Program-made: the position numbers and the translations under genes
Origin: Akkermansiaceae bacterium
GTDB taxonomy: Bacteria; Verrucomicrobiota; Verrucomicrobiia; Verrucomicrobiales; Akkermansiaceae
NCBI GenBank assembly: GCA_019634595.1
Contig: JAHCBC010000001.1
Span: 1,116,001 to 1,180,000, forward strand
DNA: 64,000 nucleotides
Direction: 5' to 3'
Notes under the pieces: generated by a model
The model's input: only the letters and a program-made list of their open reading frames with translations
Told to the model about the DNA's origin: nothing
Databases searched by the model: none
Shown here: positions 1 to 64,000 of the stretch, piece by piece
How positions within the stretch are numbered: the stretch's first letter is position 1
How the letters are laid out: the number at the start of each line of letters is the position of its first letter

Positions 1-918
1 AGCGTCCGCGCGCTGATCAACGCGGTGCTGCGGCGCGCGATCACCTCGCGCAAGCGGCTGCTGGATGTCGAGGAACTGCCCGCCGCGGTGGTGCATTCGC
101 ACCCGGACTGGCTCTACAACCGCTGGCGGCAGGAGTTCGGGAAAGCGAACACCATTTCCCTGATGGAGTGGGACAACACCCCCGCGGAGAACTATTTCCG
201 GGTGAACCCGCTGGCAAAGGCGGACGACTTCGACGCGTCCGCCTATCCCGCCGTCGAGGGCGCCCCGGGCTTCCATGAGCTGTCCGGCGCTCCACCGACG
301 ACCCTGCTGGCCTCCGGAAAAATCTACATCCAGGACCCGGCCACCCGTCATGCGGTGGACCTGCTCGCCCCGCAACCGGGGGAACGCGTCCTGGACGCCT
401 GCGCCGCCCCGGGCGGAAAGGCATTCCTCATCGCCGCCGCGCTCGGCTCCGCGGAGAACCTGCTCTGCACGGACTCCAACGAGAAACGCCTTCCGCGTCT
501 CAAAGAGAACCTGGAGCGCCTGCATGCCGGGCAGGCGGAAACCTCCGTCCATGACTGGACGAAGCCCGCTCCGGAGGAATGGCACGGCGCGTTCGATGCC
601 ATCCTCCTGGATGTCCCCTGCTCGAACACCGGGGTGATCCGCCGCCGGGTGGATGTCCGCTGGCGGTTGCAGTCGCCGGACATCGAAAAGCTGGTCATCA
701 CCCAGCGCAAGATCCTGGAGGCCGCCCTGCCCTGCCTGAAGCCGGGCGGACGGCTGGTCTATTCCACCTGCTCCATCGAGAAGGCGGAGAACCTCGCGCA
801 GGTGGAGGCATTCCTCACCGCCCATCCGGAACTGGAACTGGTGGAAACGCGGGACGCGCTGCCGTTCCGCGACGGCACGGACGGAGCCTTCGCCGCCCTG
901 ATCCGGAGAAAGGCGTAG
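1..918 (+). CDS. RsmB/NOP2/Sun-family RNA cytosine-5 methyltransferase, 5' truncated by window
   Basis: Transfers a methyl group from S-adenosylmethionine to C5 of a cytosine, most likely in 16S rRNA. The frame is open from base 1 and reads SVRALINAVLRRAI, the usual end of the NusB-like RNA-binding domain of Sun/RsmB proteins, so the true start lies upstream of the window. The SAM motif DACAAPGGK, the first catalytic cysteine in DVPCSNTG and the second in YSTCS are all present and in the expected order. The end is a TAG followed within five bases by the stop of a convergent gene. A second RsmB-like paralogue lies at 9649-10827, so orthology to RsmB itself cannot be assigned to either. Confidence 0.9.
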   Translation, partial: SVRALINAVLRRAITSRKRLLDVEELPAAVVHSHPDWLYNRWRQEFGKANTISLMEWDNTPAENYFRVNPLAKADDFDASAYPAVEGAPGFHELSGAPPTTLLASGKIYIQDPATRHAVDLLAPQPGERVLDACAAPGGKAFLIAAALGSAENLLCTDSNEKRLPRLKENLERLHAGQAETSVHDWTKPAPEEWHGAFDAILLDVPCSNTGVIRRRVDVRWRLQSPDIEKLVITQRKILEAALPCLKPGGRLVYSTCSIEKAENLAQVEAFLTAHPELELVETRDALPFRDGTDGAFAALIRRKA

Positions 919-922
919 CCGC

Positions 923-1408
923 TCAGCGGCCCTGCTCCTCTTTCCTGTCCAGCGCCGCCTGGATGCCGTCGATGAGTTCCCGGTCCTGCCAGCTCAGGCG
1001 CTCCAGGGACACCACCACCGGCTTCTTTTCCACCAGCAGCCGCACGCTGCCGTCCCGCACGATGGTCGGTTTTGACGGGGGCGCGGGCATCGGCGGCATG
1101 GGGGCGCCCTTCGGCGCGGTCACCACCAGATCCTCGAACGCGATCAACTTTCCCGCCAGCGGTTTCCCTTCCACGCTGGTCCAGAAGCGCGTGTCATAAA
1201 GGACGACATGTGTTACATACCTCGCCATGCCGGATTCCGCGGGGCTTTCCACCTTGGCTCCCGGCTCCGCGCCGCCGCCCACCTCGCGCTTCGTGTATTT
1301 CTTCGGACCCACCAGCGGATTTCCCGGGAAATCAACCTGCGCCGTGCAGAGCGTGGCTCCCGCCAGGAGCGGCATCCAGATGCAGGAGGGTTTCATGGAG
1401 AGTACCAT
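923..1408 (-). CDS. secreted hypothetical protein, about 161 aa
   Basis: Function not recognised. The N-terminus (MVLSMKPSCIWMPLLAG, hydrophobic, ending in a CTAQ-like cleavage site) looks like a signal peptide. The rest is a small domain with a Pro/Met-rich patch (APMPPMPAPP) and a charged C-terminus (DRKEEQGR). A start at 1408 has a GAGGG upstream; an alternative ATG at 1396 would give 157 aa with a cleaner signal peptide. It converges with the methyltransferase at the left. Its start is only 12 bases from the start of a divergent small ORF, so one of those starts is probably wrong. Confidence 0.6.
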   Translation of the reverse strand: MVLSMKPSCIWMPLLAGATLCTAQVDFPGNPLVGPKKYTKREVGGGAEPGAKVESPAESGMARYVTHVVLYDTRFWTSVEGKPLAGKLIAFEDLVVTAPKGAPMPPMPAPPSKPTIVRDGSVRLLVEKKPVVVSLERLSWQDRELIDGIQAALDRKEEQGR

Positions 1409-1420
1409 GACGCCCTCGCG

Positions 1421-1618
1421 ATGACATCTCAAGCTCCTGTTTTTTCTCGCTCGCCAAGCGCGCGGGGTTCCCGCATCAAAAGGGGCGTGAAATCCTTCCT
1501 CGGCATGTTGTTCACCCTCATCGTGCTGGCCGCCGTCATCGGCGGCGGTGCCGTGCTGTGGTATCTGAGCAGCACCGCCGAATTTTCGAGGAAACCCGTC
1601 CCGGCTTCCGCCAGGTAG
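1421..1618 (+). CDS. small single-pass membrane protein, 65 aa
   Basis: Unrecognised. It has a basic N-terminus (RGSRIKRGVKS) followed by one strong transmembrane segment, about residues 28-50 (GMLFTLIVLAAVIGGGAVLW), and a short polar tail. The positive-inside pattern suggests N-in/C-out topology. The ATG at 1421 lacks a clear ribosome-binding site; an in-frame GTG at 1487 is preceded by AAAAGGGG and would give a shorter protein. Assignment rests only on the membrane segment and the intact frame, so it is tentative. Confidence 0.45.
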   Translation: MTSQAPVFSRSPSARGSRIKRGVKSFLGMLFTLIVLAAVIGGGAVLWYLSSTAEFSRKPVPASAR

Positions 1619-1759
1619 GCGGAACCCGTGACCTCCGCCACTCCCGGAAGGCCCTACGCGATTGCGGAATAGGCCGGAGGGATGAATCCGGGTAGGGTAT
1701 CGGCAGTTCTGGAAGCGCTCCCCCACTCGCGCGCTTCCATTTCCCCCTCCCCCCCCACC

Positions 1760-2494
1760 ATGAAAACGAGTCCCTTTGCGGTCGTCGCTATCTTTGTCCT
1801 CGCGCTCAGCGCCATGATCTCCAGCCGTGCACTGGCACAGGATCCTCCTGTTCCGGTCGGCCGCCTGGATACCTCCGCCACCCTCGTCAGGGCCGGAACC
1901 AAGCCCACCCTCAACTGGGACATCACCTACCCCGCCGTGGTCAAGGACATCATCAAGATCACCCCTCCCGGCACCTGCACGCCGAAGGTGAAGGTGAACA
2001 TGGATGTCCGCGTCGTCGGAGCCTCCGTCAAGGTGGTCTGGCTCAACGCATGGGGCATCGTCACCAAGTGGGAATGGGCTCCCACCCAAGCCTCCGTGAG
2101 CATCAACAACAGCAGCTACTCCGAGATCTTCTACAACACGCAGGACAAGGTGAAGCCAGGCACGGTCGTCTATAACCAGAAGGTCAACGCCAACCAACCG
2201 ATCAACTTCGCAGGCCGCTACAACTTCAACGGCTGGTCAAACCAGTTCACCTCCACCAGCGGACAGAACGTGATCGCCCTGGTCAATGGTGACACGCCTC
2301 CCACCACCACCCCGCTCTACCAGCAGCCGACCATCGAGGACTTCATCAAGCCTTACCTCGACGGCCAGGGCCGCATCAAGATCGGGCCGAAGGACGTCAT
2401 CTACCTCATGGAACTGACCCATACGAACAAGAACGACGGCGGCTTCGACCTCCAGGACCTCGCCCTTCTCGTCACCTTCCAGGAAACGAACTGA
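1760..2494 (+). CDS. secreted hypothetical protein, 244 aa
   Basis: Function unknown. A classical signal peptide (MKTSPFAVVAIFVLALSA... ending SRALA-Q near residue 26) marks it for export. The mature part is Asn/Thr/Val-rich with many alternating hydrophobic residues, suggesting a beta-sandwich fold. The C-terminal part (LALLVTFQETN) resembles the tails of other exported verrucomicrobial proteins of unknown role. The start was chosen because it begins the signal peptide; the frame is open further upstream. A strong terminator follows 21 bases after the stop, so it is the last or only gene of its transcript. Confidence 0.75.
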   Translation: MKTSPFAVVAIFVLALSAMISSRALAQDPPVPVGRLDTSATLVRAGTKPTLNWDITYPAVVKDIIKITPPGTCTPKVKVNMDVRVVGASVKVVWLNAWGIVTKWEWAPTQASVSINNSSYSEIFYNTQDKVKPGTVVYNQKVNANQPINFAGRYNFNGWSNQFTSTSGQNVIALVNGDTPPTTTPLYQQPTIEDFIKPYLDGQGRIKIGPKDVIYLMELTHTNKNDGGFDLQDLALLVTFQETN

Positions 2495-2515
2495 TTCCGG
2501 ACCACATTCCCCATG

Positions 2516-2549
2516 GCGGGCCGGTTTCACACCGGTCCGCTTTTTTTTT
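2516..2549 (+). terminator. Rho-independent terminator
   Basis: A GC-rich 10-bp stem (GCGGGCCGGT/ACCGGTCCGC, one G-U pair) with a 5-base loop is followed by nine T residues, just after the secreted protein gene. Confidence 0.85.
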
Positions 2550-2572
2550 CGCCCCGACCGGACGCCGACGGC

Positions 2573-2779
2573 TCATTCATCTTTACGGCCCTCATCCTCC
2601 TTCGCCGCCGGATAGGGGGTCGGGTTGTCCGTTTTGTCATTCTGGATCGTCGCGGACGTCGCTCCGGATTTCCCCTCACGGTATTCGGAAGTGTTGGTGC
2701 CGGTGGACGGCTTCCGGTCGCAGGACGAGAGGGACGCGGCGATGGCGATGGAACCGATGGAGATCACGAGCGGGTTCAT
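2573..2779 (-). CDS. small lipoprotein, 68 aa
   Basis: Unrecognised small lipoprotein. The N-terminus MNPLVISIGSIAIAASLSSC is a lipoprotein signal peptide with the lipobox Leu-Ser-Ser-Cys at residues 17-20, so it should be diacylated and anchored by Cys20. The mature part is polar, Lys/Thr/Glu-rich and probably disordered. Start chosen at the codon beginning the signal peptide; an upstream in-frame start at 2830 would bury it. It converges with the gene ending at 2494 and shares the intervening terminator region. Confidence 0.6.
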   Translation of the reverse strand: MNPLVISIGSIAIAASLSSCDRKPSTGTNTSEYREGKSGATSATIQNDKTDNPTPYPAAKEDEGRKDE

Positions 2780-2911
2780 GACATCCTCCATCGCAGAACC
2801 CCCACCAATCCCTGACCTGCTGGAAATCAAGCGTCGCCATCCCTGACACCGCGCGCGTGCCGCGCTTCGTGCAATCCGGAACTTTCGTTATGCATTCCCG
2901 TGGACCGGACC

Positions 2912-3148
2912 TCAGAGGATCACCAGACGGAGCAGTTCTTCCACAGTCGCCGCCCTGCCGATTTCCTCTCCCGCCTTCGTGACGATCACAACGCCGCCAT
3001 CCATGATATGGCGCTTCGCATCTTCCAGATGATCGTGGATTTGCCGGACAGCCTCCAGGGCGGCATCCAAATTGACCGAGTCCAGTTCAAAGATCATGAT
3101 TGGAGTTGGGCAACGAAACCCTCCACACAATGTCACTAAAACGGCCAT
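2912..3148 (-). CDS. small hypothetical protein, 78 aa
   Basis: Unrecognised. The C-terminal 60 residues look like a compact alpha/beta domain (LEAVRQIHDHLEDAKRHI helix, then GGVVIVTKAGEEIGRAATVEELLRLVIL). The start at 3148 has an AGGTGG ribosome-binding site about six bases upstream; an internal ATG at 3097 would give 62 aa and a more typical N-terminus (MIFELDSVNL). It lies upstream of the hypothetical gene ending at 3769 in reverse, with an AT-rich 60-base gap on the right. It could be a small regulator or antitoxin-like protein, but no family is evident. Confidence 0.5.
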   Translation of the reverse strand: MAVLVTLCGGFRCPTPIMIFELDSVNLDAALEAVRQIHDHLEDAKRHIMDGGVVIVTKAGEEIGRAATVEELLRLVIL

Positions 3149-3211
3149 AAACCACCTACGTGATCGCGTGATTAAAAACAGCCATTAATCATTCATTTTG
3201 CAACTTTCCAT

Positions 3212-3769
3212 CTATTCCGGCCCTTTAAGCGTAAGAAGCAGGTGGTTTATTTCATTTTTCCACCCGAAACGGCGCAACCTGCTGAAAGCACATTCCCTGC
3301 TGGGAATCCACAGGCCTTCCCTGGTGATCTGGACGCCATCCCGGGGGAAGTCCACCGGATCAAGCACGGAAGAGGCGAGGTGAAAGCACGCCCACGCCCG
3401 CCACACCCGGACCTCCGCACGCGGGCCGCTCATCCGGCTGGCGAGGTGCTGGAAATGGCGGACCGGATTTCCCATGAACCCCGCATCCCCGGCCTTCGCC
3501 CGCTCCATGATCCAGCGGAGCGCACGGTAGGGTGACGGGTGGCGGGCGAAGATTTCCTCCCGGCCATCGAGGTCCGCCATCCACGCCTTGTTGAGCTGGA
3601 GGATGGCCTGGGCGGGCTTTCCTTCCAGCCAGAGGGACTGGGAATAGCGGAGGGCGGCGAGGTAGAACTCCTCCTTCTTCTCCGCCAGCCGGCGCGTGAC
3701 GTCCGGCCCCAGGCGGGATGCCACCTGCGGGAGCCAGGGGCAGGGTTGTGGGTTCCGGAAATCCAGCAT
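3212..3769 (-). CDS. conserved hypothetical protein, 185 aa
   Basis: Unrecognised soluble protein. It is helix-rich with many Trp and Arg residues (ALRYSQSLWLEGKPAQAILQ; PYRALRWIMERAKAG; RVWRAWACFHLASSVLDP), which suggests a TPR-like or all-alpha fold acting on basic or nucleic acid partners. I chose the ATG at 3769, which has a GGCGGCGG upstream and avoids overlap with the divergent PSD1 gene; an ATG at 3910 is also in frame. The 107 bases between 3769 and 3877 must hold the promoters of both divergent genes. Confidence 0.6.
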   Translation of the reverse strand: MLDFRNPQPCPWLPQVASRLGPDVTRRLAEKKEEFYLAALRYSQSLWLEGKPAQAILQLNKAWMADLDGREEIFARHPSPYRALRWIMERAKAGDAGFMGNPVRHFQHLASRMSGPRAEVRVWRAWACFHLASSVLDPVDFPRDGVQITREGLWIPSRECAFSRLRRFGWKNEINHLLLTLKGPE

Positions 3770-3876
3770 TCCGCCGCCGAGTTGGCCGGGAATCCCGCCG
3801 GGAGCAAAGCGTATTTTCAGTGACAGTACCCAGGGGCTCCCCGGAGTATTCCTCTGAATCCCAAACCCTATCCCTG

Positions 3877-6800
3877 ATGAAATCCCACGGGCTCCTGCTC
3901 GCATCAGCACTGATTCTCGGTTCCTGCCAGCCCGAGGAACGTCCCGCCATGCCTGATGCGCCGCACCGTGCGGAGGTGCGGAAGGAGGAACCCCTTCCGG
4001 AGAAAGTCAGCTTCAACGACCATATCCAGCCCATCCTCTCGGAGAACTGCTACCACTGCCACGGCCCGGACTCCGGGACGCGGGAGCCGAAAAGCGAGCC
4101 GCTGCGGCTGGACCTGGCGGACCAGGCGTTCGCCGCCCGGGATGGCGGAGCGCCGGTCATCATCAAGGGCGATCCAGCCTCATCCATGCTCATGAAGCTC
4201 ATCCGCACGACCGATGAGAAGGAGATCATGCCGCCGCCCGCCAGCCACAAGAAGCTCTCCGCACGTGACATTTCCCTGCTGGAGCGATGGATCGGGCAGG
4301 GTGCGGAATACCAGGCGCACTGGGCCTTCATCCCACCCGTGCGGCCGGAGGTGCCTGCCGGGGAAAACCCCATCGATCATTTCATCAAGGCGCGGCTCGC
4401 CACGGAGGGCCTGGCCCCGAACCCGCCGGAGGAAGCGCGCCGCTTTTTCCGCCGCCTGCACCTGGATGTGACGGGACTGCCGCCGTCCCCGGAGGAGACG
4501 GAAAGGTATCTGGCAGCCGCCGACCCCCAGCCGGTCATCGACACCCTGCTGGCATCCCCCGCCGCCGCGGAGCACCAGTCACGCCTGTGGCTGGACGCCG
4601 CACGCTATGCGGACACCCACGGCATCCACATCGACAACTACCGCGCCATCTGGCCCTACCGCGACTGGGTGGTGGACGCCTTTGCGAAAAACATGAAGTG
4701 GGACCAGTTCACCATCGAGCAGATCGCCGGGGACCTGCTGCCCTCCCCCACCCTCGAGCAGAAGATCGCCACCGGCTTCAGCCGCTGCCTGGCCACCACC
4801 GGGGAAGGCGGTGCCATTTCCGAAGAATACGAAGCCATCTACGCAAAGGATCGCGTGGAAACGGTCTCCGCCGTCTGGCTGGGCCTGACCACCGGCTGCG
4901 CCGCCTGCCATGACCACAAGTTCGACCCGGTGAGCACGGCGGACTTCTACTCCATGGCCGCCTTTTTCCGGAACAACACGATGTCAGCGATGGATGGCAA
5001 CAACGCCGAGCATCCGCCGAACATCTTCGCCCCTCTGCCCGCGGACCGCGAACGCTGGACCAGCCTTGCCGGTGACATCAGGCAGATCGAAGGCGAGATC
5101 GCCGGCAGGAAACCGCAAGCGAAGGCCGACTTCGGCGCATGGCTGGCCAACGCGAAGATCGGCTCCGGGGATGTGATGGACCCCTCCCTGGCCCTCCATC
5201 TCCCGCTCAATACCGGGGAGTCCATCTCCCGCGGCACCGTGGCGGGCAAGCCCACGGAATGGACCATCCCTGGGGAACACCGCGACGGCCCGCTGGGTCC
5301 GGCCCTGCTGGCCAGTTCCGCCACCACGGACCTGGGGGATCTGGGAGCCATTTCCCGCAGCGAGAAGGTCAGCCTCGGCGCCCACCTCTACATCGAAGGC
5401 ACTCCCAGCGGAGCCATCATCGCCCGGATGGACACCGCGAACGACTACCGCGGCTGGGACCTCTGGCTGGAGAACGGGAAGATCGGCACCCACTTCATCG
5501 ACCGCTGGCCGGACGCCGCCAACAAGATCGTCGCGCCGGAACCACTGGAACCCGGAAAGTGGCACCATGTCATGGTCACCTTCGACGGAAGCCAGGCCTC
5601 CCACCGGACGCTGACGCTTTTCGTCAACGGCAAGCCGGTGAAGAAAGGCCCGGAGCCGAACACGCTGGGGCAGGACATCACGGGCAACACCAGCCTCAGG
5701 ATCGGCTCGCGGAAAAATGGCGCGAACCGGCTGGGCGGCACCGTCGCCATCCAGGACTTCCGCCTTTACCGCAGGGTGCTTCCGGTGGAGGAAATCGCCG
5801 CGCTCAGCCAGCAGAACCAGCTCCAGGCCCTCCTCTCCATCCCCGCGGAACAGCGGACGGAGGCGCAGACGGCCGCGCTTTTCGACTACTACCTGAAGAA
5901 CCACGACGCGCCGACGCTGGCGCTCCTGAAGAAACTGGCCCCCCTCACCGCGGAGCAGACCACCCTCCGCCAGCGTGGGTCCGTGACCCTCATCATGGAG
6001 GAGAAGAAGGACAGCCCCGCCACCGCCCACATCCTGGAGCGCGGCGTATATTCATCGAAAGGCGCGCTGGTCCCGGCGAACATCCCCGTTTCCCTGCCAG
6101 CCATCCCGAAGAAAGGGCCGCATGACCGGCTGGACCTCGCGGAGTGGCTGGTGGACCGCGGCAACCCGCTGACCGCACGGGTGACGGTGAACCGCGCGTG
6201 GCAGCAGTTTTTCGGCACAGGCATCGTCGAATCGGCGGGGGACTTCGGCATCATGGGTGCGCGGCCCACCCACCCGAAGTTGCTGGACTGGCTGGCCGTC
6301 GAGTTCATGGACTCCGGCTGGGACTACCGCCATGTCCTGAAGCTCATCGTCACCTCCGCCACCTACCGGCAGTCCGCCGTCATCTCCCCGGAGAAGCTGG
6401 AGAAAGATCCCTATAACAAGCTGCTCGCCCGCGGGCCGCGGCAGCGGATGGATGCGGAGGTCCTGCGCGACATGGCGCTGTCCGCCTCCGGCCTGCTCTC
6501 CGCGAAAACCGGCGGACCACCCGCGAAGCCCTACCAACCGGAAGGCATCTGGGAAGCCGTCGCCATGCCACAGTCCAACACCCGCTCCTATCAGGAGGAC
6601 AGCGGCGAGGGACTCTACCGGCGCTCCGTCTATACCTTCTGGAAACGCACCGCGCCGCCGGCCTCCATGGAGATCCTCAACGCGCCGTCCCGCGAGGTGA
6701 CCTGCGTCCGCCGGGACCAGACCAACACACCGCTGCAGGCGCTGGTCCTGCTCAACGACCCGCAGTTCGTGGAAGCCTCCAGACAGCTCGCCACCCATGC

Positions 6801-7068
6801 CATGAAAGCCTCCGCCGATTCCGCCGCTCGGCTGGATTTCATCACCGCACGCCTGCTGAACCGCACGCTGGACGCGGAGGAAAGGAAGATCATCACCGGC
6901 ACATTCGCGGACATCAGCGCGACATTCGCCAAAGATCCCAACGCCGCCGCGGAGCTGCTCAAGACCGGCGGGACACCGGCGGACGCAACCCTGCCGCCCG
7001 CCGAACTCGCCGCCTGGACCATCCTCACCAGCCAGATCCTCAATCTGGATGAGGCCGTGACGAGGTAG
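3877..7068 (+). CDS. PSCyt1-PSCyt2-LamG-PSD1 protein (DUF1549/DUF1553), 1063 aa
   Basis: Large exported protein of the Planctomycetes/Verrucomicrobia type, thought to act in polysaccharide breakdown or electron transfer; no activity can be assigned. The N-terminus MKSHGLLLASALILGSC is a lipoprotein signal (Cys17). Then follow a cytochrome c-like domain with haem motif CYHCHGP, a DUF1549 domain with a second CXXCH motif (CAACHDHKFDP), a LamG/concanavalin-like lectin domain in the middle (GKWHHVMVTFDGS), and the DUF1553 (PSD1) domain (NPLTARVTVNRAWQQFFG...). Such genes usually precede a DUF1501 gene; here the next DNA is repeat and pseudogene debris, so the partner is missing or elsewhere. Confidence 0.9.
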   Translation: MKSHGLLLASALILGSCQPEERPAMPDAPHRAEVRKEEPLPEKVSFNDHIQPILSENCYHCHGPDSGTREPKSEPLRLDLADQAFAARDGGAPVIIKGDPASSMLMKLIRTTDEKEIMPPPASHKKLSARDISLLERWIGQGAEYQAHWAFIPPVRPEVPAGENPIDHFIKARLATEGLAPNPPEEARRFFRRLHLDVTGLPPSPEETERYLAAADPQPVIDTLLASPAAAEHQSRLWLDAARYADTHGIHIDNYRAIWPYRDWVVDAFAKNMKWDQFTIEQIAGDLLPSPTLEQKIATGFSRCLATTGEGGAISEEYEAIYAKDRVETVSAVWLGLTTGCAACHDHKFDPVSTADFYSMAAFFRNNTMSAMDGNNAEHPPNIFAPLPADRERWTSLAGDIRQIEGEIAGRKPQAKADFGAWLANAKIGSGDVMDPSLALHLPLNTGESISRGTVAGKPTEWTIPGEHRDGPLGPALLASSATTDLGDLGAISRSEKVSLGAHLYIEGTPSGAIIARMDTANDYRGWDLWLENGKIGTHFIDRWPDAANKIVAPEPLEPGKWHHVMVTFDGSQASHRTLTLFVNGKPVKKGPEPNTLGQDITGNTSLRIGSRKNGANRLGGTVAIQDFRLYRRVLPVEEIAALSQQNQLQALLSIPAEQRTEAQTAALFDYYLKNHDAPTLALLKKLAPLTAEQTTLRQRGSVTLIMEEKKDSPATAHILERGVYSSKGALVPANIPVSLPAIPKKGPHDRLDLAEWLVDRGNPLTARVTVNRAWQQFFGTGIVESAGDFGIMGARPTHPKLLDWLAVEFMDSGWDYRHVLKLIVTSATYRQSAVISPEKLEKDPYNKLLARGPRQRMDAEVLRDMALSASGLLSAKTGGPPAKPYQPEGIWEAVAMPQSNTRSYQEDSGEGLYRRSVYTFWKRTAPPASMEILNAPSREVTCVRRDQTNTPLQALVLLNDPQFVEASRQLATHAMKASADSAARLDFITARLLNRTLDAEERKIITGTFADISATFAKDPNAAAELLKTGGTPADATLPPAELAAWTILTSQILNLDEAVTR

Positions 7069-7096
7069 GGAGGCAAACGCAGGGAGGTGAGTGGAG

Positions 7097-7192
7097 AAAG
7101 GAAGGCAAGCCTCCGGATTGCCACCTAAGAACCAACACTTCAAGCCCCCCCATTCTTGATGTTGGCAATCCGGAGGCTTGCCCTCCTTTCCT
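7097..7192. repeat. family A palindromic repeat, copy 1 (long loop)
   Basis: Inverted repeat with left arm AAAGGAAGGCAAGCCTCCGG and right arm ending GGAGGCTTGCCCTCCTTTCC around a ~40-base centre. Eight further copies occur in the window, two of them bracketing the RAYT gene. It lies just downstream of the PSD1 gene and abuts an aquaporin gene fragment. Confidence 0.9.
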
Positions 7193-7277
7193 TCGCCGGC
7201 GGCGCCTACCTTTCCCAGGTGTGGCTGTTCTGGGTGGTGCCCATCCTCGGTGCCGTCATCGGCGCCATCCTCTATAT
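7192..7277 (+). pseudogene. aquaporin 3'-end fragment
   Basis: This stretch reads [20 protein letters not shown] and then AVIGAILY, nearly identical to the C-terminus of the intact aquaporin at 13067-13759. It has no start and no N-terminal domains. It begins exactly where the right arm of family A copy 1 ends, which points to movement or recombination together with the repeat. Confidence 0.85.
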
Positions 7278-7370
7278 CCCGACTTCGATCCACGGGGCAG
7301 GTTGACGGAATTCCGGGAACGCTTCTGGAAGATCCACCACAAGGAGCGGAGGAAACCCCAGGGGGAGTAG
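7275..7370 (+). pseudogene. unidentified coding remnant, C-terminal 31 residues
   Basis: After the aquaporin fragment the frame reads YPDFDPRGRLTEFRERFWK and continues IHHKERRKPQGE to a TAG at 7368-7370. The composition is protein-like, so it may be the tail of a lost gene fused to the aquaporin debris. The parent gene is not recognised. The stop overlaps the GTAG head of a family B hairpin. Confidence 0.35.
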
Positions 7371-7394
7371 CGAAGGTCGTGAGACCTTCGCTAC
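7367..7394. repeat. family B REP hairpin, single copy
   Basis: Perfect hairpin GTAGCGAAGGTC-GTGA-GACCTTCGCTAC sharing the GTAGCGAAG head of the longer family B elements at 33691 and 45041. The GTAG/CTAC ends are typical of REP sequences. Confidence 0.8.
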
Positions 7395-7452
7395 CCCTCA
7401 CCATATTCGATCTCGCCCGGAGTGGAATCCCCACCCATCCTCCCCGTGCCAG

Positions 7453-8343
7453 ATGCCCGACCCTTTCACGACCGCGATCCGCAAGCGCCAGCCGCTGCCT
7501 GATGGAATGACCGATGCCCTGCGGCTCATCGACGGCGGCGGAGATGGCGTGCCGGGTGTTTTCCTCGAAACCTTCGCGGACCGCTGGCTGGTGTCCACCA
7601 CGGGCCGGACGATCCCGCCGGAGTTCGGCCGCTGGCTGCGCGACCAGCCGCAGTCGGTCCACTGGAAGCACCTGGACCAGCACCAGAAGGACTCGCCCGC
7701 CCACTTCAGCGGCCCGGTCACGGAAGGACCGTTCCTCGCGCGGGAGAACGGCCTGAACTTCGAGATCTCCTTCCAGTCCGGCTACTCCCAAGGCATCTTC
7801 CTGGACCAGCGGGACAACCGCGCGGAGGTGCGCCGCCGGATGGGCGCGGGGTTGCGCCTGCTCAACACCTTTTCCTACACGGGTGCCTTCTCCGTGGCCG
7901 CCGCCGCCGCAGGCGCGGAGACGACCACCCTGGACCTCTCCCAACCCTATCTGGACTGGGCGAAGCGGAACCTCTCCCACAACGGCATCGACCCCGCCGC
8001 CCACCATTTCTGCAAGGGCGACACGTTCCACTGGCTGCGCCGCTTCGCGAAACAGGAGCGCAAGTTCGATGGGATCGTCCTCGACCCACCGACGTTCTCC
8101 CGGGATGAGAAGGGCAAGGTCTTCCGCGTGGAGAATGACTTCGGCGAGCTGGCCGCGCTGGCCGCCAGCGTGCTGGCTCCCGGCGGCTGGATCCTCTGCT
8201 GCACGAACTTCAAGAAACTGCCGCCGTCCGCCTTCGAGCGGCAGCTCCTCACCTCCGTCCGCCGCGGCATGAAAGGCACCCATTCCCCCATGCCGTCCGA
8301 TTTCACCGGGGAGCCGTATCTGAAATCCGTCTGGCTGGAGTGA
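7453..8343 (+). CDS. class I SAM-dependent RNA methyltransferase, RlmI/RlmK-like, 296 aa
   Basis: Likely methylates 23S rRNA using S-adenosylmethionine. The catalytic domain is complete: FLDQRDNRAEV (COG1092 signature), the SAM-binding loop LNTFSYTGAFSVAAAAAG, the acidic DLS following it, and the DPPTFSRD motif that positions the target base. The protein is shorter than RlmI (about 390 aa) because the N-terminal PUA domain is missing or reduced. The second, full-length paralogue at 10934-12085 shares the same signatures. The ATG is preceded by a weak ribosome-binding site and a repeat-rich gap. The exact target nucleotide cannot be told from sequence. Confidence 0.85.
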   Translation: MPDPFTTAIRKRQPLPDGMTDALRLIDGGGDGVPGVFLETFADRWLVSTTGRTIPPEFGRWLRDQPQSVHWKHLDQHQKDSPAHFSGPVTEGPFLARENGLNFEISFQSGYSQGIFLDQRDNRAEVRRRMGAGLRLLNTFSYTGAFSVAAAAAGAETTTLDLSQPYLDWAKRNLSHNGIDPAAHHFCKGDTFHWLRRFAKQERKFDGIVLDPPTFSRDEKGKVFRVENDFGELAALAASVLAPGGWILCCTNFKKLPPSAFERQLLTSVRRGMKGTHSPMPSDFTGEPYLKSVWLE

Positions 8344-8353
8344 GCAGGGTGAG

Positions 8354-8496
8354 GTAGCGGCATGGCTGCACCATGACGGTTGGGAACATTCTCCTTCCTC
8401 CCTCAGGTCCGCATGAAAGGAATGCCTCTCCCAAGGATTGGGAATCTGAGGGTCTCCCCCTTCCACCCAGCCGTCACGGCGCAGCCATCCCGCTAC
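8354..8496. repeat. family H REPIN-like inverted repeat
   Basis: Starts GTAGCGGCATGGCTGCACCA and ends with the inverted form, CCGTCACGGCGCAGCCATCC followed by CGCTAC. Each arm is itself a small hairpin around ATGGCTGC, with GTAG/CTAC at the outer ends. Related arms occur at 62951-62980. Confidence 0.8.
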
Positions 8497-8571
8497 GGAA
8501 TCCACGGCACGAAAAACCCGCATCCGCTATGGGGGCGGGTGCGGGTGGGTATATCGCGGAGCGTCGCAGGC

Positions 8572-9045
8572 TCAGAGATTTTTCAGGAAGGAGCGCAGCA
8601 TCCACAAGGTTTTCTCATGGGTCTGGATGCGCTTGATGATGAGGTCCTGCGTTTCCAGGTCACCGGCGTCCTCGGCGGCCTTGCGGGCGGAGGTGGCGTT
8701 GGTGACGACGGTTTCGTGACCTTCGATGAGGTGGGCGACGAAGTCCTTCGCGGGCATCGGCTCGGCGGCCAGCTCGGTGATGGAGGACAGCGCGGCGAGC
8801 GTCTTGAGACCACCGGGAGCCAGCACATTCAGGCCGCGGATCCGCTCGGCGATCTCATCGACGGCTTCGAACAGTTCCTCATACTGGGTCTGGAAAGCGG
8901 CGTGCAGGGAGAAGAACGCCGGGCCTTCCACGTTCCAGTGGGCGATGTGGGTCTGGCCGAGAAGGGCGTAGGAGTCCGCCAGAAGGGTGGTGAGGCCTTT
9001 CACAACCGCGTCGTTCTTGGTGGCTGATTTCGTCTGTGTTTTCAT
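8572..9045 (-). CDS. dps: Dps family DNA-binding ferritin-like protein, 157 aa
   Basis: Dodecameric ferritin that oxidises Fe(II) with hydrogen peroxide and shields DNA during starvation or oxidative stress. The signature for the inter-subunit ferroxidase site is present: HIAHWNVEGPAFFSLHAAF, then YEELFEAVDEIAERIRGL. A Lys-rich N-terminal tail (MKTQTKSATKN) could bind DNA. Length is normal for the family. The start at 9045 removes an upstream in-frame extension that lacks homology. A 10-bp inverted repeat sits in the divergent gap to the next gene and may bind a stress regulator. Confidence 0.93.
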   Translation of the reverse strand: MKTQTKSATKNDAVVKGLTTLLADSYALLGQTHIAHWNVEGPAFFSLHAAFQTQYEELFEAVDEIAERIRGLNVLAPGGLKTLAALSSITELAAEPMPAKDFVAHLIEGHETVVTNATSARKAAEDAGDLETQDLIIKRIQTHEKTLWMLRSFLKNL

Positions 9046-9091
9046 GGTGTTGAATTGTCTGGGAAAGGCGGTGGGATCGGGCCGCTCGGTT

Positions 9092-9178
9092 AGTCTCAAT
9101 ATGATCCTGTTTTGATCGCCCGCAAGTGAAAAAATCGTTGGTATTTCAACTAATTTCGCACGTCACCTTATTGAGACT
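9092..9178. promoter_or_regulatory. separated dyad in the dps divergent promoter region
   Basis: AGTCTCAATA at 9092-9101 and its exact complement TATTGAGACT at 9169-9178 flank the AT-rich gap between dps (minus) and the small plus-strand gene. Function as operator half-sites is inference. Confidence 0.35.
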
Positions 9179-9250
9179 GATTCGCGTGAACGTGACAATT
9201 TTCGGCGTTTTCTTGACTCTCCCGGCGGCTGGTTGACCTTGTGGGAAACG

Positions 9251-9439
9251 ATGTCGGAAACGCTCTGCGATTGGTCGAAACACGAGATCCGGGAACGCGC
9301 GGAAGAACTTCTCGAGCTGACCCGGAACCCGGAGTTCTTCTGCCGGAAGTGTGCCCGCGTCGCGAACATCCCCTACGTCCTCTGCAAGCCGATGAAGTTC
9401 GAGAAGCAGCTCCGCAAGAACGCCAAGGACGGGGATTGA
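9251..9439 (+). CDS. small conserved-type hypothetical protein with CxxC, 62 aa
   Basis: Unrecognised small cytosolic protein. It contains FFCRKCARVANIPYVLCKP, a CxxC pair plus a third cysteine that could bind zinc, preceded by a charged helix (SKHEIRERAEELLELTRNP) and followed by a Lys-rich tail. The ATG at 9251 with GTGGGAAACG upstream is preferred over a TTG at 9233. It is divergent from dps and ends at a family D repeat. Confidence 0.65.
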   Translation: MSETLCDWSKHEIRERAEELLELTRNPEFFCRKCARVANIPYVLCKPMKFEKQLRKNAKDGD

Positions 9440-9440
9440 G

Positions 9441-9641
9441 TAAGGAGGGAGGACACTCCTGTCCTCCGACGGCATTGGCAAGCCAGTGAAAATTCACCGC
9501 AACAGCCGTGGCCGCGAAGGTAGCAAAATGGATTCCTCAAGATTCGCGGTCAGCTTTCTTTATCCGGACAACCACACACTGAAAACTTCTCCTGCATTGT
9601 TCGCCAATGCCGCCGGAGGACAAGAGTGTCCTCCCTCCTTA
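9441..9641. repeat. family D element, copy 1 (about 200 bp)
   Basis: Ends are inverted: TAAGGAGGGAGGACACTCCT and its counterpart TGTCCTCCCTCCTTA. The second copy is at 39521-39725. The 100-base centre (GATTCGCGGTCAGCTT in this copy) is also related between the copies, so it is a repeated element rather than just a hairpin. Confidence 0.85.
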
Positions 9642-9648
9642 CTTCTCC

Positions 9649-10827
9649 CTACTTCTTCAACAACACAGCGCCATAAAAGCCATCGAAGCCGAGTTCCGCT
9701 GGTGAAATAGCGCGGTCTTCCAGCAGCTCGAAAGCCCCACCTTCCAGCAGCTTGTCCACCTGCCTGCGGTTCTCCGATGGCAGGACGGAACAGGTGGCAT
9801 ACACAAGGCGGCCACCGGCTTTCAGCATCTTCGGGTATTCCTGGAGCAACTCCGCCTGGATGGAACGGACGCGCTCGACAGCGGCGGGCTTCAACCGCCA
9901 CTTGAGGTCAGGCTGGCGCTTGAGCGTGCCGAGGCCGGAACAAGGCGCGTCGATGAGCAGGCGGTCCGCGATGGGACCGAACTCGTCCGCCGTGGTCTCG
10001 CTGATGAGGCGGGTGGTCACGCACTTCGCACCGGCACGGGTGGCGCGTTTCTCCAGTTCCTTGAGCTTCTTTCCATCCACATCCATGCCGTAGATGCGGC
10101 CCTGGTTCTCCATCAGCGCGGCCAGGTGCAGCGCCTTTCCACCGGCACCGGAGCAGGCGTCGATGACGCGGTCACCGGGCTGCGGAGCCACCATCCCGGC
10201 GATGAGCTGGGAGCCTGCGTCCTGGATCTCGATCCGGCCGTCGTAGCGCAGCGGCTTCGGCAGCGCCTTTCCCGGAGCCAGCACCAGCGCGTCCGGCACA
10301 CCGTCCACGGGTGAGGTTTCCACGCCTTCCTTCGCCAGCCACTCGATGGCTTTCTCACGGGTGGTTTTGAGCGTGTTCACCCGCAGATAGACGGCGGCGC
10401 GCTCGTTGAGCGCGGAAATTTCCGCGTCCCAGGCGTCGCCCAGCTCGGAGAAAGCAAGCTGGTCCAGCCAGTCCGGGATGGACTCCCGCACCGCGCGCGG
10501 CTGGTCCGCCAGCAGATCCTGCCGGGCGGTGATCTCCTCCGCGGCGCGGCCGTTGTATTTCCACCACTCCGGCAGTTCATAGCCCATGCGGACCCACTGC
10601 GCCGCGCACAGGGCGGTGGTTTCCTCACTGTCCACCAGGAAGCCCAGCGACCGCCGCCAGCGCACCACCTCGAACACGGTCTCCGCGATGAAGCCGCGGT
10701 CGCGCTTTCCCCACTTCGGGTTTTCCTCGAATGCCGCCGCCAGCTCGTGATCCAGAACCTTGAACTCCCGGAAGACCGATTTCGCGATGGTCGAAGCGGC
10801 CTCAGCCAGGATGCGGTGCATTTTCAT
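9649..10827 (-). CDS. RsmB/NOP2/Sun-family RNA cytosine-5 methyltransferase, 392 aa
   Basis: SAM-dependent m5C methyltransferase of rRNA, full length. An N-terminal NusB-like helical domain (ASTIAKSVFREFKVLDHELA...WGKRDRGFIAE) precedes the Rossmann domain with DACSGAGGKALHLAALM, IDAPCSGLGTLKRQPDLKW and YATCSVLPSEN. Both catalytic cysteines are present. It is transcribed toward the family D repeat and is divergent from the RlmI-like gene, with a short repeat between them. This copy keeps the whole NusB-like domain; compare the truncated-by-window paralogue at 1-918. Confidence 0.92.
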   Translation of the reverse strand: MKMHRILAEAASTIAKSVFREFKVLDHELAAAFEENPKWGKRDRGFIAETVFEVVRWRRSLGFLVDSEETTALCAAQWVRMGYELPEWWKYNGRAAEEITARQDLLADQPRAVRESIPDWLDQLAFSELGDAWDAEISALNERAAVYLRVNTLKTTREKAIEWLAKEGVETSPVDGVPDALVLAPGKALPKPLRYDGRIEIQDAGSQLIAGMVAPQPGDRVIDACSGAGGKALHLAALMENQGRIYGMDVDGKKLKELEKRATRAGAKCVTTRLISETTADEFGPIADRLLIDAPCSGLGTLKRQPDLKWRLKPAAVERVRSIQAELLQEYPKMLKAGGRLVYATCSVLPSENRRQVDKLLEGGAFELLEDRAISPAELGFDGFYGAVLLKK

Positions 10828-10886
10828 CCGCTTATCCTTGCCAGATCCCCCAACCTGACAACTCCGGCCACGAAAATCTTCACTTC

Positions 10887-10922
10887 AGCGTTCAATGTTG
10901 GACGTTCGATGTTCGATGTTCA
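10887..10922. repeat. short low-complexity repeat (GTTCGATGTTC type)
   Basis: TTCAATGTTGGACGTTCGAT followed by GTTCGATGTTC forms short direct repeats just before the RlmI-like gene. In frame it would add MLDVRCSMF to that protein, a sequence that looks like translated repeat rather than real protein. Confidence 0.6.
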
Positions 10923-10933
10923 TCCTTCCCGGC

Positions 10934-12085
10934 GTGCCGACCGTCCAACTCAAGTATCAGTCCTTCCACCCCTCCATCTGGCCGAAAATGATCGGCGAGG
11001 TTTCCCGCGATGCGGAGCCGGGTTCGTTCGTGGAAGTGCTGGGCAAGGAAGGCACCCGATTCGGCTGGGGCTTCTGGAACCCGAAGTCGCGCATGCCGCT
11101 GCGGGTGGTCAGCCACTCGCTGGAGGATCTGGACGAGACCTTTTTTGAAACCGCCATCCGCCGTGCGGCGTCCCTGCGCCGGGAAATCCACAAGCTCGAC
11201 GCGGAGACGGACAGCTACCGCGCCATCCATGGCGACGCCGACTTCCTCCCCGGCATGGTGGCGGACAAGTTCGCGGATGTGCTGTCCGTGGAGATCACCA
11301 ACCTGGCCGCCTGGCAGCGCCTCGGCGGCTGGCTGCCGCTGCTCCATGAGTCATTCGGCACGAAGCGGGTGGTCGTCCGGGTCGATCCGGATCTGGCCCG
11401 GGTGGAGGGCATCCCGCGCAGCGGCGGCGTGGAGTCCGACAAATTCCGCACGGTGAAGATCCGCGAACACGGCATCCGCTACGAGGTGGACTTCACCGAC
11501 GGGCACAAGACGGGCTTCTTCTGCGACCAGCGGGACAACCGGAAAAAATTCGGCGCGCTGGCGGAGGGCCGGTCCGTGCTGGACCTCTGCTGCTACACCG
11601 GCGGCTTCTCCGTTTCCGCCGCCCTCGCCGGGGCGAAGGACGTCACCGCCGTGGACCTGGACGAAACCGCCGTCGAGATGGCGAAGCGGAACGCGAACCT
11701 GAACTCCGCGAAGGTGAAGTTCACCCACGCCGACGCCTTCACCTGGGTGCGCACCATGATCGAGAACGGCCGCAAGTGGGACCTCGTCATCGCGGACCCG
11801 CCGAAGTTCATCCACGGCCGCGAGGACGAAACGGGCGTCGCGAAGTACGCGGACCTCAACAAGCTGGCGCTCCAGCTCGTCGAAAAGGACGGCCTTTACG
11901 TGACCTGTTCCTGTTCCGGCCAGCTCTCCGTGGACGAACATGAGCGCATCATCACCGGCGGCGCGCACCGCCAGAACAAGCGCCTGCAGATCTTCGACCG
12001 CACGGGTGCGGGCCCGGACCACCCCACCTTGTCCAACTACCCGGAAAGCCGCTACCTCAAGCTGCTCTGGAGCCGCGTGGTGTGA
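10934..12085 (+). CDS. 23S rRNA (cytosine) methyltransferase RlmI-like, about 383 aa
   Basis: Full-length COG1092 methyltransferase: N-terminal PUA-like domain (LKYQSFHPSIWPKMIGEV; GSFVEVLGKEGTRFGWGFWN), then the SAM-dependent domain with HKTGFFCDQRDNRKKFGALA, VLDLCCYTGGFSVSAALAGA, the NADPPKF-type motif IADPPKFIHGRED and YVTCSCSGQLS. Substrate is presumably 23S rRNA, as for E. coli RlmI. The start is uncertain. I prefer GTG at 10934 because ATGs further upstream (10895, 10919) lie inside a short repeat. The stop is seven bases before family A copy 2, which separates it from the RAYT gene. Confidence 0.88.
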   Translation: MPTVQLKYQSFHPSIWPKMIGEVSRDAEPGSFVEVLGKEGTRFGWGFWNPKSRMPLRVVSHSLEDLDETFFETAIRRAASLRREIHKLDAETDSYRAIHGDADFLPGMVADKFADVLSVEITNLAAWQRLGGWLPLLHESFGTKRVVVRVDPDLARVEGIPRSGGVESDKFRTVKIREHGIRYEVDFTDGHKTGFFCDQRDNRKKFGALAEGRSVLDLCCYTGGFSVSAALAGAKDVTAVDLDETAVEMAKRNANLNSAKVKFTHADAFTWVRTMIENGRKWDLVIADPPKFIHGREDETGVAKYADLNKLALQLVEKDGLYVTCSCSGQLSVDEHERIITGGAHRQNKRLQIFDRTGAGPDHPTLSNYPESRYLKLLWSRVV

Positions 12086-12091
12086 AACGGC

Positions 12092-12187
12092 GAAAGGAAG
12101 GCAAGCCTCCGGATTGCCATCAACAAAAGCCACATCACGACTTTCCATTCCTGATGAGGCAATCCGGAGGCTTGCCCTCCTTTCCTT
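12092..12187. repeat. family A palindromic repeat, copy 2 (5' of RAYT)
   Basis: Arms GAAAGGAAGGCAAGCCTCCG and GGAGGCTTGCCCTCCTTTCC around a centre with CATCACGACTTTCCATTCC, which is nearly the same centre as in copy 6 (14437). It ends 22 bases before the transposase ATG. Confidence 0.92.
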
Positions 12188-12209
12188 CATCCCCTCCTAT
12201 CTTTCCCCA

Positions 12210-12863
12210 ATGCCCTCCTTCCAGTGGTCGGATCTGCGTTTTCTCAATGGCGAGGCCCCCATCGACAAGACGCGCCGCCATCTCCCGCACTGGCAGCAGA
12301 ACGGAAAGAGCTACTTCGTCACCTTCCGGTTGGCGGATTCCCTCCCCGTTTCGCTCCTCCGGCAATGGAGGCTGGATCGTGACCAATGGCTCGCGGAGCA
12401 CCCGCAACCCTGGTCCCCGGAAACGGAGGTGGAATACCACCGCACCTTCTCCGGTGCCATCGACCGCTGGCTGGACCAGGGCATGGGCTCCTGCCTGCTG
12501 CAGGACCCGGAGCACTCTGCCCGCGTCGCCGACGCCTTCCACCATTTCGACCGCGTGCGCTACACCCTCCACAGCTTCGTCGTGATGCCGAACCACGTCC
12601 ACGTCCTGCTATCCCTGGAGGAAAGCGGCGCACTTTCCGAGATCATCGCGACGTGGAAGCGCTTCTCCGCGACCGCCATCAACAAGGCCACCGGGCGGTC
12701 CGGGGCCTTCTGGATGGACGACTACTTCGACCGCATCATCCGGAACTGGGATCACTTCATCGCCGTCGCGCGGTATATCCGCAACAATCCCCGCAAGGCG
12801 AAGCTCCCGCCCGCCGCCAGCGTCCTCCACAGCGCCCCCTGGACCGACCGCCTGCTCTCCTGA
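12210..12863 (+). CDS. REP-associated tyrosine transposase (RAYT, Y1/IS200-like), 217 aa
   Basis: Single-strand DNA nuclease of the HUH/Y1 superfamily that is known to act on REP palindromes. Visible signatures: HWQQNGKSYFVTFRLADSLP near the start, the metal-binding HUH motif in VVMPNHVHVLLSLE (His129 and His131), and the catalytic Tyr189 in VARYIRNNPRKA. The ATG at 12210 gives the expected N-terminus; upstream in-frame codons lie in repeat DNA. It is framed by family A repeats, 22 bases before the start and immediately after the stop, exactly the context of a RAYT with its cognate REPs. No IS ends or second transposase are seen, so it is probably a single-copy, vertically kept RAYT. Confidence 0.93.
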   Translation: MPSFQWSDLRFLNGEAPIDKTRRHLPHWQQNGKSYFVTFRLADSLPVSLLRQWRLDRDQWLAEHPQPWSPETEVEYHRTFSGAIDRWLDQGMGSCLLQDPEHSARVADAFHHFDRVRYTLHSFVVMPNHVHVLLSLEESGALSEIIATWKRFSATAINKATGRSGAFWMDDYFDRIIRNWDHFIAVARYIRNNPRKAKLPPAASVLHSAPWTDRLLS

Positions 12864-12865
12864 AA

Positions 12866-12963
12866 GGAAAGGAAGGCAAGCCTCCGGATTGCCTGAAAAA
12901 GGATCAATCCCGAGGCATTTTCCATCTGATGTTGGCAATCCGGAGGCTTGCCTTCCTTTCTTT
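12866..12963. repeat. family A palindromic repeat, copy 3 (3' of RAYT)
   Basis: Begins at the RAYT stop codon and carries both arms around a centre with GGATCAATCCCGAGGCATTT. The same centre appears in reverse orientation in copies 4 and 5. Confidence 0.92.
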
Positions 12964-13066
12964 CCCCTCAACCCCGCATAATTAGCCTTGAATAATGCAC
13001 GATGACTTCCTAATGCACATGGAGCGTGAAGTGCCGGAGCCCGGCGCTTGGAACCCTGTGGCATCC

Positions 13067-13759
13067 ATGAAAAAGTATATTGCTGAAGCGATCGGGACAT
13101 TCTGGCTGGTATTCGGAGGCGCGGGGAGCGCGGTGCTGGCAGCCGGATGGCCGGAGCTGGGCATCGGATTCCTGGGAGTGGCGCTGGCATTCGGCCTCAC
13201 GGTGCTGACCATGGCCTATGCCATCGGCCACATCTCCGGCTGCCACCTGAACCCCGCCGTATCCGTGGGTCTGTTCGTCGGTGGCCGGTTTCCGGCAAAG
13301 GATCTGGTGCCCTACATCATCTCGCAGGTCATCGGTGGTATCGCAGGTGCGGGGTTGCTCTATCTCATCGCCAGCGGAAAGGCGGGCTTCGTGGCCGGCG
13401 GGTTCGCCTCGAACGGTTATGCGGATCTTTCCCCGGGCAAATACTCGCTGGTCGCCTGCTTCGCCGCGGAGGTCGCGCTGACGGCGGTGTTCCTGATCAT
13501 CATCCTGGGCTCCACGGACAAGAAAGCGCCCGCCGGACTGGCTCCCGTCGCCATCGGCCTCGGGCTGACGCTCATCCACCTCATTTCCATCCCGGTCACC
13601 AACTGCTCGGTGAATCCCGCCCGCAGCCTGGGCACCGCGGCCTTCGCCGGGGGCGCTTACCTTTCCCAAGTGTGGCTGTTCTGGGTGGCTCCCATCATCG
13701 GTGCCGTCATCGGTGCGATCCTCTACAAGGTCATCGCCCCGTCCGAGAACGGAAGGTGA
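13067..13759 (+). CDS. aqpZ: aquaporin Z-like water channel, 230 aa
   Basis: Six-helix inner-membrane channel for water. Both NPA loops are present: [13 protein letters not shown] (Asn62) and [10 protein letters not shown] (Asn183). The selectivity filter residues fit AqpZ rather than a glycerol facilitator: Phe42, His171, Thr179 and Arg186. The start at 13067 gives the usual [19 protein letters not shown]-terminus; an ATG at 12995 would add 24 unsupported residues. The gene is bracketed by family A copies 3 and 4. The last ~110 bases plus the following repeat are duplicated in tandem downstream, and a similar tail fragment lies at 7192-7277. Confidence 0.95.
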
Positions 13760-13764
13760 TCGGA

Positions 13765-13864
13765 GACAGGAAGGCAAGCCTCCGGATTGCCAACATCCGA
13801 TGAAAAATACCCCGGGGTTGATCCTTTTTTAAGGCAATCCGGAGGCTTGCCCTCCTTTCCTCCT
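13765..13864. repeat. family A palindromic repeat, copy 4
   Basis: Arms AGGAAGGCAAGCCTCCGGAT and GGAGGCTTGCCCTCCTTTCC. The centre contains CCCCGGGGTTGATCC. It lies between the aquaporin stop and the aquaporin tail fragment. Confidence 0.92.
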
Positions 13865-13978
13865 TCTCCGGGGGGACTATCTTTCCCAAGTCTGGCTGTT
13901 CCGGGTGCCCCCATCATCGGTGCCGTCATCGGCGCCATCCTCTACAAGGTCATCCGCCCGGCCGACGCCGGGAGGTGA
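13865..13978 (+). pseudogene. tandem duplicate of the aquaporin 3' end
   Basis: TATCTTTCCCAAGTCTGGCT, GTGCCGTCATCGGCGCCATC and CTCTACAAGGTCATC follow the end of aqpZ closely, up to a stop TGA at 13976-13978. It has small changes and a frameshift near its left end, and no start. Together with copy 5 it forms a ~214-base unit that repeats the preceding 13650-13864. Confidence 0.88.
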
Positions 13979-13983
13979 TCAGA

Positions 13984-14078
13984 GAAAGGAAGGCAAGCCT
14001 CCGGATTGCCAACATCCGATGGAAAATGCCCCGGGGTTGATCCTTTTTTGAGGCAATCCGGAGGCTTGCCCTCCTTTC
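13984..14078. repeat. family A palindromic repeat, copy 5
   Basis: Nearly identical to copy 4, including the CCCCGGGGTTGATCC centre, as expected for a tandem duplication that included the aquaporin tail. Confidence 0.92.
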
Positions 14079-14233
14079 GGCATCGTGCAACCCGGACTCC
14101 GCAGGGTGATGCAATACGCGCCACGAGGAGAAGTCCCCATTCACCCCTGATGGCGCGGAAACCCTTCCGCCATCAGCATCCGGTGCTCTCCGGCCGGTCA
14201 TGGCATCCGCCCTGCGATGATCCGCCGAAAATC

Positions 14234-14425
14234 ATGAACTTCCTCTCCTCCAGCAACGAACAAATCATCCGCCAGAAGATGGACACCCGCACCATCGCCG
14301 AACAGGAACGCGAGATCCTCTACCTCCGCCGGAGACTGGAGAAACTCAGCGCCGCCCGTGCGGAGGCGGCGGTCCAGCCCGCTCCCGTGATCCTCTCCGG
14401 CACTCAGGCGTCGCTTGCGGCGTGA
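14234..14425 (+). CDS. small coiled-coil hypothetical protein, 63 aa
   Basis: Unrecognised. The middle (KMDTRTIAEQEREILYLRRR, then LEKLSAARAEAAV) is a predicted coiled coil with a leucine/isoleucine heptad spacing. The N-terminus is short and polar, the C-terminus small and neutral. An ATG at 14234 is the first plausible start; upstream codons lie in repeat DNA. It is isolated between family A copies 5 and 6, so its status as a real gene is uncertain. Confidence 0.45.
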   Translation: MNFLSSSNEQIIRQKMDTRTIAEQEREILYLRRRLEKLSAARAEAAVQPAPVILSGTQASLAA

Positions 14426-14436
14426 GGGTGGGAGGG

Positions 14437-14531
14437 AGACAGGAAGGCAAGCCTCCGGATTGCCAACAACAAAAGCCGCATCACGACTCTCCATTCCTGA
14501 TGAGGCAATCCGGAGGCTTGCCCTCCTTTCC
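14437..14531. repeat. family A palindromic repeat, copy 6
   Basis: Arms as in the other copies; centre AAAGCCGCATCACGACTCTC matches copy 2. It lies directly before the stop codon of ppk2 and could also act as that gene's 3' hairpin. Confidence 0.92.
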
Positions 14532-14532
14532 G

Positions 14533-15360
14533 TCATTCCCCCACCACGACGGTCTTCGGGTCCCAGGTGATCTTCGGATACTCCATGTTCAGGCCCTTCA
14601 GCGTGTTCACCATGATCTGTGCAACAACGAGGTCGCGGTACCATTTCCGGTCCGCCGGGATGACATACCATGGCGCGAGGTCGGTGGAGGTTTTTGAAAT
14701 GACCTCCTCATAGGCTTTCATGAAGTCGCTCCACAGGGCGCGGTCGGAAAGATCGTCGGGATTGAATTTCCAGTGCTTCGCCGGGTTCGCCAGCCGGGAC
14801 TCCAGCCGCTTCTTCTGCTCGTCCTTCGAGATGTGGAGGAACAGCTTCACGATGGTGGTGCCTTCCTCCGCCAGCATGCGCTCGAACTCTAGCACATGGC
14901 GCTGGCGGCGCTTCCAGACTTCATCCGGGAAAAGCTTCTTCACCCGCACGGCGATGATGTCCTCATAGTGGCTGCGGTTGAAGATGACCATCCCGCCGTT
15001 CCGCGGAACGTGCTGGTGGATGCGCCACAGGAAATCATGCGCCAGTTCCTCCTCCGCGGGCTTCTTGAACGCCTGTACCCGGATGCCCTGCGGGTCGATG
15101 CCGGCGAACACGTTCTTCACGCAGCCGTCCTTGCCGCCGGTGTCCATGGCCTGCACCACCACCAGCACACGCTGCTTGCTCTGGGCGTAGAGGACTTTCT
15201 GCAGTTCCCGCAGCTCCACCTTCAGCCTCTCCGCGATGGGCAGGAAGCTGTCTTTCGTGACGGACTCGAAGACCGTCTTCTCCGAGGTGTCGATCCTGGC
15301 GAGGTCCAGGGTGCTCCCCGGCTTCACATAGTATCGTTCAAGTGGACCCTTCACCGGCAT
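14533..15360 (-). CDS. ppk2: polyphosphate:nucleotide phosphotransferase, PPK2 family, 275 aa
   Basis: Uses polyphosphate to phosphorylate nucleoside mono- or diphosphates in the cytosol. The Walker A-like loop is in VVVQAMDTGGKDGCVKNVF and the second motif, FNRSHYEDIIAVRV, is the PPK2 lid/Walker B region. The N-terminus starts MPVKGPLERYYVKPGSTLDL at 15360; upstream in-frame codons add no homology. The gene is divergent from the Ppx/GppA gene with only ~128 bases between, which probably holds both promoters. PPK2 class (AMP or ADP as acceptor) cannot be fixed from the sequence alone. Confidence 0.92.
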   Translation of the reverse strand: MPVKGPLERYYVKPGSTLDLARIDTSEKTVFESVTKDSFLPIAERLKVELRELQKVLYAQSKQRVLVVVQAMDTGGKDGCVKNVFAGIDPQGIRVQAFKKPAEEELAHDFLWRIHQHVPRNGGMVIFNRSHYEDIIAVRVKKLFPDEVWKRRQRHVLEFERMLAEEGTTIVKLFLHISKDEQKKRLESRLANPAKHWKFNPDDLSDRALWSDFMKAYEEVISKTSTDLAPWYVIPADRKWYRDLVVAQIMVNTLKGLNMEYPKITWDPKTVVVGE

Positions 15361-15488
15361 GCCGCTGTTATCCTCCTGACAGCGACCCGTGACAAGCCGG
15401 AAGGGCCGCGAAATCCCATCCCCTTCCGTGAAACGTGCGTCACACATTGGGAGTTGTAAATGCGTGGTTCACGGGCAGTCTTAGGCCA

Positions 15489-17048
15489 ATGCCCGCCGCC
15501 CGGAAGTCCCTGCAACTGAAGCAAAATTCCGCCTCCCTCCATACCGCGCTCCATATCGGTGCCAGCTCCGTCTCCATGATGGTCGCGGAACGTGACGGAA
15601 AAGGCACATTGACCCCGGTCGATTTCCTGGAGCAGCCCGCCCCGCTGGCGAGCGACATTTTCCGTGACGGAAAGGTCAGCCTGACCACCACGGAGCGCAT
15701 CGTCTCCATCATCAAGGGCTACCAGAAGGCATTGGCGGAGCTGGGCTATGACCCGCACGACCTCACCCGCGCCGTGGCGACGAACATCCTGAGCGAGGCG
15801 ACGAACCATGACACGGTCATGAACCGCATCCGCATCGCCTGTGGCCTGCGGGTGAGCACCATCGACGACGGGGAGATGACCCGCCTCATCTACCTGAAGA
15901 CGCGCCGCCGGCTGAAGAACCTGCCCGCCATGGAGCAGGACACCACGCTGGTGGTCCACGTGGGTCCGGGGAACACCCGCGCCCTCCTGTTCCAGAACGG
16001 AAAGATCACCCGCTACACCAGCTACCGGCTGGGCACCCACCGCACCCGCGAGGCGCTGGAGGGTTCCCTCACGGACGGCCCCGCCCTCAACCGCGTGATC
16101 CGCGAGCATACGTCCGGGAACCTGGCGCAGATCCGCTTCGACTACTCGGACGTCACCATCGACGGCATCGTCGCCATCGGTTATGAGATCCAGTCCGTCG
16201 CCCCGTCCCTCATCAAGAAAGGGAGCGCCTCCCCGCTGAAGACGCTGCGCCAGTTCACCTCGGAGGCGGCGACGCTCTCGGACGCGGAGCTGGTGAAGCG
16301 GTTCCAGGTGGACTACCAGACGGCGGAGGGCCTGCTGCCCGCGCTGGAGATCAACCTCGCCATCGCGGAGGTGCTCAAGCAGGAGGAGATCCACATCCCG
16401 GACAGCGACTACGAACAGGGCCTGCTGAACGACCTGCTGGTCTCCCAGGAACTCACCGGAGCCTTCGCGGAGGAGGTGCTGCGCTCCGCCAACATCCTCG
16501 CGGAACGCTACCAGTCGGACATCGCCCATGGCGAACACGTGGGACGGCTCTGCACCCGTTTCTTCGATGCCACGGCGGACCTGCACCGCCTCACGCCGCA
16601 TGACGCGCTGCTGCTCCAGGTGGCCGCCATCCTCCATGAGGTGGGCACCTTCATCACCGCGCGCGCGCACCACAAGCACTCGGAATACATCATCCTCAAC
16701 TCGGAGATCTTCGGGCTGGACCGTCTGGACGTCACCATCGTCGCGCTGGTTTCCCGCTACCACCGCCACTCCGGCCCGAAGCTGGAACACCCCAGCTACG
16801 CCGCCCTGGGCACGGAGGATCGCATCCGCGTGTCAAAGCTGGCGGCCCTGCTCCGCGTGGCGGACGCACTGGAACGCACCCACGCCCAGCGCGTCGCGCA
16901 GATCGAGATCAAGCGTGAAGCAGGCAAGCTCCGCGTCCGCCTGCCCGGACTGGAGGACGCCGCCGTGGAACGCATCGCCATGGAGTCGAAGGCGGACCTC
17001 TTCGAGGAAGTCTTCGGCCTCACCGTCGTCATCGATGAGGATAACTGA
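15489..17048 (+). CDS. Ppx/GppA phosphatase with C-terminal HD domain, 519 aa
   Basis: Likely exopolyphosphatase and/or pppGpp phosphohydrolase. N-terminal ASKHA-fold domains: LHIGASSVSMMVAERDGKG in place of the usual DxGSNS start, the AVATNILSEATN segment, and VVHVGPGNTRALLF in the position of the DIGGGS motif. The C-terminal domain is HD-like (HGEHVGRLCTRFF; LLQVAAILHEVGTFI; HHKHSEYIILN), with a hydrophobic His/Asp array. The active-site loops are diverged from E. coli Ppx (no canonical GGGS), so activity is less certain than the fold. The start at 15489 has TTAGG upstream. It lies 94 bases before ppk1, same strand. Confidence 0.85.
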   Translation: MPAARKSLQLKQNSASLHTALHIGASSVSMMVAERDGKGTLTPVDFLEQPAPLASDIFRDGKVSLTTTERIVSIIKGYQKALAELGYDPHDLTRAVATNILSEATNHDTVMNRIRIACGLRVSTIDDGEMTRLIYLKTRRRLKNLPAMEQDTTLVVHVGPGNTRALLFQNGKITRYTSYRLGTHRTREALEGSLTDGPALNRVIREHTSGNLAQIRFDYSDVTIDGIVAIGYEIQSVAPSLIKKGSASPLKTLRQFTSEAATLSDAELVKRFQVDYQTAEGLLPALEINLAIAEVLKQEEIHIPDSDYEQGLLNDLLVSQELTGAFAEEVLRSANILAERYQSDIAHGEHVGRLCTRFFDATADLHRLTPHDALLLQVAAILHEVGTFITARAHHKHSEYIILNSEIFGLDRLDVTIVALVSRYHRHSGPKLEHPSYAALGTEDRIRVSKLAALLRVADALERTHAQRVAQIEIKREAGKLRVRLPGLEDAAVERIAMESKADLFEEVFGLTVVIDEDN

Positions 17049-17142
17049 CTCCCCTTTCTTCCACAATGGAGCGCAGCGACATGGAGCCACTGAAACCATC
17101 AACATCCGGCTCAAATCACCGATCACTTCCCACTTTTCTCCC

Positions 17143-19236
17143 ATGATCCCCTACCTCAACCGCGAACTTTCCTGGGTCGAATTCAACCAACGGGTGCTCA
17201 ACGAAGCCCTGCGCGATGACCTTCCGCTGCTGGAACGGCTGAAGTTCCTGGCGATCACCGCGTCGAACCTCGACGAGTTCTTCCAGGTCCGCATCGGCAG
17301 CCTCATGCTCATGCGCCGCAGCGGCCGGAAGACGCCGGACCTTTCCGGCCTCACCCCGGTGAAGAACCTGGCGCTGCTGCGCACCCGCATCCTCCGGATG
17401 TGCGAGGACCAGTACACCCTGCTCAACACCGTGCTGCTGCCCGCGCTGGAGAAGCACAAGATCCGCCTGCTTTCCTTCCGTGAGCTGAGCCTGACCCAGG
17501 CGGCGCAGGCATCCGCCATTTTCGAGGACGGCGTCTTTCCGCTGCTCACCCCGCTGGCCATCGATCCGGACGGCCCGCCGCTCCAGGTGCCCGGCCTCCA
17601 GATCGTGGTGGCCTGCCGCCTGCTCGACCCGGAGACCCAGGCCGTGCGCCACGCCGTGATCCCCATCCCGGAAAGCGTGGGCCGCCGCGTGCCCATCTCC
17701 ACGGATGGCGAGGGAGCGTCCTTCCTCTTCATCGAGGACCTGGTGGCCGCGCATGCGGACCAGCTTTTCCCTGGTGAGAATGTCACCGCCACCACCGTCT
17801 TCCGCGTCACCCGCAACGGCGACATGGCCGTGCAGGAGGAGGATGCGACGGACCTGGCAGGCGAGATGGAGGACGTGCTCACCGCCCGCCGCTTCGCGGA
17901 CACCGTGCGGCTGGAACTGCGTGAGGACGCCCCGCGCGACCTCGCCCGCATCATCCAGAAAGTCACCGGTGCCAGCCCGCAGGAAGTCTATCAGATGGAC
18001 GGCCCGCCCGGACTTTCCTCCTTCATGGACCTGGCGTTCCTCTCCGGCTACGACCACCTGCGCGACGCGGACTGGCCCGGCCAGCCCTCCCCCGCCATCA
18101 CACCCGGCTCGACCATGTTCGAGACCATCGCCTCCGGCGACCTGATGCTTTTCCATCCCTATGAATCGTTCGAGCCGGTGATGCGCCTCATCGAGGAAGC
18201 GGCGGAGGATCCGGATGTCATCGCCATCAAGCAGGTGCTCTACCGCACCGCGCGGCAGTCACGCATCATCGACGCGCTCATCAAGGCCGCGGAAAACGGC
18301 AAACACGTGACCGCGCTGGTGGAGCTGAAGGCGCGCTTCGACGAGGCCCGCAACCTCGACCGTGCGGATGAACTGCGCCGCGCGGGCGCACAGATCGTCT
18401 ATGGCGTGAAGGGCCTGAAGACGCACGCGAAGATCTGCCTGGTCATCCGCCGGGAGTCCGGCCGCCTGCGCCGCTACGTCCACCTCGGCACCGGCAACTA
18501 CAACGAGTCCACCTCGAAGCTCTACACCGACCTCTCCTACCTCACCTGCAAGCCGGACTACGGCAACGACGCCTCCCTCTTCTTCAACGCCGTCACCGGA
18601 CGGTCGAAGTTGCTGCGCTTCCAGCGTCTGGTCCCCGCCCCCACCGCGATGAAGCCGAAGCTGCTGGACCTCATCGCCAGCGAGGCGGACCGCGCCGGGC
18701 TGGGCCTGCCCGCGAAGATCACCGCGAAGGTGAACTCCCTCCAGGACCCCGACATCATCGCCGCGCTCTACAAGGCCTCCCAGGCCGGCGTCGAGGTGAA
18801 GCTCAACGTCCGCGGCATCTGCTGCCTGAAGCCGGGCGACCCGAAGCACTCGAAAAACATCGAGGTCATTTCCGTCATCGACCGCTACCTCGAACACGCG
18901 CGCCTCTTCCACTTCCACCAGGGCGGCGACTCCCAGGTCTACATCGCCTCCGCGGACTGGATGACCCGCAACCTGGAGAAGCGCGTGGAGCTGATGATCC
19001 CCATCGAGGCCGCGCCGCTGAAGCGCCGCCTCATCCGCATCCTGGACGCTTATTTCCAGGACAACGTCCAGGCCTCCCGCATCCTCCCCGACGGCACCTC
19101 CCAGCGCCTCGTCCGGGAAAAGGGCAAGAAAGCCTTCCGCGTGCAGGAGTTCTTCTACCAGCAGGCAAGACAGGCCGCCAAAGCCCGCGAGCACGAACGG
19201 GCGATGACCTTCGAGCCGCACGTGCCGGTGGAGTGA
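17143..19236 (+). CDS. ppk1: polyphosphate kinase PPK1, 697 aa
   Basis: Reversibly makes polyphosphate from ATP. The N-terminus IPYLNRELSWVEFNQRVL is the canonical PPK N domain; the head domain (TASNLDEFFQVRIGSLM) and two phospholipase D-like catalytic domains follow. The active-site His region is GLKTHAKICLVIRRESGRL and the second is YVHLGTGNYNESTSKLYTD. Length matches the family. The frame is open some 600 bases upstream as an overlap with the preceding gene, but the ATG at 17143 begins the conserved sequence. With the Ppx/GppA and PPK2 genes it forms a polyphosphate locus. Confidence 0.96.
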   Translation: MIPYLNRELSWVEFNQRVLNEALRDDLPLLERLKFLAITASNLDEFFQVRIGSLMLMRRSGRKTPDLSGLTPVKNLALLRTRILRMCEDQYTLLNTVLLPALEKHKIRLLSFRELSLTQAAQASAIFEDGVFPLLTPLAIDPDGPPLQVPGLQIVVACRLLDPETQAVRHAVIPIPESVGRRVPISTDGEGASFLFIEDLVAAHADQLFPGENVTATTVFRVTRNGDMAVQEEDATDLAGEMEDVLTARRFADTVRLELREDAPRDLARIIQKVTGASPQEVYQMDGPPGLSSFMDLAFLSGYDHLRDADWPGQPSPAITPGSTMFETIASGDLMLFHPYESFEPVMRLIEEAAEDPDVIAIKQVLYRTARQSRIIDALIKAAENGKHVTALVELKARFDEARNLDRADELRRAGAQIVYGVKGLKTHAKICLVIRRESGRLRRYVHLGTGNYNESTSKLYTDLSYLTCKPDYGNDASLFFNAVTGRSKLLRFQRLVPAPTAMKPKLLDLIASEADRAGLGLPAKITAKVNSLQDPDIIAALYKASQAGVEVKLNVRGICCLKPGDPKHSKNIEVISVIDRYLEHARLFHFHQGGDSQVYIASADWMTRNLEKRVELMIPIEAAPLKRRLIRILDAYFQDNVQASRILPDGTSQRLVREKGKKAFRVQEFFYQQARQAAKAREHERAMTFEPHVPVE

Positions 19237-19276
19237 GGGGAAAGGAATGCGCGGGCATCCAGTATGGATGGCATAC

Positions 19277-19334
19277 ACCCCCGTCGGCGGAGCCGGCGGG
19301 AAAGGAGGCTTTCTCCGAAAGGGCCGGGGTAGAT
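19277..19334. repeat. family G repeat arm, copy 1
   Basis: CACCCCCGTCGGCGGAGCCG through GGCTTTCTCCGAAAGGGCC is the same arm as in the long hairpin at 29742-29885. The complementary arm is absent here. Confidence 0.75.
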
Positions 19335-19402
19335 GCCGCATGGTCCGTGTGGCGGATCCGATGAGTGATGCGTTGGAGCATCATCCAACAGACCAGCTCC
19401 GG

Positions 19403-19449
19403 TTCCTGGTGGACCTCCCTCCAACCGAACCTCTCACGAGGTTCGCTAC
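19403..19449. repeat. family B partial element
   Basis: CCGAACCTCTCACGAGGTTC followed by GCTAC is a family B terminal hairpin with CTAC end; CTCCGGTTCCTGGTGG just upstream also matches the centre of the longer copies. It contains the stop codon of the gene at 19446-19880. Confidence 0.7.
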
Positions 19450-19880
19450 TCCATCCTCGCCATCTTCTTCCGGGGACGGCGGGTTTCATTGGCGCGCAGT
19501 CCGGAAGGGAATCCGGGATGATGGTGGCCGGAGGCTTTCCGCGCGGCTGCCGCCGCTTCCGGGTTCCTGGGGCTTTTCCGCAGGAGCTTCGCCTTCGGCA
19601 TGATGATGTCGGAGATGAAAATCACTCCCTTCACCAACGAGGTTGCCACTTCCGCCATGTGGGTCTGCCCTTCGGCGTCCACATATTCCAGTTCATGGAT
19701 CGTGGGGTTGGTCCCTGCAAGCCACCCGATGCTGTAAGGACCGGCCTCAAGCTCGACGATCTTCCCTCCCTTTCGCCTGACGGCGCTCCTCACCCTACCG
19801 AGATCCCACGGTTTGACCAGCAGGCCCAGCAACAGGCCGGCAACGACGATGGCCTGGAACATATCGATCAGCGCATCCAT
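19446..19880 (-). CDS. small membrane-anchored hypothetical protein, 144 aa
   Basis: Unrecognised. One N-terminal transmembrane helix (MFQAIVVAGLLLGLLV, residues 7-22) is followed by a small beta-rich soluble domain (GGKIVELEAGPYSIGWLAG; THMAEVATSLVKGVIFISD) and a very basic tail (RANETRRPRKKMARME). The tail is partly translated from a family B repeat, so the native C-terminus may have been altered by the repeat. No neighbours on the same strand are close. Confidence 0.55.
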   Translation of the reverse strand: MDALIDMFQAIVVAGLLLGLLVKPWDLGRVRSAVRRKGGKIVELEAGPYSIGWLAGTNPTIHELEYVDAEGQTHMAEVATSLVKGVIFISDIIMPKAKLLRKSPRNPEAAAAARKASGHHHPGFPSGLRANETRRPRKKMARME

Positions 19881-19967
19881 GGAGTCCGGGTATTAGCAGA
19901 CGGGAAAGTTCCCTGCAATCTCCATCAGGCGGGACGGCCAAGATCCCCCCCCACCGGAAGCCACGGC

Positions 19968-20029
19968 GACAGGAGGGCAAGCCTCCGGATTGCCTCAGAT
20001 GACAATCCGGAGGCTTGTCTTCCTTTCCC
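19968..20029. repeat. family A palindromic repeat, copy 7 (short loop)
   Basis: Arms GACAGGAGGGCAAGCCTCCG and AATCCGGAGGCTTGTCTTCC with a short centre. It is located just after the accA stop and could act as its transcription stop hairpin. Confidence 0.88.
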
Positions 20030-20038
20030 TGCGGGGCG

Positions 20039-20992
20039 TCACTTGCCCTGCCACTCACCGAAGGCGCGGAACTTTTCGTAGCGCTGGTCGAGGAGCTTCT
20101 GGACGGGGAGCTTCTTCAACTCCTCCAGATGGCGGAGGATGGTGGCCTTGAAGGCGTCCGCAGTGGCGTGGTGGTCGTGGTGGGCGCCGCCGGTCGGCTC
20201 CTCGATCACATCGTCGATGAGGTTGAGCTTCATCAGGTCCGGGGCGACGAGCTTCATCGCTTCCGCGGCCTCCGGGGCGTGCTTGCGGTGCTTCCAGAGG
20301 ATGGCGGCGCAACCTTCCGGACTGATGACGGAGTAGTAGGCGTTCTCCAGCATGAGGACGCGGTCCGCGACGCCGATGCCGAGCGCACCGCCGGAGCCTC
20401 CCTCACCGAGGACGACGGCGATGACGGGCACCTTGAGCAACATCATCTCACGCAGGTTGTAGGCGATGGCTTCGGCAATGTTGCGCTCCTCCGCGCCGAT
20501 GCCGGGGAACGCGCCGGGGGTGTCGATGAGGGTGACGACGGGCAGGCCGAACTTTTCCGCCATCTTCATCAGGCGGAGCGCCTTGCGGTAGCCTTCCGGA
20601 TGGGCGCTGCCGAAGTTGCGCTTGAGGTTCTCCTTCGTGTCGCGGCCTTTCTGGTGGCCGATGACGACGACACGCTGGCCGCCGATGCGGGCGAAGCCAC
20701 CGGGCATGGAGGCGTCATCGCCGATGTGGCGGTCACCATGCAGTTCGTAGAAGTCCGTGAAAGCGAGTGCGACGTAGTCGAGCATGAACGGGCGGTTCGT
20801 GTGACGGGCGATCTGGACGCGCTGCCAAGGTGTGAGGTTCTTGTAAATCGAAGCGCGGGTTTCGGCCAGTTTCCCCTCCATGATGGAGATCTCCGCGGAC
20901 ATGTCGATGTTCTGCGACGCGGCTTTTGCGCGCAGTTTCTCCAGTTCGCGTTCAAGCTCGGCGGCGGGTTTTTCGAATTCGAGAAGCTGCAT
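20039..20992 (-). CDS. accA: acetyl-CoA carboxylase carboxyltransferase subunit alpha, 317 aa
   Basis: Transfers the carboxyl group from carboxybiotin to acetyl-CoA, giving malonyl-CoA, in complex with AccD. The N-terminus MQLLEFEKPAAELERELEKL is the usual coiled start, then TPWQRVQIARHTNRP, the crotonase core (VVTLIDTPGAFPGIGAEERN) and the oxyanion segment VLGEGGSGGALGIGVAD. Length is standard. It is last in a minus-strand run that also contains acpP, consistent with a role in fatty acid synthesis. The start is ATG at 20992, 44 bases after the stop of the LysM gene. Confidence 0.97.
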   Translation of the reverse strand: MQLLEFEKPAAELERELEKLRAKAASQNIDMSAEISIMEGKLAETRASIYKNLTPWQRVQIARHTNRPFMLDYVALAFTDFYELHGDRHIGDDASMPGGFARIGGQRVVVIGHQKGRDTKENLKRNFGSAHPEGYRKALRLMKMAEKFGLPVVTLIDTPGAFPGIGAEERNIAEAIAYNLREMMLLKVPVIAVVLGEGGSGGALGIGVADRVLMLENAYYSVISPEGCAAILWKHRKHAPEAAEAMKLVAPDLMKLNLIDDVIEEPTGGAHHDHHATADAFKATILRHLEELKKLPVQKLLDQRYEKFRAFGEWQGK

Positions 20993-21036
20993 GTGCTATG
21001 GAAGAAGTGGTTGCGGACGGACCGCTGGGACGGACG

Positions 21037-21948
21037 CTAGCGTTTCGGGTTGCGGATTTCCACCTCATTTCCGGCCCGGGTGAGAAGATTCAGCTCCTCC
21101 ATGTCCGGACCGCTGAGGAAAATGCCGCGCGCGCCTTCCTTGTCGTCGTCACTGGTAGTCGGGTCGTCCGCCAGCAGGGGGACCGGCACCTTGGTGAACT
21201 GGATGTATTTCGCGGCGCCGCGGTAACCCTTCGCCTGCGGCTGGAGGCGCCGCCCGCCGGACATGGCCCCTTTCGACTCGATGGTGGTCTTCTGGCCCGC
21301 CAACGGGCTGCCCGAACCGATGCGGAGGATGGGGTACTCCCGGAGGAACCTGCCGCCGTCCCAGATGGAGACGGCCATCCGCTGCGGCTCGATGAGCAGC
21401 CGGAACTCCAGCGGCATGACGATGAGTTCGTCCCCGGGCTGGATGTTGCCCAGCTCGAACATGCCGTTGAGATACATGATCATGTCGAGCGAGGTCTTGT
21501 TCTTTCCGGCGATGCCGAGGAAGGAATCCCCGCGTTTCACGACATGGACGGTCTTCCCCTCCCGGTGGGAAGTGGACAGCACCTCGTCCATGTTCATGTC
21601 CCCGACGATGCGGCGGGCGATGGGGGCGGACGGGGAGGTGGGGAAAACATTGACGATGGCCATGAGCTTCTCGCGGGCCTCCGTGTATTGGTCCAGGGCG
21701 AGCAGTTCGTGCGCCTTCTGGAACGCCTTCTCACCGGGGTCGATGTCGGGCAGCTCCGCCGCGTCCAGCATTTTGGCGAATTCCGTGTCCGGCTCCTTTT
21801 TGACGATCTCCGCGGGGTTCGGGATCAGCTTCTCGAACACGCCGCCCATCGGCGCGACGAGGATGTGGTAGAGGAACATCGCCGTGAATGCCATCACGCC
21901 GAGCACGGCGAAAAGGGCGACCAACTTGACCAGGAACCACAGCCTCAT
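21037..21948 (-). CDS. membrane-anchored LysM protein with degenerate L,D-transpeptidase-like domain, 303 aa
   Basis: Envelope protein, probably peptidoglycan-binding. One N-terminal transmembrane helix (residues 4-30) is followed by a helical repeat region, a LysM motif (VHVVKRGDSFLGIAGKNKTS to ...GDELIVMP, about 135-180), then a domain resembling YkuD (RMAVSIWDGGRFLREYPI; GSPLAGQKTTIESKG). The YkuD catalytic HxxS/SHGC motifs are absent: the C-terminal equivalent reads ARGIFLSGPDMEELN with no cysteine. So it is likely a non-catalytic binder or regulator. It lies between accA and a hypothetical gene on the same strand, with short gaps, consistent with one operon. Confidence 0.75.
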   Translation of the reverse strand: MRLWFLVKLVALFAVLGVMAFTAMFLYHILVAPMGGVFEKLIPNPAEIVKKEPDTEFAKMLDAAELPDIDPGEKAFQKAHELLALDQYTEAREKLMAIVNVFPTSPSAPIARRIVGDMNMDEVLSTSHREGKTVHVVKRGDSFLGIAGKNKTSLDMIMYLNGMFELGNIQPGDELIVMPLEFRLLIEPQRMAVSIWDGGRFLREYPILRIGSGSPLAGQKTTIESKGAMSGGRRLQPQAKGYRGAAKYIQFTKVPVPLLADDPTTSDDDKEGARGIFLSGPDMEELNLLTRAGNEVEIRNPKR

Positions 21949-21962
21949 GATGACACGCCGGG

Positions 21963-22499
21963 TTATAGCAGCCCGCGCCGCTTGAAGTCGAACGCATTGA
22001 TCTCCTGGGAGCGCAGGATCATTTCGAAGGAAAACTTGAGGATGGAGATCTCCCAGGCGTCGTCCACGCCCTCGATGACCGCCAGCGAGGGGTTCCCCGT
22101 GCGGCGGATGTCCTCCATCACGCGCTCCCGCACGGCGTCCATGGAGTCATGGATGATCTCCTCCTGCACGTGGCCGCGCCTGAACTGGAAGCCATACTGG
22201 AGGAAAGCAAGATCCCTGCCCTGCTCCTTGAACTTGTGCACCAGCGCGTCCAGGCGGGCGCGGGCATCGTCGTTGAAGCCCTCCAGCTCGATGCCGCGGT
22301 AGCCATCCGGCCGGAAGATGCGCGGGCGCATGGCCTCCACCTCACCCGTGCGCACCCTGACCTCGTTGTTGCGGTCCATCAGCTCGCTGATGAGCTGGAA
22401 CTCGAAGCGGGTCTCGCCGAAGGTTTCGATCCGGCGGTCCGGCTCGCGGAGCACCTTCGTCATCTCCAGCGCGTATTGGATATTGTCCGGGGAATGCAT
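21963..22499 (-). CDS. conserved hypothetical protein, 178 aa
   Basis: No family recognised. The sequence is soluble and acidic, with two helix-rich halves (MHSPDNIQYALEMTKVLREP; FNDDARARLDALVHKFKEQG) and a central beta segment with EYGFQFRRGH-like aromatic residues. The GNPSLAVIEGVDDAWEISIL portion near the end looks structured. The ATG at 22499 was chosen because it follows an unrelated, Arg/Pro-rich stretch. Its stop is 14 bases before the LysM gene start, so the two are probably co-transcribed. Confidence 0.7.
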   Translation of the reverse strand: MHSPDNIQYALEMTKVLREPDRRIETFGETRFEFQLISELMDRNNEVRVRTGEVEAMRPRIFRPDGYRGIELEGFNDDARARLDALVHKFKEQGRDLAFLQYGFQFRRGHVQEEIIHDSMDAVRERVMEDIRRTGNPSLAVIEGVDDAWEISILKFSFEMILRSQEINAFDFKRRGLL

Positions 22500-22598
22500 C
22501 AGCCGGGGGAATCTCCGCTCATTCGGGCGCAATGCAAAGAAAAGGACGGACATCCGCGAGGAGTCCGCCCTTTCCGAAAGCGTACGCCTGCCGCTGGA

Positions 22599-22841
22599 TC
22601 AGCCTTGCTGGCTGTTGATGTAGGTCACGACGTCGCCGACAGCCTGGAGCTTTTCGGCTTCCTCGTCGGGGACTTCGATGTCGAACTCCTCTTCGAAGGC
22701 CATCACCAGCTCGACGGTGTCGAGGGAGTCGGCGCCGAGGTCTTCGACGAACTTCGCCTCAGGGGTCACTTGGTCGGCGCTGACGCCGAGTTGGTCAACG
22801 ATGATATCTTTTACGCGTTCTTCGATGCTTTTGTCAGACAT
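22599..22841 (-). CDS. acpP: acyl carrier protein, 80 aa
   Basis: Carries growing acyl chains in fatty acid synthesis on a phosphopantetheine arm. The attachment serine is in the classical [20 protein letters not shown] motif; the four-helix acidic profile and length are standard. It is followed by the hypothetical, LysM and accA genes on the same strand, so the run includes two components of fatty acid synthesis. Confidence 0.97.
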
Positions 22842-22950
22842 GGGCTGCTGTGGTTGATTGGTTGGCGTTGCGGTTGGTTATCGCGCCGCTGGCGGACTTG
22901 GCAACCCTGAAAACAGTGATCGCCGGGTAATTCCGCGCGGGAGCTGCGTT

Positions 22951-23793
22951 TCACCCGTCTTCCGGGGTGGATTTCGTTTCCGGTTCCCCGCCGGAAACTT
23001 CCTCCGCGCGGGCGAATTCGATGATTTCCCCGGAAAATTTCGAGCGGATGCGCTCCATCAGCATTTCCGCCGGCTGGCCGTCCTCTTTTTTGAACCCCCC
23101 GTAGGTCAGGCCGTCGATGCGCAGCCGGCCCTTCCCGGATGCCCCCTCATAGTCGGCGAAGGCGAGGCCCTTGTTGTCCCACTTCCTGAGATCCAGCGTC
23201 TTCAGGTCGGTGTATGGCACCCGTTTCCCGTCCTGGGAGGTGATGCCCGTTTCATCCGCGACGATGCGGCGGCGGATGGTGCGGAGGAGGAAAAACGCCG
23301 CCACCACGGAGAGGATGACGCAGACACCGGCGCAGATCCATTGCTCATCGATCTCGCGCTTCGTCATCGGCTCCTCCGGCGGCTTGCTGTCATAGCCATG
23401 CTCCGCGGAGTAGTCCCGCCACAAAAGGTTCGCCTGCAGCCGCTTGCTGATCTTTTCATGATCCTGGAGCATCTCCGGCCACGGCATGGGCTGTTTCAGA
23501 TCCTTTGGCAGCACATAGGGATCCTCCGGAAATTTCACGTTGCGGGTGGCGGCGAAGCTCTTCCACTCCTCCGCCGTCAATGAGTTGTCCTTGTTCTTCT
23601 CGTTGAACTGCACCACCGCCTCGTCGAACGCCTTGGAAAGGTAGAAGATGTGGTTCTTCTTCCGGTAACCGATCGCGCCGTCATAGGCGAAATAAGCGGC
23701 GAAAAAGGAAAACATCACCAGCATGGCCGCCGCCCGGAGCAGGAACCATGGCGTTGGCTTGCAGACGATGGCATCGGGAGAAGCGGTCGGCAT
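22951..23793 (-). CDS. two-helix membrane hypothetical protein, 280 aa
   Basis: Unrecognised. There are two transmembrane segments: WFLLRAAAMLVMFSFFAAYF (about 16-35) and WICAGVCVILSVVAAFFLL (about 155-173). A polar domain (~115 aa) lies between them. After the second helix comes a small pleckstrin-like or DUF-type domain (RIVADETGITSQDGKRVPYT). A charged C-terminal tail ends at a stop 109 bases before acpP. The start at 23793 is the first ATG downstream of a repeat-like leader. An outward-facing sensor or envelope assembly role is only a guess. Confidence 0.65.
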   Translation of the reverse strand: MPTASPDAIVCKPTPWFLLRAAAMLVMFSFFAAYFAYDGAIGYRKKNHIFYLSKAFDEAVVQFNEKNKDNSLTAEEWKSFAATRNVKFPEDPYVLPKDLKQPMPWPEMLQDHEKISKRLQANLLWRDYSAEHGYDSKPPEEPMTKREIDEQWICAGVCVILSVVAAFFLLRTIRRRIVADETGITSQDGKRVPYTDLKTLDLRKWDNKGLAFADYEGASGKGRLRIDGLTYGGFKKEDGQPAEMLMERIRSKFSGEIIEFARAEEVSGGEPETKSTPEDG

Positions 23794-23848
23794 CGGGTGG
23801 GACAAAACCCGGATTCGCGGGGCATGGCAAGCACGGAAGCCCCGGCGG

Positions 23849-23908
23849 GGAAAGGAAGACAATCCTCCGGATTGTCATCTGAGGCCATCGGGAGGATTGC
23901 CCTCCTGC
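23849..23908. repeat. family A repeat, copy 8 (diverged short form)
   Basis: GGAAAGGAAGACAATCCTCC and GGGAGGATTGCCCTCCTGCC retain the family A pattern with several changes. It lies between the divergent membrane protein gene and fbaA. Confidence 0.75.
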
Positions 23909-23963
23909 CTGCGGGAATTCCCGCTTGTCGGGGAGCCTCCGCTTGGTTACGCACTCCGCCGTC

Positions 23964-24995
23964 ATGCCTATCGCCACTCCCGAACAATATCGCGCCATGC
24001 TCGATGCCGCCCAGAAGGGCAGCTACGCCTACCCGGCCATCAACGTCACCTCGCTGACCACCATCAACGGTGCCCTCAAGGCATTCTCCGAAGCGAAGTC
24101 TGACGGCATCATCCAGGTTTCCACCGGCGGCGGCGAATTCGCCTCCGGCACCGCGGTGAAAGACGCCGCCTTCGGCGCGATCATCCTGGCCGAAGCCTGC
24201 CACCTGCTCGCCGAGAAACACGACGTCCTCATCGCCCTCCACACCGACCACTGCCACCCGGCCAAGGTCGAGGGCTTCCTCAAGCCGCTCCTCCAGGCCT
24301 CCCGCGAGCGCATCGCCGCCGGCAAGGGTCCGCTTTTCCAATCCCACATGTTCGACGGCTCCGTGGTCGATCTGAAGGAAAACCTCGAAATCTCCAAGGC
24401 CCTCCTGAAAGAGTGCGCCGAGCTGGGCATCATCCTCGAAGTCGAGGCCGGCTGCGTCGGCGGTGAGGAAGACGGCCACGACACCTCCGGCCTGCCGTCC
24501 GAAAAACTCTACACCACCCCGGAAGACATGGTGGAGGTCTATGAAGCGCTCCAGCCGATCGGCCGCTTCCTTTTCGCCGCCACCTTCGGCAACGTCCACG
24601 GCGCCTACAAGCCAGGTGCGGTGAAGCTGAAGCCAAGCATCCTCCGCGATGGCCAGAAGGCCGTCATGGACAAGCACGGTGACAGCGCGGAGATGGACCT
24701 CGTCTTCCACGGTGGCTCCGGCACCTCCAGCGAAGACCTCCAGGAGACCCTCGACTACGGCGTCGTGAAGATGAACATCGACACCGACACCCAGTATGCC
24801 TTCACCCGCCCGATCGTCACCCACATCTGCGCGAACATCGAGGGTGTGCTCAAGATCGACGGCGAGGTCGGCAACAAGAAGCACTACGACCCGCGCTCCT
24901 ACCTCAAGAAGGGCGAGCAAGGCCTCTGCGACCGCATGAAGCAGGCCTGCGACGAGCTGCGCTCCTCCGGCAAGACCATCTTCGGAACGGTCTGA
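23964..24995 (+). CDS. fbaA: class II fructose-bisphosphate aldolase, 343 aa
   Basis: Zinc-dependent cleavage of fructose-1,6-bisphosphate in glycolysis and its reversal in gluconeogenesis. The Zn-binding and catalytic regions are visible: ALHTDHCHPAKVEGFLKPLL, GILEVEAGCVGGEEDGHDT (as IILEVEAG...), AATFGNVHGAYKPG and LVFHGGSGTSSEDLQ. The length and C-terminal YDPRSYLKKGE match the longer FbaA type. The ATG at 23964 starts at the conserved MPIATPEQYRAMLDAAQ; upstream codons are not conserved. A strong terminator follows 45 bases after the stop. Confidence 0.97.
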   Translation: MPIATPEQYRAMLDAAQKGSYAYPAINVTSLTTINGALKAFSEAKSDGIIQVSTGGGEFASGTAVKDAAFGAIILAEACHLLAEKHDVLIALHTDHCHPAKVEGFLKPLLQASRERIAAGKGPLFQSHMFDGSVVDLKENLEISKALLKECAELGIILEVEAGCVGGEEDGHDTSGLPSEKLYTTPEDMVEVYEALQPIGRFLFAATFGNVHGAYKPGAVKLKPSILRDGQKAVMDKHGDSAEMDLVFHGGSGTSSEDLQETLDYGVVKMNIDTDTQYAFTRPIVTHICANIEGVLKIDGEVGNKKHYDPRSYLKKGEQGLCDRMKQACDELRSSGKTIFGTV

Positions 24996-25040
24996 TCCCA
25001 CGGAGCGCGGACTTCAGTCCGCATCTTCCATTCATCTGTG

Positions 25041-25075
25041 AAAAGCGGAGTCCTCACGGGCTCCGCTTTTTCTTT
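25041..25075 (+). terminator. Rho-independent terminator after fbaA
   Basis: AAAAGCGGAG-TCCTCACGGG-CTCCGCTTTT followed by more T. A second, nearly identical copy lies at 25965-25996 after the toxin gene. Confidence 0.88.
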
Positions 25076-25092
25076 GCTCCGTGGATAAATGG

Positions 25093-25111
25093 CGGTGCCA
25101 AAACGGTGCCA
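25093..25111. promoter_or_regulatory. candidate antitoxin operator (11-base-spaced direct repeats)
   Basis: CGGTGCCA occurs at 25093 and again at 25104, one helical turn apart, about 45 bases upstream of the antitoxin ATG. Ribbon-helix-helix antitoxins typically repress their own operon through such short repeats; binding is inference. Confidence 0.35.
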
Positions 25112-25154
25112 CTTTTGGATTGGAGCCATCCACCAGGGATGCTACGGTCATCCC

Positions 25155-25469
25155 ATGAAGAAGGCCCCACAGGCCACCGGACCGGAGCGTAACGGCCAGC
25201 GGACGGTGAGAATCAACCCCCGCTTTCCCGAAGCGACCGCAGCACGCCTCAAGGAAGCCTCCGCGATCCGTGGCCAATCCGTCGCGGCGTTCGTCCTGGA
25301 AGCAGTGGCGCGTGAGGCGGAGCGTGTGCTGGAGGAAGAGACCCGCTGGAAACTGAGTCTCGCCGAATCCGCGAAGATCCAGCGGCTCCTTGCCAAACCG
25401 CCGGCCCCGAACGCCGCCGCGAAAAAGGCGGCCAAAGACCTGGCGACCCATGTCCGCATACGATCTTGA
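25155..25469 (+). CDS. DUF1778 (TacA-like) antitoxin, 104 aa
   Basis: Antitoxin partner for the downstream GNAT toxin, and probable autorepressor. RTVRINPRFPEATAARLKEA is the ribbon-helix-helix DNA-binding part; SVAAFVLEAVAREAERVLEE is the conserved DUF1778 helix; the C-terminal LAESAKIQRLLAKPPAPN is the segment that neutralises the toxin in characterised TacA proteins. The start at 25155 fits the family. The gene overlaps the toxin gene by 20 bases in a different frame, as is usual for these pairs. Confidence 0.88.
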   Translation: MKKAPQATGPERNGQRTVRINPRFPEATAARLKEASAIRGQSVAAFVLEAVAREAERVLEEETRWKLSLAESAKIQRLLAKPPAPNAAAKKAAKDLATHVRIRS

Positions 25470-25947
25470 GCTGCTGGCGGACCGCCACGACAGGAAGGCC
25501 TTCCAGTGCGGCAGGGAATCCCTGGACCGCTACCTGCGGGAAACCGCGAAGGGCCATCTTCTCAAAGGTGTGGCCGTCACCCGCGTCCTGGTCGGGAGGG
25601 ATGCCGCCGCTCCCGTCCCCATCATCGGCTACTTCACCCTGACCACGATCCTGGCGGAGGCGGCCAACTGGCCGGGCGCGGCGAAAGGCCTGCCCGGCAT
25701 ACCGATTCCCATGGTGCTTCTGGCGCGTCTGGCCGTCGCACGGGATTGGCAGGGAAAAGGCATCGCCCGGCTGCTGCTCGCCGCCGCCCGGGAGATCGCG
25801 GCATCGTCGATGCAGGGAACCGGCGGAGTCGGACTCGCCGTGGATGCAGCAGATGAGGAACTCGTGGGATTCTACCAGAAATACGGATTCCAACGCATCA
25901 ACGCGGACTCGTTGAGATTGTTCCTGCCCCTGGCATCACTGCGCTGA
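25450..25947 (+). CDS. GNAT acetyltransferase toxin (TacT-like), 165 aa
   Basis: Probably acetylates aminoacyl-tRNA and thereby blocks translation, as characterised TacT toxins do. Signatures: RKAFQCGRESLDRYLRETA near the start, GYFTLTTILAEA strand, LARLAVARDWQGKGIARLLL (acetyl-CoA P-loop, QGKGIA), and FYQKYGFQRI near the end. It starts inside the antitoxin gene, giving coupled translation, and ends 17 bases before the duplicated terminator. Which aminoacyl-tRNA is targeted cannot be read from the sequence. Confidence 0.9.
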   Translation: MSAYDLELLADRHDRKAFQCGRESLDRYLRETAKGHLLKGVAVTRVLVGRDAAAPVPIIGYFTLTTILAEAANWPGAAKGLPGIPIPMVLLARLAVARDWQGKGIARLLLAAAREIAASSMQGTGGVGLAVDAADEELVGFYQKYGFQRINADSLRLFLPLASLR

Positions 25948-25964
25948 TCGACCATCCATCTGTG

Positions 25965-25996
25965 AAAAGCGGAGTCCTCACTGGCTCCGCTTTTTT
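25965..25996 (+). terminator. Rho-independent terminator after the toxin gene (duplicate)
   Basis: AAAAGCGGAG-TCCTCACTGG-CTCCGCTTTTTT with CATCCATCTGTG just upstream, nearly identical to the fbaA terminator and its leader at 25028-25075. Confidence 0.9.
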
Positions 25997-26144
25997 GTTC
26001 ATTGTTATGGGTATCCTGAAAACCCGGCGGCACCTAACCATCTCCCTGACGCCATGCGTTTCCAACACCTTGGATGCCACCGGACCGCCCGGGTTTGACC
26101 CTGCCGGACAGCGGGCGGTAAAAACAGATGTCATCCCCCCTGAC

Positions 26145-27050
26145 ATGAAAAGAGTCACTTCCCCCCTGCTGGCCGCCGCGTTCGTCCTGCTCCATCCGCA
26201 GATTTCCTCCGCCCAGTCGTCCATTGAGACGAGCGCCTACGTCGTCGCCACCAACTCCGGCTATGGCGAACGGTATGATCCTCTCTACTACAGCACCATC
26301 GGCACCGGAAACTACAGCCCGGGTGGCGCGCCTGTCTCCGCCTATGGCAGCGCCACCTTCAACGGGATCGACCGGAACGGGGATGACGCCACCATGACCT
26401 TCACCGGCTCCTCCAGCGCCAGTTCCGGCTACGGCAGGATGCACACCTACGCCAGCGGCAGCGTCCAGGGTTCCTACTTCAACCCGGAGAACCCGGAATA
26501 CTACAACAGCCCCAGCGGGTTCGTGAATGAGGAGGGCACCCCGGACCAGATCATCGCCTACGGGCAGGCCGCCTACAGCGACACCTTCACCTACACCAAC
26601 ACCAGCGCCGCCCTCACGGTCAACTTCCTCTACCAGGTCAGCGGAGCTTTCCTCGGGGATGCCGGTTACCATTCGGTGTATGTCGAGTTCAACGGGCAGT
26701 CGGACTACATCCTCCTCAGGGCGGACGACGGGAACTTCATCAACCGCACCTGGGCCACCCAGCCGTTCAACATTCTCCTGAATGAGCCAAATGCCCACCG
26801 TGCGACCACCCTCAGCCAGTTCGACTTCCGCCCGGAATACCATCAGGACGGACAGGACTACTCCGGCACGGTGGATTTCAGCAATACCGTCACCCTGGTG
26901 GGCATGGAGCTGCGCGACGGCAACGGGAATCTGGTCACCGGCTGGTCCCTGAACGCCGCCTCCGGCACCACCTACCCCATCCCGGAACCCTCCGCGCTCG
27001 TCCTTTCCGCCCTCGGTACGCTCGCCCTGGCGGGAAGACGGCGGCGTTGA
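26145..27050 (+). CDS. PEP-CTERM exosortase-sorted protein, 301 aa
   Basis: Exported surface protein. A signal peptide (KRVTSPLLAAAFVLLHPQIS, cleavage about SSAQ) is followed by a Gly/Ser/Tyr/Asn-rich beta domain. At the C-terminus the sorting signal IPEPSALVLSALGTLALAGR ends in RRRR: Pro-Glu-Pro, a transmembrane helix and a basic cluster, recognised by exosortase/EpsH systems. An exosortase gene is not in the window. A possible promoter with TTGACC (26095) and GTAAAA (26118), spaced 17, lies upstream. The ligand or role of the main domain is unknown. Confidence 0.85.
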   Translation: MKRVTSPLLAAAFVLLHPQISSAQSSIETSAYVVATNSGYGERYDPLYYSTIGTGNYSPGGAPVSAYGSATFNGIDRNGDDATMTFTGSSSASSGYGRMHTYASGSVQGSYFNPENPEYYNSPSGFVNEEGTPDQIIAYGQAAYSDTFTYTNTSAALTVNFLYQVSGAFLGDAGYHSVYVEFNGQSDYILLRADDGNFINRTWATQPFNILLNEPNAHRATTLSQFDFRPEYHQDGQDYSGTVDFSNTVTLVGMELRDGNGNLVTGWSLNAASGTTYPIPEPSALVLSALGTLALAGRRRR

Positions 27051-27194
27051 TGGAGAGCACCTCCCTTTAGCACAACAAGGATGGGCATCCTGTCCAGCCG
27101 CCGCCACAGGGCCCCACGACCTAGGCACCCCGGGCCGATCCGTCCCCCCGCTTTTTCGTTTCCGGAATCCACCATCCCTGCTTTCCTCCCCGGC

Positions 27195-27965
27195 GTGTCC
27201 CAGAAGCCGAAAGACAACCCGCTCGCCAACATCCTCATCAACGTGATCATCCCGGTGCTGGTGCTCAGCTATCTGAGCAAGGATCCGGAGATCCAGCAGA
27301 AGCTGGGCAAGGAAGTGAGGCCATGGCACATCGGCCCGGTTTATGCGATGGCCATCGCGCTGGCGCTGCCGTTTTTCTACGGGATCTGGTCGTTCATCCA
27401 GACGCGGAAGTTCAACCTGTTCTCCGCCATCGGGCTGTTCTCGGTGCTGCTGACCGGCGGTCTGACGCTGTATCTCTGGAACAAGGATGGCACGGTGAAA
27501 GAAAACGCCGGCCTGCTCTTCGGGCTGAAGGAGGGTTCCATCCCGCTGATGCTGGGGGTCGCCGTGCTGGCCTCCGCGCGCACCACCACACCGCTGCTCA
27601 ACGTGTTCCTCTACAATGACAGCATCTTCGACATCCCGAAGATCCGGAAATTGATCGCGGACCTGGGCAAGGACGCGCCCTACCTCCACCTGCTGCGCAG
27701 GGCGACGCAGATGTTCGCCTTCTCCTTCTTCGTCAGCTCGCTGATGAACGTGGGCCTCGCGCTATGGTTCTTCCGGAGCTTCGACCACACCGCGGCGGAC
27801 GCGCTGGAGGGTTACAACGCAATCGTCGGGCGCCTCACCTTCTGGGGCTTCGTCGTCATCGGCGTGCCGATCCTGGCCTTCCTGTTCTTCACGCTGAGGT
27901 TCCTGCTCAAAGGACTGCGCGAGCTGACCGGACTGAAGGATGACGAGCTGATGCTGCCGCGCTGA
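27195..27965 (+). CDS. VC0807-like multi-pass membrane protein, about 256 aa
   Basis: Inner membrane protein with six or so helices: NILINVIIPVLVLSYLS, VYAMAIALALPFFYGIWSF, FSAIGLFSVLLTGGLTLYL, IPLMLGVAVLA, MFAFSFFVSSLMNVGLALWF and VVIGVPILAFLFFTLRFLL. The NPLxNxLxNVxIP start and KFNLFSAIGLFSVLLTGG motif match the VC0807 family, whose function is unknown. The in-frame GTG at 27195 gives the family's N-terminus (SQKPKDNPLANIL); an ATG at 27081 would add a Pro/Arg-rich leader. The family assignment is from memory of the motif and moderately sure. Confidence 0.6.
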   Translation: MSQKPKDNPLANILINVIIPVLVLSYLSKDPEIQQKLGKEVRPWHIGPVYAMAIALALPFFYGIWSFIQTRKFNLFSAIGLFSVLLTGGLTLYLWNKDGTVKENAGLLFGLKEGSIPLMLGVAVLASARTTTPLLNVFLYNDSIFDIPKIRKLIADLGKDAPYLHLLRRATQMFAFSFFVSSLMNVGLALWFFRSFDHTAADALEGYNAIVGRLTFWGFVVIGVPILAFLFFTLRFLLKGLRELTGLKDDELMLPR

Positions 27966-27993
27966 GGGATGCCGGCGGATCGGCACCGATCAG

Positions 27994-28060
27994 GCGAAAG
28001 GAAGGCAAGCCTCCGGATTGCCTCCCCAAATGACAATCCGCAGGCTTGTCTTCCTTTCCT
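27994..28060. repeat. family A repeat, copy 9 (short loop)
   Basis: GAAAGGAAGGCAAGCCTCCG and ATCCGCAGGCTTGTCTTCCT, short centre as in copy 7, between the VC0807-like gene and phhB. Confidence 0.85.
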
Positions 28061-28186
28061 TGCCGCGCCATCCGGACACGAAACAACCGGAGCGGACGGT
28101 CCACCCGCCCGGTCCGGCTGCTGCTTTGAAAAAATCCGCGGCCTTCCCCTCCTCCGGTTCCCGGAGGAACCGTTGCGGGGAAAGGA

Positions 28187-28471
28187 TCAGTCCACCAGGT
28201 TGTCCACCCGCTGGGCCAGCTCCACGTCCAGCTCCGTCACGCCACCGGCGTCATGGGTGGTGAGCTTCAGCGTCACCTTCGTGTGCCGGATCGTGATGTC
28301 CGGGTGGTGCTGCGCTTCTTCGGCGATCTCGGCGAGATCGTTCACGAAATCGATGGCATCCATGAATTCCTCGAATTCGACGGTGCGGGTGATGGATTTT
28401 TTCTCATACTCCCACTCCGGGCATTTTTTGAGAGCGGCGGTGAGGTCTTCGTCTTCGAGCAGGTCGGACAT
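28187..28471 (-). CDS. phhB: pterin-4a-carbinolamine dehydratase, 94 aa
   Basis: Dehydrates 4a-hydroxytetrahydrobiopterin in pterin recycling. The signature EEAQHHPDITIRHTKVTLKL has the conserved double His-Pro, followed by the expected downstream acidic end (ELDVELAQRVDNLVD). Length is right. No aromatic amino acid hydroxylase is nearby, so its partner substrate may come from elsewhere or it may serve in cofactor biosynthesis. The start at 28471 begins MSDLLEDEDLTAALK, typical of the family. It is divergent from the lipoprotein gene at 28605. Confidence 0.92.
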   Translation of the reverse strand: MSDLLEDEDLTAALKKCPEWEYEKKSITRTVEFEEFMDAIDFVNDLAEIAEEAQHHPDITIRHTKVTLKLTTHDAGGVTELDVELAQRVDNLVD

Positions 28472-28604
28472 GCGTGATGTTGAGGGAAAGTTCGCGGGCA
28501 GATTGCGGCGTGATATTCACCGTTGGCAAGCTGTGTTTCCAAACTTTTGCAAAATCCTTGCGGCATGTTGCAATCAGCCACGAGGAAGCGTACGTTCCAC
28601 GATC

Positions 28605-29048
28605 ATGAAGACGATTTTCGCGCTCCTGTCTGCGTGCCTGCTCATCGGAGCCTGCGCCCCCTCCACCCCCCAAACCCGCATCGCCGCCCATCCGGACAAA
28701 TACGCGCGCCTGAGCGCCAAGCACAAGGCGCTGGTGGAGGAAGGGAAGATCGACCGCGGCATGCCGAAAGACGGGGTGCTGCTGGCATGGGGGACTCCGG
28801 CGAGCCGTTACGAAGGCCAGGAAAGCCGCCGCAGCACGGAGCGCTGGGACTACGCCGGAAGCCGCCCGGTGTTCATCCACAACTTCCACGCCGGATACGG
28901 CTTCTATGACTATTGGGGCGATGGCGGATACTACCGTCCGTATGGCTACCGCTTCGCGGTGGGGCCGGAGGTGGTCTATGTGCCCTACACCCGGGCGAGC
29001 GTGACCTTCGCCGGCAACCGGGTGGAATCCTGGGAACGCTTGAAGTGA
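28605..29048 (+). CDS. lipoprotein of unknown function, 147 aa
   Basis: Unrecognised lipoprotein: signal peptide MKTIFALLSACLLIGAC with lipobox Ile-Gly-Ala-Cys (Cys17). A helical segment with KYARLSAKHKALVEEGKIDR comes next, then GMPKDGVLLAWGTPASRYEG, which resembles SmpA/BamE-like or DUF-type lipoproteins. Gly/Tyr-rich middle (AGYGFYDYWGDGGYYRPYGY) and a beta C-terminus complete it. It is divergent from phhB and convergent with the ExoD gene. Confidence 0.75.
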   Translation: MKTIFALLSACLLIGACAPSTPQTRIAAHPDKYARLSAKHKALVEEGKIDRGMPKDGVLLAWGTPASRYEGQESRRSTERWDYAGSRPVFIHNFHAGYGFYDYWGDGGYYRPYGYRFAVGPEVVYVPYTRASVTFAGNRVESWERLK

Positions 29049-29066
29049 CCGGCCAAAGCGCGGACG

Positions 29067-29660
29067 TCACGTCACACCCATGATGGCAAGGGTGACGGCC
29101 GCCGCTGAGATCACGAATCCTGCGAGCGCCATCACGCCGTCCTTCGCGATCAGGGACAGGCCGAAGGCGATGGCCCCCGCGCCGACGACATTCGCGCTGA
29201 GTGGAACCACCTCCGTGAGCGGCATCACCAGCATGGTGACCGCGGTCACGGTGGCGATGGCGACCATCGCCGGCTTTCCCGTGAGGAAACGCAGGCGTTC
29301 CTTCAGCAAGCGGTCGATGAATGCGGCGGGCTTTTTCACCCACTTGCTGCCCGTCATTTTCCGGATGGTCTCCGACTTGATCTTCCGGTCGAGCAGCCAG
29401 CGCGGCAGCCAGAAGTGGTCATTGCCGGAGATGAGCTGCACGGAGATGGTCAGGACGAAAAGACCGATGACGGTCGGCACGCCAGGGATGTCCGCAATGC
29501 CCGGGGCGGAGACGAAGACACCCGCCAGCAACAGCAGCGGGCCGAACGAACGCCCGCCCACGGCATCCATGATGTCGTCCACCTTCACCTTGTCCTTCCC
29601 ATCGGCGCAGCCGCCGATCCGCTCCAGCAACTCCTCCAGGTTCTCCGGCTGCTTTTCCAT
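29067..29660 (-). CDS. exoD: ExoD-family exopolysaccharide protein, 197 aa
   Basis: Membrane protein of the ExoD family, linked in rhizobia to exopolysaccharide synthesis and alkali tolerance; biochemical role unknown. It has the family's N-terminal helix (ENLEELLERI) and the conserved FGPLLLLAGVFVSAPGIADI-PGVPT stretch. Further membrane segments are IGLFVLTISVQLISG, the RFLTGKPAMVAIATVTAVTM region and two C-terminal helices. Length is typical. The start at 29660 lies beside a family G repeat on its upstream side. Confidence 0.82.
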   Translation of the reverse strand: MEKQPENLEELLERIGGCADGKDKVKVDDIMDAVGGRSFGPLLLLAGVFVSAPGIADIPGVPTVIGLFVLTISVQLISGNDHFWLPRWLLDRKIKSETIRKMTGSKWVKKPAAFIDRLLKERLRFLTGKPAMVAIATVTAVTMLVMPLTEVVPLSANVVGAGAIAFGLSLIAKDGVMALAGFVISAAAVTLAIMGVT

Positions 29661-29741
29661 CTGTTAGAAGATGCAGCCTCCGTGATGGATGTCAAATCGG
29701 CTGCGGTCACCTTCCGGCTCCAAGGCACCACGGATGGCACT

Positions 29742-29885
29742 TCTCCCCCCGTCGGCGGAGCCGATGGGAAAGGAAGCGCTTTCTCCGAAAGGGCCGGGGG
29801 GGACGGCACCCTGTCATCGAAGACCTAATGACCGGAGGCACGTCCCCCCCGGCCCTTTCGGAGAAAGGTCTTTCCTTTCCGCGCG
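29742..29885. repeat. family G long inverted repeat
   Basis: Left arm GGAAAGGAAGCGCTTTCTCC to GAAAGGGCCGGGGGGGA and right arm TCCCCCCGGCCCTTTCGGAG to AAAGGTCTTTCCTTTCC form a stem of about 37 bp with few mismatches. The left arm alone recurs at 19277-19334. Confidence 0.85.
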
Positions 29886-29909
29886 GTGCGCGGTGCTTCC
29901 GCAACGGTA

Positions 29910-31808
29910 TCACTTCCGATCCCCACGCCACTTGTCGAACCAGCGGGCGGGTGTGCGTGGGCTGCGGCGCTTCTCCCCGTCGCTGGCTTTCCTCACGCCC
30001 CTGACGCTTTCCTCCACCACCTCCGCGGTGCCTTCCGCCGCCTTCGAGATGATCTTGCCCGCCTCCAGCCGCCGGACCTGGATGCGGTCCAGCGTGCCGG
30101 TGACCTCCATCTCCAGCAGGCGGCTGAGGGGGTGGGTCACCGCTCCCGGCAGGCCGGTGAGCCTCCCGCGGGCACTGCCGGCAACGGTTTCCTTTTTCAA
30201 ATCCACCTGGCCGCGGGCATCCACGACCAAGGTGCCTCCGCTGGCCTCGAAGCTGCCCACACTCACGACATTCCCGCGGCTGGTGAAGTGCGCCTCAAAG
30301 CGGCCCTCTCCGGATTCCGCGCGTTTCACACCGGGGATGATGGCGGCGAACAGATCATGCACCTGGTCGAGCAGCGGCACCTCGATGACTGGCGCATTCT
30401 CCAGGGTCATCCGGCCTTCGCCGTCGAACTGCCTCCCGCCCGGATCCGCGGAGCCGGTGTAGGAGAGCGACAGGACTCCGGGGGTGGCGGCTTTCCCCTT
30501 TCCCGTCACCTGCTTGATCCTCGCGAGACTCAGGCCATCCGCCTTGATGACGGCATCCTCCAGCGTCCCTCCGGAATAGTCTCCCTGGATGGAAAGACTC
30601 CCGCCGAACACCTCTCCCCGCAGCCCTCTGAGGCTCCACTTTTCATCCGCCAGGCTGGCGCGGCCGGTCAGTTGGGAGATCTCCACTTTCTTCCCATCGT
30701 GCGTGACGGTCACGGCACCTTCCCCCTTCGTCGCCACCTCCGCCACGCTCCAGCCGTCCTGCTTTTTCCATCGGATGTCGCGCACCGCGATCGGGGGGAA
30801 AGCCGTCACCTCCAGGGATTCGGGAAGGGCATCCGCCAGCATGGGAATATCCGCCGCGATGGACCACAGATCCGCATCCCCCTCCAGCTCCGTGACGTGG
30901 AAGGTCCCCTGGTGATGGCTTCCGTGGAGCCGGTCTTTCCTTCCCTCCTTGTCCTCCACGGTGCCTTCGAAGGTGAAAGGCGTCCCCTTCCAACCCTGCC
31001 GCCGGATCACCGCCTCCGCCTTGCCATGCTCCGTGGCGGCCCCGGCATGGATGACGGAATCCCCCAGCGAGGACAGCTCCGCCGTCGCGCCCGCCTTCCG
31101 CAACGGCACGCCTTTCAGGCTCACGTTTCTGCCATTCCCTTCCAATGATGCGCTCCAATCGAACGCCGGGGTGGAGGCATCCACGGTGAACTTGCCGCGG
31201 ATCTTGAAGCGGCCCGTGCCATCATCGAAATCCAGCGCCGCCAGCGTCGCCCTGGCCGCCTTCAGCCGCATGACGAAACGCGGGGGCGGGCGCAACGGCT
31301 CCTTCCTCGTGAGGATCCCGCCTTCCAGATCCACCACCAAGCCCCGGTGCCGGGCCTTCGCCTCCGTCACGACGATCTTTCCGCGATGCGTGCGGAACTT
31401 CGCGGAAACATCCTCCAGCGCGATATGTCCCTCCGCATCAGCGACGACCACCTTCGAGCGGCGGATGCTCCAGACCATGGTTCGGGACCCGGTGGAGATC
31501 CACTGGGATGGCGGCAGGCTGACGGCCATGCTCTCCACTTCCAGCACCTGCTTTCGTCCGCCCTCCGTCTCACGGAGGATGAAATCCCGGAACACCACTC
31601 CGCCCCGCCACAGACTCCATGACGCGCCGCTCCACTCCGGCTCCAGCCCACGCGCCTCCAGACGGTCGCGCATCCGTTGCTCGATCCCCGCGATGATGCG
31701 GCCCTGCGCGAGCATGAATACCGTCACCACCACGGCGGAAAATCCCACCAGGATCCACAGGAAGATCCGCCAGCGGCGGGAAAGGCGGAACCTGCGTGGA
31801 GATGACAT
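29910..31808 (-). CDS. AsmA-like envelope protein, 632 aa
   Basis: Probable periplasmic-domain protein of the AsmA/DUF3971 kind, implicated in bacteria in lipid transport or outer membrane assembly. An N-terminal transmembrane helix (WRIFLWILVGFSAVVVTVFML, about 12-33) is followed by long beta-rich repeats (VFRDFILRETEGGRKQVLEV; GGSLSIQGDYSGGTLEDAVI). The C-terminal AsmA-like signature is in IPGVKRAESGEGRFEAHFTS and VDARGQVDLKKETVAGSARG. A shorter protein of the same general type is at 60229-61758. It runs toward the ExoD gene with a family G hairpin between, which would stop or mark the transcript. Confidence 0.72.
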   Translation of the reverse strand: MSSPRRFRLSRRWRIFLWILVGFSAVVVTVFMLAQGRIIAGIEQRMRDRLEARGLEPEWSGASWSLWRGGVVFRDFILRETEGGRKQVLEVESMAVSLPPSQWISTGSRTMVWSIRRSKVVVADAEGHIALEDVSAKFRTHRGKIVVTEAKARHRGLVVDLEGGILTRKEPLRPPPRFVMRLKAARATLAALDFDDGTGRFKIRGKFTVDASTPAFDWSASLEGNGRNVSLKGVPLRKAGATAELSSLGDSVIHAGAATEHGKAEAVIRRQGWKGTPFTFEGTVEDKEGRKDRLHGSHHQGTFHVTELEGDADLWSIAADIPMLADALPESLEVTAFPPIAVRDIRWKKQDGWSVAEVATKGEGAVTVTHDGKKVEISQLTGRASLADEKWSLRGLRGEVFGGSLSIQGDYSGGTLEDAVIKADGLSLARIKQVTGKGKAATPGVLSLSYTGSADPGGRQFDGEGRMTLENAPVIEVPLLDQVHDLFAAIIPGVKRAESGEGRFEAHFTSRGNVVSVGSFEASGGTLVVDARGQVDLKKETVAGSARGRLTGLPGAVTHPLSRLLEMEVTGTLDRIQVRRLEAGKIISKAAEGTAEVVEESVRGVRKASDGEKRRSPRTPARWFDKWRGDRK

Positions 31809-31919
31809 CTCCCCAACCTATCCCGCTCACCCCTGTCCGCCAGCGGTCAATCCAATCGGTTTTCCAGCGGATGGAATGCCAAAGGCACACCGCACCTTTG
31901 CCAGATGCACGGTCAACTC

Positions 31920-32819
31920 TCAGAGAGAACCGGAAAGCCGTTCGATCTCCGCCCCGGCACGCAGTTCCCCGCGCCAATGCTCAGGCAGGAGGCCGGTGAG
32001 ATCCGCGGCTCCGTGGATGGCTCCCAGAATGAGCGCGCGCGCCGCATTATCCCCGCCCGCCATGGCGTTCTCCACCAGGGCGATGGCAGGATCATCCGGG
32101 TACCTGAGCAACAGATGGCAGACACCCGCGAAGCCCCCATCGATGTCACAGCTCAGCCCGTGGGCCTTGAGGACGGCGGCATTTCCCTCCACCGCATGGA
32201 GGTGTTCCTCCGCAGCGGCGAGCCAGTCCTTCAGATTCCCGTCCAGATCCCGCCCCACCCTGCGGATGGCATCGGGGATGGGTTCCCCCCGCTTCACCGC
32301 CAGCGCCACCCGGGCGAAAAACTCCGCCGCGTCGATGACATCCGGATGGTTGTGGGTGAAGGCCGTGAGCTGCCTGACGGCGGAGAGCAAGGCGGCGTCA
32401 TCATTCCATCTGAGGAGAAACAGCGGTGCGAACCTGCCCGCGCCGGAGAGATCATGCGAGTGCGCCCCCGCCCGGTCCGGTGGCAGCCCGGCCTGCAGGT
32501 TGGCGAGCGTGCCCTTGGTGGAGCCGTCCTTGTAGCTGATGGTGTCCGGGTCCTCCCAATACGCCTTCCACGCCGCGGCGTAGCCGGTCAGGTCGAACTC
32601 CCCGGCATCCACCACGTATTTCAGGAGAACCAGCAACTGGTCGCCATAGTGGGTGAAGTCCCCCGCCTTTTTTCCGGGATGATAGGGCGAGATGGGATCC
32701 TGATAGCGTTCGCGGTCCACGATCTTCCGGGAGATCTCATCCTGATCATAGACCCAGTGGGGTCCCAGGCTGATCGCATCCCCGAGGAAGGCCCCCATCA
32801 CCATGGTTCTGTCTGACAT
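31920..32819 (-). CDS. ADP-ribosylglycohydrolase family protein, 299 aa
   Basis: Likely removes ADP-ribose from a protein or small substrate (DraG/ADPRH fold). Metal-binding motifs are present: MVMGAFLGDAISLGPHWVYD near the start, the YHPGKKAGDFTHYGDQL region and the C-terminal VENAMAGGDNAARALILGAI (Asp pair). The fold length is right. Typical substrates range from ADP-ribosylarginine to other targets; not assignable here. It lies beside the NYN/OST-HTH gene on the same strand. Confidence 0.85.
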   Translation of the reverse strand: MSDRTMVMGAFLGDAISLGPHWVYDQDEISRKIVDRERYQDPISPYHPGKKAGDFTHYGDQLLVLLKYVVDAGEFDLTGYAAAWKAYWEDPDTISYKDGSTKGTLANLQAGLPPDRAGAHSHDLSGAGRFAPLFLLRWNDDAALLSAVRQLTAFTHNHPDVIDAAEFFARVALAVKRGEPIPDAIRRVGRDLDGNLKDWLAAAEEHLHAVEGNAAVLKAHGLSCDIDGGFAGVCHLLLRYPDDPAIALVENAMAGGDNAARALILGAIHGAADLTGLLPEHWRGELRAGAEIERLSGSL

Positions 32820-32870
32820 GGGTCCGAATCTACCGCGGTGACATCCCGCGTCAAAGTCATGTCGCCGGAA

Positions 32871-33629
32871 TCATTTCGCCGCCGGAGGTTTCTTCGGGCC
32901 TTTCTTCAACCGGACAAAGATCTCCGTCTGGTTGCCATTCTTTTCCTGACGGACCTCGAAGAGATCGATGGCGCTGAAAAGATCCACCAGTTTCTTGAAA
33001 CCATACGTGCGGTGGTCGAAGGGACCGAGGTTCGCGATGTGGCTGCCGATGGGGCCGAGCCGCGCCCAGCCCTCCTCATCCTTCGCGCTGTTCACCGCGC
33101 TGCGCAGCGTGCTCATGAGCTTGGAGTTGCCCTTGAGCTGCTTCGTCGCGTCCGACTTCGGCTTGTCCCTGGTGGTGGCCTCCTTGGTTTCATCCTCCAG
33201 GTAAAAGAACCGCGTGCAACTGGCGATGAACGGGTCCGGTGTGTTCCGCCCGCCGAAGCCGAAGACCTGCTTCCCATCCGCGCGCAGCCGCTGGATCAGC
33301 GGCGTGAAGTCACTGTCGGAGGACACCAGGCAGAAGGTGGACACGGAACGGGTGTAGAGGATGTCCATGGCGTCGATGACCAGTGACATGTCGGTCGCGT
33401 TCTTTCCCTTCACCAGGTCGAAGTTCTGCATCGGCTGGATGGAGTTCTGGTGCAGCACGCGCTCCCACCCGGCGAGGGCGGGCTTCTTCCAGTTGCCATA
33501 GGCGCGGCGGATGTTCACCACACCATGCTCCGCCAGTTCGGAAAAGATGAAGTCCACCTTCGCGGCGGGCGAGTTATCCGCGTCGATGAGAAGGGCGATG
33601 CTGTCGGATGGGGTCGGAATGGCAGACAT
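32871..33629 (-). CDS. NYN-domain and OST-HTH/LOTUS protein, 252 aa
   Basis: Probable RNA-binding or RNA-processing protein. The N-terminal NYN (PIN-like) nuclease domain has LLIDADNSPAAKVDFIFSEL, SLVIDAMDILYTRSVSTFCL and VSSDSDFTPLIQRLRADGKQ, so the catalytic acidic residues are kept. The C-terminal OST-HTH/LOTUS domain (LRSAVNSAKDEEGWARLGPI to YGFKKLVDLFSAIDLFEV) binds RNA in other proteins. The start at 33629 is preferred over upstream ATGs in the repeat-rich gap. Confidence 0.85.
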   Translation of the reverse strand: MSAIPTPSDSIALLIDADNSPAAKVDFIFSELAEHGVVNIRRAYGNWKKPALAGWERVLHQNSIQPMQNFDLVKGKNATDMSLVIDAMDILYTRSVSTFCLVSSDSDFTPLIQRLRADGKQVFGFGGRNTPDPFIASCTRFFYLEDETKEATTRDKPKSDATKQLKGNSKLMSTLRSAVNSAKDEEGWARLGPIGSHIANLGPFDHRTYGFKKLVDLFSAIDLFEVRQEKNGNQTEIFVRLKKGPKKPPAAK

Positions 33630-33690
33630 GGATGTTGCGGTCATCCCTGCCATGACATGCACCCGGGGTCGAGCATGGAAGCACCCGAGG

Positions 33691-33796
33691 GTAGCGAAGC
33701 TCGTGAGAGCTTCGGTTGGGGGGAAGTCATGAAGGAACCGGAGCCACTAGGAAGATGGTGAATCCACCCCGCCGAATCTCTCACGAGATTCGCTAC
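33691..33796. repeat. family B REPIN, full copy
   Basis: Opens GTAGCGAAGCTCGTGAGAGC and closes AATCTCTCACGAGATTCGCTAC: two GTAG-headed hairpins in inverted orientation around a ~60-base centre. The full copy at 45041 has a related centre in reverse orientation. Confidence 0.9.
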
Positions 33797-33808
33797 TCCC
33801 ATGATGTA

Positions 33809-34915
33809 TCACTCCCCCAGATCCTCGTTGAAGAAGACCTTGATGAATTTCATCTTCTTCCCTTCGTCGAAGCCGTGTTCCAGCACGCGGTCCGCCTTTG
33901 CGACGGCGGACGGCTTCAGGCGGATCTCCACGCCGGTGTCCAGTTTCATCACGGACTGCTGGAGCTTCTTCTTCACCTTGCTGACGTCCTTCTTGGAAAT
34001 GGAGAACGAGTCGTCGAAACGCTGGCCCTGTTCCTCCTCCACCTGGGCGCGGTGCTCGGCGAAACGCTTCTTCGCATCCGGGGTCTTCAGCACCTCGTCC
34101 TCGAACTCGTGGAGGCTGAACGACTCCTTTTCCTCGAAGTAGGTCAGGGCATCCTTCTCCGCGCCGGAGGTCTCCCACGGCGGCAGGTCGTCATCCTGCT
34201 CCGCGGCGGGCGCGGCGGCGGACGCTTTCTTTTCCTTTTTCTCCTTCTCCAGGAAGGCGACGGCCATGTTGGTGTAGTTCTTCGTCAGGAATGACGGGTC
34301 GGTCACCGGCAGCACGCCGAGGAAGTCCCGCACCCAGAAGCGGGAGTCCGTGCCGGAACGGTCGAAAGTGAGCACGTAGTAGCCCTTGTTCGGAAGGTGG
34401 TCGATGATGAGGCAGCCCTTGTCGATCTTCTCCGGGTTGATCCCCTGCTCCGTGTGCAGGTGCAGGTCCCCGTCCTTCGTCGAGATGCTCAGGAACGGCA
34501 CCACGCTCTCCGACTTCAGGATGCAGATGCCCTGCCTCAGCTCGCCATCGACATCGATTTCCTCGATCAGCGAGATGCACAGGTCGCCGGACTTGATGTT
34601 GGGATGGTTCGACTTCGCGTAAAGCCGCTTGGCGATCTCGCAGCCCTTTTCATACAGGGTGGAGCCATCCGCGAAGATGGTGCGGGCGCAGACGTTCATC
34701 TCGTGCTGTTCCAGCGAGGTGTGGTGGCTGAAACGGTGGGCGAGGAGATTCTTGAACGGCTTCAGGAAAATGGCGGTCAATCCCTCGCGGTCCTCCTCCC
34801 CGACCTTGAAAACGTCCTTCGAGGTTTCCAGCGGTTCATCGCGTTGCGGATGGCCGACTTTGGCGAGGACGAGACCGGTGGCGGAGGCGGAGGTGAAGCG
34901 GATCTTTGCGGACAT
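33809..34915 (-). CDS. nucleoid-associated protein, NdpA/YejK family, 368 aa
   Basis: DNA-associated protein of the NdpA (YejK) family; it binds nucleoid DNA in E. coli, with unclear role. N-terminal alpha/beta region (HPNIKSGDLCISLIEEIDVD; GLTAIFLKPFKNLLAHRFSH), central barrel with SKDGDLHLHTEQGINPEKID-like sequence, and C-terminal coiled region (KKDVSKVKKKLQQSVMKLDT; VEIRLKPSAVAKADRVLEHG). An acidic Ala/Asp-rich linker (KASAAAPAAEQDDDLPPWET) sits between. Length is close to the family. Confidence 0.8.
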   Translation of the reverse strand: MSAKIRFTSASATGLVLAKVGHPQRDEPLETSKDVFKVGEEDREGLTAIFLKPFKNLLAHRFSHHTSLEQHEMNVCARTIFADGSTLYEKGCEIAKRLYAKSNHPNIKSGDLCISLIEEIDVDGELRQGICILKSESVVPFLSISTKDGDLHLHTEQGINPEKIDKGCLIIDHLPNKGYYVLTFDRSGTDSRFWVRDFLGVLPVTDPSFLTKNYTNMAVAFLEKEKKEKKASAAAPAAEQDDDLPPWETSGAEKDALTYFEEKESFSLHEFEDEVLKTPDAKKRFAEHRAQVEEEQGQRFDDSFSISKKDVSKVKKKLQQSVMKLDTGVEIRLKPSAVAKADRVLEHGFDEGKKMKFIKVFFNEDLGE

Positions 34916-35030
34916 GGAATGCGGGGCCGGGACGATAACCGGCGACCGGCATTTGAAAACAGGAAACGTCCGCTTGCCCGGGGTTCCCTCATTTTGCGGC
35001 TTCGACCGCCGGGTGCGCCGATGCTTTCGG

Positions 35031-35112
35031 GACTGGGACCGCGGGATTCATCCCGCTTGGCTTCGCATCCTGGCTGGATTCTCCGGGGCGGGATGAATCC
35101 CGCGGTCCCAGT
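35031..35112. repeat. family C inverted repeat, copy 1
   Basis: GACTGGGACCGCGGGATTCA opens and GATGAATCCCGCGGTCCCAG closes the element. A second, related copy is at 53802-53880. Confidence 0.87.
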
Positions 35113-35120
35113 GATGACGG

Positions 35121-35903
35121 TCACTTCTTCTTCGGCAGTGCGCGGGTGGCGCCGACGGAAATACCGCCGTCCACCAGCAGGAGCTGGCCGGTGATGTAGC
35201 GGCTCTCCTCGGAGGAAAGGAACACGACGGGGCCGTCGAGATCGCCGGTCGCGCCGGGACGCTTGAGGGGGATGCGGTCGCTGAGGTACTCCACCCATTC
35301 CTCGTTCTCATACATCACGGCATTCTGCGCCGTCTTGAACCATCCCGGAGCCAGGCAGTTCACGGTGATGCCGTGGACGCCCCAGTCATCCGCCAGGCTC
35401 ATGGTGAGCTGCTTGCTGCCGCCGCGGCTGGCGCAATACGGGCCGAGACCCGCGTAACCGGCCACGCAGGTGACGGAGCCGATGTTGATGATGCGGCCAT
35501 AGCCCGCCGGGATCATGAATTCCTTCGCCACCTGCTGGGCGACGAAAAAAGTGCCGCGCAGGTTGGTGTCCAGCACCAGGTTCCAGTCGTCCCAGGTGAT
35601 CTCCGTGGCGGGCTTGCGCACGTTGCAGCCCGCGTTGTTCACCAGGATGTCGATCTTCTCCACCTTCGCCTTCACGTTCGCGACGGCTTCCTGGATGCTC
35701 TCGAACGAGCCGACATCGAGGACGACGGGAGTGCACTTGCGCCCCAGCGCCTCCACCTCCGCGGTGATCTTCTGCAGCGACTCGATGCTGCGGCTGGTGA
35801 CGACGAGATCGGCTCCGGCTTTCGCCAGCGTGATGGCAAAGCGTTCACCCAGCCCGCGGCTGGCTCCGGTGACAAGGGCGGTGCGTCCTGTGAGGTCGAA
35901 CAT
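35121..35903 (-). CDS. SDR oxidoreductase, gluconate 5-dehydrogenase-like, 260 aa
   Basis: NAD(P)-dependent short-chain dehydrogenase. The cofactor motif is in ALVTGASRGLGERFAITLAK; the NAG motif is in ILVNNAGCNVRKPATEITWD; the active-site Tyr-x-x-x-Lys is diverged but the GPYCASRGGSKQLTMSLADD segment holds Tyr and Lys. The C-terminal IPLKRPGATGDLDGPVVFLS to DGGISVGATRALPKK is typical of the gluconate 5-dehydrogenase (IdnO) type. It lies 44 bases after the Zn-dehydrogenase gene, as idnO does beside idnD in E. coli, so a role in idonate/gluconate or similar sugar-acid oxidation is plausible. Confidence 0.85.
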   Translation of the reverse strand: MFDLTGRTALVTGASRGLGERFAITLAKAGADLVVTSRSIESLQKITAEVEALGRKCTPVVLDVGSFESIQEAVANVKAKVEKIDILVNNAGCNVRKPATEITWDDWNLVLDTNLRGTFFVAQQVAKEFMIPAGYGRIINIGSVTCVAGYAGLGPYCASRGGSKQLTMSLADDWGVHGITVNCLAPGWFKTAQNAVMYENEEWVEYLSDRIPLKRPGATGDLDGPVVFLSSEESRYITGQLLLVDGGISVGATRALPKKK

Positions 35904-35947
35904 GGGAATGGAGATGGGAGATTGGGTATTGGAAAATTAAGTGTGGA

Positions 35948-36979
35948 TCAGGGTTTCAGCACGACCTTGAGCAGGCCTTCGGTGTTCTTCGCCAGACGGG
36001 CGAACCAGTCGCCGCCTTCGGAAAGCGGGACGGACGCGCTGAGCAGCGGCTCGACGGAAATGGAGCCGTCCTCGATGCGTTGGATCGCCTCCGGATACTC
36101 GCCTGCACACGCGCAGGAACCCTTCACGGAGATCTGGCGCGTCACCACATCCTGGAGCGGGAATGGCACGCTCGGCTGGAGGTTCCCGACAAGGACCGCG
36201 GTGCCGCCCTTGCGCAGGGAGCGGATGGCCAGATCGATGGGAGCAGCGGCACCCACGACCTCGAAGGAAGTGGCCGCGCCGTCTCCGCCGCAGAGCTCCT
36301 TGATGGTGGCGGCGAGGTTTTCCTGCTTCGCGTTGAAGGCATGGCTGGCTCCGAGTTTCTTCGCCAGTTCCAGGCGGGAGTCGTCCAGATCCACAGCGAT
36401 GACCTCCGCCCATCCACGGGCCTTCAGCGACTGGATGACCAGCAGGCCGATGAGGCCCGCGCCCACCACGACGGCAGGCTCATCCGTGATGGCCGGTGCC
36501 AGGTTCACCGCATGCAGGGCGATGGCGACCGGCTCGGCGAAGGCGGCTTTCTCAAAGCTGAGGGTGTCCGGGATGCGGTGCAGGATGCGGGTAGGCAGCA
36601 CGACCTTTTCCGCGAAGCAGCCGTGGCGGCGGTAGTCGCCGCAGGAAACGCCCAGCACCTTCCGGTTCGCGCACAGGTTGAAATTCCCCGCCCCGCACTC
36701 GGGACAATCGCCGCAGAACTCCGTGGAATCCCAGGTGATGCGGTCGCCCACCTTCCAGTCGGTCACGCCCTCGCCCAGCGCGGAGACGATACCGGCAGCC
36801 TCATGGCCCATCACGATCGGCGGGATGCGGCGGCCACTGCGGCCGTCCATGCCGTGGATGTCACTGCCGCAGACCCCGCAGGCCTGGATGTCGATGAGCA
36901 CCTCGCCGTTGCCGGGCGTGGGCGTCGGGAACTCGGTGAACTCGAAAGTCGATGGTGCGGTCAGAAGGAGAGCTTTCAT
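35948..36979 (-). CDS. zinc-dependent alcohol/polyol dehydrogenase, IdnD-like, 343 aa
   Basis: NAD-dependent Zn dehydrogenase of the MDR family. The catalytic Zn site begins at CGVCGSDIHGMDG with GHEAAG, the structural Zn cluster is FCGDCPECGAGNFNLCANRK, and the Rossmann loop is PAVVVGAGLIGLLVIQSLKA. The length (343 aa) and domain plan match E. coli L-idonate 5-dehydrogenase, which is also paired with an SDR of the downstream type. The start is ATG at 36979 with MKALLLTAPSTFEFTEFPTP. Sorbitol or L-threonine dehydrogenase-like activity is a possible alternative. Confidence 0.87.
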   Translation of the reverse strand: MKALLLTAPSTFEFTEFPTPTPGNGEVLIDIQACGVCGSDIHGMDGRSGRRIPPIVMGHEAAGIVSALGEGVTDWKVGDRITWDSTEFCGDCPECGAGNFNLCANRKVLGVSCGDYRRHGCFAEKVVLPTRILHRIPDTLSFEKAAFAEPVAIALHAVNLAPAITDEPAVVVGAGLIGLLVIQSLKARGWAEVIAVDLDDSRLELAKKLGASHAFNAKQENLAATIKELCGGDGAATSFEVVGAAAPIDLAIRSLRKGGTAVLVGNLQPSVPFPLQDVVTRQISVKGSCACAGEYPEAIQRIEDGSISVEPLLSASVPLSEGGDWFARLAKNTEGLLKVVLKP

Positions 36980-37057
36980 GGGCGTGACGGAAGTCTGGAA
37001 GGGAGGGGACGGGAGGTCAAGAGGTAGCGGGAGGGCCACCCGGCGGATCTTCCGGGG

Positions 37058-37214
37058 GCAGGGACCGCACTCCGTGCGGTCCGGCGGATGGCAGCGGACA
37101 ACCGCTTCCGGTGTCGGTGCCGGAAGATGTGATGCGGGATCATCAAACGTGGAATCCGGCCTCCGGGATATCAGGAATTTACCCCACCTGACCGCACGGA
37201 GTGCGGTCCCTGCC
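37058..37214. repeat. family E inverted repeat
   Basis: GCAGGGACCGCACTCCGTGC at the left and CGCACGGAGTGCGGTCCCTG at the right. It fills most of the 310-base gap between the Zn-dehydrogenase and OppD genes; a smaller hairpin of the same type lies at 49811. Confidence 0.85.
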
Positions 37215-37289
37215 CTCCAGCGGTCCGCCTTCCCCGCCATTTCCCGTTTCCATCCCGGCCCATCCGCGCTAGGCTCCACACGATCTCCC

Positions 37290-38264
<975 letters not shown>

Positions 38265-38282
38265 GGCAGGCTGAACCGTGGC

Positions 38283-38327
38283 TGCGGCGTCCCGCCGCAG
38301 GCTGTGGTCGTGGCGTCTCGCCGCGAC
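38283..38327. repeat. two adjacent small GC hairpins
   Basis: TGCGGCGTCCCGCCGCA and GTCGTGGCGTCTCGCCGCGAC, similar in pattern, lie 18 bases after the oppD-like stop. There is no T-run, so they may be REP relics rather than a terminator. Confidence 0.6.
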
Positions 38328-38354
38328 TTTCTTCCTGCATCACCACGTTCCCCT

Positions 38355-38894
38355 TCACGGTTCCCCAAGAAACCGCATCCTCACCTCCGACCAGTTCCTC
38401 ACGCGCGGATAGCGGTCCTCCTTCGCGTTGTGCGGCGCGTCGAAAAGGATCCCCTGCCCTGCGAAGCGTTCGAAGTGGCGCGGTGAGTCATCAATGAGGA
38501 AGTCCGCGTGGATGATGCTCTTGTCCCCGCAGAAGACGATGTTGTGGTCCGGGAAGAACGGCAGGTGTTCCTTGATCCACCCATACTTCTCCGTGAAGGA
38601 ATGCGGATACTCCATCGCCGCGGTGGCGATGAAGACCTCATGGTGTTCCAGCAGCTCGCGGATGACATCCGCGGCCCCTTCCATCACGGGGATCTCCCGG
38701 AAGAAGCCGGGGATGAAAAGCTGGGCACGCACGGCTTCCCGCCGCTCCTCGCTGATGGCGTCGTAAATGTCCACGCCGTGGAGCGACTCCCGGAGAAGCT
38801 CCTCACCGAACTCCGTGCGGTAGATGGCCAGCCGCTTCGCCAGCGTGTCCGCCATCACCTCATCCATATCAATCGCGATGCGCTGTCGTTTCAT
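38355..38894 (-). CDS. 5'(3')-deoxyribonucleotidase-like HAD hydrolase, 179 aa
   Basis: HAD-superfamily phosphatase for nucleotides. The nucleophile/acid pair is in RIAIDMDEVMADTLAKRLAI, the second motif is IATAAM and the Mg-binding motif is ADFLIDDSPRHFERF. Length and the central FFREIPVMEGAADVIRELLE region fit the NT5C family. It likely trims deoxynucleotide monophosphate pools. It is convergent with the OppD gene and shares a tight 12-base gap with the NUDIX gene on the same strand, so the two are probably one operon for nucleotide clean-up. Confidence 0.82.
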   Translation of the reverse strand: MKRQRIAIDMDEVMADTLAKRLAIYRTEFGEELLRESLHGVDIYDAISEERREAVRAQLFIPGFFREIPVMEGAADVIRELLEHHEVFIATAAMEYPHSFTEKYGWIKEHLPFFPDHNIVFCGDKSIIHADFLIDDSPRHFERFAGQGILFDAPHNAKEDRYPRVRNWSEVRMRFLGEP

Positions 38895-38906
38895 GGGGAA
38901 ATCCGG

Positions 38907-39509
38907 TCAGTTGAAAACAGGCGGCAGCGTGGGATCCAAGTGGCGGGCGTAGGCGTCGCGGATATCGACTTCCCGCCCGCGGTGGAGGTCCAGCGGCGGC
39001 AGCGCGTCGATGTCGAAGAACCCCACGCCGAGGCTTTCATGGCTGGTCGTCGGTTCGCCGCCGATGAGGTCGCAGAGGAAGAAGATCTTGTAGATGGCAT
39101 TCGCATTCGGCGCGTAGCCGGCGCGTTCCTTGTCGATGACGGAAACGACGCGCGAGGCCTTCACGATGTAGCCGCTTTCCTCCCGGCATTCCTTTTCCGC
39201 ATTCTCCGCCGGGGAGATGTTCACGTCCGCCCATCCGCCGGGCAGCGTCCACAGGCCGGTGGCCGCCTCCTTGATGAGCAGGATCTCGCTGCCGCGGAAC
39301 ACCACCGCCCGCACATCCACTTTCGGCGTGTCGTAACCGATCTCGTCCGGCCATTTGAAATCCGGCGAGTAGTCCGGCAGCGCCAGCAACTCCCCCGCCA
39401 TCTCCCGCAGCCGCACGAAGCGTTCCCGGTCATACGGATCCTTCGAATAAGTGATCCCCGCCTGGCCGATGGCCGCCAGCTCCCGCGCGAATTCCAACAG
39501 ATTGCTCAC
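38907..39509 (-). CDS. NUDIX hydrolase with N-terminal Nudix_hydro_N domain, 200 aa
   Basis: Hydrolyses a nucleoside diphosphate linked to X. The N-terminal helical domain (LAAIGQAGITYSKDPYDRER) is the Nudix_hydro_N type. The Nudix box follows: GGWADVNISPAENAEKECRE plus ESGYIV, with the catalytic REEs. The start is GTG at 39509 (MSNLLEFARELAAI), since the upstream frame runs through a family D repeat. Substrate is unknown; NADH, ADP-ribose and mutagenic nucleotides are all possible in this family. Confidence 0.85.
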   Translation of the reverse strand: MSNLLEFARELAAIGQAGITYSKDPYDRERFVRLREMAGELLALPDYSPDFKWPDEIGYDTPKVDVRAVVFRGSEILLIKEAATGLWTLPGGWADVNISPAENAEKECREESGYIVKASRVVSVIDKERAGYAPNANAIYKIFFLCDLIGGEPTTSHESLGVGFFDIDALPPLDLHRGREVDIRDAYARHLDPTLPPVFN

Positions 39510-39520
39510 GCGGAAAAAAG

Positions 39521-39725
39521 TAAGGAGGGTGGACACTCCTGTCCACCGTCGGCATTGGCAAATCAGGAAAGATTCACCGCCAAGACGCCAAGGGCGCAAA
39601 GGGAAGAAATGAATCCCTTTTAGATTTGCGGTCAGCTTCGTTTTTCACTGATAACTTATAACCGATAACTTCTTCCTCTTTATTCGCCAATGCCGCCGGA
39701 GGACAGGAGTGTCCTCCCTCCTTAC
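39521..39725. repeat. family D element, copy 2 (about 205 bp)
   Basis: TAAGGAGGGTGGACACTCCT and TGTCCTCCCTCCTTAC ends plus related centre (CAAGACGCCAAGGGCGCAAA; GATTTGCGGTCAGCTT). Copy 1 lies at 9441-9641. Confidence 0.85.
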
Positions 39726-39731
39726 CCCCCC

Positions 39732-40412
39732 TCAATCCGCCTTCATGTAGCGGTATCTCCACGGGTGGTAACCCTTGCCGATCAAGTACGACTTGGAGAT
39801 GCCGCAGGAATGCACGCCCCAGAAAGGCCTCGGCCCCGCTTCGTAGCCGATGATCTCCGTCCGGTCAGCGTTCCACTTTTCGAAGAGGATCACGTGGCCT
39901 TCCTTCAGCAGGATGTCACCGGTCCGCAGTTCATCCCACGACTGCAACGGTGCGCAGATGGAAGGAAGCTCCCGGGTGGAGTAGGGCCGCGGCAGCAGCC
40001 AGCAGCGGGAGACGAATCCGGAGCAGTCGATGCCCACGCTTTCCGTGCTCACCACCGCATCGCCGTTGTCGATCTTCCACTTGGTGGCGACATCCCCCGC
40101 TTTCTTTCCGGCTTCCAGCCCCTTGAAGAAGGACTCCGGGGTGTCGAACCCGCCCCACTTGTAGGGCATGCTTCGCGCCGGCTCCCCCGGCACCCACCAT
40201 CCTCCACGCTCACCATGACGGCTGAGCGAAGTGTCCGGCGTGTCCACGCGGATGCCCTTGGAGTCATTGCCATGCCGTACATGTTGGGCTTCCGGCTGCC
40301 ACTCGAGCTGCTTGTAGCGGAGGGCGATCTCCATCGCCTTTCCGGGGGTGGCTTTCGGCGCGCACGCGAGAAGAAGGAAGGGCAGGACGGCAGGGAGGAG
40401 AAAACGGAGCAT
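39732..40412 (-). CDS. NlpC/P60-like lipoprotein, 226 aa
   Basis: Probable peptidoglycan endopeptidase of the C40 type on the outer or inner membrane. Lipobox in MLRFLLPAVLPFLLLAC (Leu-Leu-Ala-Cys17). The catalytic cysteine is in SVGIDCSGFVSRCW, with the supporting PYSTRELPSICAPLQSW and TGDILLKEGHVILFEKWN (catalytic His). The third polar residue of the triad is not clear. The end at 39732 reads into the adjacent family D element by only a few bases. The gene is divergent from none; its upstream gap is short. Confidence 0.78.
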   Translation of the reverse strand: MLRFLLPAVLPFLLLACAPKATPGKAMEIALRYKQLEWQPEAQHVRHGNDSKGIRVDTPDTSLSRHGERGGWWVPGEPARSMPYKWGGFDTPESFFKGLEAGKKAGDVATKWKIDNGDAVVSTESVGIDCSGFVSRCWLLPRPYSTRELPSICAPLQSWDELRTGDILLKEGHVILFEKWNADRTEIIGYEAGPRPFWGVHSCGISKSYLIGKGYHPWRYRYMKAD

Positions 40413-40473
40413 CAGTGACGGGAGGAATTTCGTGTTGGCCGGACTCTAACGGCTCCCCCTCCGATGGCAGGCA

Positions 40474-41037
40474 CTATTTTCCCCCGATCCGCTTATCCCG
40501 TTTTTCGCGCACCCAGAGAATGGCAACCACCAGCCCGATCAGACCTCCCATGTAGCCCGCGTTGTGGATATAGCCCACACGGGTGAACGCCCTGACATCC
40601 TCCACGCCCAGTTCCGCGCACATCTCCACCCACCGCGCGCCCGTTCCATCCTGGATCAGCCCGAGGAGCCAGCCGAAGGCTCCCGCCGACACGGCCGCAG
40701 CGAGAACCAACAAAAAGCCCTGACCGATTTTCCTCCACGCCACGCCCGCCGGCCATGCCGGAACGGCGATGCGCCCGAGGAACCAGCCTGCGAAGAACCC
40801 GACCCACCAGGTGGCGAGAAAGCCGATCTCCGCGACGAAGACCCGTTCATGCAAGCCGAAGTCCGCCGCACGGAACTGGTCGAACTTGAAGCGGGTGAAA
40901 TACTCCGGGGAGATGGAATAGGTGATCTGGTCATGGAGCATGCCGTAGCAGCCGCTCACCAGCGCACCTGCGACAGCCATCTTCGCCATCAGCAAGGCTT
41001 GGCGCGGCTGGATCTTCGGAAGTAGCAGCGTGATCAT
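40474..41037 (-). CDS. multi-pass membrane hypothetical protein, 187 aa
   Basis: Unrecognised membrane protein with about four helices: ALLMAKMAVAGALVSGCYG, FLATWWVGFFAGWFLGRI, IGQGFLLVLAAAVSAGAFGW and AGYMGGLIGLVVAILWVRE. The polar loops hold CAELGVEDVRAFTR and a Tyr/Asp/Arg-rich segment (ISPEYFTRFKFDQFRAADFG). It lies between the NlpC/P60 gene and the ABC exporter on the same strand, with gaps of ~60 and ~16 bases, so it might be transcribed with the exporter. Confidence 0.7.
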   Translation of the reverse strand: MITLLLPKIQPRQALLMAKMAVAGALVSGCYGMLHDQITYSISPEYFTRFKFDQFRAADFGLHERVFVAEIGFLATWWVGFFAGWFLGRIAVPAWPAGVAWRKIGQGFLLVLAAAVSAGAFGWLLGLIQDGTGARWVEMCAELGVEDVRAFTRVGYIHNAGYMGGLIGLVVAILWVREKRDKRIGGK

Positions 41038-41053
41038 ACCGGCAGCAAGATCA

Positions 41054-42919
41054 TCATATCACGGAAGCCACCGGCCCCACGACACTTTCCCGCTTTTCCT
41101 GGAGCAACTGCCGGGTGTAGAGCGCGTGGTAGTGGCCCTTCGCCGCCATCAACTCCCGGTGGCTGCCGCTTTCCAGGATGCGTCCTTTCTCGATCACCAG
41201 GATGCGGTCCGCCCCTCGGATGGTGGACAGCCGGTGGGCGATGACAAAGCTGATGCGTCCGTGGAAGATGGTCTCCAGCCCTTGCTGGATCAGCCGCTCC
41301 GTCTCCGTGTCGATTGAGGAAGTCGCCTCATCCATGATGAAGATCTGCGGATCCGCCAGCAGCGCGCGGGCGAAGGAGATGAGCTGCTTCTGCCCGGTGG
41401 AAAGACGGTTGCCGCCCTCCCCCACGTCCGTGTCATAGCCGTTCTCCAGCGCGCGGATGAAGGCGTCCGCATTTACCTTTCCGGCCGCCTCCTCCACCTC
41501 CCGGTCGGAGGCGGACGGACGGCCGTAGCGGATGTTCTCGCGCACCGTCCCGCTGAACAGGTGCGGACTCTGGAGGACGATGCCGAGGTTCGAGTGATAC
41601 CACGCGAGCGAGCGCTCCCGCAGGTCGATGCCGTCCACGGTGATGCGTCCGCCCGTCGGCTCATAGAAGCGTGCGGCGAGGTTGACGATGGTGCTCTTTC
41701 CACCACCGCTCGCGCCGACCAGGGCGATGGTCTGCCCGGCCTCCACCACCAGGTCAAAGCCATCCAGCACCTGCTCCCCGGTCTCATAGGAAAACGCGAC
41801 TTTGTCGAACGCGATCCTGCCGATGCGGGCGGGATGACCGTCCGGTGCCATGCCAGCCGCACGGCTCTGCGGATCGCTCCATTTCTCCAGCCGTGCTTTC
41901 ACATCATCGCTGTCGCGGATGCCGGGCACCGTGGCCAGCAGGCTGAGCACGCGCTCCCCCGCCGCCTGCGCGCCCTGCATGTTGACCAGCGTCTGCGCGA
42001 TCTGGTTGATGGGATTGAAGAACTGTCCGGCATACGTGATGAACGCGACCAGCGTGCCCAGCGTCAGCGTGCCCGCCATCACGTGGGAGCCACCACGCCA
42101 CAGGGCGATGCCCGCCGCCACACTGCCCAGCGTGAGCACGATGGGGATATAGACCGCGGACTGCAGCGCGTTGCGGATGGACACCTCATACATGGCCGTG
42201 GACTGGATCTGGAACTCCGCCGCGTTCTCCCGCTCGCGCACCAGCGACTTGCTGGTCCGCAGGCCCTGCAGGGACTCCGCGAAGGAAGCGGTGATGAGCG
42301 AGTTGTATTTCCGCGTCTCGCGGGAACTCAGCAGCAGCTTTTTCTGGAACACGGCGCTGATGACCACCAGCGGCGGCACCACGGACAGCACCAGCAGCCC
42401 CAGCACCGGATGCAGGACCAGCAGCACCACCGCGATGAGCAGAACCAGGCAGAACGCCCACAGCAGGTCCAGGGTGCCCCAGGAAATGATCCGCGCGAGC
42501 TTGTCACAGTCGGAGGTCAGGCGGGAGATGAGCCAACCGGTGGGCCGGTGGTCGAAGTACGCCAGCTCCAGTTCCTGCAACCGCTGGAACGCCTCCTTGC
42601 GGATGTCGTGGCTCATGTTGTTCGACAGTCCGCCGGCGGAGTTGATGAAAAGCCACACTCCTCCGGCCAGCGCCACGGCCAGCACGCCATACGCTACTGC
42701 GGGCAGCCGCAGGGACTCGACGCCGCCACCCGCCACCACGGTGTCCACGGCCCAGCGGGTGACGAGCGCGAAGCTCGCGTCGCAGATGGCGATGAGGATG
42801 GCGGACGCCGCCAGCGGCACCAGCAGCCTGCGGTGCGGCAGGGCGTGACGGAACAGCCTGCCCCACAGCCGGAAGTCGATCCGGTCGCTGAACACATCTT
42901 CCTGGGGTTCTTCTTTCAT
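41054..42919 (-). CDS. ABC transporter transmembrane-ATPase, heterodimer subunit B, 621 aa
   Basis: Half-transporter exporter: six-helix TM domain (LVPLAASAILIAICDASFAL to ...) then ATPase with Walker A IALVGASGGGKSTIVNLAAR, Q-loop GIVLQSPHLFSGTVRENIRY, signature LSTGQKQLISFARALL and Walker B IFIMDEATSSID. The ABC signature reads LSTGQKQ rather than LSGGQ. Its ATG overlaps the stop of the partner gene by the sequence ATGA, so translation is probably coupled. The pair resembles bacterial heterodimeric lipid or drug exporters (BmrCD/LmrCD type); substrate unknown. Confidence 0.93.
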   Translation of the reverse strand: MKEEPQEDVFSDRIDFRLWGRLFRHALPHRRLLVPLAASAILIAICDASFALVTRWAVDTVVAGGGVESLRLPAVAYGVLAVALAGGVWLFINSAGGLSNNMSHDIRKEAFQRLQELELAYFDHRPTGWLISRLTSDCDKLARIISWGTLDLLWAFCLVLLIAVVLLVLHPVLGLLVLSVVPPLVVISAVFQKKLLLSSRETRKYNSLITASFAESLQGLRTSKSLVRERENAAEFQIQSTAMYEVSIRNALQSAVYIPIVLTLGSVAAGIALWRGGSHVMAGTLTLGTLVAFITYAGQFFNPINQIAQTLVNMQGAQAAGERVLSLLATVPGIRDSDDVKARLEKWSDPQSRAAGMAPDGHPARIGRIAFDKVAFSYETGEQVLDGFDLVVEAGQTIALVGASGGGKSTIVNLAARFYEPTGGRITVDGIDLRERSLAWYHSNLGIVLQSPHLFSGTVRENIRYGRPSASDREVEEAAGKVNADAFIRALENGYDTDVGEGGNRLSTGQKQLISFARALLADPQIFIMDEATSSIDTETERLIQQGLETIFHGRISFVIAHRLSTIRGADRILVIEKGRILESGSHRELMAAKGHYHALYTRQLLQEKRESVVGPVASVI

Positions 42920-44775
42920 GGTGTGGAATGGGTCGCGCCATCCGGCGTCGTTTCTTCTTCGGTGGAGGTCTGGATCTCCCACAACCTGCGGTAGAGGCCC
43001 TCCTCCGCCAGCAGCGCCGCATGGGTGCCCTGCTGGATGATGCGGCCCTCCGTCAGGACGATGACGCGGTCCGCGTGCATGAGGGTGGAAAGCCGGTGGG
43101 CGATGACCAGTGTGGTCTTCCGCCCATGGCGGCCGCGCAGCGCGTCGAGGATGGTGGCCTCCGTCTCCGCGTCCACGGCGCTCAGCGCGTCGTCCAGCAG
43201 CAGCACGGGTGCGTCCCTCACCAGCGCGCGTGCCAGCGCCACCCGCTGCCTCTGGCCGCCGGAGAGGGTCACGCCCCGCTCGCCGACGAGCGTCGAGTAG
43301 TCGTTGGAGAAGCCGGAGATCGTGTCATGGATGTCCGCCAGCCGGGCGGCCTGCCGGATGTCCTCATCCCCCGCGCTGCTCCTGCCGAAGCGGATGTTCT
43401 CACCGATGGTCTTCGAGTAGAGGAAGGGCTCCTGCATCACCACGCCGAACTGGGAACGCAGCCACTGGCGGTCCAGCCCGCCGACGTCCCGCCCGTCGAA
43501 GGTGATGGCTCCGGACTCCGGGTCGTACAACCGCAGCAGCAGGTGGAAGAGCGTGGACTTTCCGGAACCGGATGGCCCCACGATCGCCAGCGTCTCCCCT
43601 GGTTCCACGGTGAAGGAAATACCATTCACCGCGGCGGACTCCCCGCCGTGGGCGAAGACGACTTCCGTCGCCTGGATGCGGCCCAGCACCGGCCCCTCCG
43701 GCTCACCATCCCCTGCGGGCTTCGACTCCTCCGGCACGGAAAGGATTTCACCCATGCGGTTCAGCGCCACCACCGACTTGCCCAGATCCGTCAGCGTCCG
43801 GCCCATCTGCCGCACCGGCCACAGCAGCATGTTGAGGAACATGATGAACGTGAACAGCGTCCCCACCGAAAGCGTGCCCCGGGAAATGAACCACGCACCC
43901 GCGAACAGCGCCAGACCCTGCTGGATGATCACGACCAGATCGGAGATGGACCAGTACCACGCCATCAACTTCAGCAGCCGCAGGCTGCGGTCACGGTAGT
44001 CCGCGTTCGGCACGGCGAACTTCGCCACCTCGAACTCCTGCCGGGCGAAGGCGCGCACCACACGCAGGCCGGTCAGGTTTTCCTGCACCGTCTTTGTCAC
44101 CACGCCCTCCGCCTCCGCCATTTCCCGGAACAGGTGCTTCACCCGGCCCACATAGAAATAGCCGAAGAGGATGATGGGCACCACCAGGGCGAAGGAAATG
44201 AGCGTCATCCGTCCGTCCAGCATCACCATCACCGGCACCGCGGTGAGCAGCAGCAGCAGCGCGTTGCTGATGTCCACCACCTGCACGGACAGCGCGAGGC
44301 GCAGCGTCTCCACGTCCGAGGTGCAGCGCTGGATCAGATCGCCCGTCTCCGCACGGTCATGGTAGGAAACAGGGAGCCGCTGCAGGTGGTCGTAGAGCCG
44401 GTCCTTCAGCCGCCGGGCAATGCCATCCGAAGCCTCCGCCGCGAAGCGGCCCTTCAGGTAGCTGAACCCGCCCGCGACGACCGTCAGCGCCACCATCACC
44501 AGCGCGGGCAGCCACAGCCGGCCGGACACGAAGTCAGCTCCGCCGAGCAGCCCGATGATCCATCCTTTCAGCCCGCCATCCGCCGCCTTTCCGGAAAGCG
44601 CGAAGTCGATGGTCGCACCGGCCACCAGCGGCGTCATGTAGTTGATGCCCGTGAAGAAGAACAACGCGATGATCGCCTTCGCATAGCGCCCGCGGAAACC
44701 ATGCATGAGCTTCCACAACAGGACGGCGGCACGCCTGCCTTCCTGGCGGTCGGGTTTCGGAGGAGTTGGGGTCAT
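42916..44775 (-). CDS. ABC transporter transmembrane-ATPase, heterodimer subunit A, 619 aa
   Basis: Partner half-transporter, upstream gene of the pair. TM domain (YAKAIIALFFFTGINYMTPL; FALVVPIILFGYFYVGRV) and ATPase with Walker A AIVGPSGSGKSTLFHLLLRL, Q-loop GVVMQEPFLYSKTIGENIRF, signature TLSGGQRQRVALARALVRD and Walker B VLLLDDALSAVDAET. In this subunit the residue after Walker B is Asp (LLLDDAL), not Glu, whereas the partner has Glu (IMDEAT). One degenerate ATPase site is the rule for heterodimeric exporters. It sits just after the terminator-containing leader. Confidence 0.93.
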   Translation of the reverse strand: MTPTPPKPDRQEGRRAAVLLWKLMHGFRGRYAKAIIALFFFTGINYMTPLVAGATIDFALSGKAADGGLKGWIIGLLGGADFVSGRLWLPALVMVALTVVAGGFSYLKGRFAAEASDGIARRLKDRLYDHLQRLPVSYHDRAETGDLIQRCTSDVETLRLALSVQVVDISNALLLLLTAVPVMVMLDGRMTLISFALVVPIILFGYFYVGRVKHLFREMAEAEGVVTKTVQENLTGLRVVRAFARQEFEVAKFAVPNADYRDRSLRLLKLMAWYWSISDLVVIIQQGLALFAGAWFISRGTLSVGTLFTFIMFLNMLLWPVRQMGRTLTDLGKSVVALNRMGEILSVPEESKPAGDGEPEGPVLGRIQATEVVFAHGGESAAVNGISFTVEPGETLAIVGPSGSGKSTLFHLLLRLYDPESGAITFDGRDVGGLDRQWLRSQFGVVMQEPFLYSKTIGENIRFGRSSAGDEDIRQAARLADIHDTISGFSNDYSTLVGERGVTLSGGQRQRVALARALVRDAPVLLLDDALSAVDAETEATILDALRGRHGRKTTLVIAHRLSTLMHADRVIVLTEGRIIQQGTHAALLAEEGLYRRLWEIQTSTEEETTPDGATHSTP

Positions 44776-44788
44776 GGGATGAATCTGG

Positions 44789-44819
44789 AAAAACAAAAAC
44801 CCGCTCGGGGGAGAGCGGG
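44789..44819 (-). terminator. hairpin with U-run upstream of the exporter genes
   Basis: On the minus strand CCCGCTC-TCCCCC-GAGCGGG is followed by TTTTTGTTTTT. The nearest upstream minus-strand gene (msrB) is ~360 bases away, and the next ATG is only 14 bases downstream, so it could be an attenuator in the exporter leader. Confidence 0.7.
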
Positions 44820-44995
44820 CCGGTCCAGACAATCATCAGACACTCAGCTCGCTTCTTTCGATCCGGCGAGCCTGGGAGGAAACACGTCCTGCCTGTCAGA
44901 CAACGCCCGCACCTGGGAACCAGATGCCTCGGTTGAGATGATAGCGGAAGGATTTCATAACGCGGAATGTCCGCAACCGCGGACAGGGGGAAACG
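44820..44995 (-). ncRNA. candidate structured leader RNA of the ABC exporter
   Basis: This non-coding stretch precedes the terminator at 44789-44819. It contains local pairings, for example GCTCGC and GCGAGC around a 13-base loop, and CTGTCCGCGGTTGCGGACA (CCGC/GCGG) near its 5' end. I could not match it to a known riboswitch class; ligand and switching are conjecture. Confidence 0.3.
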
Positions 44996-45040
44996 CCTAA
45001 CATCACCTGCCGGGGGACGGCAAGGGAATTCCGGAATGGC

Positions 45041-45146
45041 GTAGCGAAGCTCGTGAGAGCTTCGGCAGGGTGGATTCACCACCTGCCAACCGGCTCCGGT
45101 TCCCGCATGGACTCCCCCCAACCGGAAGTCTCACGACTTCCGCTAC
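45041..45146. repeat. family B REPIN, full copy
   Basis: GTAGCGAAGCTCGTGAGAGC at the left and AAGTCTCACGACTTCCGCTAC at the right. The centre (TGGATTCACCACCTGCC; CCGGCTCCGGTTCC) is the reverse complement of the centre at 33691-33796. Confidence 0.9.
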
Positions 45147-45180
45147 CCAATGCTTCTCCAGAAGCGCCGAACACCCATCC

Positions 45181-45732
45181 TCAGGGCTTCTTCTCTTCCT
45201 TCTTCTCTTCGCCGTCTTTTTTGGCAGGCACGAACACAAGGCCGACGCCGTTGATGCAGTAACGCTTGTCGGTGGGGGTGTTGAAACCCTCGCCATGGAA
45301 GACGTGGCCGAGGTGGCCGTCGCACTTCGCGCACACCACTTCGGTGCGGATCATGCCGTGGGCGAGGTCCTTCTTTGTCTTCACGTTCTGCGCCTTGGCC
45401 GGGTCATAGAAAGACGGCCAGCCGCACTTGGAATCGAACTTCTCCTTCGAGGAAAAAAGCAGCGCACCGCACCCTGCACAGTGGTAGGCACCCTCCCCCT
45501 GGTGCTTGAACTCCTTGTACACCGCGCCGTTGGCAGGTTCCGTCCCGGCCTGGCGGAGGATGCGGTACTGCTCCGGAGTGAGTTGCTTCTTCCACTCCTC
45601 GTCGGTCTTCTCGACCTTGCCGGTGGGTTCCGCAGGAGCTTCCTTGGCCGTTTCCATCTTTGCTTCTTCAGCGTGGCAGGAAAGGATCGCAAGCGAGAAA
45701 ATCAGGGCGGTGAGTCTGCGGGCGGATTTCAT
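45181..45732 (-). CDS. msrB: exported peptide-methionine (R)-S-oxide reductase, 183 aa
   Basis: Repairs oxidised methionine in proteins. The N-terminus [18 protein letters not shown] carries a lipobox, so it should be a membrane-anchored form acting in the periplasm. The catalytic core is complete: Zn-binding CAGC and CAKC pairs ([27 protein letters not shown]) and the catalytic cysteine in [12 protein letters not shown] Lys/Glu-rich linker and C-terminal tail ([13 protein letters not shown]) flank it. The tail ends 35 bases before a family B repeat. Confidence 0.93.
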
Positions 45733-45807
45733 GGATGGAACGGGTTTCCCTTAAGAGACACCTTATTACGTTCTCTTCCAGAAAATCCTTCCGGATCTCC
45801 CGCGAAA

Positions 45808-46560
45808 TCACGCGAACTGCTCCGCGGCGACGGCCTTGGTGAAGTCGCGGTTCATCCGCGCGATGTGGTCCACGCTGATCTCCTTCGGGCAGGCGGCCTC
45901 GCACTCGTATTGGTTGGTGCAGTTGCCGAAGCCTTCGGAGTCCATCTGGCGGACCATGGCGAGCACGCGCTTGTCGCGCTCCGGCTGGCCCTGCGGCAGG
46001 TGACCGAGGTGGGACACCTTGGCGGAGACGAAAAGCATGGCGGAGGCGTTCTTGCACGCGGCCACACAGGCCCCGCAGCCGATGCAGGCGGCGGCGTCGA
46101 AAGCGGAGTCCGCATCCGGCTTCGGGATCGGCAGGGAGTTCGCATCCACGGCCGCGCCGGTCCGGACATCCACATAGCCACCGGACGCGATGATGCGGTC
46201 GAAGGCGGTGCGGTCCACGATCAGGTCACGGATGACCGGGAAAGGATTCGCCCGGAACGGCTCGATCCAGATCGTGTCATTGTCCGCGAACTTCCGCATG
46301 TGGAGCTGGCAGGTCGTGACCGCCTTGTCCTTGCCGTGGGGGATGCCGTTGATGGTGAGGGAACACGCGCCGCAGATGCCCTCCCGGCAGTCGTGGTCGA
46401 AATGGATCGGCTCGCCGCCATCCTCGATGATCCGCTCGTTGACGATGTCCAGCATCTCGAGGAACGACGCCTCGGACGGGATGTTTTTCGCTTCGTAGGT
46501 CTCAATTTTACCCTGTGCCTGCGGACCCGGCTGGCGCCAAACTTTGAGCGTGAGATTCAT
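45808..46560 (-). CDS. sdhB: succinate dehydrogenase/fumarate reductase iron-sulfur subunit, 250 aa
   Basis: Electron-transfer subunit of complex II. Three cluster motifs are clear: 2Fe-2S ([19 protein letters not shown] ... CQ), 4Fe-4S ([13 protein letters not shown]) and 3Fe-4S/4Fe-4S ([15 protein letters not shown]). The start at 46560 is [20 protein letters not shown]. The genes normally beside it (sdhA, sdhC/D) are absent: upstream of its start are a hairpin, an inverted repeat and purN on the other strand. So sdhCA must be encoded elsewhere, or the operon was broken here. Confidence 0.95.
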
Positions 46561-46805
46561 GGGGAATGCTGTGCGTTTCCGGACCCTGGTTTCGTCCAAA
46601 CGGCGGGTCCGCTCTGCGGTTCCAACGTAAGCACCTTTCCCCCCGCGACTAGGACAAAAATCAATTTCATCGGATGAAAAACCCATCCATCACCCCTGTT
46701 GAAACCCGTTCTCAACGGCAGGAAAAATCTGAAAAATCACCTTAGAAATGTCTTGACCGAAATCCGGATCCATGATTATTTCCCGTCGTCGCGCGACACT
46801 AGCAG

Positions 46806-46878
46806 GCGGCCCGATTGAGCATCCCTTTGGGTTTTTGGGTTTTTCCCGGGGATAATCGATCGGGCCGCTTCATTTTTA
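46806..46878. ncRNA. extended hairpin, possible terminator or small RNA
   Basis: Perfect 10-bp outer stem GCGGCCCGAT/ATCGGGCCGC, an inner ATCCC/GGGAT stem and GGG/CCC core, followed by TTCATTTTTA. TTGACC at 46754 and TTATTT about 17 bases on could be a promoter for a ~100-nt RNA. Either reading is inference; no gene lies nearby on either side for 250 bases. Confidence 0.4.
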
Positions 46879-46960
46879 TGCGGAGGCGTCATTCCGGGCT
46901 CCTGATTCTAATGCCGTTGAGGATTGGTAATCATCATAACCAAGCGGCATCTTTTGAATC

Positions 46961-47085
46961 GCAGATTAAGAGGATTAAGAATGGATTCCGCAGATTTTGA
47001 TTCCTTGTAGGATTTGCTTTGGCCCTGCGGTGGTTCCTGCTTCTTCCCAAATCCGCGCAATCCATTCTTAATCCTCTTAATCTGC
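46961..47085. repeat. family I 27-bp perfect inverted repeat
   Basis: GCAGATTAAGAGGATTAAGA plus ATGGATT at 46961-46987 is repeated as its exact complement at 47059-47085, with a ~71-base loop that itself reads CGCAGATTTTGATTCC near the left. It lies upstream of purN. Confidence 0.85.
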
Positions 47086-47183
47086 GCTGGAAAAAGCGAC
47101 CTCCTACCATCGGTTCCCGATCCTTGAAGGCATTGCTCCCAATTCGGGATTCCCCCGGACCGGACGGCTTCCTAAGCTGCGGC

Positions 47184-47774
47184 ATGAAGATCGCCATACT
47201 GGCATCCCACGGCGGCTCGAACATGCAGGCCGTGCTGGACGCCATCGCATGCGGCGGGCTCGGCATGGAGCCATCCGTCATCCTCTCCAACAACCGGAAG
47301 GCGCACGCGCTCGAACGCGCGGAGGCAGCCGGCATCCCCCACCAAGTGCTCAACGGCACCACCCACCCGGAACCGGCGGATCTTGACCAAGCCATCCTCG
47401 CGGCCCTGCTGGAATCCGGGACGGACCTGGTGCTGCTGGCAGGGTATATGAAAAAGCTCGGCCCCGCGACCCTCTCCCATTTCGACGGACGCATCGTGAA
47501 CATCCATCCTTCCCTGCTGCCTAAATTCGGTGGCCAGGGCATGTATGGCAGCCGCGTCCATGAAGCGGTGCTCGCAGCCGGTGAGACGGAAACCGGCGTG
47601 ACCATCCACCTGGTGGACGGTGCCTATGACGAAGGCCGCATCCTCGCACAGACCCCGGTGCCCGTTCTCCCGGAAGACACCGTGGAGACACTGGCCGCAC
47701 GGGTGCTGGAGCGTGAGCACCAGTTCCTGGTGGAAACGCTGGTCCGGGTTTCCAAGGGAGAGATCCCGCTCTGA
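47184..47774 (+). CDS. purN: phosphoribosylglycinamide formyltransferase, 196 aa
   Basis: Transfers a formyl group from 10-formyl-tetrahydrofolate to GAR in purine synthesis. Core motifs: KIAILASHGGSNMQAVLDAI at the start, ILSNNRKAHALERAEAAGIP, VLLAGYMKKLGPATL, VNIHPSLLPKFGGQGMYG (active-site Asn-x-His) and ETGVTIHLVDGAYDEGRILA (catalytic Asp). Length is usual. Upstream of it is the family I inverted repeat; it is followed by a family F hairpin. No other purine genes lie nearby. Confidence 0.95.
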   Translation: MKIAILASHGGSNMQAVLDAIACGGLGMEPSVILSNNRKAHALERAEAAGIPHQVLNGTTHPEPADLDQAILAALLESGTDLVLLAGYMKKLGPATLSHFDGRIVNIHPSLLPKFGGQGMYGSRVHEAVLAAGETETGVTIHLVDGAYDEGRILAQTPVPVLPEDTVETLAARVLEREHQFLVETLVRVSKGEIPL

Positions 47775-47780
47775 TAAAAA

Positions 47781-47860
47781 CTGGGAGCGCCGGTCTTCAG
47801 ACCGGCATCTTTTCCCATTCGCCTTGCCTGCCAAGCCGGTCTGAAGACCGGCGCTCCCAG
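47781..47860. repeat. family F inverted repeat
   Basis: CTGGGAGCGCCGGTCTTCAG and CTGAAGACCGGCGCTCCCAG are perfect complements around a short loop; each arm also contains the hairpin GCCGGTCTTCAGACCGGC. It follows the purN stop and may also act as a 3' barrier. Confidence 0.88.
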
Positions 47861-47904
47861 CGCTCCCTGACCGCCTTCACCACCACTCCCGGCTTCAAGG
47901 AGAT

Positions 47905-48249
47905 TCAGGCCATCGCCTGGCGTATCATTTCCAGCAAAATGAGCAGGACGACCAATAGGAACCATGATGAAGCAATGACCATCCGCCGCTTCAGTCCCAC
48001 GGCCATGCGATCAGCATCGATATCATGAGATGCCATTTGTCTGAGCACCTCCATTTCCCTCCGCATCACGAAGACATCCCACATACTGAAAAGCTTCCGG
48101 AATTCGTCGCGTTCGATCTTCAGTCCACACTTCTCCAGGAAAGGACATACCACTGAAGAACGATAGAAAGCGAGATCAAGCATGGTGATCCAGAAGCAGG
48201 AACCCACCACAACGATTGTCAGGAATATGGTTATGGGCAAAAGATCCAT
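47905..48249 (-). CDS. small membrane hypothetical protein, 114 aa
   Basis: Unrecognised. Two predicted transmembrane helices at the ends (MDLLPITIFLTIVVVGSCFW and ASSWFLLVVLLILLEMIRQ) flank a ~70-residue polar middle (FLEKCGLKIERDEFRKLFSM; MRREMEVLRQMASHDIDADR). Start ATG at 48249. It lies in the 55-base-spaced tail of lnt on the same strand, so it may be co-transcribed. Function cannot be inferred. Confidence 0.65.
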   Translation of the reverse strand: MDLLPITIFLTIVVVGSCFWITMLDLAFYRSSVVCPFLEKCGLKIERDEFRKLFSMWDVFVMRREMEVLRQMASHDIDADRMAVGLKRRMVIASSWFLLVVLLILLEMIRQAMA

Positions 48250-48303
48250 GGTTAGATGAGCAGGAAAAGAAGCACAGTTATTTACCTGATACCCAGCTGT
48301 CTT

Positions 48304-49716
48304 TCACGCCCGCAGCGCATCCTTCAGTCTCTGTTTCTCAGCAGCCTTTATCCGGAGTTCTTCCATTTTCTCCCTGACCGCCTTCACCACCAGCCCCAAC
48401 CAGCACAAGGCCGCCAGCGAAAGCGCGACCCACGGTGTCAGCCACCCGAAGCGGGTGTAGGGCGTCAGGTAGTCCGACTTCCCGATGACCGATGTCACCG
48501 TCCCCTGCTCCATCGCACCGAGTCTGGCGTGGACCCTTCCGGATGGATCGATGGCTTGGGAAACACCGGAGGTGGCGGAGGAAAAGATCCACCGGTGGTT
48601 CTCCGCGGCGCGGATGCGGAAAAGCTCCGCGTGTTGGTCATGCTGGTTACGTCCCCACGACATGGCATCCATCACCGGTGCGGCGATGAACTGCGCCCCG
48701 CTGGCGGTCATTTTCCGGATCACGCCTTCATAGTCGCAGTCAAAGCAGATGGGCGTCCCCACCCGGCCATGGGCGGTGGGGACCGCCTTCGCCTCCGTGC
48801 CCGGCGTGCCATCCGCGAACATATGGACCGTGTGGATCTTGTTGTGCTCCCCCAGCGCGCCGCTGGCATCCAGGGTGAGCGCGATGTTCCGCCATACCTC
48901 GGAATACTTCTCCCGGGACTGCGTGCCCAGGGTCAGGGTGATGTCCCGCTCCTTGCAAAGGTCCAGCAGTTGCCGCCACTCCTGTTCATTCTGGCGGACA
49001 TCATACGGCAGCGCGTATTCCGGCCAGACCACATAGCGGATCTCCGACGGCAGCGCGCGCGTGGCCTCGGCATACTTGTCCAGCGTCGTGTTCTCCAACT
49101 GGATGGCGGCGATGGGGAGATCAACATGGAGTTTGTCGATTGGCCTGCCCAGCCATGCCGCTCCATACACGATCACCCCTGCTATCACGGCTCCATACAC
49201 CGCACGGAACCTCCACGGAACCGCGAGGAAAAACACCACCAGCATGCCCACCCCATAGACGCCGATCCATGGCAGCAGCGCGTTCGGCCCTACGGCCAGA
49301 CCCACCGTCATCCATGGAAATTTGAGCGGGAAAATCTCCGCGCGGATGAATTCCCAGCCCGCCCAGTTCAATGCGGTGAAGGCCGTGAACTTCCACCCCG
49401 CGAGGTGCCGGGCCAGCCCCTGCATGTGGGCGAACAACGCGGGAAATGCCGCCAGCACGATCCATAGGACGATGGCCGTCGGTCCGAACAGATTCCACAA
49501 CCACGACAGGCTCAGGCTGAATGCCGTCATCCCGAACAGGAAGCCCACCGCGCGGGCGCGGCTGCCATGCAGACCGCGGAGGGAATGGATCAGCCCGAAG
49601 ACGGCAGGCACGATGAGCCACCTCCAGCCGACCGGCGGAAACGCACCCGCATACGCCGCTCCGCAGAGGATGGCCGTGAGGCAGCGGAGGGGGAAGGAAT
49701 ACGACGTCATGTTCAT
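48304..49716 (-). CDS. lnt: apolipoprotein N-acyltransferase, 470 aa
   Basis: Adds the third acyl chain to diacylated lipoproteins in the inner membrane. Six or so N-terminal helices (IVPAVFGLIHSLRGLHGSRA to ...) precede the periplasmic nitrilase-like domain with the catalytic triad: Glu in VVWPEYALPYDV, Lys in GEHNKIHTVHM and Cys in GTPICFDCDYEGVIR. The product is needed for the many lipoproteins encoded in this window (PSD1, MsrB, NlpC/P60-like and others). The frame ends at a Lys/Arg-rich C-terminus typical for Lnt homologues. Confidence 0.93.
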   Translation of the reverse strand: MNMTSYSFPLRCLTAILCGAAYAGAFPPVGWRWLIVPAVFGLIHSLRGLHGSRARAVGFLFGMTAFSLSLSWLWNLFGPTAIVLWIVLAAFPALFAHMQGLARHLAGWKFTAFTALNWAGWEFIRAEIFPLKFPWMTVGLAVGPNALLPWIGVYGVGMLVVFFLAVPWRFRAVYGAVIAGVIVYGAAWLGRPIDKLHVDLPIAAIQLENTTLDKYAEATRALPSEIRYVVWPEYALPYDVRQNEQEWRQLLDLCKERDITLTLGTQSREKYSEVWRNIALTLDASGALGEHNKIHTVHMFADGTPGTEAKAVPTAHGRVGTPICFDCDYEGVIRKMTASGAQFIAAPVMDAMSWGRNQHDQHAELFRIRAAENHRWIFSSATSGVSQAIDPSGRVHARLGAMEQGTVTSVIGKSDYLTPYTRFGWLTPWVALSLAALCWLGLVVKAVREKMEELRIKAAEKQRLKDALRA

Positions 49717-49810
49717 GCGGTATCAGGCAGGGTGGATGACCACGCACCTTCCCGTCGAGATCAAGTTTCGCTCCTACAGTTTCGGGATTGTCGTGCGGTT
49801 TCACTTTTAG

Positions 49811-49843
49811 GTGCGGTCCCTGGAAGTGTTGGCAGGGACCGCA
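49811..49843. repeat. family E-like small hairpin
   Basis: GTGCGGTCCCTG and CAGGGACCGCAT form a hairpin around GAAGTGTTGG. The 280 bases that follow up to the terminator at 50064 contain further short pairings (GACGGTTT...AAACCGTC type) but no gene; I see nothing else there. Confidence 0.65.
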
Positions 49844-50063
49844 TTGCGGCATAGCCGCTATGTCCGCTGCGCTTCCATTCCATGCGGTCAGGCGGAGGCA
49901 ATGTCTTTCACCCCGCGACAGTCGGTTTCCCAATGTCTTTCCCTCGGAAGAATCGCAGGGATCATCAGGAAAATCGGAATCGTGGGATGATGGACATCCA
50001 CCCTGCCGGACGGTTTGGAAAACCGTCCCTGCCGAAGACCGGATCCCTGCCACTTGATACCCC

Positions 50064-50098
50064 AAAAAAAGAGGCCGGAAGGAAATCCCCCCGGCCTC
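50064..50098 (-). terminator. Rho-independent terminator of aspS
   Basis: On the minus strand GAGGCCGG-loop-CCGGCCTC is followed by a run of T. It lies ~20 bases after the aspS stop. Confidence 0.85.
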
Positions 50099-50119
50099 TC
50101 TTGGATAATGGTGGCAGGA

Positions 50120-51940
50120 TCAGGCCTGCGGGGCCTTCTCGGCCGCTGGTGCCGCCTTCGGATCCTTGTAGGTGGACTGCACATAGACCTCGCGCAGCAG
50201 CTTGAAGTCGATCTGGCAGGGGCTGTTGGCCATGAGGTCCGCGCCCTTGTTGTTTTTCGGGAAGGCGATCACCTCGCGGATGCTGTCCTCACCGGCGACC
50301 AGCATGGCGATGCGGTCGAGGCCGAGCGCAAGGCCACCGTGCGGAGGCGCGCCGAAGCGGAAGGCATCCAGGATGTGGCCGAACTTGATCTGCTGTTCCT
50401 CCGCGTCCACGCCCAGAACGGTGAACATCTTCGCCTGCAGGTCCTTTTCATGGATCCGGATGGAACCACCGCCCAGCTCATAGCCGTTCAGCACGACGTC
50501 ATAGGCCACGGCGCGGACGTCCGCATACTCACCGGCTTCGAGCTTGGCGATGTCGTCAGGGTTCGGGCGGGTGAACGGGTGGTGCACGGCGACCCAGTGG
50601 CCGCTCTCCTCGTCATGGGCGAGCAGCGGGAAATCGACGACCCACAGGAAGTTGTAGGCGGAGGAGTCCTTCACCAGTCCCATCATGTCCGCGATCTCCA
50701 CGCGGACGCGGCCGAGGATGGTGCTGACGCTCTCGCGCTTGCCCGCGGCGAAGAAGACGATGTCGCCTTCCGCGAGGCCGAGCTTGGCAACGACGGCTTC
50801 CTTTTCGGAGTCGGTGAAGATCTTCCAGAGGGGGCTCTTGTATTCGCCGTTCTCCAGCTTGATGAAAGCCAGGTTCTTCACCGGCAGGCCTGCCTGCACG
50901 GCGATCTCGTTGAGGCGGTTCATCTGGCCGGTGGTGATGCCGGCGAAGCCCTTCGCGTTGATGGCACGGACCACGCCGCCGCCGTCGATGATGCTGCGGA
51001 AGATCTTGAACTCGGTCGTGGCGAAGACATCGCCCAGATCCGTGATCTTCATGTCATAGCGGGTGTCCGGCTTGTCGGAGCCGTAGATGTCCTCCGCGTC
51101 GCGGTAGGTCATGCGCGGGAACGGGGTCGGCACGTCGATGCCGAGGCCCGCCTTGAACATGGAGGCGAGCAGGCCTTCCACCAGCTTGATGATGTCTTCC
51201 TGGCTGACGAAGCTGGCTTCGATGTCGATCTGGGTGAACTCCGGCTGGCGGTCCGCGCGCAGGTCCTCGTCACGGAAGCAACGGGCGATCTGGAAATACT
51301 TCTCCAGGCCTGCGACCATCATGAGCTGCTTGTACTGCTGGGGAGCCTGCGGCAGCGCGTAGAAGCGGCCCGGGTTCAGGCGGGATGGAACGAGGAAGTC
51401 CCGCGCGCCTTCCGGAGTCGGGTTGGAAAGGATCGGCGTCTCCACCTCGAAGAATCCGCTCTCGTCCAGATAGCGGCGGGCGGCGGAAGTGATGACGGCA
51501 CGCTGGCGGATGTTCTTGCTCATGCGCGGGCGGCGCAGGTCGAGGTAGCGGTACTTCATCCGCAGGTCCTCGTTGGACAGCTCCTTGTCGAGCTGGAACG
51601 GCAGCACCTCCGCCTTGTTCACGATCGTAAGTGTCTCCGCGACGATCTCGATGGTGCCGGTGGCGAGCTTCGAGTTGGTGGTGTCCACTTCGTCCGTCTT
51701 GAGGCGGGCCTCCACCTTGCCGGAAATCTGGACCACATCCTCCACGCGGAGCGTGTGGGAGACATCGGCGGCTTCCTTGGAGATTTCCGAGCGGAAGACA
51801 CACTGGGTCACCCCCTCCCGGTCACGGAGGTCGATGAAGATCACCCCGCCCTGGTCACGGGCCGAATTGACCCAACCGATCAGGGTAACGGTTTTACCGA
51901 TGTCGGATTCGCGGAGTTCGTTGCAATGATGTGTGCGCAT
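50120..51940 (-). CDS. aspS: aspartyl-tRNA synthetase, 606 aa
   Basis: Class IIb synthetase. N-terminal OB-fold (GKTVTLIGWVNSARDQGGVI; FIDLRDREGVTQCVF), motif 1 area (GFFEVETPILSNPTPEGARD), motif 2 with FRDEDLRADRQPEFTQIDIE, the bacterial GAD insertion in the middle, and motif 3 (GLALGLDRIAMLVAGEDSIR). Length fits bacterial AspRS. Whether it is discriminating or makes Asp-tRNA(Asn) as well cannot be read directly. An ATG at 51940 begins MRTHHCNELRESDIGKT; the earlier ATG at 51961 lies in repeat DNA. The gene is followed by a clear terminator. Confidence 0.96.
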   Translation of the reverse strand: MRTHHCNELRESDIGKTVTLIGWVNSARDQGGVIFIDLRDREGVTQCVFRSEISKEAADVSHTLRVEDVVQISGKVEARLKTDEVDTTNSKLATGTIEIVAETLTIVNKAEVLPFQLDKELSNEDLRMKYRYLDLRRPRMSKNIRQRAVITSAARRYLDESGFFEVETPILSNPTPEGARDFLVPSRLNPGRFYALPQAPQQYKQLMMVAGLEKYFQIARCFRDEDLRADRQPEFTQIDIEASFVSQEDIIKLVEGLLASMFKAGLGIDVPTPFPRMTYRDAEDIYGSDKPDTRYDMKITDLGDVFATTEFKIFRSIIDGGGVVRAINAKGFAGITTGQMNRLNEIAVQAGLPVKNLAFIKLENGEYKSPLWKIFTDSEKEAVVAKLGLAEGDIVFFAAGKRESVSTILGRVRVEIADMMGLVKDSSAYNFLWVVDFPLLAHDEESGHWVAVHHPFTRPNPDDIAKLEAGEYADVRAVAYDVVLNGYELGGGSIRIHEKDLQAKMFTVLGVDAEEQQIKFGHILDAFRFGAPPHGGLALGLDRIAMLVAGEDSIREVIAFPKNNKGADLMANSPCQIDFKLLREVYVQSTYKDPKAAPAAEKAPQA

Positions 51941-51957
51941 GGGAGAGAAGAAATCAT

Positions 51958-51996
51958 TCAACCACAGATGAACAGGATGTACACAGATGGAAGAAT
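51958..51996. repeat. inverted repeat, left arm, downstream of GxxExxY gene
   Basis: CAACCACAGATGAACAGGAT and GTACACAGATGGAAGA match, in inverted orientation, the sequence at 52400-52442 with few changes. These ends bracket the GxxExxY gene. Confidence 0.8.
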
Positions 51997-52005
51997 GGAT
52001 GGGAT

Positions 52006-52428
52006 TCAGGATTGGAGGAGGGGTGGTTCGGGTGGCGTCAGGGTTACCCGTTTGAATTGGAGCTTGGCGTATTTGAAATTGAGGATGAGTCCGACGTTGA
52101 GGCCGGTTGCGCGCAAATAGTTCAGCATCCGTCCGATTTCCACGTCGCCGATGCGCTCGATGGTCTTCGTTTCGACGATGACTTTTCCGAATACCACCAG
52201 ATCCGGTATATACTCACCGACTTTGACCTGCCGATAGTGAATGGGATACCGGCTCTGCTGCTGAAAGGGGATTCCTTGATGAAGAAACTCGACGGTCAAC
52301 GCCTGTTCATACGGCTTTTCGTGGAAGCCGTGGCCGAGAGAATTCAGGACCGTGAAAGAGCACCCGATGATTTTCTCGGTCTCTTTTACCAGAATCCCAT
52401 CTCTTCCATCTGCGTACATCCCGTTCAT
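52006..52428 (-). CDS. GxxExxY protein, PD-(D/E)XK nuclease-like, about 140 aa
   Basis: Member of the GxxExxY family: the name-giving motif is GFHEKPYEQAL. Further conserved parts are KIIGCSFTVLNSLGHG, FLHQGIPFQQQSRYPIHY, and a nuclease-like core EYIPDLVVFGKVIVETKTIE with Asp and Glu-x-Lys. A nuclease role is plausible but unproven in this family. The start is uncertain: ATG at 52428 or 52419 is possible and both lie in the flanking repeat, so the first ~10 residues are translated repeat. It sits between aspS and hisS, with its 5' end 17 bases from the hisS stop. Confidence 0.85.
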   Translation of the reverse strand: MNGMYADGRDGILVKETEKIIGCSFTVLNSLGHGFHEKPYEQALTVEFLHQGIPFQQQSRYPIHYRQVKVGEYIPDLVVFGKVIVETKTIERIGDVEIGRMLNYLRATGLNVGLILNFKYAKLQFKRVTLTPPEPPLLQS

Positions 52429-52442
52429 CTGTGGTTGGATTA
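52400..52442. repeat. inverted repeat, right arm, upstream of GxxExxY gene
   Basis: CATCTCTTCCATCTGCGTAC and ATCCCGTTCATCTGTGGTTG mirror 51958-51996. It contains the start codons of the GxxExxY gene and touches the 3' end of hisS. Confidence 0.8.
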
Positions 52443-52444
52443 CG

Positions 52445-53743
52445 TCAAGCAAGCAACGGACCGTCCGGCTGGTGCATCAGGCTGGTGATCCATCCGACGG
52501 CGTTTTCGGCGCTGCCGGTGGCTTCGGTGCGGCTGGAGAGGATCTTTGCTTTCAGTTCGGGGTATTCTGAGCCGACGACGACGGCGAACCTCGCACCGGC
52601 TTTCTCGGCGTTCTGGAACTGCTTGCCGACCTTGACGTTCCCGGCGAGGGCGTAGTCGGCGGAGATGCCGGCACGGCGCAGGTCGGTGACGAGCTTCAGG
52701 CTTTCACCGCGCTTCGTCTCATCCGCCACGACGACATAGACATCGCACCCGGCGGCGTTGCGCTGCAGCCAGACTTCCATCTGCATGTTGGCGTGCGGGG
52801 TTTCCTCGATGAGGTTGCGGATCACGTAGTCCCCCATCGCGAAGCCGGTCGCGGGGAGATCCACCGCGCCTTCGGAAATGGTGGCGATCAGCGTGTCATA
52901 GCGACCACCACCCGCGACGGCGCGCATGGATTTCCTGGAGTCGAACACCTCGAACACCACGCCCGTGTAGTAGGCGAGGCCGCGGACAATGGAGAGGTCC
53001 AGCTCGACGAAGTCGCCCAGGCCGCGGGAGGTCAGGTCCGCCTTGATGGCGGCGTAGGCGGCGGAGGCGTTCTCCGGATTCGCGATGAAGGCTTTCACCT
53101 CTTCGGCGGTGAGGCAAAAGGCGTCCAGCTTCTGCGCCAGCACCTCAGGCTTCTCCCGCTCGATCTTGTCGATGATGCCGAGAAAGTCCGGGATGCGGTC
53201 TTCGGAGATGCCTTTCGCGGTCGCGTAGTCGATCCACGCCTGGCGGTCGGAAACACGGACGACGAAGTCACCCTCCACGAAGCCGAAGGCCAGCATCGAC
53301 TCGATCGCCAGCGAGATCAGTTCCGCATCCGCCGCGGGTCCGGCTTCGCCGAAAATGTCCACGTTGAACTGGTGGAACTCGCGGCCACGGCCTTTCTGCG
53401 GCTTCTCATAGCGGAAGCACTGGCCGATCTCGAACCACTTGAGGGGCTTCGGGAAATTCCGCTGATGTTCCGCGATGAGGCGGGCCAGCGAGGCGGTCAC
53501 CTCCGGGCGCAGCGTCACATCACGGCCACCCTGGTCCTCGAACCGGAAAAGCTGGGAGGAAAGTTCGCCGCCGGACTTTTTCAGATAAAGACCGGTGTCC
53601 TCCAGGATCGGCGTTTCATATTCCACATAACCGCAGCGGCGGGCGACTCCGCGCCAGGTTTCGAACAAATAATTCCGGATCGCGCATTCACGGGGTGTGA
53701 AATCGCGGAATCCTGGAAGGGCTTGGAAAGCTAGTGCGGCCAT
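52445..53743 (-). CDS. hisS: histidyl-tRNA synthetase, 432 aa
   Basis: Class IIa synthetase charging tRNA(His). Motif 1 region GYVEYETPILEDTGLYLKKS, motif 2 with RLFRFEDQGGRDVTLRPEVT and FEIGQCFRYEKPQKGRGREF, motif 3 GGGRYDTLIATISEGAVDLP, and the histidine-binding VRGLAYYTGVVFEVFD. The C-terminal anticodon-binding domain follows (CDVYVVVADETKRGESLKLV). Length is typical. The start at 53743 gives MAALAFQALPGFRDFTPREC, the usual N-terminus; the gene lies upstream of aspS, separated only by the inserted GxxExxY cassette. Confidence 0.95.
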   Translation of the reverse strand: MAALAFQALPGFRDFTPRECAIRNYLFETWRGVARRCGYVEYETPILEDTGLYLKKSGGELSSQLFRFEDQGGRDVTLRPEVTASLARLIAEHQRNFPKPLKWFEIGQCFRYEKPQKGRGREFHQFNVDIFGEAGPAADAELISLAIESMLAFGFVEGDFVVRVSDRQAWIDYATAKGISEDRIPDFLGIIDKIEREKPEVLAQKLDAFCLTAEEVKAFIANPENASAAYAAIKADLTSRGLGDFVELDLSIVRGLAYYTGVVFEVFDSRKSMRAVAGGGRYDTLIATISEGAVDLPATGFAMGDYVIRNLIEETPHANMQMEVWLQRNAAGCDVYVVVADETKRGESLKLVTDLRRAGISADYALAGNVKVGKQFQNAEKAGARFAVVVGSEYPELKAKILSSRTEATGSAENAVGWITSLMHQPDGPLLA

Positions 53744-53801
53744 GGGCGGGCGGCGAGGATGCATGCCGGAACCGGCATTTCAAGACGGATTCTGGAGCAG
53801 G

Positions 53802-53880
53802 GAACTGGGACCGCGGAATTCATTCCGCCCCGGAGAATCCGTTTCCGGGAAAAGAGCGGAATGAATTCCGCGGTCCCAGT
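53802..53880. repeat. family C inverted repeat, copy 2
   Basis: GAACTGGGACCGCGGAATTC and GAATGAATTCCGCGGTCCCA, related to copy 1 at 35031-35112. It lies between hisS and the DCC-family gene. Confidence 0.87.
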
Positions 53881-53884
53881 CCGC

Positions 53885-54289
53885 TCACTCCAGCAGCCGC
53901 TTCTGGACCTCCGGGTCCGGCATTTCGCAGAATCCACCCTTTTCGGAGAACCAGTAGCGGTGGTCCGCGAACCACTGGTAGGCGGCGTCCCGGATGAAAC
54001 GCGGGATGATTTTCACCGGGGTCAGCAGACGCCACCAGCCGCCCAGGACGCGGGTCAGCTCGATGAGGGCCTCGCTGCGCTGGAAGATCCTGCCGTCGGA
54101 CTCCCGCATCAGGACCATGGTCCCGCCCTGTTTCGCCGCGTTCCCGCCGAACCCTTTTTCCGCCGCCAGCTTCCCCTGCAGGGGGGCGAACTTCAGCCGC
54201 TTGTGGGTGTCCAGCTTCACCGCCCGGCGCACGGAGGCGGAACAGAACGCGCAATCGCCATCGAAAAACAGCACCCAGCCCATGGGCAT
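53885..54289 (-). CDS. DCC-family thiol-disulfide oxidoreductase-like protein, 134 aa
   Basis: Small thioredoxin-like protein of the DCC (DUF393) family. The motif is in VLFFDGDCAFCSASVRRAVK, with CxxC directly following the DGD. Aromatic/basic C-terminus (IIPRFIRDAAYQWFADHRYW) is typical of the family. Redox role and partner are unknown. The start is at 54289, divergent from the Dabb-domain gene with a 71-base gap, and the stop is beside a family C repeat. Confidence 0.82.
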   Translation of the reverse strand: MPMGWVLFFDGDCAFCSASVRRAVKLDTHKRLKFAPLQGKLAAEKGFGGNAAKQGGTMVLMRESDGRIFQRSEALIELTRVLGGWWRLLTPVKIIPRFIRDAAYQWFADHRYWFSEKGGFCEMPDPEVQKRLLE

Positions 54290-54360
54290 GACGTTAGCAT
54301 GGACCCGCCTGGGATGGAATTATTTCGACACGAATCCGCTGATTTCCGAGTATCCGGGAT

Positions 54361-54726
54361 ATGAAAAAACTCATCCTCTCCATCCTCGCCATGACAGCCG
54401 CCCTTTCCTCCGCCGGTGATTTCCGCCACATCGTCCTGTTCCAGTTCAAGGCCACCGCCACGCCTGAGCAGGTGAAGGAGATCGAGACCGAGTTCGCGAA
54501 GCTCCCCAGCCAGATCGACGTCATCAAGGACTTCGAGTGCGGGAAGATGGATAACGTGGAGGTGGGCTTGAACGACGGCCTCACCCACGCGTTCCTGGTC
54601 ACCTTCAAGGACAAGGCGGACCTGGAGAAATACCTGCCCCACGCCGCCCACCAGGCATTCGTCGCCAAGGTGAAGCCGCTGCTGGAGAAGGCGCTGGTCT
54701 TCGACTACGAGGCGAAGGAGAAATGA
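54361..54726 (+). CDS. exported Dabb-family protein, 121 aa
   Basis: Stress-responsive A/B barrel (Dabb) domain protein; function unknown. A short signal peptide (MKKLILSILAMTAALSSAG) precedes DFRHIVLFQFKATATPEQVK, the GLNDGLTHAFLVTFKDKADL segment and the C-terminal HQAFVAKVKPLLEKALVFDY, all features of the dimeric alpha/beta barrel. It is divergent from the DCC gene. Exported Dabb proteins occur in Planctomycetes and Verrucomicrobia; ligand unknown. Confidence 0.8.
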   Translation: MKKLILSILAMTAALSSAGDFRHIVLFQFKATATPEQVKEIETEFAKLPSQIDVIKDFECGKMDNVEVGLNDGLTHAFLVTFKDKADLEKYLPHAAHQAFVAKVKPLLEKALVFDYEAKEK

Positions 54727-54845
54727 TGCTCATTTTGCGGCACAGCCGCCTGAAAATGGGATGACCCTGCCGTTCGCCTCCTTTATCCTTGCGCCCCACT
54801 TCTTCCCGGCAAGAATCCGCGCCCGCGCTTCGCGGTTCCATCCCC

Positions 54846-55829
54846 ATGAGCGACCCAGCCCCCAACGCGACCATCGAGCAGCTCGGAGAGATCTTCCGGC
54901 AGCATGATTCCTTCGTGATCATGAGCCATGTCCGTCCCGACGGGGATGCGATCGGCTCGCAGATCGGCCTCGGCTTCGCGCTGATGGCAGCCGGGAAAAA
55001 GGTTCGCCTCATCAACGAGGACGGCCTGCCGGAGAGTCTGGCGTTCCTGCCGGGTTCAGAGAAAATCGAGACCCCGCCAGCGGAACCCATCGATGCGGAG
55101 ATCGCCATCGCGCTGGACACCGCCACCAAGCCGCGCCTCGGGGACAACGCGCTGCACGCCGCCTCGAAGGCGAAGCTGCTGCTCAACATCGACCACCACA
55201 TTTCCAACCCCGCCTACGGGGATGTGAACCTGATCGACTCCCACAGCCCGGCGACCGGCCAGATCATCTACAACATCATCACCACGCTGGGCCTGCCGCT
55301 GCCCGCGGAATCCCGGGACGCCATCTACGTCGCCGTCTCCACGGACACGGGTTCCTTCCAGTACCCCTCCACCACCGCGGCCACCTATGAAATGGCGGCG
55401 GACCTGATCCGGCGCGGACTGGATGTGGGGACCATCAACTCGAAGACCTACGACGACCATCCCTACCGCCGCGTGGAGCTCATGCGGGCGCTGCTCAACA
55501 CGCTCCGGCTTTCCTCCGGCGGCAGTGTCGCCAGTTGGGAGCTGAATGACGGAACCCGCGTGGACCTGGGCCTGCGCCCGGAAGACAGCGAGGGCCTCAT
55601 CGACATCATCCGCGCCATCCGCGGGGTGCGCGTGGCCGCTTTCTTCGAAGAACTGCCGGATGGAAAAGTCCGCGTCTCCATGCGCTCGAAAGACAAGAGC
55701 GTGGATGTCTGCAGGATCGCCATGCAGTTCGGCGGCGGCGGCCACTCCCTCGCCGCCGGCATCCGGATGGCGGGTCCCATCGCGGAAGCGCGTGCCAAGG
55801 TGCTCGCGGCCGTGGAGCAGGCCATCTGA
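54846..55829 (+). CDS. nrnA: bifunctional oligoribonuclease/pAp phosphatase NrnA-like, 327 aa
   Basis: DHH/DHHA1 phosphoesterase that degrades short RNA oligonucleotides and pAp. The metal-binding motifs are SHVRPDGDAIGSQIGLGFAL, DTATKPRLG, the diagnostic LLNIDHHISNPAYGDVNLID and AVSTDTGSFQYPST. The DHHA1 domain ends with MQFGGGGHSLAAGIRM. The start is at 54846. It precedes truB and ribF on the same strand with gaps of 35 and 7 bases, the usual nrnA-truB-ribF arrangement, so they should form an operon. Confidence 0.95.
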   Translation: MSDPAPNATIEQLGEIFRQHDSFVIMSHVRPDGDAIGSQIGLGFALMAAGKKVRLINEDGLPESLAFLPGSEKIETPPAEPIDAEIAIALDTATKPRLGDNALHAASKAKLLLNIDHHISNPAYGDVNLIDSHSPATGQIIYNIITTLGLPLPAESRDAIYVAVSTDTGSFQYPSTTAATYEMAADLIRRGLDVGTINSKTYDDHPYRRVELMRALLNTLRLSSGGSVASWELNDGTRVDLGLRPEDSEGLIDIIRAIRGVRVAAFFEELPDGKVRVSMRSKDKSVDVCRIAMQFGGGGHSLAAGIRMAGPIAEARAKVLAAVEQAI

Positions 55830-55864
55830 GCCGCCTCCGGCCGGCGAATCATTTTTTATTACAC

Positions 55865-56599
55865 ATGAGAAGAAATCCATCGGATGATAATGGCCCCAGC
55901 GGCGTGCTGCTGATCGACAAGGCACCGGACATGACCTCGCACGACGTCGTGGCGATCGCCCGCCGTGCCCTGAACACGAAGAAAATCGGCCACTGCGGCA
56001 CACTGGACCCCATGGCGACCGGCCTGCTGATGCTGGTCATCGGCCGCGCGACGAAGATCCAGGACCTGCTCATGAGCGAGGACAAGGAGTATGAGGGCAC
56101 CATGACGCTCGGCGCCGTCACCTCCACCCAGGACCGCCAGGGGGAGATCCTCGAGTCGAAGCCCGTGCCGGATCTTTCCGAAGCGGAGATCAAAGCCGCC
56201 TTCGACGGGTTCACCGGACCTTTCGAACAGATCCCGCCGATGGTTTCCGCCATCAAGAAGGACGGCGTGCCGCTCTACAAGCTCGCCCGCAAGGGCCAGG
56301 TCATCGAGCGGGCGCCCCGTCCGGTGCATGTCACCTCCTACCAGATCACCCGCACCGCGCTGCCGGAGATCGACTTCACGGTGAACTGTTCGAAGGGGTT
56401 CTACGTCCGCACCTACGCCCATGACATCGGTGAAAAGCTGGGCTGCGGCGGCCACCTCAGCGCCCTGCGCCGCACCCGCTCCGGGAAATTCACGCTTGAG
56501 CGCGCCGTCACCGTGGACGAACTGAAGAACGCACCCCGTCAGGAGCTGTACAACGCGCTGGTTTCCCTCGCGGAGATCTCGCTCATGCGGGGTGCCTGA
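55865..56599 (+). CDS. truB: tRNA pseudouridine-55 synthase, 244 aa
   Basis: Converts U55 to pseudouridine in the T loop of tRNAs. The catalytic Asp is in KIGHCGTLDPMATGLLMLVI; the N-terminus GVLLIDKAPDMTSHDVVAIA and the conserved KSKGFYVRTYAHDIGEKLG-like segment (CSKGFYVRTYAHDIGEKLG) are typical. Length is slightly shorter than E. coli TruB, lacking most of the C-terminal PUA domain, as in many bacteria. It lies 35 bases after nrnA and seven bases before ribF. Confidence 0.96.
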   Translation: MRRNPSDDNGPSGVLLIDKAPDMTSHDVVAIARRALNTKKIGHCGTLDPMATGLLMLVIGRATKIQDLLMSEDKEYEGTMTLGAVTSTQDRQGEILESKPVPDLSEAEIKAAFDGFTGPFEQIPPMVSAIKKDGVPLYKLARKGQVIERAPRPVHVTSYQITRTALPEIDFTVNCSKGFYVRTYAHDIGEKLGCGGHLSALRRTRSGKFTLERAVTVDELKNAPRQELYNALVSLAEISLMRGA

Positions 56600-56606
56600 A
56601 GCCGCC

Positions 56607-57536
56607 ATGACCACCGTCACCCGCCTCGAAGACCTTCCCGCGCTGGATGCCCCGCTGCATCTCGCGCTGGGCGTCTTCGACGGGGTGCACGTCGGCCACC
56701 AGGCCGTGATCGGGAGGGCGGTGGATGCCGCCCGCCGTGAGGGGGGGCTGGCTGGCGTGCTGACCTTTGATCCGCACCCCATCCGTGTCATCGCTCCGGC
56801 AAAGGCCCCTTCGTCCCTTCTCGCCACGCTCGGGCACAAGGCCCGTATCGTGGGTGGGCTGGGCGCGGAGCTGCTCATCCCCCTTTGTTTCGACCAGGAG
56901 CTGGCCTCCATGGAAGCAGGCCGCTTCCTCGACCTGCTGCTGGAGTCCCCGGTCCGCACCATCGCCGTGGGTGAGGACTGGAGGTTCGGCAAAGGACGCC
57001 ACGGGGATGTGGAGCTTCTCCAGTCCCGGGCGGAAACCTCGGGTTTCCGGCTGGAGGCGGTGCCACCGGTGATGGTGGATGGTGAGCGGGTGAGCAGCAC
57101 CCGCATCCGCCAGGCCATCCGCGACGGGAATCTATCCGCCGCGGCCACCCTTCTCGGCCGCCCCTACTCCGTCTGCGGTCCCGTCGTCCATGGCCGGCGG
57201 CTCGGACGCACGATCGGCTTCCCCACGGCGAATCTCTCGACCGGGGACGCCCAACTGCCCCCGGATGGAGTGTGGGCCGTCACCGCCCTCCTGCCGGACG
57301 GAACGGTCCGCCAGGGCGTCGCCAACCTGGGGGTCCGCCCCACCGTCGATGGCGTCACCCGCTCGCTGGAAGTCCACCTTTTCGACTTTTCGGAAGAAAT
57401 TTATGGCGCCGAACTGGAGATCTCCTTCGTCGGTTTCCTCCGGCCGGAGAAGAAATTCGCCGATGTCCCCGCCCTGCGCCGGCAGATCGGCGCGGACGCC
57501 GCGCGGGCACGGGAAATCCATGGCAACCCGCGGTGA
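56607..57536 (+). CDS. ribF: bifunctional riboflavin kinase/FAD synthetase, 309 aa
   Basis: Makes FMN and FAD from riboflavin. The nucleotidyltransferase half has LGVFDGVHVGHQAVIGRAVD, VGEDWRFGKGRHGDVELLQ and SSTRIRQAIRDGNLSAA; the kinase half has RLGRTIGFPTANLSTGDAQL and VANLGVRPTVDG. The C-terminal SFVGFLRPEKKFADVPALRR closes the kinase fold. An ATG at 56607 is favoured over a GTG at 56592 that would overlap truB. Last gene of the nrnA-truB-ribF run. Confidence 0.95.
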   Translation: MTTVTRLEDLPALDAPLHLALGVFDGVHVGHQAVIGRAVDAARREGGLAGVLTFDPHPIRVIAPAKAPSSLLATLGHKARIVGGLGAELLIPLCFDQELASMEAGRFLDLLLESPVRTIAVGEDWRFGKGRHGDVELLQSRAETSGFRLEAVPPVMVDGERVSSTRIRQAIRDGNLSAAATLLGRPYSVCGPVVHGRRLGRTIGFPTANLSTGDAQLPPDGVWAVTALLPDGTVRQGVANLGVRPTVDGVTRSLEVHLFDFSEEIYGAELEISFVGFLRPEKKFADVPALRRQIGADAARAREIHGNPR

Positions 57537-57563
57537 GTCCGCGGAATACTTGACACCTTTAAG

Positions 57564-57593
57564 TGTTCATATAAACACAGATTCATATGAACA
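57564..57593 (+). promoter_or_regulatory. tandem candidate LexA (SOS) boxes with overlapping promoter
   Basis: TGTTC-ATAT-AAACA (57564-57577) and GATTC-ATAT-GAACA (57580-57593) resemble the TGTTC-N4-GAACA motif described for LexA in Verrucomicrobia, with one and two mismatches; their centres are 16 bases apart. GTGTTCATAT and ATATGAACAC are exact complements. TTGACA (57550) lies upstream and TATAAA overlaps the first box. Second box contains the ATG of the 41-residue ORF. Confidence 0.45.
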
Positions 57594-57712
57594 CCTTCGT
57601 TCCCGCCATCCGGAAACTCCGGGCACTGTGCCTGTCAAAGCTGGAGGCGCGGGGCTGGGTCCGCCGCCCTACCCGCCGCCGGGAGATCCAGATGGAGTTC
57701 CCCTGGCGCTAA
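57587..57712 (+). CDS. putative SOS-type mini-ORF, 41 aa
   Basis: Very short basic peptide (MNTFVPAIRKLRALCLSKLE, then ARGWVRRPTRRREIQMEFPW R) directly behind the candidate LexA boxes. Arg/Lys-rich with a Trp at both ends of the second half; no recognised family. The ATG falls within the second box. There is no good ribosome-binding site and it could be a chance ORF in an operator region, or a small SOS-induced peptide. Ends 72 bases before the secretin gene. Confidence 0.35.
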   Translation: MNTFVPAIRKLRALCLSKLEARGWVRRPTRRREIQMEFPWR

Positions 57713-57784
57713 AAAGGTGAATTTTCCCGGATTTTGCGCTTACCCTCCCGCGCCCGGCCCTCTATACGTCTCCAAAACCTTTGT

Positions 57785-60187
57785 ATGGAGAACTCCAGAA
57801 TTCTCATTCCCTCGACCGGCAGAGCCGCCTTGTTGGCCACCGCATGCCTGCTTTCCCCGCTTTTCGCCCAAGGCACTTCCGACGTCACCGGCCTCGCCGC
57901 CCGTGAACTGGCCAAACGCGGAGCCAGCACCCAGGAAGCCCATGAACTCCTTTTGAAAGGGGATGAATCCTACAACGCGGGCCGCCATGGGGATGCCGTG
58001 GAAGCCTACGCCGGAGCGCTCGACCTGCTGCCGGACGCCCCCACCACTGCCGAACTCCGCGCCGCCGCCAGGGAACGCTACGCCCAAGCCTCCGTCGAAT
58101 ACGCCAGAACCCTGGTGAAAAAAGGCGATCTGGCGGGCGCGAAACAAGCCGTGGACAAGGTGCTCCAGCCGGGCGTTTCCCCCAATGACCCGGGTGCCCT
58201 CGCTTTCCGCGCTGATCTGGATGATCCCATCCGCAACAATCCGGCGATGACCGCGGACCACGGCAAGAATGTCGATCAGGTCCGGAAGCTGCTCTACACC
58301 GCCGAAGGCGCCTACAACCTCGGCAAATACAACCAGGCGCGCTCCACCTACGAAGACGTGCTGCGGATCGATCCCTACAATTCCGCCGCGCGCCGTGGAC
58401 TGGAACGCCTGACCGCCGCAAAGGCGGACTACCAGCGCACGGCGACCGACCAAGCCCGCGCGGAGATGCTCGGCCAGGTGGAAGCCGCGTGGGAACTTCC
58501 GCTTTCCCCGCTCGCGGTGGATCCAGCCCTCGCGGGCCAGCCCGGGCAGGCAACGGATACCTCCTTCGTCCCGGTTTCCCGGAAGCTGGACCAGATCATC
58601 ATTCCGAAGATGTCCCTGGAACAGGCCTCCATCACGGATGCCATCGACTTCCTCCGCCTCCAGGTTTCCGCGAACGAATCCACCGCCGGAACCATCAACT
58701 TCAACCTGAATCTCGGGGACACGGAAAGCGCCGCCCGGATCAACGCGCTCAAGTTCGACCTCCAGCTCAACCAGACCCCTCTCTCCCAGGTCCTCAAGTA
58801 TGTCACCGAACTGACGAGAACCCACTATACCACGGATGACTACTCCGTGATCATCCAGGCATCCGGGGGCGATGCCGGCCGGCTGACCTCCCGCACCTTC
58901 AAGGTTCCCCCGGGATTCCTGGCGAGCCTGAGCGAAGGGGCATCCACCCCGGCCGCCTCCGCGGATCCGTTCGCAACGACGCCTTCCGCCGGAGGAGGGC
59001 TGCTGGCGAAACGGCTGGGGGCACAGGAAGCCCTCGCCATGCAGGGCGTCCCTTTCCCGGATGGAACCAACGCCTCCTTCAACGCGCAGAACAACACGCT
59101 GCGCGTCATCAACACCGAGGCGAACCTGGAGACCATCGCCCGCATCGTCGAATCCATCTCCGAAGCGGAACCCGTGAACGTCATCACCCGGGTCACCATG
59201 ATCCGCACCGACCAGCGGAACCTCGAGGAACTGGGCTTCGACTGGACTCTCGGCGGCGTGGGCTTCGACGGAGACCGCTACACCCTCAGCGGCGGCAGCC
59301 AGGGGAATGGCGGGAATCTCTTCGACGTCCCCGTCACCACCCCTCCCGGCAACAGCCTCCGCCCGATGACCGCAGGCAACCGCAGCGGCGACACCGCCGT
59401 TGACAGCAACGCCATCGACGATCTCATCAACATGGGCAGTGAACGGAGCCTGCCGGCGAACCGTGCGCCCGGCATCTTCCGGATCTCCGGGGTCTTCGGC
59501 GGCAACCAGGCAAACATGCTCATGCGCGGCCTGAGCCAGAAGACGGGCGTCGATCTCATGACGAGTCCGTCCACCGTCACGCGGAGCGGCCAGGCATCCT
59601 CCGTGCGCGTCGTCCGCGAGTTCATCTACCCGACGGAGTATGAGCCCCCGGAAATCCCGCAGACCATCAGCGCGACGGAGATCTACCTCAACGGCGTGTA
59701 CATCGGCTCCGAGGGCAACAACTCCTTCCCGGTGACCCCGGCCACCCCCACCGCATTCGAAATGCGGGAAGTGGGCGTGATCCTGGAAGTCCTGCCCACC
59801 GCCGACGCCAACAAGAACTTCATCGAAGTGGTGATGAAGCCCTCCGTCACCGACTTCGATGGATTCGTGAACTATGGCACGCCGATCAACATGCCCTCAG
59901 GCACCGGCACCATCCGCGTGACCGACAACTCGATCCTGATGCCGGTGTTCAGCACCCAGAGGGTGGACATCCCCACTCTCAACGTCGCGGACGGATCCAC
60001 CATCATCGTCGGCGGACTGCTCCGGCAGAACCTGCAGAGCGTGGAGGACAAGAGTCCCGTTCTGGGGAACCTGCCCGTGTTGGGACGCCTGTTCCAGTCA
60101 AAGGCCCACCAGCCGGTCTCCACCGCCATCATCTTCATGGTGAACGTCCAGCTCGTGGATCCCACCGGACGTCCGTTCCGGCAGTAG
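57785..60187 (+). CDS. TPR-containing type II/III secretion system secretin-like protein, 800 aa
   Basis: Outer-membrane ring protein. A signal peptide (LLATACLLSPLFAQG) is followed by TPR-like helices (AHELLLKGDESYNAGRHGDA; YNLGKYNQARSTYEDVLRID). The middle carries N-domain-like repeats (ITDAIDFLRLQVSANESTAG; FNAQNNTLRVINTEANLETI). The C-terminal secretin domain ends with the signature DKSPVLGNLPVLGRLFQSKA. It resembles the verrucomicrobial secretin linked to type IV pilus-like clusters (Amuc_1098 type), but no pilM/N/O-like genes lie next to it. A start at 57785 gives the signal peptide. Confidence 0.88.
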   Translation: MENSRILIPSTGRAALLATACLLSPLFAQGTSDVTGLAARELAKRGASTQEAHELLLKGDESYNAGRHGDAVEAYAGALDLLPDAPTTAELRAAARERYAQASVEYARTLVKKGDLAGAKQAVDKVLQPGVSPNDPGALAFRADLDDPIRNNPAMTADHGKNVDQVRKLLYTAEGAYNLGKYNQARSTYEDVLRIDPYNSAARRGLERLTAAKADYQRTATDQARAEMLGQVEAAWELPLSPLAVDPALAGQPGQATDTSFVPVSRKLDQIIIPKMSLEQASITDAIDFLRLQVSANESTAGTINFNLNLGDTESAARINALKFDLQLNQTPLSQVLKYVTELTRTHYTTDDYSVIIQASGGDAGRLTSRTFKVPPGFLASLSEGASTPAASADPFATTPSAGGGLLAKRLGAQEALAMQGVPFPDGTNASFNAQNNTLRVINTEANLETIARIVESISEAEPVNVITRVTMIRTDQRNLEELGFDWTLGGVGFDGDRYTLSGGSQGNGGNLFDVPVTTPPGNSLRPMTAGNRSGDTAVDSNAIDDLINMGSERSLPANRAPGIFRISGVFGGNQANMLMRGLSQKTGVDLMTSPSTVTRSGQASSVRVVREFIYPTEYEPPEIPQTISATEIYLNGVYIGSEGNNSFPVTPATPTAFEMREVGVILEVLPTADANKNFIEVVMKPSVTDFDGFVNYGTPINMPSGTGTIRVTDNSILMPVFSTQRVDIPTLNVADGSTIIVGGLLRQNLQSVEDKSPVLGNLPVLGRLFQSKAHQPVSTAIIFMVNVQLVDPTGRPFRQ

Positions 60188-60228
60188 CAATGATCCGCTG
60201 ACTTCCTTTCCCATCATCACAATCGCCG

Positions 60229-61758
60229 ATGTCTTCACAACCCGCCGAGCCGGAGAAATATTCGCTCGATGAAATGCTGGAACGCCTGCAGGGCAAGCCT
60301 TCCCCGACCCCCGAAGATTCGGGCGAACTGGTGACCCGCGCCGATGGCACCCAGGCCATCAAGGTCAGGAAGCGCAAGCGCCGGAGCACCCAGCCCCACA
60401 AGGAGGCCGCGAAGAAAGCCTCCCGCCTGCGCGCCTTCCAGGTTTCCTCGGTCGTCGTCCTGATGATCCTGGCGGGAATCCTGTTCGGAGGACTCATCAT
60501 CTACGCGAACAGCGCCCCTTACCGGAAGAAGATCATCTCGAAGTTCAACACCGGGACCGGTGCGAACATCCGTTTCCAGCAACTCCAGACCAGCCCTACG
60601 GGCATGACCGCCCGTGCGGCCGATCTGGAATGGCCGGGGGGCAATCTGCTGAAATCACTCTCACTCCACGATATCCGCGCGCAGTCCCTCATGGGCGGCG
60701 TCATCGGAAGCCGTTGGAGCGTCAATGAGATTTCCGCCACCGGCGGGAAACTCGTGATCGGCCCCCGGCAGGGAGGGCAGCCTCTCCGCTACTTTCCGGA
60801 TGCCGGAGCATCCCCCATCTCGGTCGAACGCCTGGCCGTCGGCAACCTCGAGATTCTTCTCGGTGATGCCAGCGCCCCTTCCCTCCGCCTCCAGAAGACC
60901 GAAGGATCTTTCTACCCGGGCAGCAATGAAAAGGCGCCCTCCCTGCGTCTTTTCCGCGGTGAGATGCACATCCCGGAATGGCCGGTCTTCCGGATGGACC
61001 GCGCGCTTGTGGACTTCAAAGCGAATGGCGTGGACATCGTGAGCATGCGGCTCTTCCACGAACTCGACAACCTCGGCAACATCGAACTGTCCGGAGCCTT
61101 CGATCCTTCCGGAACCGGCAAGGAACAATCGCTGGAAGTGAGGATGAACTCGTTCAACATGAACGGCATCGCCGGAACCTCCCTCGGCCACCTTGTCGCC
61201 GGAAGGGTGGATTCGCGGGACGTTCCGGGCGGCGGGAACGCGCTTTCCTTCTCATCCTCCAACCCGGCGGGCCGGCTCCAGGTCGCCTTCTCATCCTCAT
61301 CGAACTCCCTGCCCCGCCTCAACAACTTCTCCTTCCTCAGGAAGCTCTCCCAGCTCACGGACAATCCATGGTTCCTTGATCCCCTGTTCCATGATGGCTG
61401 CACCGGCATCCTCCACCGCGAAAACGGCGTGGTCCGGATCAGCGAACTCGTCCTTCTCTCCAAAACCCAGTTGAAAGTCACCGGGGATCTCTCGCTCGAC
61501 AAAAACGAAGTGCTTTCCGGAACCCTGGATGTGGGTCTGCCGGAAGCAACCGTCACCGGTGGCCGCAACCCCGCCCTCGGCCAGGTGTTCAAGGAAAGCA
61601 AGGATGGCTTCCGCTGGGTGACGCTCAAGATTTCCGGAACCAGCGGCCGTCCCGTGGACAACTTCGCCGACCTGGCCCAAGCCGCCGGTGAAACCGTGGG
61701 TGAACCGGCCGAAGGCAAGGACCTGTTCGATACCCTCACCGCCCCGAAGGGCCGCTGA
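60229..61758 (+). CDS. membrane-anchored AsmA-like protein, 509 aa
   Basis: Envelope protein of unknown function. An acidic/basic cytoplasmic segment (MSSQPAEPEKYSLDEMLERL; KVRKRKRRSTQPHKEAAKKA) of ~67 residues precedes one transmembrane helix (VSSVVVLMILAGILFGGLII). A long beta-rich periplasmic part follows, with the AsmA-like blocks LRIS-type (GCTGILHRENGVVRISELVL; LSLDKNEVLSGTLDVGLPEA) and FRWVTLKISGTSGRPVDNFA near the end. It lies 41 bases after the secretin gene, same strand, and is probably co-transcribed with it. Confidence 0.78.
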   Translation: MSSQPAEPEKYSLDEMLERLQGKPSPTPEDSGELVTRADGTQAIKVRKRKRRSTQPHKEAAKKASRLRAFQVSSVVVLMILAGILFGGLIIYANSAPYRKKIISKFNTGTGANIRFQQLQTSPTGMTARAADLEWPGGNLLKSLSLHDIRAQSLMGGVIGSRWSVNEISATGGKLVIGPRQGGQPLRYFPDAGASPISVERLAVGNLEILLGDASAPSLRLQKTEGSFYPGSNEKAPSLRLFRGEMHIPEWPVFRMDRALVDFKANGVDIVSMRLFHELDNLGNIELSGAFDPSGTGKEQSLEVRMNSFNMNGIAGTSLGHLVAGRVDSRDVPGGGNALSFSSSNPAGRLQVAFSSSSNSLPRLNNFSFLRKLSQLTDNPWFLDPLFHDGCTGILHRENGVVRISELVLLSKTQLKVTGDLSLDKNEVLSGTLDVGLPEATVTGGRNPALGQVFKESKDGFRWVTLKISGTSGRPVDNFADLAQAAGETVGEPAEGKDLFDTLTAPKGR

Positions 61759-61785
61759 GATCCCCTCTTCCCATGGGCCCGGGTC

Positions 61786-61842
61786 CGGGATGGACGCCGG
61801 TTTCCCTGCGGAAAAGACCCCGGTTTCAGGGCATCCATCCCG
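61786..61842. repeat. inverted repeat after the AsmA-like gene
   Basis: CGGGATGGACGCC and GGGCATCCATCCCG pair with one mismatch; CCCTG and CAGGG pair inside. There is no T-run. It is probably a repeat family relic or a 3' stabiliser. Confidence 0.6.
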
Positions 61843-62009
61843 CTCCTCCCGCTGTGGAAGCGGACGGGGAAGCCCAAATCCTGTTAGATGCGTGGAATCG
61901 GATTTTTTGTGAAGATCAGCGTGGCATTCTTCTGAAAGGTGGTCCAATATGTCAGGTGGATAAGGCGGATGAAACCGCCATCCATTTCACCTGAAACACA
62001 TATAGAACC

Positions 62010-62600
62010 ATGCAAACTGCCAACGTCAATCTGCCGATCACCGTCACGGTGCGCCACGAGCAAGTGACTGATGCCCTGCGCGATCACGTCCACAAGAAGA
62101 TCGAAGGACTCCATCTGGACTACCCGCGCATCATCGAAGCCAAAGCCATTCTCGACGTTCAGAAAAACCGATTTATCGCCGAAGTCATCCTCCACTGTGC
62201 GAACCACATCCACATCGAGGCCCACACGGAGGGCAAGGACATGTACGCCGCGATCGATGAGACGGTGGACAAGATCGCCCGCCGGATGCGGAAGCACAAA
62301 ACCCGCCTGCTCAAGAAAAACCGCCCTCACCGGAACGAATCCATCCGGCACCTGGAGGAGCGCTTCTTCACCGAGGACGCCCTCGACCACCCGGAAGAGG
62401 CGGAGCACGATCCGGAACCATTCATCATCCATCCGGAGAACTACGCCATCAAGACGATGTACAAGGAGGATGCCATCATGCAGCTCGAGCTGTCCGACCG
62501 GCCGTTCGTGCTCTACAAGAGCGCCCGCCGCGGCTGCCTGACCATCGTCTATCGCCGCAAGGACGGCGAATACGCCGCGATGGACATCAAGGAAGGATGA
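62010..62600 (+). CDS. hpf: hibernation promoting factor, long form, 196 aa
   Basis: Binds 30S subunits and promotes 100S dimers in stationary phase or stress. N-terminal HPF/RaiA domain: VNLPITVTVRHEQVTDALRD, KIEGLHLDYPRIIEAKAILD, HTEGKDMYAAIDETVDKIAR. The C-terminal dimerisation domain is NYAIKTMYKEDAIMQLELSD through FVLYKSARRGCLTIVYRRKD. An acidic linker connects them. The length is that of long HPF. The ATG at 62010 gives the family's usual MQTANVNLPI start. A terminator follows after 36 bases. Confidence 0.95.
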   Translation: MQTANVNLPITVTVRHEQVTDALRDHVHKKIEGLHLDYPRIIEAKAILDVQKNRFIAEVILHCANHIHIEAHTEGKDMYAAIDETVDKIARRMRKHKTRLLKKNRPHRNESIRHLEERFFTEDALDHPEEAEHDPEPFIIHPENYAIKTMYKEDAIMQLELSDRPFVLYKSARRGCLTIVYRRKDGEYAAMDIKEG

Positions 62601-62636
62601 TCCCGCGGTAACGTCGCGTTCGATCCACAAAAAGAA

Positions 62637-62668
62637 GCCGGGCGGGAGTGATCCCGTCCGGCTTTTTT
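62637..62668 (+). terminator. Rho-independent terminator of hpf
   Basis: GCCGGGCGGGA-GTGA-TCCCGTCCGGC followed by six T. Confidence 0.88.
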
Positions 62669-62670
62669 CG

Positions 62671-62978
62671 CATGTGGCGGCGATCACCGGTCGCCGTAGG
62701 TTCAATGCCACCGGATCTGCGGTGCGGTAGCGGGCTTCCCGTGATGAAAAGGTGGCATCGATGTTTCGTTGGGATCGGAAGGCCGCACTTATCCGCCCAG
62801 ACGCAATGGCGCAGCCATGATTTGCACGTGGCGGCGATCACCGGTCGCCGTCGTTTCCATACCACTGGCTGTGCGGTGCGGTAGCGGGCTTCCCGTGATG
62901 AAAAGATGGCATCGATGCTTCGTTGGGATCGGAAGGTCGCACTCATCCACCCAGCCGTAATGGCGCAGCCATTACGCT
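62671..62978. repeat. 154-bp tandem repeat, two units, family H-type ends
   Basis: The segment starting CATGTGGCGGCGATCACCGG at 62671 recurs at 62825 (CACGTGGCGGCGATCACCGG) with the same spacing throughout. Both units contain GTGCGGTAGCGGGCTTCCCG and TGATGAAAA. The second ends CAGCCATTACGCTACGG, matching the CTAC end of family H. An inverted copy of the GGCGGCGATCACCGGTCGCC part lies at 63041-63062. The rest of the gap up to the S1 gene holds only the next terminator. Confidence 0.87.
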
Positions 62979-63072
62979 ACGGGAGAGATCGCCGCTCTGA
63001 TGGTGGAATGGGGACCGGGGGATTGCACCCGTCGCAAGGACGGCGACCGGTGATCGCCGCCACAAAATGAAG

Positions 63073-63105
63073 AAAGCCGGCCGGGAAAAACCCGGCCGGC
63101 TTTTT
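63073..63105 (-). terminator. Rho-independent terminator of rpsA (bidirectional look)
   Basis: On the minus strand GCCGGCCGGG-TTTTT-CCCGGCCGGC is followed by TTTC and lies ~20 bases after the S1 stop. Confidence 0.85.
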
Positions 63106-63125
63106 GAATTTCAGACGGAGGAGGA

Positions 63126-64000
63126 TTATTCCTCGCCCGGACGCCACTCTTCGGAGGCGGCTGCCGCAAGGTTGAACGCTTGCTCGAGGCCCACCATCTC
63201 GGAAGACGGACGGAGGCTTTCGAAGCTGGCGGACTCTTTCTTGAGCTGCTCTTCGGAGTAGTTGACGGCCTTGATGGAGAGGCCGATGCGGCGCTCCACC
63301 TTGTCCACCTTGATGACGCGGGCTTCGATGGTGTCACCGACCTTGATGATGTCCTTGACCTTCTCCACGTGGTCTTCGCTGAGTTGCGAGATGTGGATGA
63401 GACCGTCGATGTCGCCGTCGAGGCTGACGAACGCGCCGAAGGAAGCGATCTTCGCCACAGTGCCCTTGACCAGGTCGCCCACCTTGAAGCGGCTGTCGAT
63501 GAGGCTCCATGGATCGTCTTCGGTCTGCTTGATGCCGAGGGAGACGCGCTGGTTGGCCTTGTCGATCGCAAGCACGATGGCTTCCACTTCGTCGCTCTTC
63601 TTGAGAACTTCGGACGGGTGGTTGATCTTGCGGGTCCAGGACATGTCGGACACGTGGATCATGCCGTCGATGCCTTCTTCCAGTTCCACGAACGCACCGT
63701 AGGCGGTGAGGTTGCGGACCGGTCCCTTGATGGTCGCGCCGACCGGGTAGCGGAGTTCGATCTCGTCCCATGGGTTCGAGTCGAGCTGGCGGACGCCGAG
63801 GGAGATTTTCTGCTCCTCGATGGAGATGCCGAGAACGACGGCTTCGATTTCCTGGCCGATCTCAAGCACGTCCGAAGGACGGGTGATGCGCTTGACCCAG
63901 CTGAGTTCGGAAACGTGGACGAGACCTTCGACACCGCGCTCGATTTCGACGAACGCACCGTAGGGAAGGAGCTTGGTGACCTTGCCCTTGACCTGTTGGC
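63126..64000 (-). CDS. rpsA: 30S ribosomal protein S1, C-terminal part, truncated by window
   Basis: mRNA-binding ribosomal protein. The visible part contains four S1 (OB-fold) domains or parts of them: KGKVTKLLPYGAFVEIERGV, GATIKGPVRNLTAYGAFVEL, GDLVKGTVAKIASFGAFVSL and GDTIEARVIKVDKVERRIGL, with the linking HVSELSW/HVSDMSW/HISQLS segments. The frame remains open to base 64000 with no start, so the N-terminal domains lie outside. The C-terminal tail is acidic/Ala-rich (AAAASEEWRPGEE). It is transcribed toward the tandem-repeat region with a strong terminator. Confidence 0.95.
   Translation of the reverse strand, partial: QQVKGKVTKLLPYGAFVEIERGVEGLVHVSELSWVKRITRPSDVLEIGQEIEAVVLGISIEEQKISLGVRQLDSNPWDEIELRYPVGATIKGPVRNLTAYGAFVELEEGIDGMIHVSDMSWTRKINHPSEVLKKSDEVEAIVLAIDKANQRVSLGIKQTEDDPWSLIDSRFKVGDLVKGTVAKIASFGAFVSLDGDIDGLIHISQLSEDHVEKVKDIIKVGDTIEARVIKVDKVERRIGLSIKAVNYSEEQLKKESASFESLRPSSEMVGLEQAFNLAAAASEEWRPGEE

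Follow-up and report, generated by a model that had tools for sequence, protein, structure and literature searches.

A REP is defined as a short, hairpin-forming palindrome with the 5' tetranucleotide GT[AG]G (PMC3686654), and the copy number of REPs is high, usually more than 100 per genome (PMC2817692, PMC3686654). In the REPtrons of Pseudomonas, Stenotrophomonas and E. coli, a HUH/Y1 nuclease (RAYT or TnpAREP), present in one copy per repeat type, is accompanied by REPINs, inverted hairpin doublets with GT[AG]G heads that lie on both sides of the gene and recur as hundreds of dispersed, extragenic copies. Beside the RAYT genes of Pseudomonas fluorescens SBW25 there are also REPIN clusters and tandem arrays of an element plus its flank (PMC3116915). 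In published work on how a RAYT chooses its repeats, the contacts with the GTAG guide are described as poorly conserved between groups, and cleavage has been re-directed in only one system. In the E. coli complex (4ER8) the guide-contact region includes W94, Q95, E100, H101, and R104 (PMC6006769).

Here we describe a locus of this kind in a 64,000-nucleotide stretch (the window; G000:C1:1116001-1180000) of a 5.09-Mb verrucomicrobial genome assembled in nine contigs. We hold it probable, at roughly 0.8, that positions 12092-12960 constitute a REPtron, in which an intact, single-copy RAYT gene lies between two REPIN-like elements of its partner family (family A), and that the pair operates by the mechanism proposed below. 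RAYT-repeat pairs are a known kind of system, from which this one departs in three respects: the head reads GGA[AG], the repeat family is small (32 arms), and the repeats are tightly clustered, with about half of the family A elements no more than 16 kb from the gene.

The gene (12210..12863, + strand) is an intact open reading frame for a protein of 217 amino acids, and its translation bears out the HUH/Y1 signature reported in a first-pass annotation of this DNA, with PNHVH at residues 127-131 and Tyr189 within RYIRNNPRK. The residues H129, H131, and Y189 are invariant in an alignment of 47 homologues. The protein is matched by Pfam PF01797 (Y1_Tnp; E 9e-10) and by NCBIfam NF047646 (REP_Tyr_transpos; E 3e-21), in the latter case with 75.7 bits against a curated cut-off of 80, so that it falls below threshold; the shortfall of about 4 bits is a near miss of a naming threshold and not of a biological feature. 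A phmmer search of the PDB with the lone protein gave no match, and the top solved relative of a profile built from the 47 homologues was E. coli TnpAREP (4ER8, E 1.4e-7). The same structure ranked first (E 1.9e-6) when an AlphaFold2 model of the protein (pLDDT 90.7) was compared with the PDB by Foldseek. As judged by its motifs, profile matches, and modelled fold, the product is a predicted RAYT-type HUH nuclease. By its motifs the protein can be likened to TnpAREP subclass 2.7, whose members have NHVH, YI[LR][NQ]NP, a length of about 213 residues, a long N-terminus, D at the position of E100, and sometimes R at that of H101 (PMC6006769); the likeness is one of motifs only. That subclass was described with GT[AG]G-headed REPs (PMC6006769), whereas family A has GGA[AG]. 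The residues of its putative guide pocket are W168, M169, D174, R175, and R178, so that it differs from the E. coli protein in having M for Q95, D for E100, and R for H101, and agrees with it at R104.

The predicted HUH/Y1 fold is common to IS608 and ISDra2, as would be expected if the gene were an insertion sequence of the IS200/IS605 type with family A as its ends. We give this explanation very little credence: the gene is present in a single copy with no near-identical copy in its own genome, where the closest paralogue is about 39%-43% identical; its tyrosine motif is YIRNNP and not Y---Q (PMC6006769); and no tnpB was found among the scanned neighboring genes. A second comparison is with TIRtrons and their TIRYTs (PMC3733652), which also combine a RAYT-like gene with inverted-repeat flanks lacking a GTAG tag. 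Long sequences that for the most part have no relation to hairpin REPs, TIRs often share GGGGWSAS (PMC3733652), whereas each flank of the window gene is a doublet built from tagged 19-nt hairpins, of which the genome has further copies at other sites.

With up to three mismatches allowed, the window has 18 matches to the 19-nt arm of family A, GGCAATCCGGAGGCTTGCC, as compared with 0.03 expected from shuffled sequence. These arms pair up as nine inverted elements spread across 21 kb, confirming the nine copies listed previously, and two of the elements abut the RAYT gene. Six elements are of a long-loop form (a loop of 39-41 nt and 77-80 nt between outer arm ends): A1 (7096..7190), A2 (12092..12184), A3 (12867..12960), A4 (13765..13859), A5 (13984..14078), and A6 (14438..14530). 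The other three, A7 (19968..20027), A8 (23850..23908), and A9 (27996..28058), are of a short-loop form (44-47 nt between outer arm ends), so that both of the forms reported in the annotation are present. The annotation was also right that the gene is framed on both sides, but it misplaced the upstream element: A2 ends some 25 nt short of the ATG rather than starting 22 nt before it, and A3 begins 4 nt past the stop codon. The loop of A3 is inverted in orientation relative to those of A4 and A5.

In each arm a GGA[AG] head precedes a hairpin of 19 nt that comprises a GGCAA/TTGCC stem, a G.A mismatch, a CC/GG segment, and the loop TCC, and as single-stranded DNA one such hairpin has a predicted energy of -5.9 kcal/mol. 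Short-loop elements usually join a standard arm to a variant arm, GACAA...TTGTC (as in the second arm of A7), in which one stem pair is changed from G-C to A-T with compensation; the arms of A8 are degenerate, with three mismatches each. A search of the 5.09-Mb genome with a pattern for head and arm gave 32 arms in about 17 elements, and the reversed pattern, used as a control in the same search, gave zero matches. Across the 32 arms this stem pair is G-C in 25, A-T in six, and broken in one, which indicates that pairing is kept and not sequence alone. The inverted two-arm arrangement, a REPIN trait, is found in all nine elements of the window and in most of those outside it. The heads are GGAA in 20 arms (as in one arm of A2) and GGAG in 12 (as in the other), and in none of the 32 is the head GT[AG]G. 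Thus, the label REP, as applied in the annotation, does not hold in the strict sense, a point overlooked there: the 19-nt hairpin is present, the GT[AG]G head is missing throughout, and 32 arms fall short of the copy number of more than 100.

Could the hairpins be kept mainly as RNA elements, such as terminators or mRNA stabilizers at gene ends, the association with the RAYT being historical? Of the nine copies that the window contains, six lie just past a stop codon or in the interval between two convergent genes, and complete elements fold very stably (A2 as one long hairpin of -33.2 kcal/mol, z -10.1), both of which fit such a role. Yet the GGA[AG] head is not part of the hairpin arm and has nevertheless been retained in every one of the 32 arms, and copy number and location follow the RAYT. 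We therefore think it improbable as the main explanation, while noting that an RNA role and a partnership with the RAYT are not mutually exclusive.

The partnership is suggested in part by where family A is found. The nine elements in the window do not represent a background density, the whole genome having only about 17 by the pattern search. Even when the pair flanking the RAYT gene was left out, seven of the remaining 15 elements were located within 16 kb of the gene, as compared with 0.09 expected (p ~2e-12), and counting the tandem pair A4/A5 once gave a p value of 2e-10. Meanwhile, family A was absent from 58 relatives, 36 of them of the same genus, in which we found only isolated chance matches with two mismatches and no pairs. 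A RAYT homologue was present in 55 of the 59 genomes searched (including the host's own), and these homologues in the relatives were mostly flanked by hairpins of their own that differ from family A. The annotation had predicted that genomes without this particular RAYT would lack the family, and the result agrees with that prediction, albeit weakly, as the RAYT of the nearest relative is only about 60% identical to that of the window. Taken together, flanking on both sides, clustering, absence from the 58 relatives, and the fit between head and pocket set out below indicate that family A is very probably the REPIN-like partner of the window RAYT, as the annotation had proposed.

A similar clustering was seen in G004, a sister species whose genome is a single contig, where all 15 arms of the RAYT's own repeat lie within 13 kb of the RAYT gene. 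Three tandem REPIN units of 188 bp are located about 1.5 kb from that gene (L146:13711-14263), and a fourth copy lies another 10 kb off, a local pattern that is the same as that of family A. Also close to the gene (L146:8652-10661) are approximately 30 tandem units of roughly 66 bp. For 73 other RAYT repeats, the first 300 bp had a density of 58.6 per 10 kb, and at distances above 4 kb the density had dropped to about 0.1. This distance-decay analysis excludes family A and the G004 family, which were tested separately for clustering: the finder, which called hairpins with 6-bp stems, missed both because their stems contain a mismatch or bulge. We considered local clustering as a rule for the whole clade and rejected it, as dispersed families occur in the same genome and in G041. 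In the host genome, the GGAG-headed family of another RAYT comprises 89 dispersed arms, and the GTAG families of two other RAYTs (37 and 25 matches) are mostly dispersed; in G041, a GGAG-headed family with 65 matches is likewise dispersed. It is the small families, in the two cases of family A and that of G004, that appear to be home-bound.

The annotation had described the system as active or recently active, and the arms by themselves invite that reading, all twelve arms of the six long-loop elements being identical. We have dropped it, because the loops of sister copies have diverged by 7%-15% overall (3/39 for A2/A6, 3/41 for A4/A5, 4/40 for A3/A5 in inverted alignment, and 6/40 for A3/A4) and copied gene tails by 9%-14%. 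By simple arithmetic, at a divergence of 7.5% the chance of finding no change in 76 arm sites (A2/A6 and A4/A5) is about 0.003. The arms have thus been maintained rather than being young, whether by selection, by conversion, or by preferential copying of intact arms, and their identity does not date the last move.

The tails derive from an aqpZ-like aquaporin gene of the MIP family (12995..13759, + strand), which is directly followed by A4. The last 119 bp of this gene has been copied twice, each time beside a family A element, and in both copies the match to the gene starts at its base 13641. One copy (13862..13978, + strand) lies between A4 and A5 inside a 219-bp tandem duplication, the second unit of which is aquaporin tail plus element and includes A5; the other (7190..7274, + strand; 91% identical) directly follows A1. 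A genome search revealed no further good copy of the tail. The dispersed tail may have been carried by imprecise cutting by the RAYT or by recombination.

Immediately after that second tail copy, positions 7275-7396 hold the degraded 3' end (74%) of a different, GTAG-type Y1 gene. Its source is located 1.05 Mb away at G000:C1:71.4-72.0k, to which 7275-7371 is a 74% match. The degraded copy is directly followed by a GTAG double-foot repeat and is a second gene tail travelling beside a repeat.

The duplications bear on the possibility that the cluster grew by local duplication of the RecA or replication-slippage type, together with gene conversion between palindromes, and that the RAYT merely sits inside it and now moves nothing. 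A4/A5 is plainly a tandem duplication that includes gene DNA, the same tail is found after A1, identical arms with diverged loops are what conversion between palindromes would produce, and tandem arrays of a REPIN plus its flank have a precedent in SBW25 (PMC3116915). Local duplication without the RAYT could therefore have generated the clustering. Duplication of flanks does not, however, account for A2 and A6, which have arms and loop in common (36/39 in the loop) and outer flanks that are unrelated, or for the A4-type loop, which is found again at C1:834k, a distance of 294 kb, and in inverted orientation in A3. One loop type is thus found at unlinked sites and in both orientations, an observation that bears on mobilization of the REPIN as a unit. 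Nor does local duplication explain the fit of the family A heads to the pocket of the RAYT or the dispersal of the other repeat families in the same genome. We consider it unlikely, though deserving of serious weight. In a search of the relatives for empty sites, their aquaporin genes proved to be no more than 73% identical, which is too distant for such a comparison.

An independent link between family A and the window RAYT comes from the agreement of the head with the pocket residues. Plain k-mer enrichment in the flanks of RAYT genes pooled several head classes and so produced a mixed signal; it was replaced by automated calling of heads, for which we took the flanks of 193 distinct RAYT homologues and the hairpins that recur in them. 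This yielded GGA[AG] in 80 cases and GT[AG]G in 37, with 76 uncalled (117/193 callable). The segment aligned to W94-R104 of the E. coli protein separates the head classes. Homologues with H at the position equivalent to 101 had GT[AG]G heads in 28 of 28 cases, whereas those with R or T had GGA heads in 80 and GT heads in nine. Among the GGA heads, Q at the position equivalent to 95 went with GGAG in 60 of 61, and other residues went with GGAA in 12, GGAG in five, and ties in two (GGAA in 12/17 untied; Fisher 2e-9).

Since these counts are not independent, models of dependent and independent evolution were fitted for every usable column on a careful IQ-TREE tree from which the W94-R104 segment had been left out. 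For head class (T versus G at base 2), the top-ranked of 152 columns was position 175 (H101; LR 48, Bonferroni 1e-7), and for base 4 (G versus A) the top-ranked of 138 was position 169 (Q95; LR 25.4, Bonferroni 0.006); the p values are asymptotic, and the two positions had been noticed in a table before the scan. A quick tree agreed with the careful one. Strictly independent pairs on the tree numbered four for base 4 and nine for head class, with none in the wrong direction, and are not significant alone. Exceptions to the pattern are M with GGAG in L043, L045, and L089 and R with GT heads in eight cases. Position 98 was also entertained as a determinant; we do not claim Y98, as its association is weaker than that of H101 and the E. 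coli protein has F98 with GTAG. The four RAYTs nearest to that of the window have Q and GGAG, whereas the window RAYT has M with mostly GGAA (and R at the 101 equivalent).

On balance, we lean toward a residue code carried by the strand and turn that follow W94, in which position 101 (H versus R or T, with help from 98 and 99) would set base 2 of the head (T versus G) and position 95 (Q versus M, A, H, or R) would set base 4 (G versus A). On this same, somewhat guarded footing, a large clade rich in Verrucomicrobiota would use GGA[AG] hairpins that lie outside the GT[AG]G definition, and the window RAYT would recently have switched both residue 95 and base 4.

Returning to the locus as a REPtron, we infer from these sequence relations that the RAYT binds, cuts, and moves family A and has driven its local spread. 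The enzyme would bind a single arm in single-stranded form, such as on the lagging-strand template, and the GGA[AG] head would be seated as guide in a pocket to which M169 and R175 belong. Under the published model of the guide, in which bases 3-4 pair with the dinucleotide that is cut, GGAG heads would yield CT and GGAA heads TT. Y189 would then cut beside the hairpin, and the element, sometimes with adjoining DNA, would be joined elsewhere, mostly nearby.

The link between residue and head is the part worth following up. If positions 95 and 101 set the guide, then one-residue swaps should re-target the enzyme, and the repeats of uncharacterized genomes should be predictable from RAYT sequence; REP surveys limited to GT[AG]G heads would be missing a common class of repeat. 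The RAYT and REP literature that we examined does not mention GGA[AG] heads, and we regard their novelty as provisional. Small families clustered near their RAYT may, in turn, show how a REP family looks early in its formation.

Finally, we note other repeats and genes in the window. Two additional families, GGAGGACACTCCTGTCCTCC (89 arms genome-wide) and GTAGCGGAAGTCGTGAGACTTCCG (37 matches), are represented at 9448-9634, 39528-39717, and 45123-45146; each matches the flanks of another Y1 gene, and several RAYT-repeat pairs therefore coexist in this genome. A 44-nt repeat (25028-25071 and 25952-25995, 95% identity) consists of a GC-rich hairpin and a T run (AAAAGCGGAGTCC..GGGCTCCGCTTTTT) and is terminator-like. 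A 54-nt repeat (19278-19329 and 29746-29799, 91% identity; CCCCCGTCGGCGGAGCCGGCGGGAAAGGAGGC...) belongs neither to family A nor to the other named repeats. Next to the RAYT cluster, at 14536-19236, genes for PPK2 (- strand), a Ppx/GppA-like phosphatase, and PPK1 (+ strand) lie side by side.

Follow-up and report, generated by a model that had tools for sequence, protein, structure and literature searches.

The window, the whole stretch of 64,000 nucleotides of Akkermansiaceae DNA analysed here, carries between hisS and aspS a small GxxExxY gene bounded by an inverted repeat (Table 1). The two arms of 39 nt are 92% complementary and spaced 407 nt apart, and the inverted-repeat score of 39 at the gene compares with a maximum of 13 for 25 random placements at the same locus. 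The original prediction had described inverted repeats of about 38 bases around a GxxExxY gene with the motifs GFHEKPY, PDLVV and ETK. The repeats are confirmed, all three motifs are present, and the protein lies above the cut-offs of both PF13366 (PDDEXK_3; E 1.8e-33, 115.8 bits against 22 in Pfam) and TIGR04256 (GxxExxY; E 1.1e-36, 125.7 bits against 35 in NCBIfam). The further claim that the right arm supplies the start codon holds if the ATG is used, because this first ATG (52428) lies in the arm; the listed open reading frame begins instead at a TTG (52452) that falls within hisS. Nor does the right arm abut the hisS stop codon (52445-52447), as had been stated, since 4 bases separate the two. 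The cassette sits between two intact genes with no host intron or intein, and an Rfam search of positions 51000-53500 returned no match.

Table 1. Features of the GxxExxY locus, in positions of the window.
Feature	Position	Strand	Remark
Left arm of the inverted repeat, ATTC-AACCACAGATG-AACAGGATG-TACACAGATG-GAAGA	51956..51994	no strand	units compared with relatives
Right arm of the inverted repeat	52402..52440	no strand	includes the first ATG of the GxxExxY gene
GxxExxY gene from the first ATG, 140 aa	52006..52428	-	
Mechanical GxxExxY ORF from the TTG at 52452, 148 aa	52006..52452	-	
Conserved core codons of the GxxExxY gene	52165..52320	-	invariant or nearly invariant columns, alignment A3
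E45 of GxxExxY	52318-52320	-	
D84 of PD	52201-52203	-	
E94-x-K96	52165-52173	-	
aspS, downstream neighbour	50120..51940	-	
hisS, upstream neighbour	52445..53764	-	stop codon 52445-52447

GxxExxY proteins are widespread and often present in multiple copies. Searches with Pfam and NCBIfam assigned the window protein to PDDEXK_3/GxxExxY only and gave no match to a DDE, HUH, serine or tyrosine transposase. In the one AlphaFold model built (68 sequences, pLDDT 88.7), the best match among solved structures is Cas4 SSO0001 (Z 9.5 over 98 residues), and other PD-(D/E)XK enzymes, including restriction enzymes, score Z 6-8 (6.8 for LHK-Exo and archaeal Hjc), where a Z below 8 may reflect a common arrangement only. 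E45, D84 and E94 are invariant in alignment A3 and K96 is nearly so, no cysteine stands among the invariant or nearly invariant columns, and the nearly invariant Q108 is an R in the window protein (IGRMLNY). By its core residues and modelled fold the domain, of about 115 residues, is thus a predicted PD-(D/E)XK nuclease. A sequence search of the PDB gave no match, PHROGs gave none, and the PADLOC models yielded 0 families at E <=0.1, an absence that is weak evidence given the 2023 library. The gene is under purifying selection, with a median dN/dS of about 0.09 in both clades of the protein found at this site in relatives (18 and 10 usable pairs, dS mostly >1; L164 and L175 omitted). These two of the 18 hisS-aspS genes look frameshifted near the C terminus, the genes being mostly intact.

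The repeat is dispersed through the 5.09-Mb genome to which the window belongs. AACCACAGATG occurs 16 times, 8 per strand, against 0 for its reversed control (two of the occurrences, L009 and L010, look unrelated by eye), and the tandem-unit pattern matches 58 times on one strand and 53 on the other, where its reversed control matches 0 and 1 times. Hairpins of score >=18 were found at 14 of 24 inspected loci, which include the window's own element, some of the others being single or degraded arms. These hairpins take the form TTCAACCACAGATGAACGCAGATGGACACAGAT-loop-ATCTGTGTCCATCTGCGTTCATCTGTGGTTGAA, with loops of 9 bp to about 100 bp, and at the inspected loci their ends read, by eye, TTCAACC...GGTTGAA; five palindromes folded as DNA gave hairpins with z of -8.4 to -11.7. 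One solo element (C5:95411-95538) has the inside sequence GATGAAGAGAATGGATGGGGAATG in common with the window element, as a deletion derivative would. Beside the many gene-less CAACCACAGATGAAC palindromes, one further GxxExxY gene, the only other one found in this genome, has a different repeat type: it lies in what, judging by eye from the sequence, we take for the gap between nuoK and nuoL, and its arms carry ACCACGGATTTCACGGATTATACGGATT. This type has 13 matches at <=1 mismatch (control 0), several of them in visible palindromes. The loop of one palindrome of this type (C1:1106408-1106596) holds a complete palindrome of a third type, with CACTGATT units, as a nested copy.

Further repeats were noticed beside some of these elements. 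CCAACGATCAGGGTCTATTCTCCCTAATGTAGG follows the solo palindromes L005 (C1:1089586) and L019 (C1:58325), outside the palindromes, and L019 has the inverse of this sequence, CTACATTAGGGAGA, on its opposite side, which gives the look of one repeat nested in another. The sequence GAAACCGTGGCTGCGGCGTCCCGCCGC..., of about 50 bp, flanks solo palindrome L017 (C7:4872) and has some 30 matches in the nearest relative (G034), some of them as inverted pairs; it is another dispersed repeat family. CATGCGAAGCCAAGCGGAATAAATTCCGCGGTCCCAGTCCGG is common to two places near elements on C1, L032 and L326.

The window cassette is no local curiosity, as the pairing of gene and repeat recurs across many phyla. With an inverted repeat counted as flanking at score >=18, 78 of the 86 distinct GxxExxY genes of the genus are flanked (61/68 away from hisS-aspS); GxxExxY genes, flanked or not, occur in 63 of 73 genus genomes, with up to 8 per genome. 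In a multi-phylum contig collection 54 of 80 loci pass, L081, L126 and L132 being included despite short flanks, against 12 of 3200 random placements, and a profile-based count of the same collection gives 56 of 78 genes (81 domains, with 3 omitted for short flanks), while control ORFs of 100-200 aa at the collection's loci are flanked in 6 of 342 cases. The records concerned are named Verrucomicrobia, Planctomycetes, Chloroflexi, Acidobacteria, several Proteobacteria, Bacteroidota and Myxococcales, and also include a cyanobacterium, archaeal Methanothrix and others; in Methanothrix, L110 passes (score 26) and L103 fails (score 11). Among thirty further loci from the phylum, 26 are flanked against 0 of 2270 random placements. 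One query GxxExxY protein matches 8 of 72,556 plasmid records (L159 and L160 are plasmid loci) and 0 of 50,697 phage records, and IMG/VR viral contigs hold one locus, L342. GxxExxY genes without flanking repeats include L064, L074, L111, L140, L146, L159 (Prevotella nigrescens) and others; L111, L140, L146 and L159 may have been domesticated or may belong to a separate lineage. Some genes in the phylum (L305, L309, L314) have ends of another type, ACCACCCGCT...CTGGAGAAAACAGCCGAGT or CTAGAGGACACAGAG, and paired GxxExxY domains within about 3 kb occur at L104, at L129 and at G233:C1:2378888-2380666.

The arms have a common form: a T-rich stretch, then ACC-R-C-N-R-A-[G/T], then at least two units R-C-N-R-A-[G/T], with T rare within the arms except at the last unit bases. 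Mismatches between arms of score >=20 are mostly purine changes, with G.T wobble commoner on the non-coding strand (216) than on the sense strand (144). A strand-specific RNA hairpin is unsupported, since wobble mismatches are not favoured on the sense strand. An intrinsic terminator was rejected on the base composition outside the arms, which is T-rich before ACC; whichever strand is read, the right arm is therefore followed by A-rich sequence and the hairpin by no U-run.

The type of repeat follows the type of protein. The 18 proteins at hisS-aspS fall into clades A and B, about 52-65% identical between clades, and repeat types A and B agree with them in all 18 elements. In the genus group, with same-site pairs excluded and plasmid locus L160 included, 52 of 77 genes share their unit type with the nearest protein neighbour, whereas 200 shuffles averaged 11.5 and reached 23 at most. 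The contig-collection genes alone gave 32/51 (shuffle mean 19.5, maximum 30), and when the neighbour was forced from the other set the signal was weak, at 24 of the 128 domains (among 169) for which unit labels exist (shuffle mean 11.1, maximum 22). Whether the unit ends in G or in T distinguishes protein subfamilies almost without exception. When proteins were sorted into 'long' and 'short' by a regular expression, 81/81 'long' proteins had G-ending units and all 39 T-units belonged to 'short' ones, which also included 2 with A and 6 with G; we take these six to be mostly long-type proteins that the expression missed. The T side comes from one genus, and the Fisher p for the last base is therefore not phylogenetically independent. 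Covariation between arms at hisS-aspS is weak (p 0.010 and 0.079).

Gene and motif also go together at the level of whole genomes, as counted with one pattern of G-type units with a one-base spacer. In the 73 genus genomes CCRCVRAGNCRCVRAG is matched 1794 times and the control 442 times, and the motif count rises with gene number (Spearman 0.465, p 3e-5, against 0.03 for the control motif; kinship uncorrected). In the phylum, 193 genomes at least 90% complete were divided into 108 with the gene, which hold 1821 motifs against 309 controls, and 85 without it, which show almost no excess (225 against 205). A motif excess of at least 10 is found in 37/108 and 2/85 genomes, respectively (kinship uncorrected), and with this single pattern 71 of the 108 gene-bearing genomes remain below 10. 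The 34 genomes behind the contig-collection loci have 1526 motifs against 73 controls, with an excess of at least 10 in 21; of the seven whose gene scores below 18, six are poor in motifs and the seventh (L108) has 244. Genomes rich in motifs but with no gene detected are G012 (34) and G071 (32) in the genus, and G143 and G213 in the phylum.

At hisS-aspS the element comes and goes among relatives. The site was compared in the best 30 of 73 genomes, a choice biased to filled sites, and after an unreadable one (L182) was dropped 29 gaps were counted. A full element is present in 18, the window's own included; one (L178) has an internally deleted copy with both arms kept in a 174-bp gap; the nearest relative (L163 in G034, flanks 95.4% identical) has a 53-bp gap with a 26-bp palindrome-like scar, TTAAACGACGGATGGCCGTGGTTGAA; and nine gaps of 31-70 bp hold no element. 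On a tree of the flanks, filled sites are intermingled with empty ones. L172 and L173, with flanks 91.7% identical (87-91% in the 75 bp adjoining the gap), carry elements of different clades whose proteins are 58% identical, so that the element has changed here and the genes beside it have not. The L180 gap matches the left spacer of L178 up to the element and reads as a near-precise element loss. Both checks proposed with the original prediction, this comparison and the search for other copies in the genome, were thus favourable, and its reading of the cassette as mobile or formerly mobile is supported.

Solo palindromes show turnover of a similar kind. The element is absent from G034 at L008, L043 and L046, where the surroundings are diverged or deleted, L012 is filled in both genomes, and L005, L013, L017 and L019 have no or partial matches only. 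At another orthologous solo element the nearest relative has the loop in the opposite orientation (reverse score 58, forward score 10, of 90), and the L039/L191 site has a palindrome in both genomes with unrelated loops. No target-site duplication was seen at hisS-aspS and four solo sites, where relatives are too diverged for a clean junction, nor was any of the sites compared, the G034 hisS-aspS gap and the four solo sites, a pristine empty one; no insertion junction was obtained because G034 has the scar at hisS-aspS, the solo surroundings are altered and L012 is filled.

We consider it probable that the window cassette represents a palindromic mobile element in its gene-bearing form, moved by its GxxExxY nuclease. 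The ends of such an element would be inverted repeats of about three tandem purine-rich units spaced 8-10 nt. The GxxExxY protein, as a minimal nuclease of the Cas4/lambda-exonuclease/RecB type, would recognise the units of its own element, probably on a hairpin or other single-stranded form, and cut there, after which host repair or replication would copy, move, invert or delete the element. Gene-less palindromes would be non-autonomous derivatives that arose by internal deletion and are served in trans. We infer the movement of the element from the comparison of related genomes, and likewise the role of the nuclease as mobilising enzyme and the hairpin-cutting step; unit binding, a preference for hairpins or cruciforms and copying by host repair are suggested by the class of fold, the presence of palindromes, the inverted loop and the deletions. 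A broader proposal, put forward tentatively as one that may or may not hold, is that GxxExxY nucleases are the mobilisers of an undescribed superfamily of palindromic elements in bacteria and archaea, each nuclease lineage with its own tandem-unit code, which cut cognate palindromes as hairpins or cruciforms, copy themselves into the break and leave dozens to hundreds of gene-less palindromes per genome.

The same nuclease might act by homing, cutting existing cognate palindromes or their remnants so that repair copies the gene-bearing element into the break. Homing into its own repeats would explain how one element type can take the place of an unrelated one at a given site, and it fits the one-site replacements well: between host-like flanks, hisS-aspS has one or the other of two clades, a deletion copy, a scar or an empty gap, depending on the genome, and at the L039/L191 site the palindromes of the two genomes have unrelated loops. 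Most of this evidence is common to the mobile-element explanation, and we regard homing as rather unlikely, given that L172 and L173 are unlike in the short spacers beyond the arms as well, so that more than the interior was exchanged there, and that new sites must still arise, as at L320, where one palindrome type lies within another's loop. It is less probable again that the gene is a passenger or regulator, with the palindromes owing their movement to a different enzyme (a RAYT, an IS transposase or host repair) and the nuclease having been captured or merely binding them. The catalysis of the nuclease is only predicted, and G012 and G071 have many motifs and no detected gene, but the motif excess is almost nil in the 85 gene-less phylum genomes and the repeat type tracks the protein clade. 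A GTAG or CGTC tag at the palindrome end marks RAYT-linked repeats according to PMC3733652, and by eye GTAG is absent at the ends of the inspected hairpins in the window's own genome.

The strong purifying selection, the residence at hisS-aspS in many species and the near absence from phages and viral contigs would suit a host system in which the palindromes are binding sites of a nuclease that serves the cell, for example in repair, replication or chromosome organisation. The patchy occurrence among close relatives, the replacement by another clade, the several types per genome, the scars and the nested copies make this distinctly improbable. An explanation of the palindromes as ordinary intrinsic terminators, or as hairpins of a regulatory RNA, is hardly credible: the hairpins are strong and both gene-bearing sites of the genome lie in intergenic gaps, but the tie to one nuclease family would be left unexplained.

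The link with cognate palindromes proposes a function for the GxxExxY family, accounts for a large class of intergenic repeats (ACCACAGAG.., ACCGCCAAG.., ACCACGGATT..) found in many phyla, and amounts to an enzyme-substrate code in which the repeat unit is predicted by the protein clade. In the PMC literature, as distinct from subscription papers and preprints, no description of a partnership between GxxExxY and palindromes was found, and the repeat words were not found in any relevant paper. GxxExxY is named there in two papers, incidentally in each, and PF13366 in a third; passages of PMC8934634, PMC12085832 and PMC9756366 describe no GxxExxY-palindrome element. The gene-less copies in the genome of the window, together with the recurrence of the pairing in many bacterial phyla and in archaea, point to an element of an apparently undescribed sort.

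Among known systems, Cas4, lambda exonuclease and RecB-type nucleases resemble the GxxExxY protein in fold, with Cas4 SSO0001 the nearest (Z 9.5), whereas the protein studied here is a domain of about 115 residues with no conserved cysteine that stands alone between repeats. Homing endonucleases of the PD-(D/E)XK fold, such as I-SspI, are alike in being encoded by a small gene of the same fold that is patchy at a conserved site and changes apart from the host genes; the present element differs in having no intron or intein, inverted-repeat bounds, many unrelated sites and gene-less copies. IS elements with MITEs offer the parallel of terminal inverted repeats that bound an autonomous copy and also gene-less derivatives, to which L178 corresponds, but they use a known transposase, for example of the DDE type, where the window gene matches PDDEXK_3 only, and no target-site duplication was seen at the sites compared here, for which the relatives are diverged. 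By analogy, the way of life of the element resembles that of REP/REPIN sequences with RAYT and their TIRYT variants: there too, short palindromes are dispersed, a related repeat flanks the linked gene, and a genome holds several types, each with its own gene. REP/RAYT repeats have a GTAG/CGTC tag, where by eye there are here tandem purine-rich units and no tag, and the enzymes are unrelated, a tyrosine (Y1, HUH) transposase there and a predicted PD-(D/E)XK nuclease here. Mobilisation by the GxxExxY nuclease, if true, would be a new way of moving DNA that relies on a nuclease of the Cas4/RecB type, and a second, independent invention of the REP/RAYT way of acting.
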